Below, piece after piece: positions 1 through 64,000 of a DNA stretch of 64,000 bases. This stretch comes from Brevundimonas fontaquae (GTDB taxonomy: Bacteria; Pseudomonadota; Alphaproteobacteria; Caulobacterales; Caulobacteraceae). How positions within the stretch are numbered: position 1 is the first letter of the stretch; every line of letters begins with the position of its first letter. Location: assembly GCF_017086445.1 (NCBI RefSeq), contig NZ_CP070968.1, positions 1,116,001 through 1,180,000 on the forward strand, given 5' to 3'. The notes under the pieces were generated by a model. It did not search any database, was not told where the DNA came from, and was given only the letters and a program-made list of their open reading frames with translations. A program made the translations under genes and the position numbers.

Positions 1-1255
1 CGCCGCGCACCGGAGCGGTGATCACCCCGTCCTCGATCAGATAGGCCTCGTTGCACTGGAACACGAACTTGCCGTTGGTGATGTCCACCTGGCCGCCCGA
101 GAAGTTGGCGGCGTAGAGGCCGCGCTTCGTATTGGCGATCATGTCGGCCCTGGAATCCTTGCCGCCCTCCATGAAGGTGTTGGTCATGCGCGGCATCGGC
201 ATATGGGCGAAGGACTGGCGCCGGCCGTTGCCGGTTGCGGCGACGCCCAGCTGCCGCGCCGACAGCCGGTCGTGCATCAATCCGACCATGATCCCGTCCT
301 CGATCAGCACGGTGCGCGAGGTGGGCGTGCCCTCGTCATCGACCGACAGCGATCCGCGCCGTCCGGCGATCGAGCCGTCATCGACCACGGTGACGCCGGG
401 GGCGGCGACCCGCTGGCCCATCATGCCGTTGAAGACCGACGAGCCCTTCCTGTGGAAGTCGCCCTCGAAGCCGTGGCCGATGGCCTCGTGCAGCAGGACG
501 CCGGGCCAGCCGGCGCCCAGGACCACGTCCATCTCGCCCGCCGGACAATCGACGGCGTCCAGATTGACCAGGGCCTGACGCAGGGCCTCGTCCACCTGGG
601 CCTGCCAGCGTTCGGGCGCGACCCAGGCTTCGAACCCGGCCCGGCCGCCGGCGCCGGACGAGGCGCTCTCGCGCTTGCCGTTCTGTTCGACGGTGACGGA
701 GACGTTCAGACGGACCAGGGGGCGGATGTCGCGCACCGCCCGTTCGTCCGCGCGCAGGATCTCGATGGCGCGGCGTTCGCCGATCAGGGAGGCGGACACC
801 TGGACCACACGCGGATCACGGGCGCGCGCCCAGGCGTCGATCTCGGCCAGCAGGGCGATCTTGTCTGAGAAGGCGGGCGAGGCGAGGGGATCGACCTCGC
901 CATACAGTTTCTGATTGGTGGCGCGGGGGCCTTCGGCGACCCGGGCCTCATGCCCCTGTTTGGCCAGAGCCGCGCTGTCGGCGGCGCGACGCAGGGCGGC
1001 GGCCGAGAATTCGTTGGCGTGGGCGTACCCGGCGGTCTCGCCCGCCACGACCCTGAGGCCGAAGCCCTCGGTCGCGTCATAGGCGGCGGACTTCAACCGG
1101 CCGTCGTCGAACACCAGGCTCTCGCTCTCGGACCGCTCCAGGAACAGTTCGCCGTCGTCGGCGCCGGCCAGGGCCGTTTTCAGGATCGACAGGGCTTCAT
1201 CGGTGTCGACGCCGGCGGCGTCGAGGATGGGCGGCGGGGAGGCGTGAACGGTCAT
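1..1255 (-). CDS. tldD: Metalloprotease TldD (3' end cut by window edge)
   Basis: TldD is the zinc protease half of the TldD/TldE pair, which processes modified peptides and other small unfolded substrates in the cytoplasm. About 418 residues are visible. The start is ATG at 1255 (MTVHASPPPILDAA). The zinc motif HEAIGH (HExxxH) lies at about residues 256-261, inside GWPGVLLHEAIGHGFEGDF. Near the left edge the family tail GGQVDITNGKFVFQCNEAYL is followed by IEDGVITAPVRG, so roughly 50-60 C-terminal residues are missing. No TldE/PmbA partner is visible. The next minus-strand gene lies 60 bp upstream. Identification is firm from motif order and length. Confidence 0.95.
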   Translation of the reverse strand, partial: MTVHASPPPILDAAGVDTDEALSILKTALAGADDGELFLERSESESLVFDDGRLKSAAYDATEGFGLRVVAGETAGYAHANEFSAAALRRAADSAALAKQGHEARVAEGPRATNQKLYGEVDPLASPAFSDKIALLAEIDAWARARDPRVVQVSASLIGERRAIEILRADERAVRDIRPLVRLNVSVTVEQNGKRESASSGAGGRAGFEAWVAPERWQAQVDEALRQALVNLDAVDCPAGEMDVVLGAGWPGVLLHEAIGHGFEGDFHRKGSSVFNGMMGQRVAAPGVTVVDDGSIAGRRGSLSVDDEGTPTSRTVLIEDGIMVGLMHDRLSARQLGVAATGNGRRQSFAHMPMPRMTNTFMEGGKDSRADMIANTKRGLYAANFSGGQVDITNGKFVFQCNEAYLIEDGVITAPVRG

Positions 1256-1315
1256 GGCCTGTAGGTAGGGGCTGAAGGCCGTTTCGTCACCTGCCCCGGC
1301 GCGCGAAACCGCCGA

Positions 1316-2374
1316 TCAGTCCAGCGGCTGAGGCCGCGTCACCACCGGACCGTCGGGATCGCTGCTTGACGGACGTGCAGCGGTCGGGGCGGGCGTCGGC
1401 GCCGTGGGCACGATCACCAGCGGTTCGGTCGTGCCCGTCGGCGCCGGCGTGGACGGCGCCGGCGGGGTGGTCGTGGGCGCACGCGTCGTCGGTTGCGTCG
1501 TTGCGGCCGGTGTCTGGGTCTGGTTCTGAGTGCGCGGCGCGGCCGTCGTGGAGCGTGGCGTCGTCGTTGCAGGCGTAGAAGCGGCGGGGGCGGGCGGCGT
1601 GGTTGTGGTCGTCGCGGCTGGCGCGGGCTGTTCGGTCGCGACGACAGGGGCGGCGTCGGCAGGAATCGTATCGGCCGGCGGGGCGGTCAGAGGCGTATCG
1701 GCGGCGACGGCGGGCGTGGACGTCGCCGGGGTCGAGGCGGGACGCATCGCGAACCACAGGCCGCCTCCGACGACCAGCAGGGCGACGACCCCGAGCCCGA
1801 CATAGAGCGGCAGGCGCGAGGTCTTGGCGGGCGCACGGGCGAAGCTGGGCGTGATCGGCGCAGCGGCCGGCGCGATGGCGGGTCTGGCCGCGACCGCTGG
1901 GGCGGCGGCGACGGGTTCGGTCGCGACCGGCTTCGGCGCAGGGGTCGGCGTCGTCTCGGGCGCGGGCAGGGGCCGCACGGTCAGATCGGGTTGAGCGGCC
2001 GGCGCCGGCTGCGGCCTGGACTGCGGCGGCGTCGGAGCCTGGGGTTGAGGCTGGGCCTGGGCCGGGCGCGCCGTCGGGATCAGCGAACCGCCGAGGATGC
2101 TTGCCCCCTGCGGACGGGGCGCGGGACGCGGCGCCGGATTGGCGGGCGTCGTCTGACCCTTGGCCGGCGCGACGCCGGAGGCCAGGCTCTGGGTGTGGAT
2201 CGAGGCCTGCTGTTGTTGCGGCGTGGGCTTGCGCGGCGGCGGATTGGGAATGCGGTCCAGCGGGTTGGGCGCGACCGGCACCGGCCCGACGTGGAAGGTC
2301 GTCGCGGGCATACGGCCCCAGGTCACCGGCTTGCGGGCGAAGGGCTGGGGCGGGGTCTTCTGGTCGTCGGACAT
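1316..2374 (-). CDS. Pro/Ala/Thr-rich single-pass membrane protein, function unknown
   Basis: This 352-residue protein has a low-complexity N-terminal half rich in Pro, Ala and Gln, one membrane segment (LPLYVGLGVVALLVVGGGLW) at about residues 188-208, and an extended Ala/Thr/Pro-rich C-terminal tail. No catalytic domain is recognisable. The composition suggests a membrane-anchored protein with long disordered arms, perhaps a cell-envelope linker; that is inference. The start is ATG at 2374 with a good GAGGAG ribosome site just upstream. It follows an ABC exporter pair on the same strand after 42 bp, so it may be co-transcribed with it. Confidence 0.7.
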   Translation of the reverse strand: MSDDQKTPPQPFARKPVTWGRMPATTFHVGPVPVAPNPLDRIPNPPPRKPTPQQQQASIHTQSLASGVAPAKGQTTPANPAPRPAPRPQGASILGGSLIPTARPAQAQPQPQAPTPPQSRPQPAPAAQPDLTVRPLPAPETTPTPAPKPVATEPVAAAPAVAARPAIAPAAAPITPSFARAPAKTSRLPLYVGLGVVALLVVGGGLWFAMRPASTPATSTPAVAADTPLTAPPADTIPADAAPVVATEQPAPAATTTTTPPAPAASTPATTTPRSTTAAPRTQNQTQTPAATTQPTTRAPTTTPPAPSTPAPTGTTEPLVIVPTAPTPAPTAARPSSSDPDGPVVTRPQPLD

Positions 2375-2416
2375 GGTCTCCTCAATCGCTGGCGATCTGG
2401 CCCGTTTCGTGACGGA

Positions 2417-3184
2417 TCAGTTCTTGAGCCGGTAGCCGGTCTTAAACATCCACATGACGATGCCCAGGCAGACGGCGAAGAAGGCCAGGGTGGCGGCGAC
2501 GCTGACGCCGATGGCCACATCGCCCTGACCATAGAAGGCCCAGCGGAAGCCCGAGATCAGATAGACCACAGGGTTGAACAGGGTCACCGTGCGCCAGCCG
2601 TCAGGCAGCATGTCGATGGAATAGAAGGCGCCGCCCAGGAAGGTCAGGGGCGTCACGACCAGCATCGGGATCATCTGAAGCTGCTCGAACCCATTGGCCC
2701 AGACCCCGATGATGAAGCCGAACAGGCTGAAGGTCACCGAAATCAGGATCAAGAAGGCCATCATCCAGACTGGATGCAGGATCTGCAGCGGCACGAAGAA
2801 GGACGCCGTCGCCAGAATGATCAGGCCCAGCACCGCCGACTTGGTCGCCGCCGCCCCGACATAGGCCAGCACGATCTCCAGCGACGATACCGGCGCCGAC
2901 AGGATTTCGTAGATCGTCCCCGTGAACTTGGGGAAGTAGATGCCGAACGAGGCGTTGAAGATCGATTGGGTGAACAGGCTGAGCATGATCAGGCCCGGCA
3001 CGATGAAGGCGCCGTAGGGCACGCCGTCCACCTGTTGCATCCGGCTGCCGATCGCGCCGCCGAAGACGACGAAATACAGGGCCGTGGTGATCACCGGTGT
3101 GACCACGCTCTGCCACAAGGTGCGGAGCGCACGCGCCATCTCGAAGCGATAGATGGCCCAGACGCCGTATCCGTTGAAGGTCAT
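2417..3184 (-). CDS. ABC-2 type transporter permease (YadH-like)
   Basis: This 255-residue membrane protein has about six hydrophobic segments typical of ABC-2 permeases that export drugs, polysaccharides or lipids. The conserved region [20 protein letters not shown] followed by [16 protein letters not shown] is the family signature near the C-terminus. Its ATG at 3184 overlaps the stop of the upstream ATPase gene by 4 bp (ATGA), so the two are translationally coupled and form one exporter. The layout matches E. coli yadGH-type half transporters. The substrate cannot be told from sequence. Confidence 0.9.
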
Positions 3185-4113
3185 GCCGCGGCTCCGTTCT
3201 GGTGGACCAGGCTGACGAAGATGTCTTCCAGCGAGCTCTGGCGAGTGTTCAAGTCCTTGAAGCCGATGTTCAGCGCCTCAAGCCGGCGGATCAGCGAGGG
3301 CACGCCCGTATCGTCGGCGTTGGCGTCGAAACTGTACTCCAGCTCGCCGCCCTCGTTCTTCAGCGTCAGGTCCCAGTCGGACAGGTCGGCGGGCAGGGCG
3401 CCCAACGGTTCGATCAGGTTCAGCGTCAGGGTCTTCTTGCCCAGCTTCTTCATCAGGGCCGACTTCTCCTCGACCAGGATCAGCTCGCCCTTCAGGATCA
3501 CGCCCACCCGGTCGGCCATTTCCTCGGCCTCCTCGATGTAGTGGGTCGTCAGGATGATGGTGACGCCCCGCTCGCGCAGCTTTCTGACCATGGCCCACAT
3601 GTCGCGGCGCAGCTCGACATCGACCCCGGCGGTCGGCTCGTCCAGGAACAGGATGTCCGGCTCGTGGCTCAGGGCCTTGGCGATCATCACCCGCCGCTTC
3701 ATCCCGCCCGACAGGGTCATGATCTTGGCGTCGCGCTTGTCCCAAAGCGACAGGTCCTTCAGCACGCCTTCGATGAAGGCGGGGTTCGGCGCCTTGCCGA
3801 ACAGGCCCCGACTGAAGGTGACGGTGGCCAGCACGGTCTCGAAGGCGTCGGTGGTCAGCTCCTGCGGCACCAGACCGATCTTGGTGCGGGCGGCGCGGAA
3901 ATCGGACTGGATGTCATGGCCGTCGGCGACCACGGTCCCGGTCGTGGGCGTGACGATGCCGCAGACGATGGAGATCAGCGTGGTCTTGCCCGCGCCGTTC
4001 GGTCCCAGCAGGGCGAAAATCTCGCCCTTGTTGATCGTCAGGTCGATGCGCTTCAGGGCCTGATGCCCCGACTTGTAGGTCTTGGTCAGGCCGTCGATCT
4101 CGATTACGGGCAT
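3181..4113 (-). CDS. ABC transporter ATP-binding protein (YadG-like)
   Basis: This 310-residue cytoplasmic ATPase energises the adjacent ABC-2 permease. Walker A (GPNGAGKTT, about residues 37-45), the signature LSGGMKRR and Walker B with the catalytic glutamate ([12 protein letters not shown]) are all intact, followed by the switch histidine in [13 protein letters not shown]. The extra C-terminal 80 residues are usual for this export subfamily. The start is ATG at 4113. The region upstream (4114-4277) is shared with a divergent plus-strand gene, so the exporter promoter should lie there. Confidence 0.93.
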
Positions 4114-4277
4114 GGGCTTTCCTTTCCGGCGCGCGCGGCGGCGCGGGCCGGGTGTGGCGGCAATATGGCGTGCCTGACGCCTGACTCAAGTGGCGGCGAC
4201 GCTCAATAGACGCCAAGTCGTTGTTAACCCGATTGTCGCACGGTGCCGGCCTGAGTTGAGTTTTGGCAGGAGCTTTC

Positions 4278-5633
4278 GTGCCGTCCCTGTCTGCCGCCCA
4301 CCACGCCGCTCTGACGGCGATCGTCGAGGCCTGTCCCGACGCTTCGCTGGGGATGCTGGGCGCGGCTGTGGCGGCGCTGAAGGGCGACAAGGCGGCCGAA
4401 CTGGCGAACATCGTCGCCGCAGAGGCGCGCGATCGCGCCCGTCGCGGCACGGCCTTCGCCCCCCTGCTGCCGCTCTTTCAGCCGCGCGCCGACGGCGTGC
4501 CGGCCCTGGTCTTTCCGGCTCTTGTCCTGAAACGGGTCTGGCGCGAGGCGGTGCAGGGCGAGGAGGAGTTCCTCCCGCTGCTGGACGGCGCGGTCACGAT
4601 CGACGGCGAATGGACCTTGGCGGCCGACCGCCTGTGCGCCAAGGCGGCCGCCGTGCTGCGCGACCGGCCGCGCGACGTTTGGCCCGAGTTTCAGCGCCCC
4701 GCCGACGACCAACCCCCAATCACTCCGACCGAACTGGCCGGCTGTTTCGACCTGACGCCTCTGGTCCGCGGCGCCTTGCCGCGTCTGCCCGTCTGGCTGG
4801 AACGCCCCGACGACAATCAGCTGGCGGGGCTTCGGCTGCTGATCGAGGACTGTATGACGATGTCGCCGGACGGCGGGCGGCGCATGATCGACATCCTGTT
4901 CGCCCATGTGGCGGACGCCGATCGGATGCTGCGGGTCGTGACGCGGACCAGCCGCTTGGCCGACCGCGAAATCACCCTCAGCCATTCCGACATGGGCGTC
5001 TTCGTCGAGCGGCTGCTGACCTCCGTTCAGGCGCGGGTGCAAAAGATCGCCGGCGTGGTCCGTTCCTCGCTGGGCGAGACGGCGATGCTGGGCGTGGTGG
5101 ACGACGTCAACTGGTGCGCCGGCGTGTTGGCCGAGATGGACCTCAGCCTGCAGGTGCGGCCCGATTCCAGTTGGGGCAAGGCGGCGCGGATGGCGCGGGT
5201 CCAGGTGTCGGGCCAGCTTTCGGGCCTCATGAAATCCGCCTCCAGCGCTGTCCACGCCGCCCTGCCGATGAAGCGCCAGGTCATCACCGGCCGGATGACG
5301 CGGATGTCGCCCTGGCTGGAGGCGCCGGCCGAGGGCGAACCGATCGAGGCGGCGGCGGCCCTGCTGGCGGCGGTGGCGGCCCTGCGCGGCGCGGCCGTTA
5401 CCTTCGGCTGCGAGGCGGATCGCTCGGGACTGAAGGCCGAACTGACCGACTACCTCTCCACCTGGTCCGACGAGGCGCTTAACAGTCTGTCGGACGGCGA
5501 GGCCGAAAATCCCGACCATGTGCTGCGTCTTATCGGGGTCGCGGCGCGGTTCCTGACCGTGATCGAGGCGCTGGAGGCGGCGCGCGCGGTCAGGCGACGG
5601 GCGGCCTCGGCCGAAACGGCGCGGCTGGGCTGA
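4278..5633 (+). CDS. Conserved hypothetical protein, helical, cytoplasmic
   Basis: I do not recognise this 451-residue protein. It has no signal peptide or membrane segment and is rich in Ala, Leu, Arg and Asp, consistent with an all-helical fold. It resembles the large uncharacterised helical proteins (DUF2336-like) common in Caulobacterales, but I cannot confirm that family. I chose the GTG at 4278 because GGCAGGAG lies 5 nt upstream; a TTG at 4263 would leave no ribosome site. It is divergent from the ABC exporter and is followed after 44 bp by ccmI, so it may only be a neighbour of the cytochrome genes. Confidence 0.75.
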   Translation: MPSLSAAHHAALTAIVEACPDASLGMLGAAVAALKGDKAAELANIVAAEARDRARRGTAFAPLLPLFQPRADGVPALVFPALVLKRVWREAVQGEEEFLPLLDGAVTIDGEWTLAADRLCAKAAAVLRDRPRDVWPEFQRPADDQPPITPTELAGCFDLTPLVRGALPRLPVWLERPDDNQLAGLRLLIEDCMTMSPDGGRRMIDILFAHVADADRMLRVVTRTSRLADREITLSHSDMGVFVERLLTSVQARVQKIAGVVRSSLGETAMLGVVDDVNWCAGVLAEMDLSLQVRPDSSWGKAARMARVQVSGQLSGLMKSASSAVHAALPMKRQVITGRMTRMSPWLEAPAEGEPIEAAAALLAAVAALRGAAVTFGCEADRSGLKAELTDYLSTWSDEALNSLSDGEAENPDHVLRLIGVAARFLTVIEALEAARAVRRRAASAETARLG

Positions 5634-5677
5634 AACGACGCCTCGCCGGACGTTCGCGGATGGGTTAGACGGCGAAG

Positions 5678-6496
5678 ATGATCGTGTTCTGGACAATGAC
5701 GGGACTGGCGGCGGCCCTGGCCGCCCTGCTGGTGCTGACCGGCGCGCGACGCGGCGCGGATCCGGCGGCCGGGGCTGAAACCCAGGCCGGCTCGCGCGAG
5801 ATCGAGGAACTGGATCGGCTAAAGGCGCGCGGCCTGCTGGACGAGGCGGCCTACGTGGGCGCGCGCGCCGAGGCGGGGCGGCGGCTTCTGGCCGTTTCGG
5901 CGACCACGACCCCGGTGGCCGGCGCCCGAGATCGGTTCTGGGTGCTGGGCGGGATTGGCGTGACGGTCGCGGGCGCGCTGGGCCTCTATGTCTTCACCGG
6001 CTCGCCCGGCCTGCCGGATCAGGCCTATGAGCGGCGTGTCGACGACTGGGCGGCCAATCTGGATCGGCTGGAGCCGGCGCAATTGGCGGCGGTGACCGCG
6101 CGTGTCGTTCAGGAACGGCCAAAGGATCGGCAGGCGTTGGCCATGCTGGGCGCGGCCCGGTTCGCCGCCGGCGATCCGCTGGGCGCCTCCTCAGCCTTTC
6201 GCCGTCTGATCGCCCTGGACCCCCGTGACGCCCAGGCCTGGGCGCGGCTGGGCGAAAGCCTGGTCGTCGCCAACGACAACCAGATCGGCGGTGATGCCGA
6301 GGCCGCCTTCCGCGAGGCCTTGAAACTGGACCCCGACCAGCTCGGCGCGCGCTTCTTCCTGGGCGAGGCCGCGTTGCGGCGCGGCGACGCCGTCGAGGCC
6401 CGCACCCTGTGGACGCCTCTGATCGCCGCGCTCGACCCTGCCGATCCGCGCCGTCTGGATCTGGAACGCCGACTGCCGAAGGGCGGCGCGCAATGA
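5678..6496 (+). CDS. ccmI: Cytochrome c maturation protein CcmI (CycH), TPR protein
   Basis: CcmI (CycH) holds apocytochrome c for the CcmF/H haem ligation complex. The 272-residue protein has two membrane helices, at about residues 3-22 and 87-107, bracketing a short cytoplasmic loop with the family pattern EIEELDRLKARGLLDEAAY. A periplasmic domain with TPR-like repeats follows (QALAMLGAARFAAGDPLGAS, AQAWARLGESLVVAND, GARFFLGEAALRRGD). It heads the ccmI-ccmE-ccmF-ccmH cluster, the same order as cycHJKL in rhizobia and Caulobacter. ccmABCD and ccmG are absent and must be elsewhere. The start is ATG at 5678. Confidence 0.9.
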   Translation: MIVFWTMTGLAAALAALLVLTGARRGADPAAGAETQAGSREIEELDRLKARGLLDEAAYVGARAEAGRRLLAVSATTTPVAGARDRFWVLGGIGVTVAGALGLYVFTGSPGLPDQAYERRVDDWAANLDRLEPAQLAAVTARVVQERPKDRQALAMLGAARFAAGDPLGASSAFRRLIALDPRDAQAWARLGESLVVANDNQIGGDAEAAFREALKLDPDQLGARFFLGEAALRRGDAVEARTLWTPLIAALDPADPRRLDLERRLPKGGAQ

Positions 6497-6566
6497 CGCG
6501 TTGGTCCTGCGCGACGACGGCGGTATATGCCGCCGGCCCGTCCCTGGAATCCGGAATGTCCGTCGC

Positions 6567-7052
6567 ATGAGCTGGCTGCCCAAATCGCCGAAGGCGCGTC
6601 GTCGCCTGTGGGTCGTCGCCGCCGTGGCGCCGATCCTGGCCTTGGCGGTCGGCCTGTCGCTGTGGGCGATGCAGGACAGCGTGACCTTCTTCTACTCGCC
6701 GTCCGAGGCCACCGCCGACAAGGCGCCGGAGGGCCGCAACATCCGCCTGGGCGGACTGGTCGAGGCCGGCAGCGTGCAAAAGACCGGCGACGGCGTGGTC
6801 GCCTTCGTCGTCACCGATAACGCCGCGACGACCCGCGTCGTCTATCACGGCGACCTGCCCGATCTGTTCCGCGAAGGGCAGGGGATCGTGGCGCAAGGGG
6901 CCTTCGGCCCCGACCGCACCTTCCACGCCAGCCAGGTCCTGGCCAAGCACGACGAGAACTATATGCCGCGCGAGGTCGCCGACCGTCTGAAGGAAAAGGG
7001 CGAGTGGCGGCCTGAGACGGCGCCGGCCGTGACCAAGTCCGTCCCCCTATGA
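6567..7052 (+). CDS. ccmE: Cytochrome c-type biogenesis haem chaperone CcmE
   Basis: CcmE covalently carries haem in the periplasm from CcmC to CcmF. The 161-residue protein has one N-terminal membrane anchor (RLWVVAAVAPILALAVGLSL, residues 13-32), an OB-fold beta domain, and the haem-attachment motif AKHDENYMP with His128 and Tyr132. I start it at ATG 6567 (MSWLPKSPKARRR), since an earlier in-frame start at 6501 adds residues not typical of the family. The stop overlaps the ccmF start by 4 bp. The C-terminus is short and lacks an extended tail, as in many alphaproteobacteria. Confidence 0.95.
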   Translation: MSWLPKSPKARRRLWVVAAVAPILALAVGLSLWAMQDSVTFFYSPSEATADKAPEGRNIRLGGLVEAGSVQKTGDGVVAFVVTDNAATTRVVYHGDLPDLFREGQGIVAQGAFGPDRTFHASQVLAKHDENYMPREVADRLKEKGEWRPETAPAVTKSVPL

Positions 7053-9037
7053 TCGCCGAGCTTGGGGCCTTCGCCCTGGCGCTGGCGCTGGCGCTGTCGA
7101 TCCTGCAAACGGGTCTTTCGGCGGCCGGACGCGCGCGTCGCAGCCCGGTCTTGGCCGGGGCCGCCCAGGGCGCGGCTTTGGCGGCGGCGGCGGCGGTCGC
7201 GCTCAGTTTCGTAGCCCTGATCTACGCCTTCGTGGTGTCGGACTTTTCGGTTTCCAACGTCGCGGCCAACAGCCACACCGACAAGCCGATGCTCTACAAG
7301 GTCGCCGGCGCCTGGGGCAGCCACGAAGGCTCGCTTCTGCTTTGGTGTCTGGTGCTGACCGTCTTCGGCGGGGCGCTGGCGCGGGCGCGCGGCCTGCCGT
7401 TCGGGCTGAAGGCCTCGGCCGTGGCGGTGCAGGGCGCGCTGGGCTCGCTGTTCCTGGCCTTCGCCGTCTTCACCTCCAGCCCCTTCACCCGCCTGGACCC
7501 TGCGCCGTTCCAGGGCGCATCGCTGAACCCGCTGTTGCAGGACCCGGCGTTGGCCGTGCATCCGCCGTTGCTCTACGCCGGCTATGTCGGGTTCTCGGTC
7601 TGCTTCTCCCTAGCCGTCGCAGCCCTGATTGAGGGGCGGGCGCAGACCGCCTTCTGGCCTGCCTGGGGGCGCTGGGTCCGACCCTGGGCGTTGGCCAGTT
7701 GGGCTTTCCTGACCGTCGGCATCACCTTGGGCTCCTTCTGGGCCTATTATGAGCTGGGCTGGGGCGGTTGGTGGTTCTGGGATCCGGTCGAGAACGCCTC
7801 CTTCATGCCCTGGCTTGCGGGCGCGGCCCTGTTGCATAGCGCGGTCGTGACCGAGCGGCGCGGCGCACTGGCGGGCTGGACCGTGTTTCTGGCCCTGCTG
7901 GCCTTCACCTTCTCCATGCTGGGCGCCTTTTTGGTGCGCTCGGGCGTGCTGACATCCGTCCATGCCTTCGCCGTCGATCCCCAGCGCGGGCTGATGCTGC
8001 TCGCCATTCTCGGAATCACGGCCGGCGCCGCCTTCGCCCTGTTCGCCTGGCGCGCGCCGCAGCTGAAGGGCGGGGGCCTGTTCGCGCCGGTCAGCCGCGA
8101 GGGGGCGCTGGTGCTGAACAACCTGTTCCTGACGGCGGCGGCCGCGACCGTGCTGCTGGGCACTCTCTATCCGCTGATCCTGGAAGCGGCGTCCGGCGCG
8201 ACCATCTCGGTCGGCCCGCCCTATTTCGCCGCCACCTTCACCCCGCTGATGATGGTCGCCTTCCTGATCCTGCCGGCCGGCCCGTTGCTGGCCTGGAAGC
8301 GGGGCGACCTGCCCGGCGCGATGCAGCGCCTGGCCGTCGCGGCGGGTCTGGCGATCGTCGGCGCCCTGGCGGCCTACGCCCTGTGGGAGCCCAGGAAGGC
8401 CTTCGCCGCAGCCGGGATCGGCCTGGGTCTGTGGCTGATCCTGGGATCGCTGTTGGAAGTCGGCGAGCGCTCCCGCCTGTTCCGCGCCTCGATGGCCGAG
8501 ACGGTGCGCCGACTGAAGGGGCTACCGCTGGGCGCCTGGGGCATGACTCTGGCGCATTTGGGGCTGGGCGTCTTCATCCTGGGGGCGGTGGTCGAGACGG
8601 GCTTCAAGGCCGAGGCCGCCCGCGCCGTCTCACTGGGGCAGAGCGTGTCCGCCGGCCCCTGGACCGTCACTCTGGACGACGTCCGCGTCGTCGAGGGACC
8701 GAACTATCTGGCCGAGCAGGGCCGACTGACCGTGCGCGCCACGAACGATCAAGGCCGCGCCAGCACCGTCACGGCCGAGCGCCGCTTCTTCCCCGCCGGC
8801 GGCCAGACCACCACCGAGGTCGGGCTCGATTTCCGGGGCCTGGACGACGTCTATATCGTGATCGGCGAACGCGCGGGCAGTCCCGAACAGCCGGCCTGGG
8901 TCGTGCGTCTGTACTGGAACCCCTGGGCGCGACTGATCTTCCTGGGGCCGATGATCATGGCGCTGGGCGGGGTGCTGTCGCTGCTGGATCGTCGTCTCAG
9001 GCTCGGCATCGGCGCGCGCCGGCGCAAGACCGCATGA
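7049..9037 (+). CDS. ccmF: Haem lyase subunit CcmF
   Basis: CcmF is the membrane core of the haem lyase that joins haem to CXXCH apocytochromes. The 662-residue protein has a dozen or more hydrophobic segments. The family hallmarks are visible: WGSHEGSLLLW near residue 90 and the tryptophan-rich WWD motif WGGWWFWDPVENASFMPW near residue 237, which contacts haem in the periplasm. A periplasmic C-terminal domain runs from about residue 520 to 635 before the last helix. ATG at 7049 overlaps ccmE (ATGA), and its own stop overlaps ccmH by 4 bp, so the three are tightly coupled. Confidence 0.97.
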   Translation: MIAELGAFALALALALSILQTGLSAAGRARRSPVLAGAAQGAALAAAAAVALSFVALIYAFVVSDFSVSNVAANSHTDKPMLYKVAGAWGSHEGSLLLWCLVLTVFGGALARARGLPFGLKASAVAVQGALGSLFLAFAVFTSSPFTRLDPAPFQGASLNPLLQDPALAVHPPLLYAGYVGFSVCFSLAVAALIEGRAQTAFWPAWGRWVRPWALASWAFLTVGITLGSFWAYYELGWGGWWFWDPVENASFMPWLAGAALLHSAVVTERRGALAGWTVFLALLAFTFSMLGAFLVRSGVLTSVHAFAVDPQRGLMLLAILGITAGAAFALFAWRAPQLKGGGLFAPVSREGALVLNNLFLTAAAATVLLGTLYPLILEAASGATISVGPPYFAATFTPLMMVAFLILPAGPLLAWKRGDLPGAMQRLAVAAGLAIVGALAAYALWEPRKAFAAAGIGLGLWLILGSLLEVGERSRLFRASMAETVRRLKGLPLGAWGMTLAHLGLGVFILGAVVETGFKAEAARAVSLGQSVSAGPWTVTLDDVRVVEGPNYLAEQGRLTVRATNDQGRASTVTAERRFFPAGGQTTTEVGLDFRGLDDVYIVIGERAGSPEQPAWVVRLYWNPWARLIFLGPMIMALGGVLSLLDRRLRLGIGARRRKTA

Positions 9038-9540
9038 AGCGCTTGCTAGTCCTAATGGCCGCGCCGGTGCTGGCGCTGATGCTGACGGCGGCAGAACCGC
9101 CCGCCGCACCCGACCGCCCCTTGCCCGATGCGACCCAGGAGGCCCGGGCCCAGGCCCTGTTCAAGAATGTGCGTTGCGTCGTCTGCCAGCACGAGGCCAT
9201 CGCCGACAGCCCGGCGGGCGTCGCCGGCGACATGCGCCGCCTGATCCGCGAGGAGATCGCGGCCGGCGCGTCGGATCAGGCCGTGCGCGACGATCTGGTG
9301 CGACGCTTCGGAGACTATGTGCTGTTCACCCCGCCGGTCCGGGCGGGGACCTGGCTGCTGTGGTTCGGCCCGTTCGCCTTGGTGCTGCTGGCCGTCGCCG
9401 TTCTGGCCCTGCGCGCACGCCGTCGTCCGGTTGAGGCCGTCCCCCTCACGCCAGAAGAAGAACGCCGGCTGGACGAAGTTCTACGAAATGAGAAGCTTCG
9501 CCGCGATCCTGACGCAACCTCGCCTCACGACGGGCGCTAG
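9034..9540 (+). CDS. ccmH: Cytochrome c maturation thioredox protein CcmH (CycL)
   Basis: CcmH keeps the CXXCH cysteines of apocytochrome reduced for haem ligation. The 168-residue protein has a signal peptide (about residues 1-20), the redox motif VRCVVCQHEAIADS with Cys48 and Cys51, and one membrane helix (TWLLWFGPFALVLLAVAVLA) before a charged cytoplasmic tail. The family motif is usually RCPVCQNQSI; the residues after the second Cys differ here but the CxxC is intact. ATG 9034 overlaps the ccmF stop by 4 bp. It is the short CycL form; the TPR function sits in separate CcmI. Confidence 0.94.
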   Translation: MKRLLVLMAAPVLALMLTAAEPPAAPDRPLPDATQEARAQALFKNVRCVVCQHEAIADSPAGVAGDMRRLIREEIAAGASDQAVRDDLVRRFGDYVLFTPPVRAGTWLLWFGPFALVLLAVAVLALRARRRPVEAVPLTPEEERRLDEVLRNEKLRRDPDATSPHDGR

Positions 9541-9648
9541 TCGAGATCAACGATCGGCGGTCGGGATTGGCGCAACGCCGGTTCGGCCTATATCAATCGC
9601 GAAACCGGCGCCCGTCTGGCGCTGGACAAGAGGATCGCAAGGACCACG

Positions 9649-11196
9649 ATGCTGAAGCGCAAGGAGTTCATTCTCGGGGCCGCGGCCGGCCTGACCCTGG
9701 CGGCGGCGGCGACCGCCGGCGGCGTCATCACCTGGCCCGGCGCGCATGCGGAACCGCAGGCGGTGAACCGGATCACCCCGGTTCCGGCCAACGGCGACGC
9801 CTTCACGCCCCCGCCGGGCGCGCCCAGCAGCTTCGCGACCATCTTCGACCAGGTCTCGCCCGCCGTCGTTCAGATCGACGTGACGGTCAAGGTGGACCAG
9901 CCCCAGGGCGGCGCCTTCCAGATCCCCGGCCTGCCGTTCCAGTTCGTGCCGCCGCAAGGCCGTGGCGGCCAAGGCAATGATGAGCCGCAGACGACCCAAG
10001 GCGCCGGCTCAGGCTTCTTCATCTCGCAGGACGGCTTCATCGTCACCAACAACCACGTCGTCGCCGACGCGACCGAGATCAAGGTCAAGATGTCGGACGG
10101 CCGCGAACTGCCGGCCCGCCTGATCGGCCGCGACGAAGCCACGGATCTCGCCGTCATCAAAGTTGAGGGCAACGACTTCAAATACGTCAGTTTCGAAGAG
10201 ACGGCCGATCCGCGGGTGGGTGATTGGGTCATCGCTGTCGGCAATCCCTTCGGCCTTGGGGGCACCGCTACGGCGGGCATCGTTTCGGCCAAGGCTCGCA
10301 ATCTTCCGGGGGCTGAAAGTGCCTACACTGACTTCCTTCAGATCGACGCTGCCATCAACCGCGGCAACTCTGGAGGGCCTACCTTCGACATCCACGGCCG
10401 CGTCATCGGTGTGAACTCGGCCATTTATTCCCCTACCGGCGGATCGGTCGGCATCGGCTTCGCCATCCCCGCCGAGGTAGCAAAACAGATTACGTCTCGC
10501 CTTATGCGTGGGGAGACGATTGAGCGGGGCTATCTCGGAGTTCAAATCAGCACGCCAAACGAAAAAGAGCTTGGGGCTCTTGGCCTGCCAGCTACGCAGA
10601 AGGGGGCCTTGGTCGCCAGCGTCACCGAGAATGGTCCGGCGGCACGCGCCGGTCTGCGTTTCAGTGACGTTATTGTTTCGCTTAATGGTGAGCCGATTGA
10701 CTCCTCGACGAAGTTGACCCGACTGGTTGGCGCCGCCGCGCCGGGCGATACGCTACGTATGGAGATTATCCGGGACGGCAGGCGTCAGATGATCACTGCA
10801 AGGTCAGCGATGCGACCCTCGGAATCCGAATTAAATAGACAAGAAGATGGCGCTCAAGGATTTGCCCCTAATGAAGGGGCGGGTGCTTCGGTCACGGTCG
10901 AGGGTTTGAATCTCACTCCTCTGACACCCATCTTACGTCAACGCCTAGGCGTGCCGGCCACCGTGGACGGCTTGGCTGTCACAGGCGTTGAAGAGGGTGT
11001 TGATCCGCGATTGTCACAGGGCGTGGTTATCCAACAGGTTCAGAACACGCCCGTTCGCACGGTCGGAGAGTTTCGAGCCGCCATAGACGCGGTCAAAGCT
11101 TCTTCACGTCCCGGCGCCTACTTGTTGTTGTGGGTTAAAGGAACGGGAAATGTTCCATACGTTCTTGATTTGAGTTCAGCACAAACGAAAAAATAA
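9649..11196 (+). CDS. degP: Do-family periplasmic serine protease DegP
   Basis: This is a DegP/HtrA protease-chaperone of 515 residues acting on misfolded envelope proteins. After a signal peptide (residues 1-34) comes a trypsin-like domain with the triad His136 (TNNHVV), Asp166 (ATDLAVI) and Ser241 (RGNSGGP), then two PDZ domains, the first starting near GYLGVQIS. The position after ccmH and before a two-component system is common in alphaproteobacteria. Up to about 10150 codons end mostly in G or C; after that T- and A-ending codons become common and GC falls (42 percent over 11161-11220 against 78 percent over 9661-9720). The gene is intact but looks mosaic. Confidence 0.95.
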   Translation: MLKRKEFILGAAAGLTLAAAATAGGVITWPGAHAEPQAVNRITPVPANGDAFTPPPGAPSSFATIFDQVSPAVVQIDVTVKVDQPQGGAFQIPGLPFQFVPPQGRGGQGNDEPQTTQGAGSGFFISQDGFIVTNNHVVADATEIKVKMSDGRELPARLIGRDEATDLAVIKVEGNDFKYVSFEETADPRVGDWVIAVGNPFGLGGTATAGIVSAKARNLPGAESAYTDFLQIDAAINRGNSGGPTFDIHGRVIGVNSAIYSPTGGSVGIGFAIPAEVAKQITSRLMRGETIERGYLGVQISTPNEKELGALGLPATQKGALVASVTENGPAARAGLRFSDVIVSLNGEPIDSSTKLTRLVGAAAPGDTLRMEIIRDGRRQMITARSAMRPSESELNRQEDGAQGFAPNEGAGASVTVEGLNLTPLTPILRQRLGVPATVDGLAVTGVEEGVDPRLSQGVVIQQVQNTPVRTVGEFRAAIDAVKASSRPGAYLLLWVKGTGNVPYVLDLSSAQTKK

Positions 11197-11265
11197 ACCC
11201 CTCTTGACTCCCGATTTGCCAGCGCGCAATCCTTGGTGGCATTTTGACCTAATGGAGGTTTCAAG

Positions 11266-11466
11266 ATGAAAGCGGTTCTTGCTGCATTGATGGCTGCATC
11301 GTGCTTAGTTAGTATTCCTGCTGGGGCGGAGGCTCAATCAGGAACATACGTTTGCTATAGTTACTTCAATACCGTTCGTGGCCAGACATATCAGAGGTGT
11401 GGAACGGTAATGCCTAGCGGAGAGTTTCGGGTGTTCTATGATGGTCCAGCGTTGGTGCGAACCTAA
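11266..11466 (+). CDS. Small secreted protein, unknown, in AT-richer DNA
   Basis: This 66-residue protein begins MKAVLAALMAASCLVSIPAG and has a clear signal peptide cleaved near AEAQ-S. The roughly 40-residue mature part has two cysteines (YVCYSYF and QRCGTVM) that could form one disulphide. A good ribosome site, TGGAGG at 11253-11258, precedes ATG 11266. No family is recognised. Composition is unlike the flanks (26 of 60 bases G/C over 11341-11400), matching the degP 3' half, so both may have arrived together. A TTGACT at 11204-11209 could be a -35 element but I see no convincing -10. A strong hairpin follows at 11501. Confidence 0.65.
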   Translation: MKAVLAALMAASCLVSIPAGAEAQSGTYVCYSYFNTVRGQTYQRCGTVMPSGEFRVFYDGPALVRT

Positions 11467-11500
11467 TCTTAATCATCCTTAATGTTCGTCAGGTTTTGAG

Positions 11501-11536
11501 ATCGCCGCCGATGCGCTACCATCGGCGGCGATTTTG
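11501..11536 (+). terminator. Strong hairpin with T-run (terminator or attenuator)
   Basis: A perfect 13-bp stem, ATCGCCGCCGATG (11501-11513) paired with CATCGGCGGCGAT (11520-11532), has a 6-nt loop and runs into TTT. It should end transcripts from degP and the small secreted gene. It stops only about 6 bp before the ribosome site of the next gene (start 11555), leaving no room for a separate promoter behind it. Confidence 0.8.
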
Positions 11537-11554
11537 ATTCCGGGAGGGGTTTCG

Positions 11555-12226
11555 ATGCGGATTCTGGTGGTCGAGGATGACGCCGAGGCGGCGACCGCCA
11601 TGGTGCGGGGCCTTTCCGAAGCCGGACATGAGGTCACCCACGCCGTGGACGGCGCCTTTGGCCTGCTGGAGTCGCAGAAGGGCGGCTACGACGTCTATGT
11701 GGTGGACCGGATGATGCCGCGCCTGGACGGCGTCGGCATGGTCGAGACGGTGCGAAAGGGCGGCGATCAGACGCCGGTCCTGTTCCTGTCGGCCCTGGGC
11801 GAGGTCGAGGACCGGGTCACGGGCCTGAAGGCCGGCGCCGATGACTATCTGGTCAAGCCCTACGCCTTCGCCGAACTGATCGCGCGCGTCGAGGCCCTGG
11901 CGCGTCGTCGCGAGACCGGCGGGGTGCAGACCGTGCTCAAGGTCGGCGACCTGGAAATGAACCTGATCGGCCGCACGGTGCATCGCGGAACGACCGAGAT
12001 CGATCTTCAGCCGCGCGAGTTCCAACTGCTGGAGTTCCTGATGCGCCACGCCGGCCAGTCGGTGACGCGCACCATGCTGCTGGAAAAGGTCTGGGAATAC
12101 CATTTCGACCCCCAGACCAACGTCATCGACGTCCACATCAGCCGCCTGCGCTCCAAGATCGACAAGGGCTTCGACCGCGCCATGCTGCAGACCGTGCGCG
12201 GGGCGGGATATCGCTTGGAGGCGTGA
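11555..12226 (+). CDS. OmpR-family response regulator
   Basis: This 223-residue two-domain regulator has a receiver domain with acidic pocket (VVEDD), phosphoacceptor Asp51 (VVDRMMP), the conserved switch Thr/Ser region (LFLSALG) and Lys (YLVKPYAF). A winged-helix DNA-binding domain follows (REFQLLEFLMRHAGQSVTR, then TNVIDVHISRLRSKID). The start is ATG 11555 with GGGAGGGG 6 nt upstream. Its kinase is the next gene, separated by a 128-bp palindromic repeat. The kinase/regulator/glnE order is shared with relatives; the signal and target genes are not known from sequence. Confidence 0.95.
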   Translation: MRILVVEDDAEAATAMVRGLSEAGHEVTHAVDGAFGLLESQKGGYDVYVVDRMMPRLDGVGMVETVRKGGDQTPVLFLSALGEVEDRVTGLKAGADDYLVKPYAFAELIARVEALARRRETGGVQTVLKVGDLEMNLIGRTVHRGTTEIDLQPREFQLLEFLMRHAGQSVTRTMLLEKVWEYHFDPQTNVIDVHISRLRSKIDKGFDRAMLQTVRGAGYRLEA

Positions 12227-12232
12227 CTTGAG

Positions 12233-12360
12233 ATCCTCCCCCGCAATGCGGGGGAGGGGGACCGCCGGCACGGCGGTGGAGGGGGAGACCCCAGACACCG
12301 GCGCTGAAGCCGCCCCCTCCACCACTTCGTGGTCCCCCTCCCCCGTGAACGGGGGAGGAT
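12233..12360. repeat. Palindromic intergenic repeat, copy 1
   Basis: This 128-bp element is bounded by inverted ends ATCCTCCCCC (12233) and GGGGGAGGAT (12360). Inside are nested pairs such as CCGCAATGCGG near the left end and CCACCTTCGTGG-like and CCCCGTGAACGGGG blocks near the right. It fills nearly all the space between the response regulator stop (12226) and the kinase start (12366). Three related copies are at 29201, 35422 and 36815. The right end gives the kinase its GGAGG ribosome site. Confidence 0.85.
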
Positions 12361-12365
12361 TTTAG

Positions 12366-13793
12366 GTGCGCCTTCCCTCCCTCCTTCGCCGCACGCCTTT
12401 CCGGCTGACGCTGCTGTTCCTGGCGCTGTTCGTGGCGGCGGCGGGGGCGATCCTGGCCTATGTCTATTTCGCCTCGGCGTCGGAGGCCCAAGGTCGGGCC
12501 AAGGCGGATGTGGAGATCGAGCTGGGCGCCCTGACGGCGATCCACCGCACGCGCGGCATCGACGCCCTGAACCAGGCCTTGGTCGAACGCTCCATCCGGG
12601 GCGGGCCGTATCTGTATCTGCTGACCGACAAGGCCGGAAAGACGATCACCGGCAACATCACCGAATCCCCGATCGACATCGACCTCAGCCTGCCGGCCGG
12701 CGCCAGCGACTGGGAGACCTTCCGCCTGACCGACACGGACGCCCAGGGCAAGGTCCAGCGGCGTCGCTCCATCGGGGTGATCACCACCCTGGCCGGCGGC
12801 GAACATTTGTTCGTCGGTCAGGACATCGGCGACATCGAGGCCTATCTGGCGCGGCTGACCCAGGCCCTGTGGGGCGCCATGGCCCTGGTCATGCTGCTGG
12901 GCCTGGCGGGCGGTCTCTACATCAGCCGGCGAGTCGAAAACGCCATGGCCGGGCTGAACCGTGTCGTGCAGTCGGTGCAGGACGGCGACCTCAAGGTCCG
13001 TGCGCCCGTGCGCCACACCGGCGACGAACTGGATGAGCTGGGCCAGGGGCTGAACACCATGCTGGATCGGCTGGAGGCGTCCATGTCTTCCATCCGCCAC
13101 GCCGGCGACGCCATCGCCCACGACCTGCGCTCGCCTCTGACGCGGATGCGGGCCAAGCTGGAGGTGGCCCTGATCGACGCCGAGGCGGGCAAGATCGACG
13201 GGGTCGACGCCCTGGGCATCGCCTTGGACGAGGCGGACCATCTGCTGAAGACGTTCAACACTGTCCTGGCCATCGCGCGGCTTCAGGCGGGCGGGGCGCC
13301 GGATCCCAAGGTCATGGACGCCGCCGACCTCGCCGCCGACATGGCCGAGCTTTATGAACCCGCAGCCGAGGACAAGGACATCGACTTCTCGTCCGAGGTC
13401 GAGAACGGGCTGATGATCGAGGGCAACCAGCCCTTCCTGGCCCAGGCCCTGGCCAACCTGATCGACAACGCCATCAAATACACCCCCGCCGGCGGGGCGG
13501 TGAAGCTGCGCGCGCGCCGTCGCTCGTCGGGCGAGATCGAATATTCCGTCACCGACACCGGACCGGGCGTGCCGGAAGAGGACCGCGAGCGGGTGGTCCA
13601 GCGGTTCGTGCGTCTGGACAACAGCCGCACCGAACCCGGCTCGGGCCTGGGGCTTTCGTTGGTCACCGCCGTCGCCGAGGCGCACGGCGGACGGGTCGTG
13701 CTGGACGAGGGCCCCGGCGCCTACGGCGACTTCGGACCGGGGTTACGGGTGGCGCTGGTGCTGCCGCCGGCCTCGACCGGGATGAGCGGATGA
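12366..13793 (+). CDS. Sensor histidine kinase (HAMP, HisKA, HATPase)
   Basis: This is the membrane kinase partner of the preceding regulator, 475 residues. Two membrane helices (about residues 13-35 and 168-187) enclose a periplasmic sensor region of about 130 residues with no recognised ligand motif. HAMP follows (GDELDELGQGLNTMLDRLEA), then the phosphoacceptor His252 (AIAHDLRSPLTR), the N box (LANLIDNAIKYTP), and the G boxes (DTGPGVP, GSGLGLSLV). The GTG start at 12366 is preceded, 7 nt away, by a GGAGG contributed by the repeat's end. GlnE begins within 5 bp of the stop. Confidence 0.95.
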   Translation: MRLPSLLRRTPFRLTLLFLALFVAAAGAILAYVYFASASEAQGRAKADVEIELGALTAIHRTRGIDALNQALVERSIRGGPYLYLLTDKAGKTITGNITESPIDIDLSLPAGASDWETFRLTDTDAQGKVQRRRSIGVITTLAGGEHLFVGQDIGDIEAYLARLTQALWGAMALVMLLGLAGGLYISRRVENAMAGLNRVVQSVQDGDLKVRAPVRHTGDELDELGQGLNTMLDRLEASMSSIRHAGDAIAHDLRSPLTRMRAKLEVALIDAEAGKIDGVDALGIALDEADHLLKTFNTVLAIARLQAGGAPDPKVMDAADLAADMAELYEPAAEDKDIDFSSEVENGLMIEGNQPFLAQALANLIDNAIKYTPAGGAVKLRARRRSSGEIEYSVTDTGPGVPEEDRERVVQRFVRLDNSRTEPGSGLGLSLVTAVAEAHGGRVVLDEGPGAYGDFGPGLRVALVLPPASTGMSG

Positions 13794-13797
13794 TGTG

Positions 13798-16722
13798 ATG
13801 GCCCATCCAGAAACCTCGATCCCGCTGGCCTACAGTCTCACGCCCGCCGGTCCGGTCACAAACATCGCCGCCGCCGACCGCCTGCACGAAACCCTGATCC
13901 AAGCCGCCGACGCCGACGGCTGGCGCGATGCTCTGGGCGCCGCCTGGCCCGCCCTGGCGCCCGTCGCCGGCGCTTCGCCCTATCTCGCCGGTCTGATGCG
14001 GCGTCGCCCCGAACATCTGCGAAGCCTGCTGGAAGCCGACCCGGTCGAGGCGCTGGAACGGATCATTCGCGACACGGACACGCTGGACGCCGAGCCGGAT
14101 GCGGTGCGCGCCCCGCTGCGGGTGCTGAAGGCCGACCTTCACCTGCTGACCGCCCTGGCCGATCTGGGCGGGGTGTGGGATCTGGATCAGGTCACCGACG
14201 CGCTGTCCCGGTTCGCCGACGCCTCTTGCCGGGCGGCCCTGCGCGCCGTCGCCGCCGAACAGAGGGCGCGCGGCCGGCTGATCTCGCCGCCCGGCGATCC
14301 GCGCGGCCCCATTCCCGGCCTGTTCGGCCTGGCCATGGGCAAACACGGCGCCAACGAACTGAACTATTCGTCCGACATCGACATCTCCCTCTTCTTCGAG
14401 CCGCGCCTTATGGGCCTGGCTCTGCGCGAGGGCGAGGAGATGCAGGACTTCGCCAATCGCGTCGGCAAGGGGATCGCCGGCCTGCTGACCGAGCGGACAG
14501 GCGACGGCTATGTCTTCCGTGTCGATCTGCGGCTGCGGCCCGATCCGTCCTCGACCCCGCCGGTCGTCGCCGGGCCGATGGCCTTGGCCTATTATGAGAG
14601 CGTCGGCCAGAACTGGGAGCGGGCGGCCTTCATCAAGGCGCGTCCAGTGCTGGGCGACATGCGCGCGGCGGGCCGGTTCCTGAAGGCCATGATCCCGTTC
14701 ATTTGGCGCCGCAGCCTGGACTACGCGGCCGTGCTCGACATCCAGTCGATCAAGAAACAGATCCACGTCCACAAGACAGGCGAGGGGCTGCAGGCCGCCG
14801 GGGCCAATCTGAAGCTGGGACGCGGCGGCATCCGCGAGATCGAATTCTACGCCCAGACCCAGCAGCTGATCCTTGGCGGCCGCGATCAGGCTTTGCGCAA
14901 ACAGCGCACGCTGGAGGCGTTGAAGGCCCTGGCCGACGCGCGCCATGTGCCCCAGGCGGTCTGCGAGGAACTGACCGCCGCCTATGTCGAGCTGCGCGGG
15001 CTGGAGCACCGCGTGCAGATGCTCGACGACGAGCAGACCCACCGCCTGCCCGAAGACGCCGAACGCCGCGCCGCCGTCGCCGCCTTGGTCGGTTCGGATG
15101 ATCTGGCGGCCTTCGACGCCCGGGTCGAGGCCCTGCTGGCGCGGGTCAACGCCCGCTATGGCGAACTGTTCGAGGGCGGCGAAGATCTGGACTCCAGCTA
15201 CGGCAGCCTGGTCTTCACCGGGGTCGAGAACGATCCCGAGACGCTGGAAACCCTGCGTCGCATGGGCTTTTCCGAGGCGCCGTCGGTCGCTGACACCATC
15301 CGCAGCTGGCACCACGGCCGCATCCCGGCGACGCGCACGGCGCGGGGGCGCGAACTGTTCACCCGCCTGGCGCCGCGCCTGCTGGAGGCCCTGGCCCGAT
15401 CCGGTGCGCCTGACGAGGCGTTCCGCCGTTTCGCGGTCTTTTTCTCCGGCCTGGCGGCGGGCGTGCAGGTCCAGGCCCTGTTCCTGAACCAGCCCAAACT
15501 GTTCGAGATGGTGCTGGGCGTCATGGCCTTCGCACCGCGTCTCGCCCGGACGCTTGGCCGGCAACCGGCGGCGCTGGACGGGGTGCTGGACGCCCGCTTC
15601 CTGGTCGATCTGTCCGAAGAGACCGGCCTGACCGAACAGATGCTGCGTGAGGCCGGCGAGACGGAGGATTTCGAAGGGGCCATGAACGCCGTGCGCCGCC
15701 TGCATCGCGAACAGATGTTCCGCATCGGCATCCACGCCTTGACCGGTCGGGCGGGGGCAGAGGCGGCGGGCCGCGCCTACGCCGCCCTGGCCGACGCCGC
15801 CATGCGCACCCTGTCGCCCGCCGCCCTGGCCGAGACCGAACGGCTGGGCGGCGCCTTTCCCGGCGCGGTGGCGGTGGTCGCCTTGGGCAAGGCCGGTTCG
15901 CGCGAGATGACGGCCGGATCGGACCTCGATCTGATGACCTTGTACGAGGCGCCGCCCGAGGCGACCTCCGAGATCAAGGGCTGGACCGCCGACGTCTTCT
16001 ACGCCCGCTTTACCCAGCGGCTGATTGCGGCCTTGTCGGCGCATACGGCGGAAGGCGGACTCTATGAGGTGGACATGCGCCTGCGCCCCACCGGCTCCAA
16101 GGGGCCGGTTTCGGTGCGGCTGAAGGCGTTCGACGCCTATTACGCCAAGGAGGCCGAGACCTGGGAGTTCATGGTCCTGACCCGCGCCCGCGTGGTCTGG
16201 GCCAGCGATCCCAAGTTCGGCGCCCAGGTTTCGGCCGCCATCGAGGCCGCCCTGCGTCGCGCGCGTCCCGGCGTCGATGTCGCCGCCGATGTCCGAAAGA
16301 TGCGTAGCCTTATGGATCGCGAGCGTCGCCCGCACGGCTTCTGGGATCTGAAGCTGTCGCCGGGCGGACAGGTAGACGCCGAGTTCGCGGCCCAGTTCCG
16401 CCAGCTTCAGGCTGCCGCCATCGGCGAGCCCTTGACCCTGTCGACGCTGGAGGCGCTCCACGACGACCCGGTCCTGGCCGAGGCCTGGCGCGTGCAGCAG
16501 CGCCTGGCCCATCTTCTGGCCGCCGCCTTCGAGGGGCGGGTCGATCCGGAGGGCGAGCCCGGCGTCTTCCAGCTGCGCCTGGCCGAGGCCGCCGGCGCGC
16601 CGGACTTCGACACGCTGAAGATCGAGCTGACCGACCTGCGCGCGCGGGCGCGAAAGGCCTTCGAGCGGGCGGTTCCAGCAGGCCGCGACGGAGAATCCGC
16701 AACGCCGCGTTCAATCTCCTGA
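13798..16722 (+). CDS. glnE: Bifunctional glutamine synthetase adenylyltransferase/deadenylase
   Basis: GlnE adds and removes AMP on glutamine synthetase in response to nitrogen status through PII. The 974-residue protein has the two expected nucleotidyltransferase domains: an N-terminal removase with KHGANELNYSSDIDISLFFE (about residue 180) and a C-terminal adenylylase with GKAGSREMTAGSDLDLMTLY (about residue 697). I chose ATG 13798; GTG 13795 directly before it is equally possible. It sits 4 bp after the histidine kinase stop and probably shares its transcript. A long open frame on the opposite strand is only a high-GC artefact. Confidence 0.96.
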   Translation: MAHPETSIPLAYSLTPAGPVTNIAAADRLHETLIQAADADGWRDALGAAWPALAPVAGASPYLAGLMRRRPEHLRSLLEADPVEALERIIRDTDTLDAEPDAVRAPLRVLKADLHLLTALADLGGVWDLDQVTDALSRFADASCRAALRAVAAEQRARGRLISPPGDPRGPIPGLFGLAMGKHGANELNYSSDIDISLFFEPRLMGLALREGEEMQDFANRVGKGIAGLLTERTGDGYVFRVDLRLRPDPSSTPPVVAGPMALAYYESVGQNWERAAFIKARPVLGDMRAAGRFLKAMIPFIWRRSLDYAAVLDIQSIKKQIHVHKTGEGLQAAGANLKLGRGGIREIEFYAQTQQLILGGRDQALRKQRTLEALKALADARHVPQAVCEELTAAYVELRGLEHRVQMLDDEQTHRLPEDAERRAAVAALVGSDDLAAFDARVEALLARVNARYGELFEGGEDLDSSYGSLVFTGVENDPETLETLRRMGFSEAPSVADTIRSWHHGRIPATRTARGRELFTRLAPRLLEALARSGAPDEAFRRFAVFFSGLAAGVQVQALFLNQPKLFEMVLGVMAFAPRLARTLGRQPAALDGVLDARFLVDLSEETGLTEQMLREAGETEDFEGAMNAVRRLHREQMFRIGIHALTGRAGAEAAGRAYAALADAAMRTLSPAALAETERLGGAFPGAVAVVALGKAGSREMTAGSDLDLMTLYEAPPEATSEIKGWTADVFYARFTQRLIAALSAHTAEGGLYEVDMRLRPTGSKGPVSVRLKAFDAYYAKEAETWEFMVLTRARVVWASDPKFGAQVSAAIEAALRRARPGVDVAADVRKMRSLMDRERRPHGFWDLKLSPGGQVDAEFAAQFRQLQAAAIGEPLTLSTLEALHDDPVLAEAWRVQQRLAHLLAAAFEGRVDPEGEPGVFQLRLAEAAGAPDFDTLKIELTDLRARARKAFERAVPAGRDGESATPRSIS

Positions 16723-16769
16723 CAGGGCAATGTCAAAGGGCGCCAAACGCGCCCGTGGAGATGATCGAG

Positions 16770-17399
16770 ATGAGAAACACCTTTCTGACCGGCCTGGGCG
16801 TCATCGCTCTGGCCGCCGCCGCCGGCGCCGCGACCGCACAGGTTCCGCCGGCCCCCGCCGCTGGCGCCCCCGCTCCGCATCATGCGCGCGCGGATGCGAA
16901 CCGCCAGATCACCCGCGCCGAGTTCGTCGATGCGCGCATCGCGCGTCTGACCGCGCTCGATACGAACCGCGACGGCGTGGTCAGCCCAGAAGAGCGCGCC
17001 GCCGCCATGCAGGCCCGTCGCGCCGGACGCGCGGGCGACCGGTTCGCCAAGCTGGACGCGAACGGCGACGGCTCCATCAGCCGCGCCGAGTTCGACGCCG
17101 GCCATGCCGCTCGCCCGGATCGCGCTCCGCGCGCGGAGCGCGCCGGTGATCGTGAGGGCCGTCGCGGCGGCGCGCATCACGCCATGCACGGACAAGGACG
17201 CGAACGCGGGCCGGTGGTGATCGCCGAAGCCTCCGCCAAGCTCGGCGAGCGGTTCGACAAGATGGACGCGGATCGTGACGGCGTGATCTCCGCCGACGAG
17301 CGCCGGGCGGTCATGTCCGCTCAGCGTGAGCAACGGCAGGAACGCCGCGCGGCCCGCCAGGCGCAACAACCCGCTTCCCCCGTCCCGGCTTCGGAGTAA
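16770..17399 (+). CDS. Secreted EF-hand calcium-binding protein
   Basis: This 209-residue protein has a signal peptide (MRNTFLTGLGVIALAAAAGA, cut near ATAQ) and three EF-hand loops: DTNRDGVVSPEE (residues 64-75), DANGDGSISRAE (96-107) and DADRDGVISADE (166-177). Between loops two and three is an Arg/His/Gly-rich stretch that could also bind metal. It probably acts in the periplasm, binding calcium or buffering metals. I prefer ATG 16770 because GGAG lies 9 nt upstream; GTG 16755 and ATG 16761 are in frame but badly spaced. It precedes an ECF sigma factor gene by 65 bp. Confidence 0.85.
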   Translation: MRNTFLTGLGVIALAAAAGAATAQVPPAPAAGAPAPHHARADANRQITRAEFVDARIARLTALDTNRDGVVSPEERAAAMQARRAGRAGDRFAKLDANGDGSISRAEFDAGHAARPDRAPRAERAGDREGRRGGAHHAMHGQGRERGPVVIAEASAKLGERFDKMDADRDGVISADERRAVMSAQREQRQERRAARQAQQPASPVPASE

Positions 17400-17464
17400 G
17401 ACGGTGTCGGGGTCGGCCGTCGTGAACGCACCGGTCCCTTTCGTCAGCAGCGGAAGAGGCAGGT

Positions 17465-18037
17465 TTGGTCGCGATCGTCGACCCCGACGAAGATCTGGTG
17501 CGACGCGTGGGGCAGGGCGACCCGGCGGCGGCGCAGACGCTCGTCTCGCGCAAGCTGCCGCGCATCCTGTCGCTGGCCCAGCGCATGCTGGGCGATGCGG
17601 TCGAGGCCGAGGACGTGGCCCAGGAGACGATGCTGAAGGCGTGGCGTCAGGCGCCAAAGTGGACGCCCGGCAAGGCCCGGTTCGACACCTGGCTGCACCG
17701 GGTCGCGCTGAACCTCTGTTACGATCGGCTGAGGCGTCGGCGCGAAATCCCGACCGACACGCCGCCGGATCGTCCCGACGAAGGCCCGGCGCCGGATCGC
17801 GGTCTGCTGGCGGCCGAGACGGGCGTGCGGGTCACGGCGGCCCTGAAACGTCTGCCGGACCGACAGCGCGAGGCCATCGTCCTGTGCCATTATCAGGAGC
17901 TGTCGAATATCGATGCGGCGGCCCTGATGGAGATCAGCGTCGAGGCGCTGGAGAGTTTGTTGTCGCGCGGTCGTCGCGCATTGCGTCTGGCCCTTTCGGA
18001 CATCGGTCCGGGGTCGATTAGAGGAGACGGACGATGA
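17465..18037 (+). CDS. ECF-type RNA polymerase sigma factor
   Basis: This 190-residue sigma-70 family member has region 2 (EAEDVAQETMLKAWRQAPKW, then FDTWLHRVALNLCYDRLRRR) and region 4 (ALKRLPDRQREAIVLCHYQE with SLLSRGRRALR). The size and lack of regions 1 and 3 mark it as extracytoplasmic-function type. It starts at TTG 17465 behind GGAAGAGGCAGG. Its stop overlaps the next gene, a one-helix membrane protein probably acting as its anti-sigma, by 4 bp. The third gene encodes a metal-sensor-like periplasmic protein, suggesting the sigma responds to envelope or metal stress. Confidence 0.92.
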   Translation: MVAIVDPDEDLVRRVGQGDPAAAQTLVSRKLPRILSLAQRMLGDAVEAEDVAQETMLKAWRQAPKWTPGKARFDTWLHRVALNLCYDRLRRRREIPTDTPPDRPDEGPAPDRGLLAAETGVRVTAALKRLPDRQREAIVLCHYQELSNIDAAALMEISVEALESLLSRGRRALRLALSDIGPGSIRGDGR

Positions 18038-18435
18038 AGGCGGAACGGTTGCACGAACTGGCGGACGCCTATGGCGCCGACCTGCGTCGGTGGCCCGCGT
18101 CCGAGCGCGCCTTCGCCGAAAGCCTGATCGCCGCCGATCCATCGCTGAAGGCGGTGCTGGATCAGGCGGCCGCGCTGGACGCTCTGCTCGACGCCGCGCC
18201 CAGACCTGTCCCGTCCGCCGCCCTGACCGCGCGCATCCTTGCGGCTGCGCCCCGGGCGAAAAGCCGTCTGGGTAAGGCGATCTGGTACCTCGGCGCCGGC
18301 TGGGCCGCCGCGGCCTGTGCGGGCGTGGTCGCCGGCGTGGGCTTGACCACCCATCTGACCGCCGACGCGCGCGCCGATGCGGTGCTTTACCAATCCTCGC
18401 TGACGAGCGTGGATGACACGGAACTGCTGGGATGA
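18034..18435 (+). CDS. Putative anti-sigma factor, one membrane helix
   Basis: This 133-residue protein has a cytoplasmic N-terminal half, including the recurring pattern DAYGADLRRWPASERAFAES seen in small proteins next to alphaproteobacterial ECF sigma factors. One membrane helix follows (LGAGWAAAACAGVVAGVGL, about residues 88-107), with a short periplasmic tail. There is no zinc anti-sigma HxxxCxxC motif, so assignment rests on topology and on the 4-bp overlap with the sigma gene upstream and with the sensor-like gene downstream. It would hold the sigma factor at the membrane until a signal releases it. Confidence 0.7.
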   Translation: MKAERLHELADAYGADLRRWPASERAFAESLIAADPSLKAVLDQAAALDALLDAAPRPVPSAALTARILAAAPRAKSRLGKAIWYLGAGWAAAACAGVVAGVGLTTHLTADARADAVLYQSSLTSVDDTELLG

Positions 18436-18944
18436 CGTCCAAGAGCCTGAAGATCGCCTTGGCCGTCTCGGTGGCCCTGAACCTGTTCGCCGTGGCGGGC
18501 GGGGTCACCTATGTCGTCAATCGCGACCGGATCGAACGCCGGATCGAGGATCAACGCCGTCCGGGGCGCGAGGGACCGCTGGCCGAGGTGCTGGCCGATC
18601 TGGATCCGGCCGTGCGCCAGCGCGTGCGCACCTCTCTGCGAGAATCGGCCCTAGCGGCGCGTCCTGATTTCGAAGCGGCCCGCGCCGCCCGGCGCGAGGC
18701 CATCGACGTCGCCGGTCAACCGACCCTGGACGCGGCCCGGGTCGAAAGCTTGCTGGAGCAGTCCAGAGCCGCCGAGATGCGGGGCCGCACGCGCCTGGAA
18801 AACGGCGCGGTCGCCGTGCTGGCGACGCTGACGCCCGAGGAGCGCAAGGCCCTGGCCCCGATTCTTCAGCGTAAGGGCAACGCCCGTCGCGCCGTCGCGC
18901 ACGGGCCGGATCACCGTCAGCCGGACGACCGCGCGCCCCGCTGA
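18432..18944 (+). CDS. Periplasmic heavy-metal sensor-like protein (CnrR/ZraP type)
   Basis: This 170-residue protein has an N-terminal anchor (IALAVSVALNLFAVAGGVTY, residues 8-27) and a helical periplasmic domain resembling the CnrR/ZraP/Spy group, with the usual pattern REAIDVAGQPTLDAARVESL, then SRAAEMRGRTRLENG and LTPEERKAL. In Cupriavidus CnrR senses nickel/cobalt through the anti-sigma CnrY; here the same three-part layout (sigma, membrane anti-sigma, sensor) is on one strand with 4-bp overlaps. The His-bearing tail HGPDHRQPDD could bind metal. The actual ligand is unknown. Confidence 0.75.
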   Translation: MTSKSLKIALAVSVALNLFAVAGGVTYVVNRDRIERRIEDQRRPGREGPLAEVLADLDPAVRQRVRTSLRESALAARPDFEAARAARREAIDVAGQPTLDAARVESLLEQSRAAEMRGRTRLENGAVAVLATLTPEERKALAPILQRKGNARRAVAHGPDHRQPDDRAPR

Positions 18945-18958
18945 CGGCGCTTCAGCGC

Positions 18959-19639
18959 TTAGCCTTTTCTGGACGCGCGGAAGGCGGCGACGGCGTTCAC
19001 CGCCGAGCGCACCGACGCCTCGATGGCGGCCCAGTCGCCCGACTTCACGGCTTCATCGGTCACCAGTTTGGAGCCCATACCCGCCGCGACGATGCCCGCG
19101 CCGAACCATTTGGCGATCGACGCCTCGTCCGGATCGACGCCGCCGGTGGGCATGATCTTGACCCAGGGCATCGGGCCCTTGACCGCCTTGACGAAGTCCG
19201 GGCCGCCGACCGACGAGCCGGGGAACAGTTTGACGATATCGCAGCCCAGTTCGTGCGCCTCGCCGATGTCGGTCACCGAACCGCAGCCGGGGAAATAGGC
19301 GACCATGCGCCGATTGCAGACCTTGGCCACGTCGGGGATCAGGCAGGGGCTGACCACGAACCGCGCGCCCCGGTTCAGATAAAGCGAGGCTGTCCCCGCA
19401 TCGACGACCGAGCCGATGCCCAGCACCACGTTTGGGTCGGTCTTGATCAGTTCGCGGTTGATCTCGCCGAACAGGTCGCAGGCGAAGTCGCCGCGATTGG
19501 TGAACTCGACCACCGGCGCCCCGCCGCGCGCGCAGGCGCGGATGACGTTCAGACTGACCTCGGCGTCGGGATGATAGAAGACCGGGCACACGCCCTGGGT
19601 CTGAAGCGCCTGAAGCACGCTGACGCGATCATGGGCCAT
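18959..19639 (-). CDS. eda: KDPG aldolase (2-dehydro-3-deoxy-6-phosphogluconate aldolase)
   Basis: Eda splits KDPG to pyruvate and glyceraldehyde 3-phosphate, the last step of the Entner-Doudoroff route. The first steps are encoded at 23441-28515. The 226-residue protein is of usual size; the Schiff-base lysine is Lys137 (CDIVKLFPGS) and the catalytic glutamate is Glu45 (VVEFTNRG). The start is ATG 19639 (MAHDRVSVLQ) with AGGAGACAG upstream; longer in-frame extension reads through non-conserved sequence. The gene is separate from edd, as in Caulobacter. It could also act on 4-hydroxy-2-oxoglutarate. Confidence 0.93.
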   Translation of the reverse strand: MAHDRVSVLQALQTQGVCPVFYHPDAEVSLNVIRACARGGAPVVEFTNRGDFACDLFGEINRELIKTDPNVVLGIGSVVDAGTASLYLNRGARFVVSPCLIPDVAKVCNRRMVAYFPGCGSVTDIGEAHELGCDIVKLFPGSSVGGPDFVKAVKGPMPWVKIMPTGGVDPDEASIAKWFGAGIVAAGMGSKLVTDEAVKSGDWAAIEASVRSAVNAVAAFRASRKG

Positions 19640-19777
19640 GTCTGTCTCCTGATGGTCCCGATGGGAAGGATCGTGGGACCGTTCGGCCTTCTGCTTATCG
19701 CACGCTCGGGCTAGGCCAAAGCCTGTGCAGACTGCTTCGCCTTTAGGCGACGGAACATATTGTTTCATTCGATGGTC

Positions 19778-19791
19778 TTGATCGAGGTCAA
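19778..19791. promoter_or_regulatory. FNR/FixK-type box
   Basis: TTGATCGAGGTCAA matches the FNR/FixK consensus TTGAT-N4-ATCAA except one base, and one more flanking pair extends it (CTTGA/TCAAG). It lies 50 bp before the acetyltransferase ATG (19842) and about 140 bp before eda on the other strand. If it activates from about -41.5, transcription would begin near 19826, just ahead of the ribosome site. This suggests low-oxygen control of the acetyltransferase. Confidence 0.6.
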
Positions 19792-19841
19792 GGCGCGACG
19801 GCGGCGAAAGGCCGAGGGTTTTGGTGCAAAAGGAGAACCCC

Positions 19842-20354
19842 ATGACTCTGCTCGATCGCGAACGGCTCGTCACTCGCACAGGCGTGCGTCTGGAGGTGCG
19901 TGCGGCGCGCGCCGAGGATGAACGCGCTCTGGCCGCCTTCTTCGCCAAGGTGACGCCCGAGGATATGCGGTTCCGCTTTCTCTCCACCAAGGGCGCGCCC
20001 GGTCACGACCAACTTCTGGCCCTGCTCGAAAAGCCTTCGGGCGATGGCGAGAGCCTGATCGCCTGGGGCGAGGACGGCACCGTCACGGCGACCGCCGTTC
20101 TGGCCGGCGATGCGGCGGGCGAACGGGCGGAGGCCGCCATTCTGCTACGGGGCGACCTGAAAGGGCAGGGGATCGGCTGGACCTTGCTGGAAAGATTGGT
20201 TTCGGAAGCGCGGACCCGCGGCTATGCGGTCCTGGAATCGCTGGAGGATCGCGCCAACCACGCTGCCCTGCAGGTCGAGAACGATATGGGGTTCGATCTC
20301 GCGCCGGTCGAGGACGACCCCACCCTGGTCTGGGTCAGCAAACGGCTGCGCTAA
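19842..20354 (+). CDS. GNAT-family N-acetyltransferase (Pat-like)
   Basis: This 170-residue single GNAT domain has the acetyl-CoA loop LKGQGIGWTLLERLVSEA. The segment VTPEDMRFRFLS resembles the GNAT part of the protein lysine acetyltransferase Pat/YfiQ, so a protein lysine substrate is plausible but not shown. No NDP-forming synthetase domain is attached. I start at ATG 19842 with AAAGGAG 7 nt upstream; an earlier TTG in frame overlaps this site. An FNR/FixK-type box about 50 bp upstream suggests induction in low oxygen. Confidence 0.8.
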   Translation: MTLLDRERLVTRTGVRLEVRAARAEDERALAAFFAKVTPEDMRFRFLSTKGAPGHDQLLALLEKPSGDGESLIAWGEDGTVTATAVLAGDAAGERAEAAILLRGDLKGQGIGWTLLERLVSEARTRGYAVLESLEDRANHAALQVENDMGFDLAPVEDDPTLVWVSKRLR

Positions 20355-20427
20355 TCAGCGCCGTCAGGCGTTTCAGCGGCGGTCCCCATCGGTTAGAAGG
20401 CGTCCAAACTGCAGGAAAGCCACGGCC

Positions 20428-20685
20428 ATGATGACCGCCATCTTCGTCTTCATCAAATGCGAGCTGGGCTACGCCAACGACGTGGCGGCCGATATCGTGG
20501 ACAATGTCGAGAACGTATCGGAGGTCTATTCCACCTCGGGTCAGCACGACCTGCTGGCCAAGTTCAACCTGCCGCGCGACGCCGACATCGGCACCTTCGT
20601 GACGAAACAGGTCCAGACTCGCCCGCACGTGCGCGACACCTTCACCGTCATCACCTTCTCGCCCTTCCTGCCCTCGAAGGCTTAG
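20428..20685 (+). CDS. Stand-alone Lrp/AsnC ligand-binding domain protein
   Basis: This 85-residue protein corresponds to the C-terminal RAM domain of Lrp/AsnC regulators (AIFVFIKCELGYANDVAADI, then SEVYSTSGQHDLLAKFNL and VRDTFTVITFSP) without the DNA-binding helix-turn-helix. Such stand-alone domains oligomerise and can bind amino acids; roles are mostly unknown. The start is ATG 20428 or 20431 with AGGAAAG upstream. Its stop overlaps the stop of a convergent membrane-protein gene by 4 bp. Confidence 0.85.
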   Translation: MMTAIFVFIKCELGYANDVAADIVDNVENVSEVYSTSGQHDLLAKFNLPRDADIGTFVTKQVQTRPHVRDTFTVITFSPFLPSKA

Positions 20686-21194
20686 GCTTTGCGGGGGCTG
20701 GCCTTGCGCTTGACCTCGTCCTTGCGCTCCTCGGCCTCGTCGTCGTCGCCGACCTTTTCCTCGACCGTGGCCGACAGGCGCTGGAAGACGCCAAGGCCCA
20801 CCAGAACCAGCACCGCGGCGATCAGCAGGGCGGTGGGATAGAGCAACTGCGCCACGTCCTCGCGCGCCGTCTTGAACACCACCACCAGCGCTCCCAGAAA
20901 CAGCGCGATGACGATGGTCGACAGGAACTTCGTCAGGCTGCGCCGGGCCTCGGCGGCGCTGCGACGCTCATTTCCGCGCCGCACCTCGTCCTCGAAGATA
21001 TATTTGGCCACGTCGAAGACGGCGATGGCGACGATGACATAGCCCAGCACGTCCAGAACCGCGTCGGCGCCGGATTTGTCGGGCGAGCCGATGCCGTGCA
21101 GCGCATCCTTCACCCCGAACCCGATCAGGGCCATGGCCGCCAGCAACAGCAGAAGGCTGGCGAAGGCGAACACCGCCCGGGTCAGATAGGTCAT
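20682..21194 (-). CDS. Conserved membrane protein, three to four helices
   Basis: This 170-residue inner-membrane protein has hydrophobic segments at about residues 7-30, 46-66, 88-108 and 117-140, and a highly charged C-terminal tail ([19 protein letters not shown]). The first segments resemble general stress/transport-related small membrane proteins in Sphingomonads and Caulobacter, but I do not recognise a named family. The start is ATG 21194 with GGAGGG upstream; an earlier in-frame start would run into the hmgA promoter region. The gene is divergent from hmgA with 115 bp between them. Confidence 0.7.
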
Positions 21195-21240
21195 GAAAAT
21201 CCCTCCGCGAGGCCACAGCAACGCGCCAACCGCCAAGCTG

Positions 21241-21255
21241 TTGCCTGACGGGCAA
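21241..21255. promoter_or_regulatory. Candidate operator upstream of hmgA
   Basis: TTGCC (21241-21245) and GGCAA (21251-21255) form an inverted repeat around TGACG, 55 bp before the hmgA ATG and within the divergent intergenic space. Its size fits a dimeric repressor site for tyrosine/homogentisate control, but arms of 5 bp are short in GC-rich DNA. Confidence 0.3.
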
Positions 21256-21309
21256 AGGGTGACGCTGGCGCCGGGGACGGCTAAACGAGGGAGCATAGGG
21301 AGACATGAT

Positions 21310-22605
21310 ATGACGCGATCCAACGCGCCCGCCTACATGACCGGTTTCGGCAATCATTTCGCGACCGAGGCCGCGCCCGGCGCCCTGCCGGTGGGTCGCA
21401 ACTCGCCGCAGAAGACGCCGATGGGCCTGTATGCCGAACAGCTGTCCGGCACGGCCTTCACCGCCCCGCGCGCCGAGAACCGTCGTAGCTGGCTCTATCG
21501 TCTGCGTCCCTCGGCCCAGCATGGGCCTTACACCCCCTTCGATCAGGGGCGGGTCCGCTCCGGTCCGTTCGACGAGACGCTGCCCAATCCCAACCGGATG
21601 CGTTGGGACCCGCTGCCGATGCCGCAGGCTGCGACCGATTGGGTCGAGGGGCTGACGACCTATGGCGGCAACGGCGAACCGGACGGCGGGGCCGGGTCGG
21701 CCATTCACCTGTATGTCGCCAACCGGTCGATGACCGACCGGGTCTTCTATGACGCCGACGGCGAACTGCTGATCGTGCCCCAGGAGGGGGCGCATCGCTT
21801 CGTCACCGAGTTCGGCGTGATCGAGGCCCAGCCGGGTCACATTGTCCTGATCCCGCGCGGCGTGCGGTTCCGCGTCGAGGTCGAGGGGGACGTGCGCGGC
21901 TATGTCTGCGAGAACTACGGCAGTCCGTTCCGCCTGCCGGATCTCGGCCCCATCGGCGCGAACGGCCTGGCCAATCCGCGCGACTTCGAGACGCCGGTTG
22001 CGGCCTATGAGGACGTGGATCGCCCGACTGAGTGCGTCCAGAAATACGGCGGTCGCCTGTGGGCCACGACCTTCGATCACAGCCCGCTGGACGTCGTCGC
22101 CTGGCACGGCAATCTGGCGCCCTGCCGCTATGACACGGCCCGGTTCAACACGATCAATACCGTCAGCTACGACCACCCCGATCCGTCGATCTTCACCGTC
22201 CTGACCAGCCCGTCGGAGACGCCGGGCACGGCCAATATCGACTTCGTCATCTTCCCGCCGCGCTGGATGGTGGCCGAGGACACCTTCCGCCCGCCGTGGT
22301 TCCATCGCAACGTGATGAGCGAGTTCATGGGTCTGGTGACGGGCGCCTATGACGCCAAGGCCGGCGGATTCGCGCCAGGCGGCGCATCGCTGCACAACCG
22401 CATGAGCGGCCACGGCCCCGATCAAGCCAGCTATGACGGCGCGATCAAGACTGAACTGAAGCCGCACAAGATCGAAAACACCCTTGCCTTCATGTTCGAG
22501 ACGCGCATGCCGATCCGCGTCACGAAATGGGCGTCGGAATCACCGCAGATGCAGCTCGACTACGACGACGTCTGGTCAGGCTTCACCAAAGGACAGATCT
22601 CATGA
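21310..22605 (+). CDS. hmgA: Homogentisate 1,2-dioxygenase
   Basis: HmgA opens the ring of homogentisate to maleylacetoacetate in tyrosine/phenylalanine breakdown, using Fe(II). The 431-residue length is normal. The iron ligands are recognisable by alignment to the human enzyme: His in [14 protein letters not shown], Glu in the same block, and His in [11 protein letters not shown]. The N-terminal family signature [20 protein letters not shown] is intact. The start is ATG 21310 with AGGGAG 7 nt upstream. The usual partners (fumarylacetoacetase, maleylacetoacetate isomerase) are not adjacent; a small lipoprotein gene overlaps its stop instead. Confidence 0.97.
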
Positions 22606-22964
22606 TCCGCATTTCCCTCATCGCCGGCGTCGCGCTTCTGGCCGCCGCCTGCGCGCCCCAGACCTCTGGCGCGGCGTCGGATGCGCCGATGCAGAGCGCC
22701 GACGCCGCGTCCTGCGCCACGCGCGGCGGCACGATGAAACAGGTCGGGCGGATGCAGTCCTGGCAGTGTGTCATCTCTTACGCCGACGCCGGCAAGCGTT
22801 GCACCGACGGCGATCAGTGCCAAGGCGACTGCCGCATCGAGGGCAACGGCGGCGTGGCGCCGGGGACGGCGACGACCGGCGTCTGCCAGGCGACCAGCGA
22901 CCGCTTCGGCTGCAATACGACGGTCGAGGACGGCAAGGCCGGCCCGACCCTGTGCATCGACTGA
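22602..22964 (+). CDS. Small cysteine-rich lipoprotein
   Basis: This 120-residue protein has a lipoprotein signal ([17 protein letters not shown], lipobox AAAC) and about eight further cysteines in the mature part ([46 protein letters not shown]), suggesting a disulphide-stabilised periplasmic domain. ATG 22602 overlaps the hmgA stop by 4 bp, so it is translated with hmgA. The function is unknown; the tight coupling hints at a link to tyrosine catabolism or merely to operon convenience. A hairpin follows at 22982. Confidence 0.75.
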
Positions 22965-22976
22965 GAACGCAGGCAC

Positions 22977-23007
22977 GAAAAAGCCCCCGTCGTGAACGAC
23001 GGGGGCT
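22977..23007 (-). terminator. Bidirectional hairpin terminator
   Basis: An 11-bp stem AGCCCCCGTCG / CGACGGGGGCT (22982-22992 with 22997-23007), loop TGAA, has an A-run on its left side, so it reads as a stem plus TTTTT on the minus strand. It best terminates the minus-strand lipoprotein gene at 23045-23350, and may also slow convergent transcripts from hmgA. Confidence 0.85.
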
Positions 23008-23044
23008 GATCCATCCGTAAACGGATTTAGTGGGTCGCCAGACC

Positions 23045-23350
23045 TTAGTGGGTCGAAGGCGTGTTGGCGGTGGTCATGCCGCCGTCGGCGTTTCCGGCTT
23101 TCTGCTCGACCATGTCGGCCTTGCGGTCCGCGTTTTGCTCGACCTGATCGGCCTTGTCGTTCAGGGCCTTTTCTTGCGCTTCGTTCGAAGTGGCGGCGGC
23201 CTGTGCTTCGAGCTGATCGGCGCGGGCTTCACCCGTCGCTTCGATGGCGTCGGCTTGCTTTTCAGCGGCCTTGTCGGCGGCGCTTTCACCGCAGGCGGCG
23301 ACGCCGGCCAGCATGAAGACCGAAGCGGCGGCGATGGCGAACTTTTTCAT
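23045..23350 (-). CDS. Small Ala/Glu/Lys-rich lipoprotein, coiled coil
   Basis: This 101-residue protein has signal MKKFAIAAASVFMLAGVAAC with a lipobox (VAAC), then an alpha-helical, Ala/Glu/Asp/Gln-rich body with heptad-like repeats (AADKAAEKQADAIEATGE, NDKADQVEQNADRKADMVEQ), like abundant small envelope lipoproteins in Caulobacterales. The function is unknown; a structural or stress role is possible. The start is ATG 23350. A short duplicated stretch (TTAGTGGGTCG) straddles its stop codon. It ends in a clear terminator. Confidence 0.8.
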   Translation of the reverse strand: MKKFAIAAASVFMLAGVAACGESAADKAAEKQADAIEATGEARADQLEAQAAATSNEAQEKALNDKADQVEQNADRKADMVEQKAGNADGGMTTANTPSTH

Positions 23351-23440
23351 GTGAGTTTCCTCTCCTAGATGGAAACACACAAACGCCACGGTGACGGTTC
23401 GGTTCACGCCGCCGTGAGATTTTCGTGATCGCTCGTCGCG

Positions 23441-24412
23441 TCAGCCCTCCGACTGGGCGAAGGCGACCCGCGCAGCGCCCAGCAGGGCGGCGTGTTTGTG
23501 CATGATCACCTTGGTCGGAATGTCTTGCATATACTCCTTGAACCGGCCCTTGCGCTCGAACCGCTGACGGAAGGGGCTGGCCTTGATGAAGGGCAGGATG
23601 CGCGGAACAATGCCGCCGGCGATATAGACGCCGCCGCGCGCGCCGGTGGTCAGGGCGATGTCGCCGGCGACCGCGCCCAGGATGGCGCAGAAGCGGGCCA
23701 GGGTCGCGCCACACGGGCTGTTCGGATCCGCCAGGGCCGTTGCAGTGATCTGAGCGGGATCGTCAATGTGGGTCTCGCGCCCGTCGATCTCGGCCAGGGC
23801 CCGGTGCATGTTCAGCAGGCCCGGACCGCAGATCAGACGCTCGATCGACACCCGGTCATAGCGGCGACGCAGAATGCGCAGGATTTCATCCTCAACCGGA
23901 TCGCCGGGGGGGAAGCAGGCGTGCCCGCCCTCGGACGGCATGGCCATTTCCTTGCCGGCCGCATCGCGCACCAGGGCCGAGACCCCGAAACCGGTGCCGG
24001 GGCCGAGCACCGCGACGGTGCAGTGCGGATCGCCGTCGACTGGACCGCCTAGGCTTTCCAACTGGTCTTCCGGCACGACGGGCGCGCCCCAGGCCAGGGC
24101 CTCGAAGTCGTTGATCAGCTTGACGGGTTTCAGGCCCAGGGTCTGAAGCTCCGCCTCCGACACCTGCCAGGGCGAGTTGGTCAGGTCGATGGCGCCGTCC
24201 GTGACCGGACCGGCGACGGCGATCACGCCGCCCGTCGGCTTGACCTCGCAGCCGCCGATGAAGGCGGCGACGCCTTCCAGGAAGGTCGGATAGGTCTCGG
24301 CCGGGAAACTCTCGTGATGGTCCAGCACGGGTTTGCCGTCGACCATGCGGGCCACGGCAAAGCGGGCGTTCGTGCCGCCGACATCGCCGACGAGAAGGGT
24401 CTTGTCATTCAT
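23441..24412 (-). CDS. glk: Glucokinase
   Basis: Glk phosphorylates glucose with ATP to feed the Entner-Doudoroff route. The 323-residue protein is of the bacterial Glk family: phosphate loop GDVGGTNARFAV at the N-terminus, the glucose-binding LINDFEALAWGAP, the second phosphate motif GPGTGFGVSAL, and the adenosine motif ARGGVYIAGGIV. The start is ATG 24412. It is the last gene of zwf-pgl-edd-glk, 30 bp after edd, so all four enzymes from glucose to KDPG are expressed together. Confidence 0.95.
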   Translation of the reverse strand: MNDKTLLVGDVGGTNARFAVARMVDGKPVLDHHESFPAETYPTFLEGVAAFIGGCEVKPTGGVIAVAGPVTDGAIDLTNSPWQVSEAELQTLGLKPVKLINDFEALAWGAPVVPEDQLESLGGPVDGDPHCTVAVLGPGTGFGVSALVRDAAGKEMAMPSEGGHACFPPGDPVEDEILRILRRRYDRVSIERLICGPGLLNMHRALAEIDGRETHIDDPAQITATALADPNSPCGATLARFCAILGAVAGDIALTTGARGGVYIAGGIVPRILPFIKASPFRQRFERKGRFKEYMQDIPTKVIMHKHAALLGAARVAFAQSEG

Positions 24413-24442
24413 TGGGTCGTTTCCTGCGCTCGGTTCGGTGGA

Positions 24443-26344
24443 TCAGGCGTCCACAGTCCGATCGACGAAGTTGGGATTGGGCGGGGTGTCGTCGTTGCCG
24501 CGCGAACCGGTCGGCAGGGCGAAACAGACCGTCGCCCCCTGTTCGGCCGTCGTGACCACATGGCGGAAGGCGCCGAACAGTTCACGGCCATAGCCCCAGG
24601 ACGAACCCTCGGCGTTGGCGGCGGACCGGGCGGCCAGCGGACGAGCGGTCAGGTCGGGAACGCCGACGGTGGTCAGAACGCCAGCCTCGGCGTCCAGGCG
24701 TATGATGTCGCCGTCCTGAACATGGGCCAGCGGACCGCCGGCCAAGGCCTCCGGGCTGACGTGGATGGCGGCGGGCGTCTTGCCGCTGGCGCCCGACATG
24801 CGGCCGTCGGTGACGAAGGCGACCTTGAATCCCTTGTCCTGAATGACCGACAGGGCCGGCGACAGGCTGTGCAGTTCGGGCATCCCGTTCGCCTTGGGTC
24901 CTTGGAAGCGCAGAACAACGACCACGTCGCGGAACAGCTTGCCGTCTCGGAAGGCTTGCAGCGCGTCTTCCTGGGTCTCGAACACGGCGGCAGGCGCCTC
25001 AACGATGCGGTTCTCGGGTTTGACGGCGGAAATCTTGATGACCGCGCGACCCAGGTCGCCCTGAACCAGACGCAGGCCCCCCTCCTTGTCGAAGGGGTTC
25101 GAGGCTGGGCGCAGGATATCGAGATCCAGGCTCTCCGCGACCCCGTCGCGCCAGACCAGTTCGCCGTCCACCATCGACGGTTCCTGGAAATAGGCCTGGA
25201 TGCCCTGACCCATGATGGTCGTAACGTCGGCGTGGATGTTGCCTGCCCGGGCCAGTTCACGCGCAATGAAGGCGACGCCGCCGGCGGCCTGGAAGGCGTT
25301 CACATCCGCCGAGCCGTTGGGATAGACCCGCGCCAACAGCGGCGTGACCGACGACAGCTCGTCCATGTCGGTCCAGTCGATCAGCACGCCCGCCGCCCGC
25401 GCCATGGCGACCAGGTGGATGGCGTGATTGGTGGAGCCGCCGGTGGCCAGCAGGGCCACGATCATGTTGACGATGGACTTCTCGTCGATGACGTCGGCCA
25501 TGCGGCACTCGCCGCTGCGCGCCAGTTCGACCGCCCGTTTGGCCGCCGCCGCGGTCAGGGCGTCGCGCAGACCGGTGTCGGGATGGACAAAGGCGGTGGA
25601 GGGCATGTGCAGTCCGCCCAACTCCATCATCATCTGGTTGGAGTTGGCGGTGCCGTAGAAGGTGCAGGTGCCGGGCGAGTGATAGCTGCCGATCTCGCTT
25701 TCCAGCAGGGTCTGACGATCGACCTTGTTCTGCGCATATTCGGCCCGGACCCTGGCCTTCTCCGCATTCGGAATGCCCGATGGCATCGGACCGGCCGGGG
25801 CGAAGACGACGGGCAGGTGGCCGAAGGCCAGGGCGCCCATGAACAGGCCAGGAACGATCTTGTCGCACACGCCCAGCATCAGGCCGGCGTCGAAGGCGTC
25901 GTGCGTCAGGGCGATGCCCGCCGACATGGCGATCAGGTCGCGGCTGAACAGCGACAGCTCCATGCCGGGACGACCCTGGGTGACGCCATCGCACATGGCG
26001 GGGGTGCCGCCGGCGACCTGGGCCGTGGCGCCGACCTCGCGCACGGCCTTGCGCACCACGTCGGGGAAGCGCTCGAACGGCTGGTGGGCCGACAGCATGT
26101 CGTTATAGGCGGTGACGATGCCTAGATTGGGCTTGGACCCGTCCATCGCCGTCAGCTTGTCGGCGATCGTCTGGCCCGCGAAGGCGTGGGCCCAGTTGGC
26201 GCAGGACAGTTTGGCGCGGCCGGCGCCGCTGTCGCGCGCCGCGTCCATGCGACGGATGTAGTCGGCGCGGGTCTCGCGGCTTTTCTCGACAATGCGGGCG
26301 GTGACCGCGGCGACCGTAGGATGCAACTTGGATTCGGGGGCCAT
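24443..26344 (-). CDS. edd: 6-phosphogluconate dehydratase
   Basis: Edd removes water from 6-phosphogluconate to make KDPG; it is an iron-sulphur enzyme of the IlvD/Edd family. The 633-residue length is normal. Family blocks seen are [72 protein letters not shown] and [21 protein letters not shown] start at ATG 26344 (MAPESKL) behind GGAGGAAGG; earlier in-frame codons overlap pgl. It begins 1 bp beyond the pgl stop, so the two are coupled. Confidence 0.97.
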
Positions 26345-26345
26345 A

Positions 26346-27062
26346 TCAGCCTTCCTCCGTCCACAGAACTTCAAGGGGAACGCCGGCAGCGATCAAAGCG
26401 GCGATGGGCTGGGTCTTGGGATCGCCTTGGTACTGTTCTTCGAAGACGAGACGCTTGGCGGCGCCCTTCAGGCCCAGGATCACCCGGCCCGCAGACATCA
26501 GATAGGGCAGGTTGATCGACAGCCGTTCGAGCGTCGGCGCCATGCCATCGCGCCCATGCGGCACGCCCAGAACGGTCGGCTTCAGCGTCGGGGTCAGCAG
26601 CGTCTTCAGCGTCGGGCTTTCGGGGAACATGGAGCAGATATGGCCATCCTCGCCCATGCCCAGAAGCACCGCATCGAACCGCCCGCCGGCATCGCCAAGG
26701 GCCTTGGCCGCCACGATGGCCGCACGGTCCACGGTGACCTCGGGCGTATAGAGCGGGATGAAGCGTGCGGCGGCCGCCTTGTCCTGAAGAAGCACGTCGC
26801 GGATCAGCCGGGCGTTCGATTCCGGCGAGGTTTCAGGCACATAACGCTCGTCCACCAGGGTCACGGCGATTTTCGACCAGTCCAGATCGGTCGCCGCCAA
26901 GCGGCGGTAGACGGGCGCTGGCGTCGAACCGCCGGGACCGGCGAACAGGGCCCGGCCATGGTCGCGGACGGCCGCGCCAAGAGTTTCGGCCAGACGCGCG
27001 GCGATGGCTTCGGCCCAGGTCTCGACGGAGTTGAAGGCTTCGATGGCGGGGGTCTCAGACAT
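26346..27062 (-). CDS. pgl: 6-phosphogluconolactonase (DevB type)
   Basis: Pgl hydrolyses 6-phosphogluconolactone. The 238-residue protein belongs to the DevB/SOL group, recognised from VTLVDERYVPETSPESNARL and the loop LLGMGEDGHICSMFPESPTL. It overlaps zwf upstream by 8 bp and leaves 1 bp before edd, giving tight translational coupling across the pathway. The start is ATG 27062. Confidence 0.94.
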   Translation of the reverse strand: MSETPAIEAFNSVETWAEAIAARLAETLGAAVRDHGRALFAGPGGSTPAPVYRRLAATDLDWSKIAVTLVDERYVPETSPESNARLIRDVLLQDKAAAARFIPLYTPEVTVDRAAIVAAKALGDAGGRFDAVLLGMGEDGHICSMFPESPTLKTLLTPTLKPTVLGVPHGRDGMAPTLERLSINLPYLMSAGRVILGLKGAAKRLVFEEQYQGDPKTQPIAALIAAGVPLEVLWTEEG

Positions 27063-28515
27063 CGGTGGTGTTCCAGTCGCGGCCGGTGCGGGCCATCAGC
27101 ATGTCGGCGCTTTCGGGACCCCAGGTTCCGGCGACGTAGTCGTCGGGCTTCAAGCCGGATTCGGCCCAGGCCTCGGACACCTCGTCCACCCATTTCCAGG
27201 CCTGCTCAGCCTCGTCGCGTCGCACGAACAGGGTCGAGTCTCCGGCCATCGCGTCCAGCAGCAGCCGCTCATAGGCGATGCGGCGGCGCGGCGGGGCGGC
27301 GGACTTGCCGTCCACCCCCCACGACAGGCTCATCTTGATCGGCTGCAACTGCATGCGCTGATCCAGGCCGGGGCGCTTGTTCATCACCGTCAGAGAGATG
27401 TCTTCCTCGGGCTGCAGCTCGATGATCATCCGGTTGGCCTGAACCTCGCCACGGTCGTCCCTGTCGAAGATCGAATGCGGCACCGGCTTGAACTGGATGA
27501 CGATCTCGGTGCGCTTCTCGGGCAGGCGCTTGCCGGTCCGCATGAAGAAGGGCACGCCCGCCCAGCGCCAGTTGTCGATGTCGGCGCGCACGGCGACGAA
27601 GGTTTCGGTGTCGGACGGCTGGCCGCGCTCCTCGTCATAGCCCTTGGCCGGCTTGCCCTCCGAGACGCCCGCCACATACTGACCCCGTACGGTCACGCGC
27701 TCGACCTCGTCCACCGTGACGGGCCGCAGCGACCGCAGCACCTTGACCTTCTCGTTGCGCACCGAGTCGGGGTCCAGGTCGCTCGGCGGCTCCATCGCCA
27801 CCAGACACAGCAGCTGCAGCATGTGGTTCTGCAGCATGTCGCGCAGGGCGCCGTATTCGTCATAGTAGGGCCAGCGATCGCCGACCCCCACCGTCTCGCC
27901 GATCGTGATCTGCACGTGGTCGATAGACAGGTTGTTCCACAGCGGCTCGAAGATCGTGTTGCCGAACCGCAGAGCGATCAGGTTCTGGACTGTCTCCTTC
28001 CCCAAATAGTGGTCGATGCGGAAGACCTGGTTCTCGCTGAAGGCGTGGGCCACGGCGTCGTCGATTTCGAGGAAGGACTTCAGATCGCGCCCGACCGGCT
28101 TTTCCAGCACGATGCGGCAGTTCTTTTCGGCCAGACCCGCCGCCTTCATCGCCGTGACGATGCGGGCATAGAGCGAGGGGGATACGGCCAGGAAGGAGGT
28201 GATCTCGCTGTCGCCGACCTTGTCCTTCAGCGGCTTCAGGCTTTCGGGCGAGGTGGCGTCGACCGCCAGATAGTCCAGGCGGGCCTTCATCCGCGACCAG
28301 CTGGCTTCGTCCCAGACCTTGTCGGCTTCGGCTCGCGCCTTCACCGCCTCATGCACCTTGGCGATATAGTCGTCGGCGCTCTCTTCAGAACGCGCGGCGC
28401 CGATGATCTTCAGCCCTTCAGGCAGCAGGCCGTCGTGTTCGAGAAAATAGAGCGACGGCAGAAGCATGCGCATCGCCAGATCGCCGCCGCCGCCAAACAG
28501 AATGAGAGCCGCCAT
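27055..28515 (-). CDS. zwf: Glucose-6-phosphate 1-dehydrogenase
   Basis: Zwf oxidises glucose 6-phosphate with NAD(P)+ and opens the Entner-Doudoroff and pentose phosphate routes. The 486-residue protein shows the nucleotide motif LFGGGGDLAMRMLLPSLYFL, the active-site block FRIDHYLGKETVQNLIALRF with the catalytic His-containing RIDHYLGK, and the substrate block FFMRTGKRLPEK. The start is ATG 28515. It lies 48 bp downstream of hisIE on the same strand, so read-through from the his operon is possible; no clear terminator separates them. Confidence 0.97.
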   Translation of the reverse strand: MAALILFGGGGDLAMRMLLPSLYFLEHDGLLPEGLKIIGAARSEESADDYIAKVHEAVKARAEADKVWDEASWSRMKARLDYLAVDATSPESLKPLKDKVGDSEITSFLAVSPSLYARIVTAMKAAGLAEKNCRIVLEKPVGRDLKSFLEIDDAVAHAFSENQVFRIDHYLGKETVQNLIALRFGNTIFEPLWNNLSIDHVQITIGETVGVGDRWPYYDEYGALRDMLQNHMLQLLCLVAMEPPSDLDPDSVRNEKVKVLRSLRPVTVDEVERVTVRGQYVAGVSEGKPAKGYDEERGQPSDTETFVAVRADIDNWRWAGVPFFMRTGKRLPEKRTEIVIQFKPVPHSIFDRDDRGEVQANRMIIELQPEEDISLTVMNKRPGLDQRMQLQPIKMSLSWGVDGKSAAPPRRRIAYERLLLDAMAGDSTLFVRRDEAEQAWKWVDEVSEAWAESGLKPDDYVAGTWGPESADMLMARTGRDWNTTDV

Positions 28516-28563
28516 GTCTTGTCCCTCGATGATCCCATTTGTCGGGACGCACGCCTTTACGGT

Positions 28564-29187
28564 CTAGCCGCTGTCTTTGGCCGCTTCCGCTCGCGAGGCC
28601 AACACGTCCAGCACGTCCTGAAACACCATGTTACGGGCATGGAGAAGAACGAGCAGGTGATAGATCAAATCCGCAGCCTCGCTGGCGAGTTCCTCGTCCG
28701 GGCCGGCGACGCCGGCCAGAGCGGTCTCCACGCCCTCCTCGCCGACCTTCTGGGCGATGCGTTTGGGCCCCTGTGCGATCAGTCGGGCGGTCCAGCTTTC
28801 GGACGGATCGGCGGCGGCCCGTTCGGCGATGGTCCGTTCCAGCCGGGCGATCCGACCCAGGCCCGGCGCGTCGGCCTCTGCGAAACAGCTCGTCCGGTTC
28901 AGGTGGCAAGCGTTTCCGACCGGCCTGACGCCCAACACGATGGCGTCGGCGTCGCAGTCGGCCGTGATGGAAACGACGTGAAGCCGGTCGCCCGAGGTCT
29001 CGCCCTTTCTCCACCGCCCTCCGCGCGAGCGCGAGAAGAAGGTGGCCTCGCCGGATGCGATCGTCTCGTCCAGCGCCGCGCGATCCATATAGGCCAGGGT
29101 CAGGACCTGCAGCGTGGCGGCGTCCTGCACCACGACGGGGACCAATCCGGCGCCCTTGGCAAAGTCGATGGTGTTCGGGTCGATCAT
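28564..29187 (-). CDS. hisIE: Bifunctional phosphoribosyl-AMP cyclohydrolase / PR-ATP diphosphatase
   Basis: HisIE performs steps 2 and 3 of histidine synthesis. The 207-residue protein joins an N-terminal HisI domain (MDRAALDETIASGEATFFSR, zinc-binding ITADCDADAIV with the NACHLNRTSCF block) to a C-terminal HisE domain (GPKRIAQKVGEEGVETALA, ASEAADLIYHLLVLL). In many alphaproteobacteria these are separate genes, so the fusion is noteworthy. The start is ATG 29187 with AGGA 9 nt upstream. It is last in the his operon, after a palindromic repeat of 161 bp. Confidence 0.94.
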   Translation of the reverse strand: MIDPNTIDFAKGAGLVPVVVQDAATLQVLTLAYMDRAALDETIASGEATFFSRSRGGRWRKGETSGDRLHVVSITADCDADAIVLGVRPVGNACHLNRTSCFAEADAPGLGRIARLERTIAERAAADPSESWTARLIAQGPKRIAQKVGEEGVETALAGVAGPDEELASEAADLIYHLLVLLHARNMVFQDVLDVLASRAEAAKDSG

Positions 29188-29200
29188 GGTCGTTGTTCCT

Positions 29201-29359
29201 GATCCTCCACCGCGAAGCGGGGGAGGGGGACCGCGCGCAGCGCGGTGGAGGGGGCGAAATCGGGCTGGATGTCGCACGTCTGGCGATGGAGCGCGGGTCC
29301 GCCCCCTCCACCGCTTCGCGGTCCCCCTCCCCCGTTTCGCTGCGCTTCTCGGGGGAGGA

Positions 29360-29361
<2 letters not shown>
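29201..29361. repeat. Palindromic intergenic repeat, copy 2
   Basis: This 161-bp element has ends GATCCTCC (29201) and GGAGGATC (29361), and inner blocks GAAGCGGGGGAGGGGGACCG and CGGTCCCCCTCCCCC that pair with each other. It separates hisF and hisIE. Its right end overlaps the hisF stop codon: the TGA of hisF (29362-29360) is read into the TGATCCTCC of the repeat. It is closest to copy 1 at 12233. Confidence 0.85.
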
Positions 29362-30123
<762 letters not shown>

Positions 30124-30127
<4 letters not shown>

Positions 30128-30861
30128 ATCGTACGGGCCGCTGCGATCGCCTCGGGCAGGGTGAAGCAGTTCTCGTAAAGCGCGCGTCCGACGATGGCAC
30201 CGTGACAGCCCAGCGCCTTGACCGCCGCGATGTCGTCCAGCGAGGAAACGCCGCCCGAGGCCTGCAACACCAGATCCGGCCGACGGCTGCGGATCTCGGC
30301 TAGCAGGTCCAGGTTCGGCCCGGTCAGGGCGCCGTCACGACCGACATCGGTCACCAGCAGGTGTTTGGCCGTCCCCTTGGGATACCGATCCAGCGCCTCC
30401 CAAAGCGTCATGCCCGAGGACTGGGTCCAGCCCTTCAGCGCCGGGACCGGCACGCCGCCCTCGATCTTGACGTCCAGGGCCAGGGTGATGCGCTCGACGC
30501 CGAAGGTGTCCAACCAGTTGGCCACCGCCTCAGGCTGGGTCACCGCCAGCGATCCGACCACGACGCGCGACACGCCGGCGTCCAGCAGCTTTTTCACATC
30601 GTCGGCGCTGCGCACGCCGCCGCCGGACTGAACCTTGACGTCGATGGCCTGGGTCAGCTCACCGATCAAAGCATGCTGACGCGCCTCGCCCGCCTCGGCT
30701 CCGTCCAGATCGACGATGTGAATCCACTCCGCGCCCTCGGCCGCGAAGGTCGTCAGGCGGGCGGCCGGCTGCTGGTCGTAATGCGTCACCTGGGCGAAGT
30801 CGCCGTGCATGAGGCGCACACAGACGCCGTCCTTCAGGTCGATGGCGGGGTAGATCAGCAT
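30124..30861 (-). CDS. hisA: ProFAR isomerase HisA
   Basis: HisA opens the ribose of ProFAR to give PRFAR, step 4 of histidine synthesis. The 245-residue half-barrel-repeat protein has the catalytic Asp8 in [12 protein letters not shown], the mate Asp in [14 protein letters not shown], and the phosphate loop [13 protein letters not shown]. The start is ATG 30861, overlapping hisH by 7 bp; its own stop overlaps hisF by 4 bp. Confidence 0.97.
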
Positions 30862-31457
30862 GACAGGCCCAGGAAGTTCTTGAGGATGGTCGCCCCGGCC
30901 TCGGCCGAGCGTTCGGGGTGGAACTGGCAGCCCCAGCGGTTGGCCGATCGAACCACAGCCGGGACGACGCCGCCATAGTCGGCGCGCGCCAGGGTCGCCG
31001 GTCCGTCGCGACAGACGAAGCCGTGGACGAAATAGGCATAGGCGCCGTCGGCAACGCCCTCCAGCAAGGGGTCGTCGCGGTCGCGCGTCAACCGGCTCCA
31101 GCCCATGTGCGGCACCGGCAGATCGCCCGCAGGCTTCAGCCGGGTCACCGCGCCGGGAATGAGACCCAGCAGATCGACGCCGTCGCCCTCGTCGCTCGAT
31201 CCGAACAGCAGTTGCTGACCCAGGCAGACACCCAGCAGGGGGCGTGGGAAGGCGCGGATCGCCGCGATCAGACCCAGGTCCGACAGGCGCTTCATGGCGT
31301 ATCCGGCCGCGCCGACGCCGGGCAGAATGACCCGTTCAGCCTCGGCGATCACGGTCGGATCGTCGGTCAGGCGCACGGTCGCGCCGAGCCGCTCCAGTGC
31401 GAACTGGACCGAGGCGACATTGCCGGCGCCGTAGGCGATGACGGCGACCTCGGTCAC
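30855..31457 (-). CDS. hisH: Imidazole glycerol phosphate synthase, glutaminase subunit HisH
   Basis: HisH releases ammonia from glutamine and passes it to HisF. The 200-residue class I amidotransferase has nucleophile Cys78 (LLGVCLGQQLLF) and the catalytic His and Glu in WGCQFHPERS. The oxyanion region ILPGVGAAG is also present. It starts at GTG 31457, overlapping the hisB stop by 4 bp (GTGA). Confidence 0.96.
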   Translation of the reverse strand: MTEVAVIAYGAGNVASVQFALERLGATVRLTDDPTVIAEAERVILPGVGAAGYAMKRLSDLGLIAAIRAFPRPLLGVCLGQQLLFGSSDEGDGVDLLGLIPGAVTRLKPAGDLPVPHMGWSRLTRDRDDPLLEGVADGAYAYFVHGFVCRDGPATLARADYGGVVPAVVRSANRWGCQFHPERSAEAGATILKNFLGLSC

Positions 31458-32890
31458 AGAACACCTTTGGTGGACGGCACGGCGTCGCCCTCGACGCGGA
31501 TGGCCTGGCGCAGGGCGCGGCCGAAGGCCTTGTAGACGGCTTCGGTCTTGTGGTGGTCGTCCTGGCCCGTGACCTTGATGTGGACGGCCGCGCCCATGGC
31601 CTCGGCCAGCGACCGGAAGACGTGGGCGGTCAGGTCGGTGCGGTAGTCGCCGATGAAGGGCGTCTCGAACGCCCCCTCGAACAGTGGATAGGGGCGGCCG
31701 GACAGGTCGATGGAGACCGTCGCATTGGCCTCGTCCATCGGCAGGACGAAGCCGTAGCGGGCGATGCCCTTGCGCTCGCCCAGCGCCTGTTTCAACGCTT
31801 GCCCCAGGGCGATGGCGCTGTCCTCGATCGTGTGGTGCGGATCGGTGTGCAGGTCGCCTTCGCATTGCAGACGCAGCGAGAAGCCGCCGTGGGCCGCGAT
31901 CTGCTCCAACATGTGATCGAAGAAGCCGACGCCGGTCTCGATCTTCACCGGACCGGGCGCATCCAGATCGACGGCGCAGACGATGCGGGTTTCCTTGGTG
32001 TCGCGCACCGCCTGACCAACGCGCGCCGGGCGGCGCTTGGCGGGCGTCAGGCCGAAGGCGGCGAGCAGCCGGTCGTTGACCTCGGACTTGATCGAGATCG
32101 GCAGGCGCAGACGCTCGCCGGACAGATCGGCCTCGACGCCGTAAGCCTTAAGCCCTGCCAGAGCGGCGGCAGGCTCCTCGGGGCGGGCCATGATGATGGG
32201 ACCGACGCCCGGTTCGACGGGCATCTGGCGACCCAGTTCGCGCACGACCCGTTCGCGCTCGCGCCGGACCGAGGCGATCCGCTCGGCGGTCTCGATCATC
32301 CGCGACGGATCGAGCGCCTGCATCGCCAGCCGCACCAGCGGTTCGGGCAGGGCGTAGGGTTCCAGCACCGACGCCAGACGCGCCAGGGTCTGGGCTTGGG
32401 CGATCGCCGCGCCGACCCGGGCGCCGGCTAAGCCATAGGCCAGGGACAGGCTGCGCAACACAATCAGGTTCGGCTGATCGGCGACGACGGTCACGGCCGA
32501 GACGCTGTCGGAGAACTCGATCAGTCCTTCGTCCACCACCAGCAGGGCGGGGGCGACGCGGGCAGCCATTTCGCCGACGGCTTCGGGCGAGCCCAGGGCG
32601 CGGATGACGACGATATTTTTCTCTGGGGCCGTTTCGCCCTTGGCCGGATAGATGGCGGCGAGACTGTCATAGGGTTCGGCCTTCGGGGCCTCGACCGATC
32701 CCCCGTCGCGAGCGGCGAGGCGCCAGGCCAGTTCCAGCCCGTGGGTCAGGCCGCGCACCGGCAGCACCTGTTCGGCAGGCACGCCATAGACGGCGGCCAT
32801 GCGTGCGGCGAGGGCGGAGGCGTCGCCGGGATAGCGATCCAGACCTTCGCCGCCGGAAACCAGCGGCGGATAAGGAGCGGACACGGTCAT
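31454..32890 (-). CDS. hisB: HisB fused to a HisC-like domain lacking the PLP lysine
   Basis: This 478-residue protein has two parts. Residues about 295-478 are a full imidazoleglycerol-phosphate dehydratase: FFDHMLEQIAAHGG, HTDPHHTIEDSAIALG and DDHHKTEAVYKAFGRAL carry the metal-binding His/Glu residues. Residues about 1-282 resemble HisC aminotransferase (LLVVDEGLIEF, LRSLSLAYGLAGARVG), but the invariant Schiff-base Lys of RTLSKAFGLAG is Leu150, the NPNNPTG loop is absent, and about 60-70 residues are missing. So this domain is probably inactive as an aminotransferase. No internal start separates the halves. ATG 32890 overlaps hisD by 4 bp. A working HisC must be elsewhere. Confidence 0.93.
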   Translation of the reverse strand: MTVSAPYPPLVSGGEGLDRYPGDASALAARMAAVYGVPAEQVLPVRGLTHGLELAWRLAARDGGSVEAPKAEPYDSLAAIYPAKGETAPEKNIVVIRALGSPEAVGEMAARVAPALLVVDEGLIEFSDSVSAVTVVADQPNLIVLRSLSLAYGLAGARVGAAIAQAQTLARLASVLEPYALPEPLVRLAMQALDPSRMIETAERIASVRRERERVVRELGRQMPVEPGVGPIIMARPEEPAAALAGLKAYGVEADLSGERLRLPISIKSEVNDRLLAAFGLTPAKRRPARVGQAVRDTKETRIVCAVDLDAPGPVKIETGVGFFDHMLEQIAAHGGFSLRLQCEGDLHTDPHHTIEDSAIALGQALKQALGERKGIARYGFVLPMDEANATVSIDLSGRPYPLFEGAFETPFIGDYRTDLTAHVFRSLAEAMGAAVHIKVTGQDDHHKTEAVYKAFGRALRQAIRVEGDAVPSTKGVL

Positions 32891-34197
32891 CCTTCGGCCC
32901 TCAGATCGGCGGCGCGGGCGTGGGCTTCCAGCCCCTCCATCCGGGCCAGACGGGCGGCGATAGGGGCAAGCTGACGGGCCCCGGCCTCGGTCACCAACTG
33001 GACCGACATGGTGGTCATGAAGCTGGCGGTGGTGACGCCGCCCAGGGTGCGAGCGCCGCCGTCGGTCGGCAGGACGTGGCTGGGACCGGCGGCATAATCC
33101 CCCAGCGTCTCGGCGGCGAACCGGCCGACGAACACGGCCCCGGCGGCCTTGATCGAATCGACCAGCGGCTCGGGATCGTCGATCTGGATCGCCAGGTGTT
33201 CGGGGCCATAGAGGTTGGCGACTTCTGCGGCCGCGTCGAGGTCGCGCACCAGGATGGCGCGGGCCTCGTTCAGAGAGGCGCGGGCGATGGCTTCGCGGGG
33301 CAGGGTTGCGACCTGAACCTCCACCTCGCTCAGGATGTAGTCGATGGTGGCGCGGCTGGTGGAGACCAGCAGAACCTGCGCATCCGCATCGTGCTCGGCC
33401 TGGCTGAGCAGGTCGGCGGCGGCGATCTCGGGCGCGGCGTCGCGATCGACGATGACCATCAACTCCGACGGGCCGGCCGGCATGTCGACGGCGGGACCGC
33501 CTGGCAGGGCGGAGGCCTGCTTCTTGGCCTCGGCCACATAGGCGTTGCCGGGTCCGAACAGCTTGTCACAGGCCGGAATGACCCCGTCTTCCAGTTCGAC
33601 GCCGAAGGTCAGGGCGGCGATGGCCTGGGCGCCGCCCATCAGCCAGATGGCGTCCAGTTCCGCCTCTGCGGCGGCCAGGATCATGGCGGGGTGGATGCCG
33701 CCCTCCTTGTTCGGCGGCGTGACGGCGACGCGCTGGCCCACGCCCGCGACGCCGGCCGGAATGGCCAGCATCAGCAGCGAAGAAAACAGCGGCGCGGTGC
33801 CGCCCGGAATATAGAGGCCGGCCGAGGCGATGGGGCGCCAGGCCAGTTTGGACCGCACGCCAGGCGTCGTCTCGACGAAGGGTGTGTCCTCGGGCCGGGT
33901 CGCCTGGTGGAAAACGCGCACATTGTCGGACGCCATGCGCAGGGCGCGCACGTCGCCGGGCGGCAGGGCGTTGCGCGCATCGGCGACGGCCTCGGGCGTG
34001 ATGGCGATGCGACGGGGCGGCGCCTTGTCCAGCTTCAGGCACCAGTCGGTCACGGCCGCGCCGCCGCGCTGGCGCACGTCGTCCAGGATGGTGCGCACGA
34101 CCTCGGTCACGTCGCCGGCGGTGCGTTGGGCGGGGCGGGCCAGGGCGGCCGTCTTGCCGGCCGCGTCGAGGGAAGACCAGTCGATGCGCTTCATCAC
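32887..34197 (-). CDS. hisD: Histidinol dehydrogenase
   Basis: HisD oxidises histidinol to histidine with 2 NAD+, the last two steps. The 436-residue protein has family blocks YIPGGTAPLFSSLLMLAIPA, the NAD/substrate loop DMPAGPSELMVIVD, zinc-binding SQAEHDADAQVLLVS, the catalytic pair in YGPEHLAIQ, and GPSHVLPTDGGAR. The ATG starts at 34197 or 34194 (two in tandem). It overlaps hisG and hisB by 4 bp each. Confidence 0.97.
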   Translation of the reverse strand: MMKRIDWSSLDAAGKTAALARPAQRTAGDVTEVVRTILDDVRQRGGAAVTDWCLKLDKAPPRRIAITPEAVADARNALPPGDVRALRMASDNVRVFHQATRPEDTPFVETTPGVRSKLAWRPIASAGLYIPGGTAPLFSSLLMLAIPAGVAGVGQRVAVTPPNKEGGIHPAMILAAAEAELDAIWLMGGAQAIAALTFGVELEDGVIPACDKLFGPGNAYVAEAKKQASALPGGPAVDMPAGPSELMVIVDRDAAPEIAAADLLSQAEHDADAQVLLVSTSRATIDYILSEVEVQVATLPREAIARASLNEARAILVRDLDAAAEVANLYGPEHLAIQIDDPEPLVDSIKAAGAVFVGRFAAETLGDYAAGPSHVLPTDGGARTLGGVTTASFMTTMSVQLVTEAGARQLAPIAARLARMEGLEAHARAADLRAEG

Positions 34198-35075
34198 ATC
34201 ATCTTCTCGATCGGCAGGACCAGGATGGCCGAGGCGCCGGCGGCCTTCAGCTTTTCGAGCGTCTCCCAGAAAACGGCTTCCTGGCAGACGGCGTGGACGG
34301 CGACCGCGTCGTCGCGACCCATCAGGGGCATGACCGTGGGCGAGCCGGCGCCGGGCAGGATGGCGGTGATCTCGTCCAGGGCCGAGCGCGGGGCGTTCAG
34401 CATGACGTATTTGGCGCCTTGCGAGGACACGACGCCCGCCATCCGCTCGATGACGCTGTCCAACAGCTGCTGCAAGGCGGGTTCAGGCGCGACGGGCGAT
34501 TGAATCAGCACCGCCTGGCTTTCCAGAACCGTATCCTTGGCCCCCAGGCCGTTGGCCTCCAGCGTCGCGCCGGTCGAGACCAGGTCGCAGATGGCGGCGG
34601 CCAGTTTCAGCCGGGGCGCGACCTCGACGGCCCCGCGCATGACCACGATGTCGGCCTTGACCCCGCGTTCGTCGAGGAAGCGGCGCAGGATCTTGGGATA
34701 GGAGGTGGCGATGCGCAGACCGTCCAGCGAGGCCGGACCGTCGTAGGCCAGCGTCGGAGGCGTGGCGATCTTCAGCGTGCAGCGACCGAAGCCCAGCGGC
34801 ATGACGATCGAGGCGTTCGGCCCGCCGTTGCGGCCTTCCTCCAGCACGTTCTCGCCGACGATGCCCAGGTCGCAAACGCCGTCCGCCACGAAGGTCGGGA
34901 TGTCGTCGTCGCGGACGCGCAGCAGGTCGATCGGATAGTTCTCGACCCGGTACAGCAGGTCGTTGTGACCCTTGACCCATTTAAGGCCCGCGTCGCGGAT
35001 CAGGTCGAGGCTGCGGTCGGCCAGACGGCCGGATTTCTGGACGGCGATGCGAAGCCGGCCCTGCACGGTGCTCAT
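34194..35075 (-). CDS. hisG: ATP phosphoribosyltransferase (long form)
   Basis: HisG starts histidine synthesis by joining ATP and PRPP and is feedback-inhibited by histidine. At 293 residues it is the long hexameric type, with a C-terminal regulatory ACT-like domain (GSPTVMPLMGRDDAVAVHAV). The PRPP loop is AICDLVSTGATLEANGL. No separate hisZ is needed. The start is ATG 35075, 10 bp after the yerC stop, so the TrpR-like regulator and hisG share a transcript. Confidence 0.96.
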   Translation of the reverse strand: MSTVQGRLRIAVQKSGRLADRSLDLIRDAGLKWVKGHNDLLYRVENYPIDLLRVRDDDIPTFVADGVCDLGIVGENVLEEGRNGGPNASIVMPLGFGRCTLKIATPPTLAYDGPASLDGLRIATSYPKILRRFLDERGVKADIVVMRGAVEVAPRLKLAAAICDLVSTGATLEANGLGAKDTVLESQAVLIQSPVAPEPALQQLLDSVIERMAGVVSSQGAKYVMLNAPRSALDEITAILPGAGSPTVMPLMGRDDAVAVHAVCQEAVFWETLEKLKAAGASAILVLPIEKMM

Positions 35076-35085
35076 ATTCGGATAC

Positions 35086-35376
35086 TCAGTTCTTGTTCTT
35101 CAGGCGGTCCAGGGCGAGGCGATAGCCCTGATGCGGCATGTCTTTCAGATAGCGGGCGACGCGAACGACTGTGGTGGGGCTGGCATGGGCCTCTGCGGCG
35201 ATCTCGCGATAGGATTTGCCGCCGGCGTCGAGCAGGCGCGCGACCTGCCAGCGCTCGGAGAAGGCGCGTAGTTCCGCAGGCGTGCAAAGATCGGCCAGAA
35301 AGGCGTCGATCTCGGCGCGCGTCTGCATCGACAACAGGGCGTCATGCAGGTCGTCACGGGCGGGCGGGGTCGTCAT
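35086..35376 (-). CDS. yerC: YerC/TrpR-family regulator (probable his repressor)
   Basis: This 96-residue protein is of the YerC/YecD TrpR-related family: the helix-turn-helix lies in TPAELRAFSERWQVARLLDA, KSYREIAAEAHASPTTVVRV and ARYLKDMPHQGYRLAL. From memory, YerC homologues in Gram-positive bacteria have been predicted to repress histidine genes; here it heads the his operon with a palindrome across its promoter, which supports the same role. The start is ATG 35376; the promoter -10 (CATAGT on the minus strand) would put the transcript start at or very near this ATG, so it may be leaderless. Confidence 0.88.
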   Translation of the reverse strand: MTTPPARDDLHDALLSMQTRAEIDAFLADLCTPAELRAFSERWQVARLLDAGGKSYREIAAEAHASPTTVVRVARYLKDMPHQGYRLALDRLKNKN

Positions 35377-35380
35377 GCGC

Positions 35381-35412
35381 GTTCCACTATGATGTAACGG
35401 TGGAACAGTCAA
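35381..35412 (-). promoter_or_regulatory. yerC-his promoter with overlapping operator palindrome
   Basis: On the minus strand TTGACT (35412-35407), a 15-nt gap and CATAGT (35391-35386) form a plausible promoter. GTTCCAC (35381-35387) and GTGGAAC (35400-35406) are perfect 7-bp arms separated by 12 nt and cover the spacer and -10. A dimeric repressor bound here would block polymerase. It lies just before the yerC start at 35376. Confidence 0.6.
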
Positions 35413-35421
35413 GGGGCGTTC

Positions 35422-35571
35422 GTTTCCTCCCTGCGAAGCGGGGAGGGGGACCGCGCGAAGCGTGGTGGAGGGGTTCTTGAAGTCCCACAGATGCTTGTGA
35501 TGCGGTGAAGAACCCCTCCGTCACGGCGCGAAGGCGCGCCGCGCCACCTCCCCGCTTCGCAGGGAGGAGAC
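35422..35571. repeat. Palindromic intergenic repeat, copy 3
   Basis: This 150-bp element has ends GTTTCCTCCCTGCGAAGCGG and GCTTCGCAGGGAGGAGAC, with an inner stem GGAGGGGTTCTT / AAGAACCCCTCC around a CACAG-containing loop. It is nearly identical in plan and orientation to copy 4 at 36815, and the two bracket a single gene. It lies between yerC (minus) and the FAD reductase (plus). Confidence 0.88.
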
Positions 35572-35602
35572 AGATCGTGCGTGGCGCACTATCTGCGTCT
35601 TT

Positions 35603-36811
35603 ATGACCAAGGTTCTCATCATCGGCGCGGGACACGCTGGCGGCTCCATCGCGGCTTTCCTGCGGCAGTATGGGCATGAAGGCCCCATCGTGCTGGCGGG
35701 CGAGGAGGATGCGCCGCCGTATCAGCGGCCGCCGCTGTCCAAGGCTTGGCTCAAAGGGGAGGCGGATCTGGAGGCGCTGCTGCTGCGGCCTCTGAGTTTC
35801 TACGCCGAGCAGAACATCGACTTCCGACCCTCGACGATCGCCGTGTCGGTGGATCCGGCAGCGAAGACGGTAGCCTTCCACGACGGGTCGTCCGAGACCT
35901 ACGACATTCTTGTGCTGGCGACCGGATCGACGGCGCGTAAGCTGCCGGTTCCGGGCGGGGACCATCCCGATCTGCTGGAACTGCGCACGATGAAGGACGC
36001 CGAGCGACTGAAGGCGGTGCTCGGGCCCGGCAAGCGTCTGGCGGTGGTCGGCGGCGGATATGTGGGGCTGGAGGCGGCGGCGTCGGCGCGGGCCCTGGGC
36101 GGCGAGGCGGTGGTGATCGAGCGCGCGCCGCGCGTGCTGGCGCGGGTGGCGTCCGAGACCTTGTCGATCTTCTTCACGGCGCAGCACCGGGCGCACGGCG
36201 TCGAAATCCTGACCGACGCTGAGGTGGCCGCCGTGGCCCGCGACGGCGTGAGCCTGGCCGACGGATCGGTGGTGTCGGCGGATGCGGTGTTGGTGGGGGT
36301 CGGCGCCCTGGCTTGCGACGCCCTGGCGCGATCGGCCGGCCTGACCTGCGACGACGGCTTGGTGGTGGACGCCGAGGCGCGCACCAGCGACCCGGCGATC
36401 TTCGCCATCGGCGACATGACCCGACGACCCATTCCGGTCCACGGCGGCGTGCATCATCGGCTGGAAAGCGTGCCCAACGCCCTGGAGCAGGCCAAACAGG
36501 CGGCCGCGGCCATCGTCGGACGGGCCGGACCCCCGCCAGAAGTGCCGTGGTTCTGGTCTGACCAGTATGACGTCAAACTTCAGATCGCCGGCCTGCCGTT
36601 CGACGCCGACCGACAGGTGGTGCGTGGCGACCCGACGGCGTCGGGCTTTGCCGTCTTCCATCTGAACGGCGACCGCATCGTCTGCGTCGAGGCCGTCAAC
36701 GCTCCGCCCGAGTTCATGGCCGGTAAACAGTTGATCGCCAAGGCGACGCCTGTGGACGTGGACAAGCTGGCCGATCCGGCGGTGTCGATGAAGGCGGTGG
36801 CAGCGGACTAG
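35603..36811 (+). CDS. FAD-dependent ferredoxin/rubredoxin-type reductase
   Basis: This 402-residue pyridine nucleotide-disulphide oxidoreductase is of the putidaredoxin/rhodocoxin reductase kind. It has the FAD motif VLIIGAGHAGGSIAAFLR, the NAD motif LAVVGGGYVGLEAAASARAL, the FAD block AIFAIGDMTRRPIPVHGG, and a C-terminal reductase domain (VPWFWSDQYDVKLQIAGL). It would pass electrons from NAD(P)H to a small iron-sulphur protein, not encoded nearby. It lies between two direct copies of a palindromic repeat, suggesting it arrived or moves as a unit. The start is ATG 35603. Confidence 0.9.
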   Translation: MTKVLIIGAGHAGGSIAAFLRQYGHEGPIVLAGEEDAPPYQRPPLSKAWLKGEADLEALLLRPLSFYAEQNIDFRPSTIAVSVDPAAKTVAFHDGSSETYDILVLATGSTARKLPVPGGDHPDLLELRTMKDAERLKAVLGPGKRLAVVGGGYVGLEAAASARALGGEAVVIERAPRVLARVASETLSIFFTAQHRAHGVEILTDAEVAAVARDGVSLADGSVVSADAVLVGVGALACDALARSAGLTCDDGLVVDAEARTSDPAIFAIGDMTRRPIPVHGGVHHRLESVPNALEQAKQAAAAIVGRAGPPPEVPWFWSDQYDVKLQIAGLPFDADRQVVRGDPTASGFAVFHLNGDRIVCVEAVNAPPEFMAGKQLIAKATPVDVDKLADPAVSMKAVAAD

Positions 36812-36814
36812 TTT

Positions 36815-36958
36815 GTCTCCTCCCCACTTGTGGGGAGGAGGACCGCGCAGCGGTGGAGGGGTTCTTGAAGTCCCACAGGCGCAAGTGATGCAGTGAAGAA
36901 CCCCTCCGTCACGGCGCAAGATGCGCCGCGCCACCTCCCCGCTCCGCGGGGAGGAGAC
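36815..36958. repeat. Palindromic intergenic repeat, copy 4
   Basis: This 144-bp element has ends GTCTCCTCCCC (36815) and GGGGAGGAGAC (36958), and the same core as copy 3, including GTGGAGGGGTTCTTGAAGTC and AAGAACCCCTCCGTCACGGC. It begins 3 bp after the FAD reductase stop and has the same orientation as copy 3. Confidence 0.88.
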
Positions 36959-37038
36959 AACGTCGCCGCAGTGCAACAAAACTGTTGCGCTTTACGTTCG
37001 TGACCGTTCAAGCTGCGACTTCAACGCGGCGGGGGCGG

Positions 37039-38460
37039 ATGACGAGAGCTTTCGACGAAATGAACGGCGGCGGATCGGGTGCGATCCGCGACAGCTACAA
37101 GACGCTGGCGGCGTGGCTGGAAAACGCGCCGGCCGATCTGCTGCAAGCGCGCTCGCGCCAGGCGGAGCTGTTCTTCCGCCGCATGGGCGTGACCTTCGCC
37201 GTCTACGGCGACGAGGAATCCAACGAACGGCTGATCCCCTTCGATGTTGTGCCGCGCATCATCGGCGCGGACGAATGGGGCGGTCTGGAAAAGGGGCTGA
37301 AACAGCGCGTCACCGCCATCAACGCCTTCCTGAAAGATATCTATGGACCGCAGGACTGCATCAAGGCGGGCATCGTCCCGGCCGATCTGATCCTGACCAA
37401 TCCGCATTATCGGCCGGAGATGCAGGGGCGTCGTCCACCGGGCGACGTCTGGTGCCATATCTCGGGCGTCGATCTGGTGCGCACCGGCGAGGACGGCTTC
37501 TACGTTCTGGAAGACAACTGCCGCACGCCGTCGGGCGTCTCCTACATGCTGGAGAACCGCGAGATGATGATGCGGCTGTTCCCCGACCTGTTCGCGGAGC
37601 ACGCCGTGCGGCCTGTCGAAATCTACACCGACATGCTGCTGCGCTCGTTGCAGGCGTCCGCGCCGGCAGGGGCGGGGGCGGACCCGACGATCGTCGTGCT
37701 GACGCCCGGCCCCTTCAACTCGGCCTACTACGAGCACAGCTTCCTGGCCGACAAGCTGGGTGTGGAGCTGGTCCAGGGCACGGACCTGTTCGTCAATGAC
37801 GACACGGTCTTCATGCGCACGACCGAGGGGCCAAAGCGCGTCGATGTCATCTATCGCCGCATCGATGACGACTTCCTCGATCCCCTGACCTTCATGCCAA
37901 ACTCCACAATCGGGGTGCCGGGGCTGATGTCGGCCTATTTCGCCGGGCGGGTGACCCTGGCCAATGCGGTCGGGACGGGCGTGGCCGACGACAAGGCCGT
38001 CTATACCTACATGCCCGAGATCATCCGCTTCTTTACGGGCGAGGATGCGATCCTGCAGAACGTGCCGACCTGGCGCTGTCGCGAGCCGGACGCCCTGAAG
38101 GAAGTGCTGGATAAGCTGCCGGAACTGGTGGTCAAGGAAGTTGGCGGATCGGGCGGCTACGGCATGCTGGTCGGGCCGACCTCGACCAAGGCCGAGATCG
38201 AGGATTTTCGCGCCAAGCTGATCGCCGATCCCGACGACTTCATCGCCCAGCCGACGCTGAGCCTGTCGACGGCCCCAACGCTGAACGGCGGCGCCCTGTC
38301 GCCCCGCCACGTCGACCTCAGGCCGTTCGTCCTGTCCAGCCCGGCCGGCGTGCGCGTCGCGCCCGGCGGCCTGACGCGGGTGGCGCTGAAGGAAGGGTCG
38401 CTGGTGGTGAACTCCAGCCAGGGCGGTGGAACCAAGGACACCTGGGTGCTGGACAACTGA
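37039..38460 (+). CDS. Circularly permuted ATP-grasp family protein
   Basis: This 473-residue protein is of the circularly permuted ATP-grasp type 2 family, an amide or peptide ligase fold. Recognised blocks are FFRRMGVTFAVYGDEESNER, the strand DGFYVLEDNCRTPSGVSYML, and the C-terminal KEVGGSGGYGMLVGP and FIAQPTLSLSTAPTL. The substrate is unknown; in this genomic context such proteins are linked to alpha-E, transglutaminase and Anbu proteins in a predicted peptide-modification system. I start at ATG 37039 behind GGGGGCGG; an earlier in-frame start at 36985 is less likely. The stop overlaps the next gene by 1 bp (TGATG). Confidence 0.85.
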   Translation: MTRAFDEMNGGGSGAIRDSYKTLAAWLENAPADLLQARSRQAELFFRRMGVTFAVYGDEESNERLIPFDVVPRIIGADEWGGLEKGLKQRVTAINAFLKDIYGPQDCIKAGIVPADLILTNPHYRPEMQGRRPPGDVWCHISGVDLVRTGEDGFYVLEDNCRTPSGVSYMLENREMMMRLFPDLFAEHAVRPVEIYTDMLLRSLQASAPAGAGADPTIVVLTPGPFNSAYYEHSFLADKLGVELVQGTDLFVNDDTVFMRTTEGPKRVDVIYRRIDDDFLDPLTFMPNSTIGVPGLMSAYFAGRVTLANAVGTGVADDKAVYTYMPEIIRFFTGEDAILQNVPTWRCREPDALKEVLDKLPELVVKEVGGSGGYGMLVGPTSTKAEIEDFRAKLIADPDDFIAQPTLSLSTAPTLNGGALSPRHVDLRPFVLSSPAGVRVAPGGLTRVALKEGSLVVNSSQGGGTKDTWVLDN

Positions 38461-39398
38461 TGCTTTCACGCACCGCAGACAGCCTCTACTGGACCGGCCG
38501 CTACATGGAGCGGGCGGACTTCCTCGCCCGCATTCTGGAGGCGGCGATCCGTCTCGCCGCCTTGCCGGCCAAGGATCAGGCCGCCGTCACCGCCTGGGCG
38601 GGGGCCATCGCCTCGTCGGGGGTCAAGGCCGGCTTCGACGCGACCGGCCGGACCGTGTCGGAAAAGTCCGTGCGGGAATATCTGGCCTTCGGCTTCGACA
38701 ATCCGACCTCGATCAAGGCCTGCATCACCAAGGCGCGGACCAATGCGCGCTCGGTGCGCACCGCCCTGACCATCGAACTGTGGGAGGCGATCAACGGCGC
38801 CTGGAACGGTCTGAACGAGCTGGGCGAACCGACCAAGCGCGACGACTTCACCAACTTCCTCGACTTCGTGAAATCGACGTCCCTGGCGGTTGAGGGCGCG
38901 TCGTCGCGGACCATGCTTAGGAACGACGCCTACTGGTTCCTGAGACTGGGCATGGCGATCGAGCGGGCCGACAACACCGCACGCCTGCTGGACGTGAAAT
39001 ATCACCTGCTGCTGCCGCCCGGCGAACGGGTGGGCGGGCAACTGGACTACTTCCAGTGGACGACCCTGCTGCGCGAGGTTTCGGCATTGACCGCCTATCG
39101 CTGGGTTTACCGCGAAAGCGTTCGGCCTTGGCTGGTGGCGGACCTGCTGGTGCTGAACCGCCAGATGCCGCGCTCGCTGGCCTCGTGTCAGGGCATGATC
39201 GTCAGCTATCTGGAGAAGCTGGCCACCGATTACGGGCGACGCGGCCCGGCGCAACGGCTGGCCTCCAATCGCCTCAGCCAGTTCAACGAGGCCAAGATCG
39301 AGGACATCTTCCAGTCCGGCCTGCACGAATACATTCAGGGCTTCCTGAACGAGAACAACGCCTTGGCCGCGGCCGTCCACGAACAGTATCTGGTCTGA
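38460..39398 (+). CDS. Alpha-E domain protein
   Basis: This 312-residue all-helical alpha-E protein begins MLSRTADSLYWTGRYMERAD, the family N-terminal signature. Other blocks are LRNDAYWFLRLGMAIERADN and DLLVLNRQMPRSLASCQGMI. No catalytic residues are known for the family; it travels with the permuted ATP-grasp and is thought to act with it. ATG 38460 overlaps the upstream stop and is followed after 2 bp by the transglutaminase gene, forming one operon. Confidence 0.88.
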   Translation: MLSRTADSLYWTGRYMERADFLARILEAAIRLAALPAKDQAAVTAWAGAIASSGVKAGFDATGRTVSEKSVREYLAFGFDNPTSIKACITKARTNARSVRTALTIELWEAINGAWNGLNELGEPTKRDDFTNFLDFVKSTSLAVEGASSRTMLRNDAYWFLRLGMAIERADNTARLLDVKYHLLLPPGERVGGQLDYFQWTTLLREVSALTAYRWVYRESVRPWLVADLLVLNRQMPRSLASCQGMIVSYLEKLATDYGRRGPAQRLASNRLSQFNEAKIEDIFQSGLHEYIQGFLNENNALAAAVHEQYLV

Positions 39399-39400
39399 CC

Positions 39401-40243
39401 ATGCGGATCCGGATCGATCACTCCACCCGCTACGCCTACGCCCGGCCCGCGCGCTTCATCGTCCAGATGCTGCGCCTGACGCCCAAGTCGTGTGAGAGCC
39501 AGCAGGTCCGCGACTGGCGGATCGAAACCGATGTGGACGCCCGGCTGCGGCGCAGCGAGGACGCGTTCGGCAACATCGTTCACAGCCTCTACACCGAGCG
39601 GCCGACCGACGCCCTGACCATCCGCGTCACCGGCGAGGTCTCGACCGTCGAGACGGGCGGCGTCGTGAAAGGGCAGGCCGAACGCCTGTCGCCCATCGTC
39701 TATCTGCGCGACACCCCGATGACCAAGGCCGACGCCGGCATCGTCGATTTCGCCCGCTCCATTCCTGAGGGCGCGACGCTGGGCCGGATGCATCAGTTGA
39801 TGGGCGCGCTGAAGGATACGGTGGCGTTCGAGGTCGGCTCGACCTCCGCCTCCCACACCGCCGCCGAGGCCTTTGCTCAGAAGCGCGGCGTCTGTCAGGA
39901 CCATTCGCAGATCTTCATCTCGGCCGCACGCCTGCTGGGCGTGCCGGCCCGCTATGTCTCGGGCCACCTCAGCCGTCAGGACGGACGCCACGATCAGGAC
40001 GCCGCCCATGCCTGGGCCGAGGCCTGGGTCGAGAACCTGGGCTGGGTCGGGTTCGATCCCGCCAACGGCATCTGTCCGACCGAACACTATGTTCGGGTCG
40101 CGGTCGGCCTGGACGCGCGCGGCGCCACCCCGATCCGGGGCACGAGCTATGGCGGCGGCCAGGAGCAGCTGACCGTCGCTCTGAATGTGCGGCCGGTGCA
40201 ACAGAGCCAGCAACAACTGCAATCCAGTGGATGGCCCCGATAG
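39401..40243 (+). CDS. Transglutaminase-like protease/ligase
   Basis: This 280-residue protein has an N-terminal beta domain (MRIRIDHSTRYAYARPARF) and a transglutaminase core with Cys165 (KRGVCQDHSQ), His203 (AAHAWAEAWV) and Asp219 (GWVGFDPANG). It may cleave or re-form peptide/isopeptide bonds in the cytoplasm, since no signal peptide is seen. ATG 39401 lies 2 bp after the alpha-E stop, and the Anbu gene follows after 61 bp. Confidence 0.9.
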   Translation: MRIRIDHSTRYAYARPARFIVQMLRLTPKSCESQQVRDWRIETDVDARLRRSEDAFGNIVHSLYTERPTDALTIRVTGEVSTVETGGVVKGQAERLSPIVYLRDTPMTKADAGIVDFARSIPEGATLGRMHQLMGALKDTVAFEVGSTSASHTAAEAFAQKRGVCQDHSQIFISAARLLGVPARYVSGHLSRQDGRHDQDAAHAWAEAWVENLGWVGFDPANGICPTEHYVRVAVGLDARGATPIRGTSYGGGQEQLTVALNVRPVQQSQQQLQSSGWPR

Positions 40244-40304
40244 GCATGACGCGCGAATCTGTTAGCGTCTGGGGATTCGCAACGCGGGGAGCGAATAGAG
40301 CGAA

Positions 40305-41090
40305 GTGACCTATTGCGTAGGCATGCTGGTGGACGACGGGTTGGCGATGATCGCCGACACGCGCACCAATGCGGGCGTGGACAACATCTCGTCCTATCGC
40401 AAACTTCACATCTACAAGTCGCCGGGCGAGCGGATCCTGGCGGTCGCGACGGCGGGCAATCTGTCGGTCACCCAGACGGCGCTGGCCATGGTCGCAGCTG
40501 GGGTCAAACTGCCGGACTCAACTGAGCTTGAAACGCTCCAGACCGCCCCGACCCTGTTCCGCGCCGCCCAACTTCTGGGTCATGCGATGGCCAGCGTGCG
40601 CGCCAGCATCAATACGCCGCCGACGCCGACCGCAGACGGGTTGAACGTCACCGCCTCCATGCTGCTGGGCGGTCAGATCGCCGGTGGCAAGATGGGGCTC
40701 TATCTGATCTACGGGCAGGGCAACTTCATCGAGTGCGGGCCCGATACGCCCTATTTGCAGATCGGCGAGCTGAAGTACGGCAAGCCTATTCTGGACCGCG
40801 CCCTGCACAGCTCCACCTCCCTGTCCGAGGCGGTGAAGCTGGGGCTGATCTCGTTCGATTCGACCATCCGCTCGAACATTGCCGTCGGGCCGCCGCTGGA
40901 CCTGATCGTGATGAAGCGCGACCAACTGATGGGCACGGCGCGGCGCATTGAGGCGGATGATCCCTATTTCCGCGATTTGGGCCGGCGTTGGTCCGAAGCC
41001 CTGGCCGCCGCCCACCGCGCCATGCCTGATCCGACCTGGCTGGATATCGACACGTCGGCGCCTCAGAGGAGCATAAGCGCCGTCGGCTAA
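40305..41090 (+). CDS. Anbu proteasome-like peptidase
   Basis: This 261-residue protein belongs to the Anbu (BPH) family, a self-assembling relative of HslV and the proteasome beta subunit. The nucleophile would be Thr2 exposed by Met removal (MTYCVGMLVDDGLAMIADTR, then TNAG). It starts at GTG 40305 with GGGGAG upstream. Anbu, transglutaminase, alpha-E and ATP-grasp are commonly clustered, suggesting that a peptide is built, cross-linked and degraded by this set. The last gene before an iron-regulated cluster; its stop is 95 bp from the TonB receptor start. Confidence 0.92.
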   Translation: MTYCVGMLVDDGLAMIADTRTNAGVDNISSYRKLHIYKSPGERILAVATAGNLSVTQTALAMVAAGVKLPDSTELETLQTAPTLFRAAQLLGHAMASVRASINTPPTPTADGLNVTASMLLGGQIAGGKMGLYLIYGQGNFIECGPDTPYLQIGELKYGKPILDRALHSSTSLSEAVKLGLISFDSTIRSNIAVGPPLDLIVMKRDQLMGTARRIEADDPYFRDLGRRWSEALAAAHRAMPDPTWLDIDTSAPQRSISAVG

Positions 41091-41095
41091 TTAAG

Positions 41096-41114
41096 ATTGC
41101 GATTTGTTCGCAAT
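41096..41114. promoter_or_regulatory. Fur-type box upstream of the TonB receptor
   Basis: ATTGCGA and TCGCAAT are perfect 7-bp arms around TTTGT, a 19-bp palindrome of the Fur-box size. It lies 71 bp before the receptor ATG (41186). The near-identical 19-mer at 44252-44270 precedes the second iron operon, which strengthens the assignment. Confidence 0.75.
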
Positions 41115-41185
41115 TGTCTTGTGCCTTCCTGTCGAGCTGGTTATTGCGAGCGCATCGCAAAATCAGACCAAAAGGTCGCAAGACT

Positions 41186-43459
41186 ATGTCCGAATCCCGC
41201 GCCGCCGCGCTCCGCTCGCTTCTCTTCGCCTCCAGCGCCGCCGGCATGCTGGTCGCCGCCCCCGCCATCGCCGCTGATGTGACCGCTGAGGACGGCGTGG
41301 TCGTCACGGCCGACCAGTCCCAGCCCGCCAATCTGGGCACGATCGACGTCAATGGTCAGTTCAAGAAACGAGAGCCGCAAAGCCCGGAGTTCGTCGCGCC
41401 TTTGGTGAACACCCCCCGTGCGGTCACCATCATTCCTGAACAGGTGATCACTCAAACGGCGGCGACGTCGCTTGAAGACCTGTTGCGCAACTCGCCAGGT
41501 ATCACCTTCGGCGCGGGCGAGGGCGGTCAGCCGCTTGCCGACCGACCGTTCATCCGGGGGCAGTCCTCGGCCAACAACATCTTCGTCGATGGCGTGCGTG
41601 ACGCCGGCGGTCAGCAGCGCGAGGTCTTCGATTTGGAGCAGGTCGAAGTGATCAAAGGGGCCGATTCCGTCTATTCGGGTCGTGGTTCCGGCGGCGGCAG
41701 CATCAACCTCGGCTCCAAACAGCCGCGGCTGACCGATTCCGTCAGCGCCAGCGCGGGCGTGGGCACGGACAGTTACTATCGCGCCACGGTGGACGGCAAC
41801 TGGCGCTTGAACGAGACCAGCGCCTTCCGCCTGAACCTGCTGGCGACCGAGGGCGATGTGCCGGGTCGTCGCGAGGTGGACTTTGAAAAATATGGCTTGG
41901 CCATGGCGCTCGGCCTTGGTCTGGGAACCGACACCTCGGCGACGATCAACTATTACCGTCTGAGAGCTGATTCGATGCCCGACTACGGCATTCCGCTGGA
42001 TCGCAAGCTGGACAACAACTGGGCGATTCAGACGACCGACAGCCGCATCCTGAACGTCCCTTACGACAGCTTCTACGGGCTGAAGGCGCGCGACTACATG
42101 CGTAATGAGGTCGACAGCGTCACGGTCAAGTTGGAACACCGATTCAGCGACAGCCTTTTCTTGCGCAATCTGACCCGTTATTCCGAGACGCTGAACGATT
42201 ACGTCGTGACCAACCCGGGTGACGGCGGCGTGGCTGTTCTGGTCGGCGACACCTGGTGGATGAGGCGAGGCCTGAAGTCTCGATGGAATCCGGCGGAGAC
42301 CTTCGCCAACGTCACGGATGTGTACGGCGATTTCACCACGGGCGCGCTGAAGCACAGCTTCGACCTGGGTGTCGAATACACCCGCGAGATCAATCGCAAC
42401 GCCTCCCACACGATCACCACCACCAGTGGATCGACCTGTCCAGCTGAACTGGGCGGCTTCGACTGCACGCCGGTGTATGACCCCAATCCAAGCGACCCTT
42501 GGAGCGGCTCCATCACGCGGGGCGCCGAAACGCACTCCAACACCACGAGCTGGGGCGTATATGGGGCGGATTCGATCGCCTTCGGCGCGAACTGGGTGCT
42601 GAACCTGGGCGTGCGCTACGACCGATACGAGACCGAAGGCAGCGCGATCGCGCGCGGTCAAACGACCCCGACCTTCGGCGAGTTCGAATGGGACTTCGTC
42701 AACTATCAGGTCGGGCTGGTTTACAAGCCGAGCGAGAACACCAGTCTGTACGCCTCCTACTCGACCTCTTCGACCCCGCCCACGGTCTCGGGCGGCGATC
42801 AGAACGGCGCCACCGGCGGCCAAGGCAGCGGCAATCTGTCCGGACAGGTTCTCGACCCTGAAGACACCGAAAACTATGAAATCGGCGCCAAGGCCGAACT
42901 GTTCGGCCAGAAGCTGAGCCTGAGCGGGGCCCTGTTCCGAACGACCCGCAAAAACGCACAGATCCTGATTTCCGATGGGGTCTACGCCCAGGCGGGCGAG
43001 GTCGAGGTCAAGGGGCTGGAACTCGGCGTCTCGGGCAACATCACCCCGTCCTGGAGCGTGTTCGGCGGCTACACCTATATGGATTCCGAACTCGTGCGCG
43101 GCGCCTACAACAACGCCAATGTTGGTGACCCGCTGGCCAACACGCCCAAGAACAGCTTCAGCCTGTTCACCACCTACCAGCTGTTGTCGAAGTTGAGCGT
43201 GGGCGGCGGCGTCTATTACGTAGACGACCGGTTCGGCGGCAACCAGGGCGGGGCCGGGGGCGGAACGGCGCGGGTCTATGCACCCAGCTACACCCGCCTG
43301 GACCTGTTCGCCGCCTATGATCTGACGGACCGCGCGACGCTTCAGCTGAACGTCAAGAATGTGACGGACGAGGAATACATCATGCGCACCAACGGCGTTC
43401 ACCACGCCGATGTGGCCGCAGGTCGCCAGGCCATCCTGGCCCTGAACCTGCGCTTCTAA
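41186..43459 (+). CDS. TonB-dependent siderophore receptor
   Basis: This 757-residue outer-membrane beta-barrel imports ferric siderophore powered by TonB. It has a signal peptide (cut near AIAAD), a plug domain with VNTPRAVTIIPEQVITQTAA and FIRGQSSANNIFVDGVRDAG, VEVIKGADSVYSGRGSGGGS, and a C-terminal barrel ending in Phe (ILALNLRF). It resembles catecholate receptors such as Fiu and PiuA, fitting the following piuC gene. ATG 41186 is chosen over an earlier in-frame start that lacks a signal peptide. A Fur-type box lies 71 bp upstream. Confidence 0.93.
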   Translation: MSESRAAALRSLLFASSAAGMLVAAPAIAADVTAEDGVVVTADQSQPANLGTIDVNGQFKKREPQSPEFVAPLVNTPRAVTIIPEQVITQTAATSLEDLLRNSPGITFGAGEGGQPLADRPFIRGQSSANNIFVDGVRDAGGQQREVFDLEQVEVIKGADSVYSGRGSGGGSINLGSKQPRLTDSVSASAGVGTDSYYRATVDGNWRLNETSAFRLNLLATEGDVPGRREVDFEKYGLAMALGLGLGTDTSATINYYRLRADSMPDYGIPLDRKLDNNWAIQTTDSRILNVPYDSFYGLKARDYMRNEVDSVTVKLEHRFSDSLFLRNLTRYSETLNDYVVTNPGDGGVAVLVGDTWWMRRGLKSRWNPAETFANVTDVYGDFTTGALKHSFDLGVEYTREINRNASHTITTTSGSTCPAELGGFDCTPVYDPNPSDPWSGSITRGAETHSNTTSWGVYGADSIAFGANWVLNLGVRYDRYETEGSAIARGQTTPTFGEFEWDFVNYQVGLVYKPSENTSLYASYSTSSTPPTVSGGDQNGATGGQGSGNLSGQVLDPEDTENYEIGAKAELFGQKLSLSGALFRTTRKNAQILISDGVYAQAGEVEVKGLELGVSGNITPSWSVFGGYTYMDSELVRGAYNNANVGDPLANTPKNSFSLFTTYQLLSKLSVGGGVYYVDDRFGGNQGGAGGGTARVYAPSYTRLDLFAAYDLTDRATLQLNVKNVTDEEYIMRTNGVHHADVAAGRQAILALNLRF

Positions 43460-43483
43460 AGGCCGCTTCCCCGGCCTAGTCTG

Positions 43484-43519
43484 ACGGCCCCGCAATCCCC
43501 GCGGGGCCGTTTCGTCTTT
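43484..43519 (+). terminator. Terminator after the TonB receptor
   Basis: A 10-bp stem ACGGCCCCGC (43484-43493) / GCGGGGCCGT (43501-43510) with loop AATCCCC is followed by TTCGTCTTTC. It lies between the receptor stop and the piuC start (43534), so piuC may depend on read-through or a nearby promoter. Confidence 0.75.
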
Positions 43520-43533
43520 CAGCGAGAACGCCT

Positions 43534-44220
43534 GTGCTGCTGCAGATTCCGGAAGTCTTCTCCAAGGCCGAGGTCGCGGCTCTGCGTGCCCGGCTGGACG
43601 CCGGGCCGTGGGCGGACGGCAACGCCACCTCCGGCCATCAATCGGCGACGGCGAAGAAGAACCTGCAATTGCCCGAAGAGTCGGACGTGGCGAAGGAGGT
43701 CTCGGCCCTGATCGTCCAGGCGCTGAACGCCAATCCGATGTTTGTGGCGGCGGCCCTGCCGCACACGATCTTTCCGCCCCTGTTCAACCGCTACGAAGGC
43801 GGGGGCGAGTTCGGCCTGCATGTCGATAACGCCATCCGCCAGTCCCGCAACGGCGGGGCGATCCGCATTCGCAGCGACCTGTCGGCGACCTTGTTCCTGT
43901 CCGAGCCCGAGGACTACGACGGCGGCGAACTGATCATCGAGGAGATGTACGGGGCGCAGGCGATCAAGCTGCCGGCTGGCGATCTGGTCCTCTATCCGTC
44001 GAAGAGCCTGCACCGCGTCACGCCGGTGACGCGCGGGGCGCGGGTGTCGTCCTTCATGTGGATGCAGAGCCTGGTGCGCGACGACGCCGATCGCGAGACC
44101 CTGTTCCGTCTGGACATCGCCACCCAGCGCGTGGCGACCGAGAGGGGACCGAAGGATCAGGCGGTGATCGAATTGACCGGCGTCTATCACAATCTGCTGC
44201 GGCGCTGGACCGAGCTCTGA
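43534..44220 (+). CDS. piuC: Fe(II)/2-oxoglutarate hydroxylase PiuC (YbiX)
   Basis: PiuC-type PKHD hydroxylases accompany catecholate receptors under Fur control; the substrate is unknown. The 228-residue protein has iron ligands His96 and Asp98 ([10 protein letters not shown]) and His160 (KSLHRVTPV), with Arg170 for 2-oxoglutarate ([10 protein letters not shown]). The tail matches YbiX ([17 protein letters not shown]). It starts at GTG 43534. It follows the receptor by 74 bp, with a terminator between. Confidence 0.93.
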
Positions 44221-44251
44221 CGCCCAAGGCGCTGCGACGTCGCTAAATGCT

Positions 44252-44270
44252 ATTGCAACCCGTTCGCAAC
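44252..44270. promoter_or_regulatory. Fur-type box upstream of the PepSY operon
   Basis: ATTGCAA and TCGCAAC flank CCCGT: the same arms, spacing and size as the box at 41096-41114, with one change in each arm. It lies 18 bp before the GTG start (44288), so it probably covers the promoter itself and controls the five genes from the PepSY protein to the diflavin reductase. Confidence 0.7.
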
Positions 44271-44287
44271 AATGGCACAGCGAGCTC

Positions 44288-44965
44288 GTGACCGAACTCG
44301 CCACACAGCGTCAGGCCGAAACCGCAGCCAAGGGCCTGAAACCCAAGGCGGCGCTGAACGGCGCACGGTCGTTCTGGCTGAAGCAGCTGCATAGCTGGCA
44401 CTGGATTTCAGCGGCGGTCAGCCTGGTCGGAATGATTCTGTTCGCGGTCACCGGAATCACCCTGAACCATGCGGCCTCGATCCCCGGCGATCCGGTTACG
44501 GTCGAACAGACCGCGACCTTGCCGGCGCCCCTGCTGCAGCGGTTGGCCAGTTTCCCGCAGGAGACGACCGAGCCTGTCCCCGACGCCGTCGCGCGCTGGG
44601 CGTCCGAGGCGCTCAAGGTCGAGATCGCCGGCAAGCCGACCGAGACGACGGCGCAAGAGGTCTATGTCGCCCTGGCCATGCCTGGCGGCGACGGATGGGT
44701 CACCATCGACCGTGCGACCGGCGAGACCCTGCACGAGAAGACGACGCGCGGCTGGATCGCCTACCTCAACGACCTGCACAAGGGTCGCAACGCCGGCGTG
44801 GTCTGGTTCTGGTTCATCGACGTGTTCGCGGCGGCCTGCGTCATCTTCGCCGTCACAGGCCTAGGCCTGATGCTCCTGCACGCCAAGGGTCGGCCCTCGA
44901 CCTGGCCGCTGGCGGCTCTGGGCCTGCTGATCCCCGTCGTCATCGCCCTGATCTTCATTCACTGA
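44288..44965 (+). CDS. PepSY-associated membrane protein, likely electron carrier
   Basis: This 225-residue inner-membrane protein has helices at about residues 39-62 (HWISAAVSLVGMILFAVTGI), 175-200 (WFWFIDVFAAACVIFAVTGL) and 205-224. Conserved histidines flank the helices (KQLHSWHWIS, LNHAAS, LNDLHKGR, LLHAKG) and could ligate b haem, moving electrons across the membrane; this is inference from the family. It begins at GTG 44288 next to a Fur box and leads the DUF2271-DUF4198-ApbE-diflavin operon, so it may link cytoplasmic NADPH to a periplasmic flavoprotein. Confidence 0.82.
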   Translation: MTELATQRQAETAAKGLKPKAALNGARSFWLKQLHSWHWISAAVSLVGMILFAVTGITLNHAASIPGDPVTVEQTATLPAPLLQRLASFPQETTEPVPDAVARWASEALKVEIAGKPTETTAQEVYVALAMPGGDGWVTIDRATGETLHEKTTRGWIAYLNDLHKGRNAGVVWFWFIDVFAAACVIFAVTGLGLMLLHAKGRPSTWPLAALGLLIPVVIALIFIH

Positions 44966-44975
44966 GAGTTTTCCG

Positions 44976-45488
44976 ATGCGCCTTCTTCCCGTCGTCATCA
45001 CCACCGTCGGCCTGGCCGCCGCCGCTGCGCCCGCCATGGCCGCCGACCTGACGGTGTCGGTCGAGATTCCGCGTCTGAACACCGCCTCCTATCATCGCCC
45101 CTATGTCGCGGTGTGGATCGAAAAGCCGGACCAATCCGCCGAACGCACTCTGGCGGTCTGGTATCAGCAGACCCGGAATAACGAGGGCGACGGCAAGGAC
45201 TGGCTGAAGGATCTGCGCACCTGGTGGCGCAAGGGCGGTCGGGCCATGAGCCTGCCGGCCGACGGCGTATCCGGCGCCACGCGCGCGCCGGGCCGCCAGA
45301 CCGTCACCGTGCCCGCCGCCCGGCTGCGCAACCTTCAGCCCGGCCAGTACAACATCGTCGTCGAGGCGGCCCGCGAACTGGGCGGACGCGAGGTCGTGCG
45401 CGTGCCCTTCCGCTGGGGCGCGGCCAACACCGGCGCCGGAACCGGCTCCACCGAACTGGGCGCCGTGCGCGTCGCCGTCTCTCGCTGA
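44976..45488 (+). CDS. DUF2271 periplasmic protein with flavinylation motif
   Basis: This 170-residue exported protein has a signal peptide (cut near AMAAD) and a DUF2271 fold (RPYVAVWIEKPDQSAERTLA, LAVWYQQTRNNEGDGKDWLK). The motif ADGVSGATR (residues 95-103) matches the ApbE target Dxx[ST]GA[ST], with FMN expected on Thr102 (codon 45279-45281). ApbE is encoded two genes downstream. So this protein probably carries FMN and passes electrons to ferric siderophores in the periplasm. The start is ATG 44976, 10 bp after the PepSY protein. Confidence 0.85.
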   Translation: MRLLPVVITTVGLAAAAAPAMAADLTVSVEIPRLNTASYHRPYVAVWIEKPDQSAERTLAVWYQQTRNNEGDGKDWLKDLRTWWRKGGRAMSLPADGVSGATRAPGRQTVTVPAARLRNLQPGQYNIVVEAARELGGREVVRVPFRWGAANTGAGTGSTELGAVRVAVSR

Positions 45489-45497
45489 GGATTGACC

Positions 45498-46298
45498 ATG
45501 AAGAAGACGATCGCCCTGCTGACGCTGGCCGCAGCACTGGCCGCCCCCATGGCCGCCCAGGCCCACCGCGCCTGGCTGGCGCCCACCGCCACGACCCTGT
45601 CGGGCACGGACGCCTGGGTCGGATTCGACGCCGGCATGTCGAACCAGGTGTTCAACCCCGACCACGCCGCGATGCGCCTGACCGGCCTGACCATCACCGC
45701 GCCGGACGGCTCGGCGGTCCGGCCCGAGAACGCCATGCAGGGCCGCTATCGCTCGACCTTCGACGCCCATCTGACCCAGAACGGCACCTACAAGATCGCC
45801 AATGTCATGGGCGGCGTCATGGCCAGCTACACCCTGAACGGCGAACAGAAGCGCTGGCGCGGCGCGGCCTCGGAATACCCGGCGGGCCTGCCCGAGGGCG
45901 CGAGCAATGTTCAGGCGACCCGCACCGCCAGCCGGATCGAGACCTTCGTCACCCTTAACAATCCGACCGACACCGTCTTCAAAACGACCGGCGAGGGGCT
46001 TGAACTGGTTCCCGTCACCCACCCGAACGATCTGGTGGTGGGCGAGCCTGCCACCTTTAAGCTGCTGAACAACGGCCAGCCGGCGGCTGACATCGACGTC
46101 ACCGTGGCGCGCGGCGGTCTGCGTTACCGCGACAACCCCGAAGAATCGACGGTCAAGACCAACGCCGAGGGCGCCTTCACAATCACCTGGCCGGAAGCAG
46201 GCATGTACTGGCTGAACGCCTCGGTCCGCACCGAAGGCCAGGGCGAAACGCTGGGTTCCAACGCCAGCTATGTGGCGGCGATGGAAGTCCTGCCCTAA
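45498..46298 (+). CDS. DUF4198 periplasmic protein
   Basis: This 266-residue secreted protein has a signal MKKTIALLTLAAALAAPMAA and mature start HRAWLAPTATTLSG. It has two beta-rich domains; the C-terminal one (GLRYRDNPEESTVKTNAEGA, FTITWPEAGMYWLNASV) is Ig-like, as in nickel/iron-associated DUF4198 proteins. The His at the mature N-terminus may bind metal. It is consistently found with DUF2271, PepSY and ApbE genes in iron uptake loci. ATG 45498 with GAGG 7 nt upstream is preferred over an in-frame TTG at 45492. Confidence 0.85.
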   Translation: MKKTIALLTLAAALAAPMAAQAHRAWLAPTATTLSGTDAWVGFDAGMSNQVFNPDHAAMRLTGLTITAPDGSAVRPENAMQGRYRSTFDAHLTQNGTYKIANVMGGVMASYTLNGEQKRWRGAASEYPAGLPEGASNVQATRTASRIETFVTLNNPTDTVFKTTGEGLELVPVTHPNDLVVGEPATFKLLNNGQPAADIDVTVARGGLRYRDNPEESTVKTNAEGAFTITWPEAGMYWLNASVRTEGQGETLGSNASYVAAMEVLP

Positions 46299-46308
46299 GC
46301 GAAGGGCC

Positions 46309-47397
46309 ATGTCCGACATTCCCCCCTCGCGCGGTTCACGCGCCGCCCCGCCCACGGTCAATATCGGCGACCGCGCCGACAACCGTGTCCTCGTGCCCGC
46401 GATCGAAGGCGCGCCGCCCCGTCCCCCTAGCAACCTGATTCGCTCGCTGGGCGGCCAAACCATGGGCACGACCTGGAGCGCGCGCGTCATCGCCCCGCCA
46501 GGCGTCGGTGAGGCCGAGGTCCAGGCGGCAATCGAAGAGGAGCTTGCGACCGTCGTCGGTCTGTTCAGCCCGTGGGAGCCGTCCAGCGAGATCAGCCGCT
46601 TCAACACCGCGCCCGCCGGCGTCTGGGCCGTATCCCAGCCGTTCTGGGATCTGCTGGATGCGGCGATGACCCTGGGCGACGAAACCAACGGCGCGGTCGA
46701 TCCGACCCTGGGCGCCTTGGTCGATCTGTGGGGCTTCGGCCCGCCCGGACCGCGTTCGGCCTTGTTGCCCGTCCCGGCCGAAGAAGAGATCGCCGCGGCT
46801 GCGGCCGTGTCGGGCTGGCAAAAGCTGCGGCTGAACGGCGATGCGCGCGCGGTTATGCAGATGGGCGGGATGAGGCTGGATTTCTCCGGCATCGCCAAAG
46901 GTCATGCGGTGGATCGCGTGTCCGACCGCCTGATGGCGATGGGCGCGACCTCGCACCTGATCGAGATTGGCGGGGAGCTGAAGGGGCGCGGCGTCAAGCC
47001 GGACGCCCAGCCGTGGTGGGTCGAGATCGAGCGGGTCGAGGGTTCGCCTGCGCCCCACACCGTGGCGGCCCTGTTCGATCTCGCCGTGGCGACCAGCGGC
47101 GACTATCGCCGCGCGTTCCGCCATGACGGGCGCCTTTATCCCCATACGATCGACGGACCGACCGGTCGTCCGGTCAGCAATAATCTGAGCTCGGTCACCG
47201 TCCTGCACCCCTCGGCCATGATGGCCGACGCCTACGCCACGGCGTTGACGGTCATGGGGCCGTTTGACGGACCGGACTACGCCGAGGCCGTGGGTCTGAT
47301 GGCCCATTTCGTCGAACGCACCGAGCGCGGGCCGGTCGAGCGGATGTCGCCGGCTTTCGCCGCTCTGCTTGACGACGACGGAGATCGTCCGGGGTGA
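46309..47397 (+). CDS. apbE: FAD:protein FMN transferase ApbE
   Basis: ApbE moves FMN from FAD onto Thr/Ser of target proteins. The 362-residue protein has TMGTTWSARV, LDFSGIAKGHAVDRVSDRL, the FAD-binding IEIGGELKGRG, and the metal site in HTIDGPTGRPVSNN. Its most likely target is Thr102 of the DUF2271 protein in the same operon. Oddly, no signal peptide or lipobox is visible at MSDIPPSRGSRAAPP, while most ApbE proteins are periplasmic. The start is ATG 46309 behind AAGGG. The stop overlaps the next gene by 4 bp (GTGA). Confidence 0.93.
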   Translation: MSDIPPSRGSRAAPPTVNIGDRADNRVLVPAIEGAPPRPPSNLIRSLGGQTMGTTWSARVIAPPGVGEAEVQAAIEEELATVVGLFSPWEPSSEISRFNTAPAGVWAVSQPFWDLLDAAMTLGDETNGAVDPTLGALVDLWGFGPPGPRSALLPVPAEEEIAAAAAVSGWQKLRLNGDARAVMQMGGMRLDFSGIAKGHAVDRVSDRLMAMGATSHLIEIGGELKGRGVKPDAQPWWVEIERVEGSPAPHTVAALFDLAVATSGDYRRAFRHDGRLYPHTIDGPTGRPVSNNLSSVTVLHPSAMMADAYATALTVMGPFDGPDYAEAVGLMAHFVERTERGPVERMSPAFAALLDDDGDRPG

Positions 47398-48758
47398 CAG
47401 CCGATCCGCAGCGCTGGCTGTGGGCGGTCGGGGCCTTGGCGCTTTGGCTGGCCCTGATCGCCGTCATCGTCTGGCGCGAACGCAAGGCCAGGGCGGCGGC
47501 CCACGCGCGGTCTGATGCTCTGGCGGGAGCAGGTGAGGGACGGCCGGTGCTGATCGCCTTCGCCAGCCAGACGGGCTTCGCCGAAGAACTGGCGTGGATG
47601 ACGGCGCGGTCTCTGGGCGATGGCGGCGTGGGTGCGCGGGTGCTGTCCTTCGCCGATCTGGATGTGCAGACGCTGAAGTCGACGGACCGGGCGCTGCTGA
47701 TCGTCTCCACGACGGGCGAGGGCGATCCGCCAGACAGCGCCGCCAGGTTCGTGCGTAAGGTCATGGGCGAGGCGACGGACCTGTCGAAGCTGCGCTTCGG
47801 TCTGCTGGCGCTGGGCGACCGCAGCTATGATCAGTTCTGCGGGTTCGGCCATGCGGTCGACGGCTGGCTGAGACGCGCGGGCGCCGAACCCCTCTTCGAC
47901 ATGGTCGAGGTCGACAACGGCGAGGCCGGCGCCATCCGCCACTGGCAGCACCAACTGAACCAGATCACCGGCAGCGTGACGGCCCCCGACTGGACCCCGC
48001 CCGCCTACGACCCCTGGCGGCTGGTCGAACGCACCCTCGTCAATCCGGGCAGTCCCGGCGGCGAGGCCTATCATCTGGCGTTCGAGGCTGTGGGCGCGAC
48101 GCCCGACTGGTCGGCCGGCGACATCGCCGAGGTCGGCCTGCCTGAGCGTGACGGCGTCACGCCGGGTTCGCGCGAATATTCCATCGCCTCCCTGCCGTCG
48201 GACGGTCGGGTCGAGTTTCTGATCCGCCTGATGCGCCATCCCGACGGCGCCCCGGGTCTGGCGTCGGGATGGCTGACGCAAGACCTGGCGCTGGGTGATC
48301 AGGTCGGAATGCGCCTGCGCGCGAACCGCAGCTTCCACGGCCCGGCGGACGAAACGCCGATGATCCTGATCGGCAACGGAACAGGCATCGCTGGTTTGCG
48401 CGCGCATTTGAAGTCGCGCACGGCGTCGGGCGGGGCCTGGCTGCTGTTCGGAGAACGGACCCAGGCGCACGACGCCTTCTTCGATGCGGAGTTGCAGGCC
48501 TGGCTGGCGTCGGGCGTGCTGCGGCGGCTTGATCGGAGCTTCTCGCGCGATGCGGGCGACGGCAGATATGTGCAGGACCTAGTAGCGGCTGCAGCCGACG
48601 AACTGCGTGCCTGGGGCTCGCGCGGCGCGGCGATCTACGTCTGCGGCAGTCTGGAAGGCATGTCGCAAGGCGTGCATGCCGCGCTGGAAAGCGCGCTGGG
48701 CGCGGACGTGGTGCTGACCCTGCTGGAAGACGGCCGCTACCGCCGTGACGTGTACTGA
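47394..48758 (+). CDS. Membrane-anchored NADPH diflavin reductase
   Basis: This 454-residue protein has an N-terminal helix (WAVGALALWLALIAVIVW, about residues 10-27), a flavodoxin domain (FASQTGFAEELA, STTGEGDPPDSAARF, LALGDRSYDQFCGFG), and an FAD/NADPH domain (REYSIASLPSDGR, MILIGNGTGIAGLRAHL, IYVCGSLEGMSQGVHAAL). It resembles CysJ but lacks the long connecting domain. It would pass electrons from NADPH to the PepSY membrane protein. It starts at GTG 47394, overlapping apbE. It ends the operon, 22 bp before a convergent gene. Confidence 0.9.
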   Translation: MTADPQRWLWAVGALALWLALIAVIVWRERKARAAAHARSDALAGAGEGRPVLIAFASQTGFAEELAWMTARSLGDGGVGARVLSFADLDVQTLKSTDRALLIVSTTGEGDPPDSAARFVRKVMGEATDLSKLRFGLLALGDRSYDQFCGFGHAVDGWLRRAGAEPLFDMVEVDNGEAGAIRHWQHQLNQITGSVTAPDWTPPAYDPWRLVERTLVNPGSPGGEAYHLAFEAVGATPDWSAGDIAEVGLPERDGVTPGSREYSIASLPSDGRVEFLIRLMRHPDGAPGLASGWLTQDLALGDQVGMRLRANRSFHGPADETPMILIGNGTGIAGLRAHLKSRTASGGAWLLFGERTQAHDAFFDAELQAWLASGVLRRLDRSFSRDAGDGRYVQDLVAAAADELRAWGSRGAAIYVCGSLEGMSQGVHAALESALGADVVLTLLEDGRYRRDVY

Positions 48759-48780
48759 ACCCCGTCTTTGCCGATGGGGG

Positions 48781-50178
48781 CTACTGGCCTAGTCGCCCCA
48801 ACAGTTCCGCCGCGAAGGTCGACAGGGTGTCGTCGCGCGCGCCCATGACGATGACGCGATCGCCGGGCTTGGCGATCTCGACGACCCGGTCGCCGCAGTC
48901 CGCGCGCGTCGCCAGCGCCTCGGCCTGACGGCCGGAGGCGCGGACGCCGGAGGCGATGTCTTCCGATCCCACGCTGCGGTCGGTGGTGCCGCCGTAATAG
49001 ACAGGCTCGGGCATCAGCAGCACGTCGTCCTCGCGCATCAGGCCGGCGAAACCGTCGATGAACTCGGACTTCATCAGCTTCAGCGGCCCGAACCCATGCG
49101 GCTGAAACAGGATCAGCAGCCGGCCGTCGAAGGCGTGCAGAGTCTTCAGCGTGGCCGCGATCTTGTCCGGGTTATGGGCGAAGTCGTCGATGACAGTGAT
49201 GTCGCCCGCCGTTCCGACCACCTCCATCCGGCGCCGGATGCCGGCGAAGGTCTCCAGCGCCTTGACCGCCTCGGCCGTCGGCACGCCAAGCGCCCGGGTC
49301 GCGCCCAACGCGGCCAGGGCGTTGGCGACATTGTGCGCGCCGGGCACGTTCAGGACCACGTCGTGTTCGCTCCAGCCCTCGATCAGGCGAAACCGCATGC
49401 CCGTCGGCAGGGGCTGAAGATCGTGGCCGGACAGGTCGGCCTTCTCTTCGCCCAGGCCGAAGGTGATCGCTTTCCCAGCCGGCAAGGTCTGGGCCAGGGC
49501 CGCCGTCTCGGGATTGTCCAGGTTCAACACGGCCGTCGTCGCCCGCGCGGTGAAGCCGCCGAACAGGTCGCGCAGCTCCTCCATCGACTTGTGGTCCAGC
49601 GAGATGTTGGACACCACCGCCACCGTCGGATCGTAGCGGGCGATGGAGCCGTCGCTTTCGTCCACCTCCGACACGAACACGTCGGGCCCGCCGATCAGGG
49701 CGCTGGCGAACGGATGGTCGGCGTCGGCGAAGTTCTTCATCACCGCCCCGTTCATGACGGTCGGCTCTCGGCCCGTCTGATGCAGGATCCAGGCGATCAT
49801 GCCGGTGATGGTGGACTTGCCGCTGGTGCCCGCAACCCCGACCGAGGTCGGGGCGGCGTTGAAGAGTTCGCTGAGCAGTTCGGGCCGGGTCTTGATGGTT
49901 GCGCCCGCGCGCCTGGCCGCGCCAATGTCGGGCACCGTCTCCTCAATGGCGCCGGTGGCGATGACGGTCTGATCCGCGCGGGTCACGCCCGATCCGTCCT
50001 GGGGATACAGGGTCACGCCGTGGGCGCGCAGCCAGTTGAACTTCTCGGGCGTACGGCCCTGATCCAGCGCCCGGTCCGATCCTTCGATCACGGCGCCGCG
50101 CGCCTGGACGATCATGGCCAGGGGCAGCATGCCCGACCCGCCGATGCCGCAGAAGAAATAGGAGGCGTCTTGGTTCAT
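48781..50178 (-). CDS. mpl: Mur ligase family protein (Mpl/MurC-like)
   Basis: This 465-residue Mur ligase is of the MurC/Mpl type. N-terminal YFFCGIGGSGMLPLA resembles the UDP-binding loop of MurC; the ATP loop is GVAGTSGKSTITGMIAW; and the central SEVDESDGSIARY and NISLDHKSMEELRDLFGGF are clear. It is divergent from an LD-carboxypeptidase gene, and the pair fits recycling: LdcA trims tetrapeptides and Mpl re-attaches tripeptides to UDP-MurNAc. A true MurC with a different role cannot be excluded. The start is ATG 50178. Confidence 0.8.
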   Translation of the reverse strand: MNQDASYFFCGIGGSGMLPLAMIVQARGAVIEGSDRALDQGRTPEKFNWLRAHGVTLYPQDGSGVTRADQTVIATGAIEETVPDIGAARRAGATIKTRPELLSELFNAAPTSVGVAGTSGKSTITGMIAWILHQTGREPTVMNGAVMKNFADADHPFASALIGGPDVFVSEVDESDGSIARYDPTVAVVSNISLDHKSMEELRDLFGGFTARATTAVLNLDNPETAALAQTLPAGKAITFGLGEEKADLSGHDLQPLPTGMRFRLIEGWSEHDVVLNVPGAHNVANALAALGATRALGVPTAEAVKALETFAGIRRRMEVVGTAGDITVIDDFAHNPDKIAATLKTLHAFDGRLLILFQPHGFGPLKLMKSEFIDGFAGLMREDDVLLMPEPVYYGGTTDRSVGSEDIASGVRASGRQAEALATRADCGDRVVEIAKPGDRVIVMGARDDTLSTFAAELLGRLGQ

Positions 50179-50247
50179 GCCCCCTTAGAACAGGGGATCG
50201 GGCCGGTCCGCCAGTAGGGGATCGCAAAAACGACGAAGAAGACGGAC

Positions 50248-51084
50248 GTGGATACCAATAGCTTCAAGATCGGCGTCGTCTGCGCCAGTTCGCGCTTCTC
50301 GAAAGAGCGCGCCGAGGCGGTCGAGGCCTGGATGGCGCACAACCATCCCGACCGCGATGTCGCCGTCGTCTTCCACCCCGCCTGTTTCCTGAAACACGGT
50401 CATTTCGCCGGCGACGACCGGGCGCGCGCCGACGCCTTCGTCGCGTTCGCCAACGATCCCCGCATCGACGCCATCTGGTTCGCGCGCGGCGGCTACGGCT
50501 CTTGTCGCATCGCTGATGCGGTTATCCCGCGCCTGGACGCCGTCGCCCGCAAGAAGCGCTACATGGGGTATTCCGACGCCGGCAGCCTGTTGGCCGGAAT
50601 GTACAAGGCCGGGTTCCAGCATCTGGCGCACGGACCGATGGCCTCGGATTCGGTGCGCGACGACGCGACCGCGCGCGGCGCCCTGTCCTGGCTGACCACC
50701 GGACGCACCGACTGGATCGAGCCGTCGCTGGCGACCGATCCGCGCCCGGCCGTCGCCTTCAACCTGACCATCCTGAACGAACTGACCGGCACGCCGCTGG
50801 AGCCTGATCTGTCCGACCACGTCCTGATGTTGGAGGAGGTGTCCGAGGCCGCCTACCGAATCGACCGAATGATGTTTCACTTGACCAGCCAGGCCAGCAT
50901 TCGTCGTGTAGCCGGGATTCGCCTGGGACGGGTCTCGGACGTCACGCCAAACGATCCCGATTTCGGTCAGACACCGGAGGAAATTGTTCGGTACTGGTGC
51001 CTGCGTTCGGGCATACCCTTCCTGGGAAGCGCCGATATCGGGCATGACGCCGCCAATAAGGTCGTCCCCTTCGGTCGCCCTTGA
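50248..51084 (+). CDS. ldcA: LD-carboxypeptidase LdcA (peptidase S66)
   Basis: LdcA removes the terminal D-Ala from murein tetrapeptides in the cytoplasm. The 278-residue protein has the nucleophile Ser109 (YMGYSDAGSLLAG), preceded by IWFARGGYGSCRI, and the catalytic Glu (LMLEEVSEAAYRIDRMM) and His (ADIGHDAANKVVPFG). It starts at GTG 50248, 69 bp from the divergent Mpl-like ligase, with which it likely shares a regulatory region. 51085-51349 after it holds no gene I can support. Confidence 0.9.
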   Translation: MDTNSFKIGVVCASSRFSKERAEAVEAWMAHNHPDRDVAVVFHPACFLKHGHFAGDDRARADAFVAFANDPRIDAIWFARGGYGSCRIADAVIPRLDAVARKKRYMGYSDAGSLLAGMYKAGFQHLAHGPMASDSVRDDATARGALSWLTTGRTDWIEPSLATDPRPAVAFNLTILNELTGTPLEPDLSDHVLMLEEVSEAAYRIDRMMFHLTSQASIRRVAGIRLGRVSDVTPNDPDFGQTPEEIVRYWCLRSGIPFLGSADIGHDAANKVVPFGRP

Positions 51085-51349
51085 GGCGAACGACGCGCGA
51101 CGAAAAGGACACAGTCTCGCCTCTATTCGCTATGGCGGAGCCGCCCGCCTCTCGACAGAACGGCGGTCCTGACCTCAGATGCCGGTCCGCGAGGCGTTAG
51201 GACTTCGTTAGCCAAGGCGTTGGGGGACGCTGCGGTTTGCGCCTTCTGCGATGCGGCGGTTCGTTCGGATATCGGGGGATGCCCGGACGAGCCGCCTGAT
51301 CGTCTTCCCATCCATCGACGTTGAGGGCCGCAGGGCTTAAGGATCGCGG

Positions 51350-53209
51350 GTGCGTTTCGACGAAAGATTCATCGATGAACTGAAGGCCCGCCTTCGGCCG
51401 TCCGACGTGATCGGGCGGACGGTGAAGCTGAAACGTCAGGGCCGCGAATATGTCGGTCTGTCGCCCTTCTCGAAGGAGAAGTCGCCGTCCTTTTTCGTCA
51501 ATGACGACAAGGGTTTCTTCCACGACTTCTCGTCCGGCAAGCATGGCGACATCATCTCCTTCTTGCAGGAAACCGAGCGGCTCAGCTTCGTTGAGGCGGT
51601 GCAGCGCCTGGCCGGCGAGGCGGGGATGCAGCTCCCGGCCGAAGACCCCAAGGAGGCCGAGCGCGAGCAGAAGCGGGCGGGTCTGTCGGACTGGATGGAC
51701 CTGGCCCAGAAATGGTTCGCCGCAAACCTGCGCCGCACGCCGGGCAAGGCGGCGCGCGAATACCTGGACAAGCGCGGCCTGCCCGAGGATCAGTGGGAGC
51801 GGTTCGGCCTGGGCTATGCGCCCAACGACCGTGAGGGGCTGAAGCAGGCGTTGGTCCAGCGCGGCGCCAAGCCCGCCGAACTGGTCGAGGCCGGGCTGTT
51901 GATCTCGCCCGAAAGCGGCGGCCAGCCCTATGATCGCTTCCGCGACCGGCTGATGTTCCCGATTCTGGATGCGCGCGGCCGGATCGTCAGCTTCGGCGGC
52001 CGGGCCATGAACCCCGACGACCGGGCGAAATATCTGAACGGCCCGGAAAGCCCGCTCTTCCACAAGGGCGCGACCCTCTACGGCCTGCCCGAAGCGCGGC
52101 GCATACTGGGGGCGGAATCCAAGAACGACCAGGCCATCATCGTGGTTGAAGGCTATATGGACGTCATCGCGTGCCAGCGCGCGGGCCTGCCGGCCGTGGC
52201 GCCGATGGGCACGGCTCTCACCGAGGAGCAGATGGAACGGCTGTGGCGCGTGTCGCACGAGCCGATCCTGTGCTTCGACGGCGATGCGGCGGGACTGCGC
52301 GCCGCCTATCGCGCGATCGAACGTTCGCTGCCGCTGCTGAAGCCAGGGCGCTCCTTCCGGTTCGCGCTGCTGGGCGCCGGGCAGGATCCCGACGACATTC
52401 TGCGCGACAAGGGCGCGCCCGCCCTGCGCCAGGCCCTGACCGAAACCCATGGGTTCGCCGAGGTGCTGTTCCGCCGTGAACAGGATCTGGAGCCGCTGGA
52501 CACGCCGGAGCGCAAGGCCGGTTTCAAGGCGCGACTGAGAAACACCGCCTCGGCCATCCAGGACAAGGATCTGGCGGAGCAATACCGCCGCGACCTGTTC
52601 GACCGTTTCGACGCCCTGTTCCCCCGCAGCCCTCAACGCGCGCCCTGGACCCAGGGGCAGGGCAAACGCGGTTTCGGCCCGCCGCCCAAACTGGGTCAGA
52701 CGGCCGAGGGCGCCCAGGCGATGCAGTCGCTGTTTCGCGCCATCGAGCCCGTGCCGGCCGCTCTGGCCCACGGCGCCATCGACGACCCCGAACGGATGGA
52801 CGACCATCTGGAGGAGATCGCCGCCCACGGATTCGGCGACAAGGGGCTGGATGGACTGGCGCAGGAGCTGGTTCGCCTGCGTCTGTCGGGACATAGCCTT
52901 GACTCCGCCGCCCTGCGACGCCATCTGGCGCAATCGGGTCATGATGCCTTAGTGCGCGAGGTCGAGAAGGCGGCGGCAAAGTCCGGCGCGCCATTCCTGG
53001 CCGCAAATGCGCCCCTCGCCGAGGCAAGGGTCCGATGGTCGCAGGCGTTCGACGCTTCGACGCGGGTCGCCGCGTTGGAGGACGCCTTGGCCCATGCACG
53101 TGATGTGCCTGGGCAGGATGAGGCGTTCCGCCGGCTGAAGGCCGAGCGGGATGCGCTTCGCCGTGCGATCAAAGCCGGGACGATTTGGGAAGACAGCGCG
53201 GGCACGTAA
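51350..53209 (+). CDS. dnaG: DNA primase DnaG with degenerate zinc-binding domain
   Basis: DnaG makes RNA primers at the replication fork. The 619-residue protein has an N-terminal zinc-domain fold, RNA polymerase core and TOPRIM ([36 protein letters not shown]). The four zinc ligands of the E. coli protein (Cys40, His43, Cys61, Cys64) align with Ser38, Ser41, Asp59 and Ser62 ([24 protein letters not shown]), so zinc cannot be bound normally. The rest of the protein is standard. It starts at GTG 51350. rpoD follows after 74 bp, the usual order. Confidence 0.95.
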
Positions 53210-53283
53210 CCTTACGGCACGCCAAGCATTGTATTTTTCGCCGGGGCGGACTGATCACCCTCTCGGCTGGAGACAGACTGACT

Positions 53284-55230
<1,947 letters not shown>

Positions 55231-55237
55231 TACTATC

Positions 55238-55266
55238 AAGGGCGGCTCCGACGGGCCGCCCTTTTG
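55238..55266 (+). terminator. rpoD terminator
   Basis: A 9-bp stem AAGGGCGGC (55238-55246) / GCCGCCCTT (55255-55263) with an 8-nt loop leads into TTG, 8 bp after the rpoD stop. It ends the dnaG-rpoD transcript. Confidence 0.8.
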
Positions 55267-55279
55267 CTTGGCAGGCGAC

Positions 55280-55459
55280 ATGGCCCGAAAGCACGTCAAT
55301 CTCGGTACGGCGCCGGCCAAGTCCGACCTGCCGCAAAAGCGCTGCGCCGCCTGCGGTCTGCCGTTCGCCTGGCGCAAGAAGTGGGCGCGGGACTGGGATC
55401 AGGTGCGGTTGTGTTCGGATCGCTGCCGGGCCAAGGGTGCGTCCGAAGACCGCCGATAG
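55280..55459 (+). CDS. DUF2256 small zinc-ribbon-like protein
   Basis: This 59-residue basic protein has Cys pairs [16 protein letters not shown] and [14 protein letters not shown] that form a treble-clef-like zinc site typical of DUF2256. These proteins are often found near DNA repair or photolyase genes; here ligD and ku follow within 1 kb. The start is ATG 55280 ([12 protein letters not shown]). The function is unknown. Confidence 0.85.
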
Positions 55460-55515
55460 ATGGCTCTCCGCCTCGTGACTACGGCGGCGTCGGGAATCAG
55501 CTAAGCGTCGCGACC

Positions 55516-56256
55516 ATGCACTCCGTGTCGCGTATCTCTCCCTTTCTCATCGGCCTCGGCGTCCTGCTGATCCTCAGCGGCTGCGTGCGGCGGCCGCCCG
55601 AGCCGTTGCGGCCGTCCCCCTATCCGTCGCGCACCGAGGCGCCCTTGGTCGGGGGGCTGGTGGACCGAATGATCGACGGCGGGACCCAGGCCCTGGTCGT
55701 GCGCGAGGGGAATGATCTGGGGCGCTGCATGGCCGAGCTGACCGCTGCGCGCGTGCGCTTCAGTCCCGTGCCGGATCGCCAGAACACCGCGACCTGCGGC
55801 CTGAGCAACGGCGGGGTGCTGGGCGCCGACCTGGGGACCGTGGCGCGCATGGCGCCGGGCGACGTGGAGATGACCTGCCAGACGGCGCTGGCGCTGAGCA
55901 TCTGGCGTCGTCAGTCGCTGGAGCCGGCGGCGCGCGAGATCCTGGGGTCGGACGTCGTGCAGATCGACCACATGGGGGCCTACGCCTGTCGCAACGTGAA
56001 CAACGGCGTGGGCTCCAACCGCATCAGCGCCCATTCCCAGGCGGCGGCGCTGGACTTCGCCGGGGTGCGGCTGAGGGACGGGCGGCGCATCACTGTGACG
56101 AAGGACTGGAACGGCGACACGCCCGAGGCGCGCTTTCTGAAGCGTATCCGCGACGACGCCTGCCGCATCTTCGGCACGACGCTCAGCCCCGACTACAACG
56201 CCGTCCACTACGACCACCTGCACCTCGAGGCGACCGACACGCGCTTCTGTCGCTGA
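55516..56256 (+). CDS. Extensin-family lipoprotein, probable murein endopeptidase
   Basis: This 246-residue lipoprotein (LLILSGC lipobox, residues about 17-23) has an extensin-like C-terminal domain. HSQAAALDFAGVRL and the tail YNAVHYDHLHLEATDTRFCR resemble the metal-binding His/Asp/His of LAS metallopeptidases such as MepK, implying it cuts peptidoglycan cross-links in the periplasm. It has several cysteine residues (RCMAELTAA, CGLSNGG, CQTALALS, YACRNVNNG) that could form disulphides. The start is ATG 55516. Confidence 0.8.
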   Translation: MHSVSRISPFLIGLGVLLILSGCVRRPPEPLRPSPYPSRTEAPLVGGLVDRMIDGGTQALVVREGNDLGRCMAELTAARVRFSPVPDRQNTATCGLSNGGVLGADLGTVARMAPGDVEMTCQTALALSIWRRQSLEPAAREILGSDVVQIDHMGAYACRNVNNGVGSNRISAHSQAAALDFAGVRLRDGRRITVTKDWNGDTPEARFLKRIRDDACRIFGTTLSPDYNAVHYDHLHLEATDTRFCR

Positions 56257-56290
56257 GGCAACGCTTTGGCGCGGGGCGGATTACGCCCCT

Positions 56291-58852
56291 ATGCGCGGTG
56301 AACTGAAGACCTATCAGGCCAAGCGCCGGTTCGGCGAAACGCCCGAGCCGAAGGGCGCCAAGGCAAAGCGCGCGAAGGGCGGCTTCCGCTACCTGATTCA
56401 GCGCCATGCCGCGACGCGACTGCACTATGACTTCCGCATCGAGGCGGACGGGGTGCTGAAATCCTGGGCCGTGACCAAGGCGCCGTCGCGCGACACAGCG
56501 GTGAAGCGGCTGGCGGTCGAGGTCGAGGATCATCCGCTGGATTACGGGTCGTTCGAGGGGACGATTCCCGACGGCAACTACGGCGCCGGCACGGTGCAGA
56601 TGTGGGATGTCGGCACCTGGGAGCCGCAGGAGCCGGACCTGGAGGCGGCCTGGGCCAAGGGTCAGATCAAGATGATCCTTCACGGCGAACGGCTGAAGGG
56701 CAAATGGGCGCTGATTCGGCTGAAGAGCGATCGGGGCAAACCCTCCAAACGCAACAACTGGCTGCTGCTTAAGGAGAAGGACGACTTCGCCGTGGCGGGG
56801 GAGGGCGATGCGCTGGCCGAAATCGACGCCTCGGTGACGACCGGGCGGTCGCTGGCCGAGATTGCGGACGGGACCAAGCAATGGACGGCGTCCAAGCCGA
56901 CTGGGCGTAAAGGCCCGGTCAAGCCCAAGCCCCCGAAAGCGGCGGCGAAGGCCAGGAAGCCGCCGGCCTTCGTGCCGATCCAGCTGTGCAAGGTGACTGA
57001 CCATCCGCCGGGCGGGACGGGCTGGGCGCACGAGATCAAGTTCGACGGCTATCGCATCCAGATCGGCGTGGGCGGCGGTCGGGCGGTCTTGCGGACACGC
57101 AAGGGTCTGGACTGGAGCGACAAGTTCCCGGACCTTGCGGCGGATGCGGCGACCTGGCCCGACGCGGTGATCGACGGCGAACTGTGCGCGCTCGACGACG
57201 ATCACATGCCGGACTTCGGGGCGTTGCAGGCCGCCATTTCGGACGAGAAGACGGAAGGCCTGGTCTATTTCGCCTTCGACCTGTTGTTCGAGGGGGCGGA
57301 GGATCTGCGCAAACTGCCGCTGTCGCATCGCAAGGCGCGGCTGCAGGCCTATGTGGACAGGATCGGAAAGGCGGCCGCAGGGCGGCTGCGCTACGTCGAG
57401 CATTTCGCCTCGACCGGCCAGGCGGTGCTGGAGAGCGCCTGCCGGATGGATCTGGAAGGCGTGATCTCCAAGAAGCTGGACGCGCCCTATCACGCCGGGC
57501 GGTCATCAACCTGGCTGAAGTCCAAATGCCGGGGGCGCGACGAAGTGGTGATCGGCGGCTGGTCGTCCGAGGGCGGCACGCGGTTCCGCTCTCTGCTGGT
57601 CGGGGTCAGGGAAAAGGGCGGCCTGCGCTATCTGGGCCGGGTCGGGACCGGCTATGGCGAGGCGGTGACGAAAACGCTTGTTCCGGCGCTGAAGGGCGTG
57701 GCGGCGGAGAAGTCTCCCTTCGCCGGGGCGGGCGCGCCCAAGGCGGCCAACGACATCCATTGGGTCAAGCCGGTGCTGGTCGCCGAGGTCGAGCACGGCG
57801 GCTATACCGAATCCGGATCGCTGCGGCAGGCGGCGTTCAAAGGGTTGCGAGAAGACAAGACGGCCGCAGAGGTCACCGAGCCGCCGCAGCCGCCCACGGA
57901 CATGGGCGACGCGAAGAAGACCATGACGACGGTGCGACCGGCTGGAAAGCCGGGCAAGGTGGTCGTGGCGGGCGTGACCCTCTCCAGCCCCGATAAGGTG
58001 TTGTGGCCCGCCGTCGGCGACCGGCCGGCGATCACCAAGGCCGATCTGGCCCGATATTATGAAGCGGCGGCCGAGCGGATTCTGCCCCATGTGACGGACC
58101 GGCCGACCTCGATCATCCGAGCGCCCGAGGGGATCGGCGGCGAGACCTTCTTCCAGCGTCATGCCATGGCGGGGTCGAACCCGCGGCTGAAGCTGATCGA
58201 CGTCAAAGCCCGCACCCCTTACGTCGCCGCCGTCGATGGCGGCGGCCTGGTCGCCATCGCCCAGTCGGGCGGGCTGGAACTCCACCCCTGGGGCTGTGCG
58301 CCTGGCCAGCCGGAAGTGCCTGAGCAGATCACCTTCGATCTGGATCCGGACGAGGGGCTGGACTTCGCCGACGTCATCGCCGCGTCCAAGGTCGTGAAGG
58401 CGAAGATCGAGGCGCTGGGTCTGGCCGCCTTCGTCAAGACGACCGGGGGCAAGGGGCTGCACGTCGTCGTGCCGATCAAGACCGACGCCCGCTCGCGGGT
58501 GACCTGGGATCAGAACAAGGCCTTCGCCAAGGCCGTGGCCGAGTCCATCCGCGCCGAGGCGCCGGACCGGTTCACCACGACCCTGGCCAAGAAGGCGCGG
58601 GGTGGGAAAATCTTCATCGACTATCTGCGCAACGGGCGAATGGCGACGGCGGTCGCGCCCTGGTCGCCGCGCGCACGGCCGGGGGCGGGGATCGCCTTGC
58701 CGCTGTCGTGGGGGCAGGTGAAGGTTGGGCTAGATCCCTCCGCATTCAACCTTTGGACCTATGCGGCCTTGCTGAAGAAGCCCGATCCATGGGCCGATTT
58801 CCGCGCCTCGGCGGTCAGTTTGAAATCGGCGCTGAAAAAAATGGGCGTCTAG
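56291..58852 (+). CDS. ligD: ATP-dependent DNA ligase LigD (PE-LIG-POL)
   Basis: LigD repairs double-strand breaks with Ku. The 853-residue protein has three parts in order: a 3'-phosphoesterase (RYLIQRHAATRLHYDFRIEA, about residues 36-55), an ATP-dependent ligase with nucleophile Lys250 (EIKFDGYRIQ) and GVISKKLDAPYHAGRSS, and an archaeo-eukaryotic primase-type polymerase (ITFDLDPDEGLDFADVIAAS, GGKGLHVVVP). The start is ATG 56291. The stop overlaps the stop of the convergent ku gene by 4 bp. Confidence 0.96.
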   Translation: MRGELKTYQAKRRFGETPEPKGAKAKRAKGGFRYLIQRHAATRLHYDFRIEADGVLKSWAVTKAPSRDTAVKRLAVEVEDHPLDYGSFEGTIPDGNYGAGTVQMWDVGTWEPQEPDLEAAWAKGQIKMILHGERLKGKWALIRLKSDRGKPSKRNNWLLLKEKDDFAVAGEGDALAEIDASVTTGRSLAEIADGTKQWTASKPTGRKGPVKPKPPKAAAKARKPPAFVPIQLCKVTDHPPGGTGWAHEIKFDGYRIQIGVGGGRAVLRTRKGLDWSDKFPDLAADAATWPDAVIDGELCALDDDHMPDFGALQAAISDEKTEGLVYFAFDLLFEGAEDLRKLPLSHRKARLQAYVDRIGKAAAGRLRYVEHFASTGQAVLESACRMDLEGVISKKLDAPYHAGRSSTWLKSKCRGRDEVVIGGWSSEGGTRFRSLLVGVREKGGLRYLGRVGTGYGEAVTKTLVPALKGVAAEKSPFAGAGAPKAANDIHWVKPVLVAEVEHGGYTESGSLRQAAFKGLREDKTAAEVTEPPQPPTDMGDAKKTMTTVRPAGKPGKVVVAGVTLSSPDKVLWPAVGDRPAITKADLARYYEAAAERILPHVTDRPTSIIRAPEGIGGETFFQRHAMAGSNPRLKLIDVKARTPYVAAVDGGGLVAIAQSGGLELHPWGCAPGQPEVPEQITFDLDPDEGLDFADVIAASKVVKAKIEALGLAAFVKTTGGKGLHVVVPIKTDARSRVTWDQNKAFAKAVAESIRAEAPDRFTTTLAKKARGGKIFIDYLRNGRMATAVAPWSPRARPGAGIALPLSWGQVKVGLDPSAFNLWTYAALLKKPDPWADFRASAVSLKSALKKMGV

Positions 58853-59715
58853 GCCGCTGTCTTCTTCTTTGCCGCAGCCCTCTTGGGCGTCGCCTTCTTT
58901 GCCGGGGCCTTCTTTGCGGCCGGCTTCTTCGTCCCCGTCGCCGACCCTTTCAGGCTGTTTCGCAATGCGGCCATCAGGTCGATGACATTGGTGTCGTCAG
59001 GTTCGGCGACATCGATCACGCCCTTGCCGCCCTTGGACTTGGCCTTGATCATCGCGCGCAGGGCGTCGTCGTAGCCGTCCTTGAAGTCCGTCGGGTCGAA
59101 GTCCGCCTCCTTCTGCCCGATAATGCGCGCGGCGATCTCGACCATGTCGGGATCGGCCTTCACTGTCGGAATGTCGTCGAAGTATTCGTCGGAATCGCGC
59201 ACCTCGTCATGGGCTCGCAGGGTATAGGCGATCAGCCCCTTGCCCCGGACTTCCAGCGCCAGCTGGCGCTCCTTGCCGCGCAGGACCAACTGACCCAGCG
59301 CCACCTTGCCCTGTTTCTTCATGGCGTCGCGGATGACGGCGAAGGCCTCGACGCCCGCGCCTTTCTCGGGAACCACGAAGAAGGGATCGTCCCAATACAG
59401 TCGGTCGATGTCGTCCTCGTCGACGAACTTGTCGATCGAGATGGTCTTGGTGCTCTCCAGCTTCACCTTGTCGAAGTCGGCGTCGTCGAACAGGACATAT
59501 TCGTCCTTTGACACCTCATAGCCGCGCACCAGATCGCTGCGCTCGACCGGCCCGGCGTCCGGGTCGGTCGGCACCATGCGGATGCGATTGTTGGTGTCGG
59601 GATTGATCAGGTGAAACCGCACGTCGTTCGTGCTGGTCGTCGCCGTGTAGAGGGCCACCGGACAGGTGACCAGCGACAGCTTCAGATGTCCTTGCCAGGT
59701 AGGGCGGGCGGCCAT
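58849..59715 (-). CDS. ku: Ku protein for non-homologous end joining
   Basis: Bacterial Ku is a homodimeric ring that binds DNA ends and recruits LigD. The 288-residue protein has the beta-barrel core (WQGHLKLSLVTCPVALYTAT, SDLVRGYEVSKDEYVLFDDA) and the lysine/alanine-rich C-tail (KKPAAKKAPAKKATPKRAAA) that binds DNA. The start is ATG 59715 with GAGGAGA upstream. It is tail-to-tail with ligD with a 4-bp overlap of stop codons, so the two are not co-transcribed. Confidence 0.96.
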   Translation of the reverse strand: MAARPTWQGHLKLSLVTCPVALYTATTSTNDVRFHLINPDTNNRIRMVPTDPDAGPVERSDLVRGYEVSKDEYVLFDDADFDKVKLESTKTISIDKFVDEDDIDRLYWDDPFFVVPEKGAGVEAFAVIRDAMKKQGKVALGQLVLRGKERQLALEVRGKGLIAYTLRAHDEVRDSDEYFDDIPTVKADPDMVEIAARIIGQKEADFDPTDFKDGYDDALRAMIKAKSKGGKGVIDVAEPDDTNVIDLMAALRNSLKGSATGTKKPAAKKAPAKKATPKRAAAKKKTAA

Positions 59716-59784
59716 GTCGATTCTCCTCGATCCGTGACAATGCGTCAGGGCGATTTGCGTTCGAACAGGGCCGCCGCCTGGGCA

Positions 59785-60138
59785 TCAGGCCTTGCCTTCG
59801 AAGGCGACGCTGAAGCCGCCCCACATCATGCGCTTGCCGTCGAAGGGCATGTCCATGTTCGCAAAGTCGGGGTCGTCCTGCATCTTGCCGAAACAGGCGT
59901 CGGCTGTGGCGCGGTCGGGCCAGGTGACCCAGGAGAAGACGACGACCTCGCCCTCTTGCAGCTTCACCGCCATGGGAAAGCTGGTCAGCTTGCCGTCCGG
60001 CACGTCCTCGCCCCAGGTCTCGACCTGCGACAGGGCGCCGTATTTCTGAAACAGGGGCCAGGAGGCCTCGGCGGACTTGACGTAGCGCGCCTTGTCCTCG
60101 GTTTTCACGGGGGTCAGGAAGCCGGTCACATAGGTCAT
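59785..60138 (-). CDS. DUF1428 family protein (YbaA-like)
   Basis: This 117-residue protein has the DUF1428 signature: MTYVTGFLTPVKTEDKARYV, VETWGEDVPDGKLTSFPMAV, and the last motif MPFDGKRMMWGGFSVAFEG. It adopts a dimeric alpha/beta ferredoxin-like fold; the role is unknown. It is the last of five small genes on the minus strand, 22 bp after a PhnB-like gene. The start is ATG 60138. Confidence 0.9.
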   Translation of the reverse strand: MTYVTGFLTPVKTEDKARYVKSAEASWPLFQKYGALSQVETWGEDVPDGKLTSFPMAVKLQEGEVVVFSWVTWPDRATADACFGKMQDDPDFANMDMPFDGKRMMWGGFSVAFEGKA

Positions 60139-60160
60139 CGGTCGTCTCCTCTTTCTGGAT

Positions 60161-60646
60161 TCAAACGTCGGCGACGGCGCGGTCCAGCGCCGCGATGTCG
60201 ATCTTGATCATGCCCATCATGGCCTGCATGGCGGCCTTGGCGCGCGCGGGGTTCGGATCGGTGGTCAGTTCCATCAGGCGACGAGGCGTGATCTGCCACG
60301 ACAGACCCCAGCGGTCCTTCAGCCAGCCGCAGGCGTTCTCGCTGCCGCCGTCGGCGAGCAGGGCGTCCCACAGCCGGTCCGTCTCGGTCTGATCCTCGGT
60401 CATCACCATGAAGGAGACGGCCTCGGTGAAGCGAAAGTTCGGTCCGCCGTTCAGCGCCAGATACTCGCGACCCGCCAGCACGAACTGCACAGTCAGCGCC
60501 GATCCTTCAGGACCGGAGGGCGTGTCGACCGGCGAACGGTTGACGGCGGTGATCCGACTGTCGGGCAGCAGGCTGACATAAAAGGCTGTCGCGGCCTCGG
60601 CGTCGCCGTCGAACCACAGGCAGGGAATGATCTTGTCGGCCATCAT
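60161..60646 (-). CDS. VOC/PhnB-like protein (3-demethylubiquinone-type)
   Basis: This 161-residue member of the vicinal-oxygen-chelate superfamily is of the PhnB/3-dmu-9_3-mt type (MADKIIPCLWFDGDAEAATA, FYVSLLPDSR, ENACGWLKDRWGLSWQITPR). Enzymatic activity is not known. The start is ATG 60646 or 60643. It overlaps the next upstream gene by 4 bp, so it is in the same operon as the other VOC genes. Confidence 0.88.
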   Translation of the reverse strand: MMADKIIPCLWFDGDAEAATAFYVSLLPDSRITAVNRSPVDTPSGPEGSALTVQFVLAGREYLALNGGPNFRFTEAVSFMVMTEDQTETDRLWDALLADGGSENACGWLKDRWGLSWQITPRRLMELTTDPNPARAKAAMQAMMGMIKIDIAALDRAVADV

Positions 60647-61092
60647 CCGCGCTCCTGCGGGAAGGTGTTGACCAGCCAGTCCTTGCCGAACCGGTCGCGC
60701 GCCATGCCGAAGCCGGGGGACCACGACGTGGCGGCGAAGGGCATCTGGACCAGGCCGTCTTCGCTCAGCCGGTCGAAGATTTGGCGCGCCCGGTCGGCGG
60801 TATCGAAATGCAGGGCGATGGCGGTCTGGGTGGGCGGCGTGCGCCGGATTTCGGTCCCCGAACCGCCCGCGTCGGCGCAGACGCCCGGCGGATTGTCGGA
60901 TCCCATGATCGCCTGGTCGCCGACCTGCATCCACGCGTGGGCGATCTTGTCCTTCCAGTCGGGGCCGACCGGGGCGTCGGGCATGTCGCCGAAGGTGATC
61001 AGGTTCAGTTGATCGGCGCCCAACACCTCGGCGTAAAAACCGAAGGCTTCGCGCGCATTGTCTTCGAACGTCAGATTGGGGGTGATCTTCAT
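60643..61092 (-). CDS. VOC family protein (PhnB-like)
   Basis: This 149-residue PhnB-like VOC protein begins MKITPNLTFEDNAREAFGFY and contains ADQLNLITFGDMPDAPVGPD, then DTADRARQIFDRLSEDG and ARDRFGKDWLVNTF. It overlaps the neighbours by 4 bp on both sides. The substrate is unknown; it may bind a small aromatic or electrophilic compound. The start is ATG 61092. Confidence 0.88.
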   Translation of the reverse strand: MKITPNLTFEDNAREAFGFYAEVLGADQLNLITFGDMPDAPVGPDWKDKIAHAWMQVGDQAIMGSDNPPGVCADAGGSGTEIRRTPPTQTAIALHFDTADRARQIFDRLSEDGLVQMPFAATSWSPGFGMARDRFGKDWLVNTFPQERG

Positions 61093-61565
61093 TGGGTTTC
61101 TCCTGTCGCCTGTTCTGTCTCTGCAAGAACGGCCAGCTGATCGGCGACCGCGCCCCAGCCCTGTTGGAAGCCCATGGCCTTGTGGGTCTCTGCGGCTTTT
61201 TCGTCCCAATGCCGGGCCGTGGCGGTGTAGCGGGTTCCGCCGGCCTCGGGTTCGAAGGTGTCGATGCGGACGAAGTTCATGTCGCCGGCCTGCGGAACCC
61301 AGCCCTCGGTGAAGGCCCCGGTCGAGACCAGTCTGCGGCCCGGAACGACCTCCAGAAACACGCCGGAATAGGGATGCCGCTCGCCCTCTGGCGAGGCCAG
61401 TTCGACATTGGCCCGCCCGCCGACGCGCAGGTCCCAATCCACGACCGGCGTGGTCCACGGGCGAGGACAGAACCACTCGCCGGTGCGCTCGGTATAGATC
61501 TTCCACACCGTTTCCGGTGAGGCCTTGATCAAACGGCTGATGCTCAGTTCGCGACTGTCACCCAT
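61089..61565 (-). CDS. SRPBCC family protein (AHSA1-like)
   Basis: This 158-residue START/SRPBCC-fold protein (ELSISRLIKASPETVWKIYT, GEWFCPRPWTTPVVDWDLRV, QQGWGAVADQLAVLAE) is of the AHSA1 group, which binds hydrophobic ligands. The pattern is common near HxlR or ArsR regulators. The start is ATG 61565; its A overlaps the stop of the upstream VOC gene (TAATG). Confidence 0.88.
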   Translation of the reverse strand: MGDSRELSISRLIKASPETVWKIYTERTGEWFCPRPWTTPVVDWDLRVGGRANVELASPEGERHPYSGVFLEVVPGRRLVSTGAFTEGWVPQAGDMNFVRIDTFEPEAGGTRYTATARHWDEKAAETHKAMGFQQGWGAVADQLAVLAETEQATGETQ

Positions 61566-62008
61566 TACGACACCATGGCGTTGGCGGCGAAGGCTTCGGG
61601 ACCGGCGGCGACGGCGGCCGGGTCCATCCACATCGGTTCCCAGATGTGGCCGTCTGGGTCGGCATAGCCGCGACAATACATGAAGCCGCGATCCTGAATT
61701 GGATTGGGGTCCATTATCCCGCCCGCCCCACCCGCGCGTTCGACCACTGAATCCACAGCCTCCCGGCTGTCGAACGAGATGCACAGCGCCATCTGCGCCG
61801 AGGCATGGGCGTCGGGGATCGCTCGGTCGGTGAAGCTGCGCCACTTGTCGTGGGTCAGCAGCATGACGTGGATCACGTCCGACACGACCATGCAGGCGGC
61901 CGTATCGTCGCTGAACATCGGGTTCCTGATCGCGCCGACGGCTTCGTAGAAGGCTATCGACCGGGGCAGGTCGGCGACCGGCAGGTTGATGAAAATCAGC
62001 TGGGCCAC
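61565..62008 (-). CDS. VOC family glyoxalase-like protein
   Basis: This 147-residue VOC protein (LIFINLPVADLPRSIAFYEA, MALCISFDSREAVDSVVERA, CRGYADPDGHIWEPMWMDP) resembles glyoxalase/bleomycin-resistance proteins. It starts at GTG 62008 behind GGAGAGGAAA and leads the five-gene minus-strand operon. It is divergent from the HxlR regulator with 58 bp between starts, suggesting the regulator controls the operon. Confidence 0.87.
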   Translation of the reverse strand: MAQLIFINLPVADLPRSIAFYEAVGAIRNPMFSDDTAACMVVSDVIHVMLLTHDKWRSFTDRAIPDAHASAQMALCISFDSREAVDSVVERAGGAGGIMDPNPIQDRGFMYCRGYADPDGHIWEPMWMDPAAVAAGPEAFAANAMVS

Positions 62009-62055
62009 GGCGTTTCCTCTCCTTGTTATTTGCGAAACCTGACTCCGATGATTAC

Positions 62056-62069
62056 CATAGTCAACTATG
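62056..62069. promoter_or_regulatory. Candidate HxlR operator
   Basis: CATAG (62056-62060) and CTATG (62065-62069) form a small inverted repeat around TCAA and overlap the regulator's start codon. A dimeric HxlR protein could use it to shut off both divergent genes. The arms are only 5 bp, so this is tentative. Confidence 0.3.
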
Positions 62070-62750
62070 AAGTTAGAAAAGATAACGGATAAGGCGGGCC
62101 GAAAATACCACGATGCTTGCGGCGCTGCGCACGGACTGGACCTGATCGGCGAACGCTGGGCTCTGCTGGTGATCCGCGAGCTGATGATGGGTCCGCGCCG
62201 GTTCGGCGATCTGCGAAAGGATCTCCACGGCATTTCCGCGAACGTGCTGACCCAGCGACTGGAGGGGCTGGAGGCTTCGGGCATCGTGACCCGCCGCAAA
62301 CTGCCGCCGCCCGCCTCGGTCCAGGTCTATGAGCTGACGCCCTGGGGATACGAGATCAAGCCGGTCTTCATGGTGCTGGGCGGCTGGGCCGCGCGCTCGC
62401 CTCGCCACGACCCGACCCTGCCGATCAGCGCGGTGTCGATCATGCAGTCGTTCGAGACGATGTTCGATCCGGCCCTGGCCGGAGACGCAGCGATGACGGT
62501 CGGCTTCGTCTTCGGCGACGAACCTTTCGTCGTTCAGATCGAGAAGGGCACGATCACGACCCGCCGCGGCGCCACGGACGCCGCCGACGTCGTCCTGACG
62601 ACCCAACCCCCGCTGGTCGCGGCCTGCGTCTACGGCAAGGTCCCGCCCGCCGCCTTCGAGGCCGACGGCCTGATGACCCTGACCGGCGACCGTGCCGTGT
62701 TCGACCGCTTTGCGGGCTTCTTCAACCTGCCGGAGAAGGCGCCGGTCTGA
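62067..62750 (+). CDS. HxlR-family regulator with C-terminal SCP2-like domain
   Basis: This 227-residue protein has an HxlR winged-helix domain at about residues 14-110 (CGAAHGLDLIGERWALLVIR, GPRRFGDLRKDLHGISANVL, TQRLEGLEASGIVTRR). A C-terminal region (AMTVGFVFGDEPFVVQIEKG, ADGLMTLTGDRAVFDRF) resembles sterol-carrier SCP2 domains, found fused to some HxlR regulators. The ligand is unknown; it likely controls the divergent VOC/SRPBCC operon. The start is ATG 62067. Confidence 0.88.
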   Translation: MKLEKITDKAGRKYHDACGAAHGLDLIGERWALLVIRELMMGPRRFGDLRKDLHGISANVLTQRLEGLEASGIVTRRKLPPPASVQVYELTPWGYEIKPVFMVLGGWAARSPRHDPTLPISAVSIMQSFETMFDPALAGDAAMTVGFVFGDEPFVVQIEKGTITTRRGATDAADVVLTTQPPLVAACVYGKVPPAAFEADGLMTLTGDRAVFDRFAGFFNLPEKAPV

Positions 62751-62754
62751 GGCT

Positions 62755-62964
62755 TCAGGCCAGCATGTCCAGCAGCGTCCCGGTCATGTCGTCGGCGGTG
62801 CGCAGAACGGCGGCGTTGGCGCTGAAGGCGGTCTTGGCCTGGATCCGCTCCACGGTTTCCTCGGCGAGATTGTCCAGCGGCGCGGTGGCGGTGCGGCGCG
62901 CGCTGTTGTCGAACCGGTTCTGCGCGGTCGTCATTCCGGCGGCGGCTATGGAAAGCGCTTGCAT
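62755..62964 (-). CDS. Flagellar basal-body rod-like mini-protein
   Basis: This 69-residue protein begins MQALSIAAAGMTTAQNRFDN and ends NAAVLRTADDMTGTLLDMLA. These match, in miniature, the N-terminal rod signature and the C-terminal helix of FlgC/FlgE-type axial proteins, without the central domain. It may be an accessory of the flagellar rod or a relic. The start is ATG 62964. No other flagellar gene is near. Confidence 0.7.
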   Translation of the reverse strand: MQALSIAAAGMTTAQNRFDNSARRTATAPLDNLAEETVERIQAKTAFSANAAVLRTADDMTGTLLDMLA

Positions 62965-63094
62965 GGCGAAGCTCCGGACGCGGTGGGTTCGATCGCCAGA
63001 CTGCGTCTTTCAGGTCAACGTCGCCTGAAGGAACAGGGTGAACGGCGTTTTCCGCCCCGCTTGCGCCCTTATTGATGTATAGAGCGCCATCATT

Positions 63095-63126
63095 CGCCCG
63101 GCCTGAGGTCTGACCTCGGCCGGGCG
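63095..63126 (+). other. Stem-loop in helicase 5' leader
   Basis: CGCCCGGCC (63095-63103) pairs with GGCCGGGCG (63118-63126) and an inner GAGGT/ACCTC extends the stem with one bulge. It lies 45-76 nt before the helicase ATG. No T-run follows, so it is unlikely to be a terminator. Structured leaders on DEAD-box helicase genes are known to respond to cold. Confidence 0.5.
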
Positions 63127-63170
63127 CGGTCGTTTCGGCGACCGCCCTTGTCCGTTGTCCCAGGTTTCCT

Positions 63171-64000
63171 ATGCCCTTTCCCGCCGTCCATCCCGCGCTC
63201 GACCGCGCCCTGATCAACAAGGGCTATGCCGAACCCACTCCGGTTCAGGCCGCCGTCCTGGAGGCGGAGCATGCGGATCGCGACCTGCTGGTCTCGGCCC
63301 AGACGGGTTCGGGCAAGACCGTGGCCTTTGGTCTGGCCGCTGCGCCTACCCTGCTGGGCGACAAGCCGATCTTCGGCCCCGGCGGCGCACCGCTGTGCCT
63401 GGCCATCGCGCCCACGCGGGAACTGGCCATGCAGGTCGCGGCCGAGCTGCAATGGCTGTACGCCGACTCCGGCGCCAAGATCGCCACCTGCGTCGGCGGC
63501 ATGGATGCGCGCCGTGAAGCCCGCGCGCTCAGCTTCGGCGTCCACATCGTCGTCGGCACGCCCGGCCGCCTGAAGGACCACATCGATCGGGGCAATCTGA
63601 ACCTGTCCGAGCTGAAGGTCGCCGTCCTCGATGAGGCCGACGAGATGCTGGACATGGGCTTCCGCGAAGACCTGGAGCACATCCTGGACCAGGCGCCGGC
63701 CGAACGCCGCACCCTGCTGTTCTCGGCGACCATCGCGCGCGAGATCGCCACCCTGGCCAAACGCTATCAGAAGGACGCGGTCCGCATCGACGCGACCGAC
63801 AAGACGCGCCAGCACGCCGACATCGAATACCGCGCCTATCGCATCGCGCCAAACGAGATCGAGCACGCGGTGGTCAACACCCTGCGCTGGTTCGAGGCGC
63901 CGCGCGCCATGGTCTTCTGCTCGACCCGCGACAGCGTGCGTCACCTGCAATCCTCCCTGCTGGAGCGCGGCTTCTCGACCGTCAGCCTGTCGGGCGAAAT
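63171..64000 (+). CDS. DEAD-box RNA helicase (3' end cut by window edge)
   Basis: About 276 residues of an ATP-dependent RNA helicase are visible. Motif Q region YAEPTPVQAAVLEAE, Walker A SAQTGSGKT, Ia APTRELAMQ, GG, Ib TPGRL, DEAD box AVLDEADEMLDMGF, and SAT (LLFSATIAREIATLAKRY) are all present; the second RecA domain begins (FEAPRAMVFCSTRDSVRHLQ). It probably acts in ribosome assembly or mRNA decay. ATG 63171 begins MPFPAVHPALDRALINKGYA. Confidence 0.95.
   Translation, partial: MPFPAVHPALDRALINKGYAEPTPVQAAVLEAEHADRDLLVSAQTGSGKTVAFGLAAAPTLLGDKPIFGPGGAPLCLAIAPTRELAMQVAAELQWLYADSGAKIATCVGGMDARREARALSFGVHIVVGTPGRLKDHIDRGNLNLSELKVAVLDEADEMLDMGFREDLEHILDQAPAERRTLLFSATIAREIATLAKRYQKDAVRIDATDKTRQHADIEYRAYRIAPNEIEHAVVNTLRWFEAPRAMVFCSTRDSVRHLQSSLLERGFSTVSLSGE

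Follow-up and report, generated by a model that had tools for sequence, protein, structure and literature searches.

Enzymes that carry histidinol-phosphate aminotransferase (HisC) ahead of imidazoleglycerol-phosphate dehydratase (HisB) in one chain are found in Sphingomonas relatives, Parvularcula and Marinicaulis, and are annotated automatically as 'histidinol-phosphate aminotransferase/imidazoleglycerol-phosphate dehydratase'. They share with the protein described here the order of the domains, the same compact his operon in the same-order loci that we fetched, and a HisB half set apart from stand-alone HisBs by one 100/100 branch. They differ in that, among the matches listed, the PLP lysine is present in 124/124, the NPNNPTG asparagine in 122/124 and the N half is 333–370 residues long, none of which holds here. 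The N half studied here is also unlike stand-alone HisC (TIGR01141), the copy elsewhere in its own genome included, in that it lacks the lysine, scores below the family cut-off and is fused to HisB. HisNB of Enterobacteria likewise has an extra domain N-terminal to HisB, but in the parts of the source available to us HisN is an active phosphatase, described as DDDD-type (PMC8305728). The same 2021 paper, in those parts, reports an N-terminal domain on Balneolota HisB that is unlike HisN and of no identified family (PMC8305728), a resemblance that we draw by description only. The text of a 2007 fusion paper that was open to a term search does not contain hisC (PMC1963479), and no title or abstract opening that we found in the openly licensed literature concerns a HisC-HisB fusion or a dead form of it. 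We would rate the present case as a variant of a kind already known, the pseudoenzyme domain in a fused biosynthetic enzyme.

The window, a stretch of 64,000 nucleotides from Brevundimonas fontaquae, contains a compact his operon on the minus strand, read in the order TrpR-like gene, hisG, hisD, HisC-like/HisB fusion, hisH, hisA, hisF and hisIE:

35089..35376, minus strand, TrpR-like gene (PF01371 in the stretch tested), directly upstream of hisG
34194..35075, minus strand, hisG
32887..34197, minus strand, hisD, overlapping the start of the fusion by 4 bases
31454..32890, minus strand, HisC-like/HisB fusion, ATG start, 478 aa in a single open frame
32039..32890, minus strand, HisC-derived domain of the fusion, residues 1–284
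32531..32533, minus strand, codon 120 (Asp), the Asp184 equivalent
32441..32443, minus strand, codon 150 (CTG, Leu), the position of the PLP lysine
32417..32419, minus strand, codon 158 (Arg), the equivalent of the PLP-phosphate Arg
31454..32026, minus strand, HisB (imidazoleglycerol-phosphate dehydratase) domain, residues 289–478 and stop
30855..31457, minus strand, hisH, overlapping the end of the fusion by 4 bases
30124..30861, minus strand, hisA
29360..30127, minus strand, hisF
28564..29187, minus strand, hisIE

The TrpR-like gene at 35089–35376 is a possible regulator of the operon.

The HisB half is complete. Pfam places PF00475 at residues 319–460 (positions 1–144 of 144, 5.1e-59), both HHTIED and DDHHKTEA are present, which we take to be the His/Glu metal-site motifs of HisB, and H352, H353, E356, H446, H447 and E450 are invariant in an alignment of 60 sequences. 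The dehydratase step is predicted to be done by this half. The N half matches Aminotran_1_2 at residues 106–221 (3.8e-14, Pfam) and scores 98.7 bits against TIGR01141 (hisC; model positions 165–280), below the cut-off of 276.55. For its residues we assume the E. coli HisC numbering and roles (Y55, N157, D184, Y187, S213, K214, R222, R322, R335), positioned on the alignment through their motifs in the intact homologous fusion L049. Residue 150, which aligns with the presumed PLP-binding lysine K214, is Leu; the asparagine of NPNNPTG (N157, by our assignment) is deleted, and the Tyr187 equivalent has become Leu. The equivalents of Asp184, Ser213, Arg222, Tyr55 and Arg335 are retained, as are DEG.IEF and GARVG. 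About 74 residues are missing compared with L049, 32 of them at the N-terminus. These observations bear out the first-pass annotation, which had described a HisC-like domain with Leu150 and no NPNNPTG loop, short of about 60–70 residues but with its DEGLIEF and GARVG surroundings kept, fused to a full HisB. It had also allowed for an aligned lysine elsewhere that would restore PLP binding, and none aligns in the fusion alignment. We therefore regard the protein as a dead fusion whose HisC-derived half, having no catalytic lysine, is predicted to have lost transaminase activity.

To see how far this form extends, we combined the best 120 matches of three protein searches (of 786, 7226 and 7118 matches), which together hold 355 fused proteins. 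Among these matches the PLP lysine is absent from 231/355, mostly from Brevundimonas, Asticcacaulis and related Caulobacteraceae, and the N half is shortened in 230/231 of them (228–320 residues). The other 124 are full-length HisC-HisB fusions with the lysine, from Parvularcula, Marinicaulis and Sphingomonas relatives, with an N half of 333–370 residues. One protein, P0127, from a single contig, is a dead form not yet shortened: its N half has 353 residues, with Tyr in place of the lysine, Asp in place of N157 and Ala in place of R322. In the best 120 of 786 homologues position 150 is Leu in 118, Arg in one (P0009) and deleted with its segment in one (P0066), with no Lys, and the N157 and R322 columns are gaps in 120/120. 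Over all dead forms the position holds Leu, Tyr, Phe, Gly, Val, Ile, Trp, His, Pro or Arg. A search with the G040 fusion (best 120 of 7226) gave full-length HisC-HisB fusions, those with a name being from Parvularcula, Marinicaulis, Allosphingosinicella, Sphingosinicella, Sphingomonas and one unclassified Pseudomonadota bacterium, with the lysine in 119/120 by alignment-column count. Fusion as such was thought unusual when the gene was first annotated; that view finds no support here, since HisC-HisB fusions that bear the lysine are frequent among Sphingomonas relatives and present in several genomes of the same order. A wider scan of contigs gave, among the matches listed, chiefly hisC and hisB as separate genes in other bacteria, with both domains in one frame at 7/80 loci. 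Two of these seven, in Gemmatimonadales (L086) and Rikenella (L131), carry single-frame fusions with the lysine and possibly represent independent fusions.

The domain architecture is conserved across close relatives. A fusion broken or missing in all of them would have spoken for a decaying pseudo-domain, as the first-pass annotation pointed out, but 32 of 37 genomes of the genus have a full-length match, three have it in pieces (G007, G027, G030) and two have no match. The apparent breakage in G007 is a frame change that coincides with a string of N in the scaffold, and a sequencing error or pseudogene was ruled out because relatives share both the open frame and the missing lysine. In a second draw, which overlaps the first and takes in 199 genomes of the family, the fusion was found in 40/45 Brevundimonas at 71–100% identity; the remainder were G138, with a different, lysine-bearing fusion, and four genomes without a match. 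All 24 Asticcacaulis genomes (g23) of this draw had a fusion match, while in other genera of the family the matches listed were limited, or nearly so, to the HisB part, with the exception of G068 (g19). Two fusions have shrunk further. In G068 the N half is about 225 of 414 aa and in G043 about 186 residues, counted from the chosen start. Pfam was run on partial stretches of these two (354 and 318 aa, not from the first possible start), and gave no aminotransferase match in the 318-aa stretch of G043.

Trees place the dead and active fusions together. In the HisB tree both are split from ten stand-alone HisBs by a 100/100 branch, and the concatenated products of hisD, hisH, hisA and hisF likewise split 24 fused from 9 stand-alone loci (100/100), with hisD not found in those 9, so that one operon lineage carries the fusion. 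The dead label needs five changes on the HisB tree, two of them forced by starred branches, and three on the whole-protein tree (built without the lysine column), all forced. The whole-protein tree, to which the relaxed half and the very long branch of L059 contribute, rejects the grouping of every dead form in one clade (AU p 0.0035). It does unite the dead forms of Brevundimonas, G068 and Asticcacaulis (100/99), and the neighbour-gene tree does not reject a dead clade of these three (AU 0.194). The neighbour genes of G138 group weakly with Brevundimonas (83/88), and its whole fusion groups with Sphingomonas relatives in the whole-protein tree (90/81). From the sequences we infer that an active bifunctional HisC-HisB enzyme came first and that its HisC half was later retired.

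Loss of the fused aminotransferase raises the matter of which enzyme would take over its step. An intact hisC does lie elsewhere in the 3.3 Mb single-contig genome of the source strain (C1:910881-911927, 294.5 bits, above the cut-off). The family search found at least one HisC above the cut-off in 44/44 chosen genomes, and a stand-alone HisC is present in 22/22 dead-fusion genomes examined. Active-fusion genomes are mixed: four of seven (G040, G051, G055, G059) have no HisC besides the fusion, and G138, G039 and G047 have both. Histidine transamination in Brevundimonas and Asticcacaulis should thus be done by the stand-alone HisC. HisC enzymes that double as aromatic aminotransferases have been reported, in the portion of the source available (PMC9309667), and a stand-alone HisC that served both the aromatic pathway and histidine would make the fused HisC half redundant. 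Ten genomes without a fusion match were also searched for IGPD and none was positive, with HisD absent as well in 8/10. G015, G130, G207 and G239 are Brevundimonas of 100% completeness with no HisB or HisD match and a stand-alone HisC above the cut-off in each; they have apparently lost the histidine pathway and would be histidine auxotrophs. G175 and G023 lack a fusion match yet keep HisD, and here the missing fusion may reflect assembly gaps.

Taken together, we think it reasonably likely that the protein is a fused bifunctional enzyme whose HisC half has been retired, with its fold kept as a structure on which HisB depends. Adjacent hisC and hisB genes in a compact operon (hisG-D-C-B-H-A-F-IE) probably fused to give an active bifunctional HisC-HisB, and a second HisC in the cell would have made the fused HisC redundant and allowed its loss. 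The fused half would then have shed its PLP lysine together with some 70 residues, comprising the N-terminal arm and active-site loops, in an order of steps that we can only suggest. What was left of the aminotransferase fold would have stayed because HisB by then needed it, most likely in order to fold, to remain soluble or to assemble its oligomer. A scaffold, one of the roles named in the first-pass annotation, would be plausible. Labour would now be split, the HisB half performing the dehydratase step and the stand-alone HisC the transamination. The points behind this proposal that the sequences show are kinship to the active fusion, the lost catalytic residue, the second HisC, purifying selection and the predicted fold.

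Selection on the two halves was compared directly. Over 35 close pairs (the 35 of 561 within the divergence limits, which share sequences and are not independent), the median Nei-Gojobori dN/dS is 0.165 for the dead half, 0.074 for HisB, 0.209 for hisH and 0.105 for hisD, and the dead half is below 0.47 in 35/35. Its pN/pS in 30-codon windows is 0.14–0.38, with the minimum at residues 91–210 around the former cofactor site. For the Asticcacaulis dead half dN/dS is 0.022 and 0.026 in two close pairs, and up to 0.46 in more distant pairs. The N/B distance ratio runs from 4.9 down to 2.0 in Brevundimonas and is 2.3–4.5 in Asticcacaulis; active fusions compared across that range of HisB distances run from 2.6 to 1.7. 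When HisB distances are matched, change in the dead half of Brevundimonas is about 1.2 to 1.9 times that in the active half. These higher ratios indicate relaxed constraint on the dead half, and selection on it, as judged from these comparisons, is relaxed but real. With a dN/dS between those of hisD and hisH, an N half of near-constant length across 90 Brevundimonas sequences and an aminotransferase fold predicted by AlphaFold, the dead half is not junk. In that set of 90, which omits P0001–P0060 (including the Arg case P0009) and rows under 470 aa (including the deleted case P0066), conservation reaches 98% or more at 27% of N-half positions, compared with 65% in HisB. Measured against an active set (n = 125, omitting P0127 and rows under 540 aa), 40 of these N-half positions hold the active-fusion residue and 15 are fixed differently, among them Leu150 (90/90).

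The faster evolution of the dead half, relative to HisB, counts against the structural explanation, as does the further shrinkage in G068 and G043, which implies that HisB can manage with less of the N half. Both would fit a passive remnant, in which nothing selects for the dead half as such and it persists only through its frame lying ahead of HisB, while in-frame deletions slowly erode it; the variable residue at the lysine position fits as well, and the need to stay foldable could alone yield constraint of the kind seen. The uniformly low dN/dS, the two very low Asticcacaulis values, the near-constant length and the positions fixed away from the active-fusion residue argue the other way, and we consider a passive remnant unlikely.

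It is also possible that the old site still binds PLP, phosphate or histidinol-phosphate and tunes HisB or passes product along, close to the holding or channelling role for histidinol-phosphate put forward in the first-pass annotation. In its favour, constraint within the N half is strongest at residues 91–210, and the Brevundimonas set retains D120, S149 and R158 in 90/90, Y20 (the Y55 equivalent) in 88/90 and R262 in 89/90. The Asp120 equivalent, presumably the partner of the PLP ring nitrogen, is kept in 230/230 shortened dead fusions among the matches listed while the rest of the site decays. Elsewhere, among the same matches, the Y55 equivalent is found in 0/63 and the R335 equivalent in 1/63 Asticcacaulis-type proteins, R222 in 24/47 and S213 in 33/47 of the remaining dead fusions, and R322, which we take to be the substrate-side Arg, in 0/230; the equivalent at Arg158, presumably the PLP-phosphate Arg, is retained in Brevundimonas and not everywhere. 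Special retention of PLP-site residues was rejected even within Brevundimonas, where 5/7 alignable site residues are kept against a background of 27/55 active-invariant positions, not clearly above it. Since the site residues kept in Brevundimonas are in many cases lost elsewhere, a role in structure or assembly is favoured over ligand binding or channelling, which seems to us improbable.

HisC enzymes are dimers in which the tyrosine Y55 acts across the interface, and the dead half could form a heterodimer with the stand-alone HisC, tethering it to HisB. The Y55 equivalent of Brevundimonas and the stand-alone HisC in every dead-fusion genome examined agree with this. However, the N-terminal arm is deleted, Asticcacaulis-type proteins lack Y55, and stand-alone HisC is also found in genomes without HisB, making such recruitment quite doubtful. 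We hold equally doubtful its bolder form, in which the repurposed half would pair with a stand-alone, possibly broad-specificity HisC and dock it on the HisB oligomer; imidazole-acetol phosphate would then be handed over directly and histidine synthesis coupled to the aminotransferase of the aromatic pathway. That the dead half still works as an aminotransferase, or as some other PLP enzyme, through another lysine or without one, is very improbable: lysine-free PLP or PMP enzymes exist and several PLP-contact residues are kept in Brevundimonas, but the lysine, the NPNNPTG asparagine, Y187 and R322 are all gone there with no replacement lysine, and most dead proteins have a hydrophobic residue or Gly where the lysine was.

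The dead form is named HisB at NCBI and aminotransferase/dehydratase in some JGI records, so that some records label it an aminotransferase whereas the stand-alone HisC should serve histidine synthesis. Intact bifunctional enzyme, dead full-length form, dead shortened form and near-vanished remnant make up a graded series that illustrates how a fused enzyme can lose one activity while the domain stays under selection. It makes testable, in a simple pathway, whether a fused domain can become structurally indispensable independent of its catalysis. In G068, whose fusion is strongly shortened, an extra full-length HisC (L155:4067-5161, plus strand) overlaps the end of hisIE by 4 bases, as if a hisC had come back into the operon.

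The stand-alone hisC comes after a gene of one family in the four genomes inspected (G000, G138, G130, G122). In G122 (Asticcacaulis) this gene has a chorismate mutase CM_2 domain; no CM_2 match was found in the G000, G138 and G130 genes, which are homologous to the remaining part of the G122 protein. In the source genome (G000) the gene lies outside the window at C1:910129-910815 (L156:4130-4816, plus strand) and is homologous to the Asticcacaulis chorismate-mutase fusion at L159:4595-5500. It may be another example in which a catalytic half has gone and its partner has persisted.
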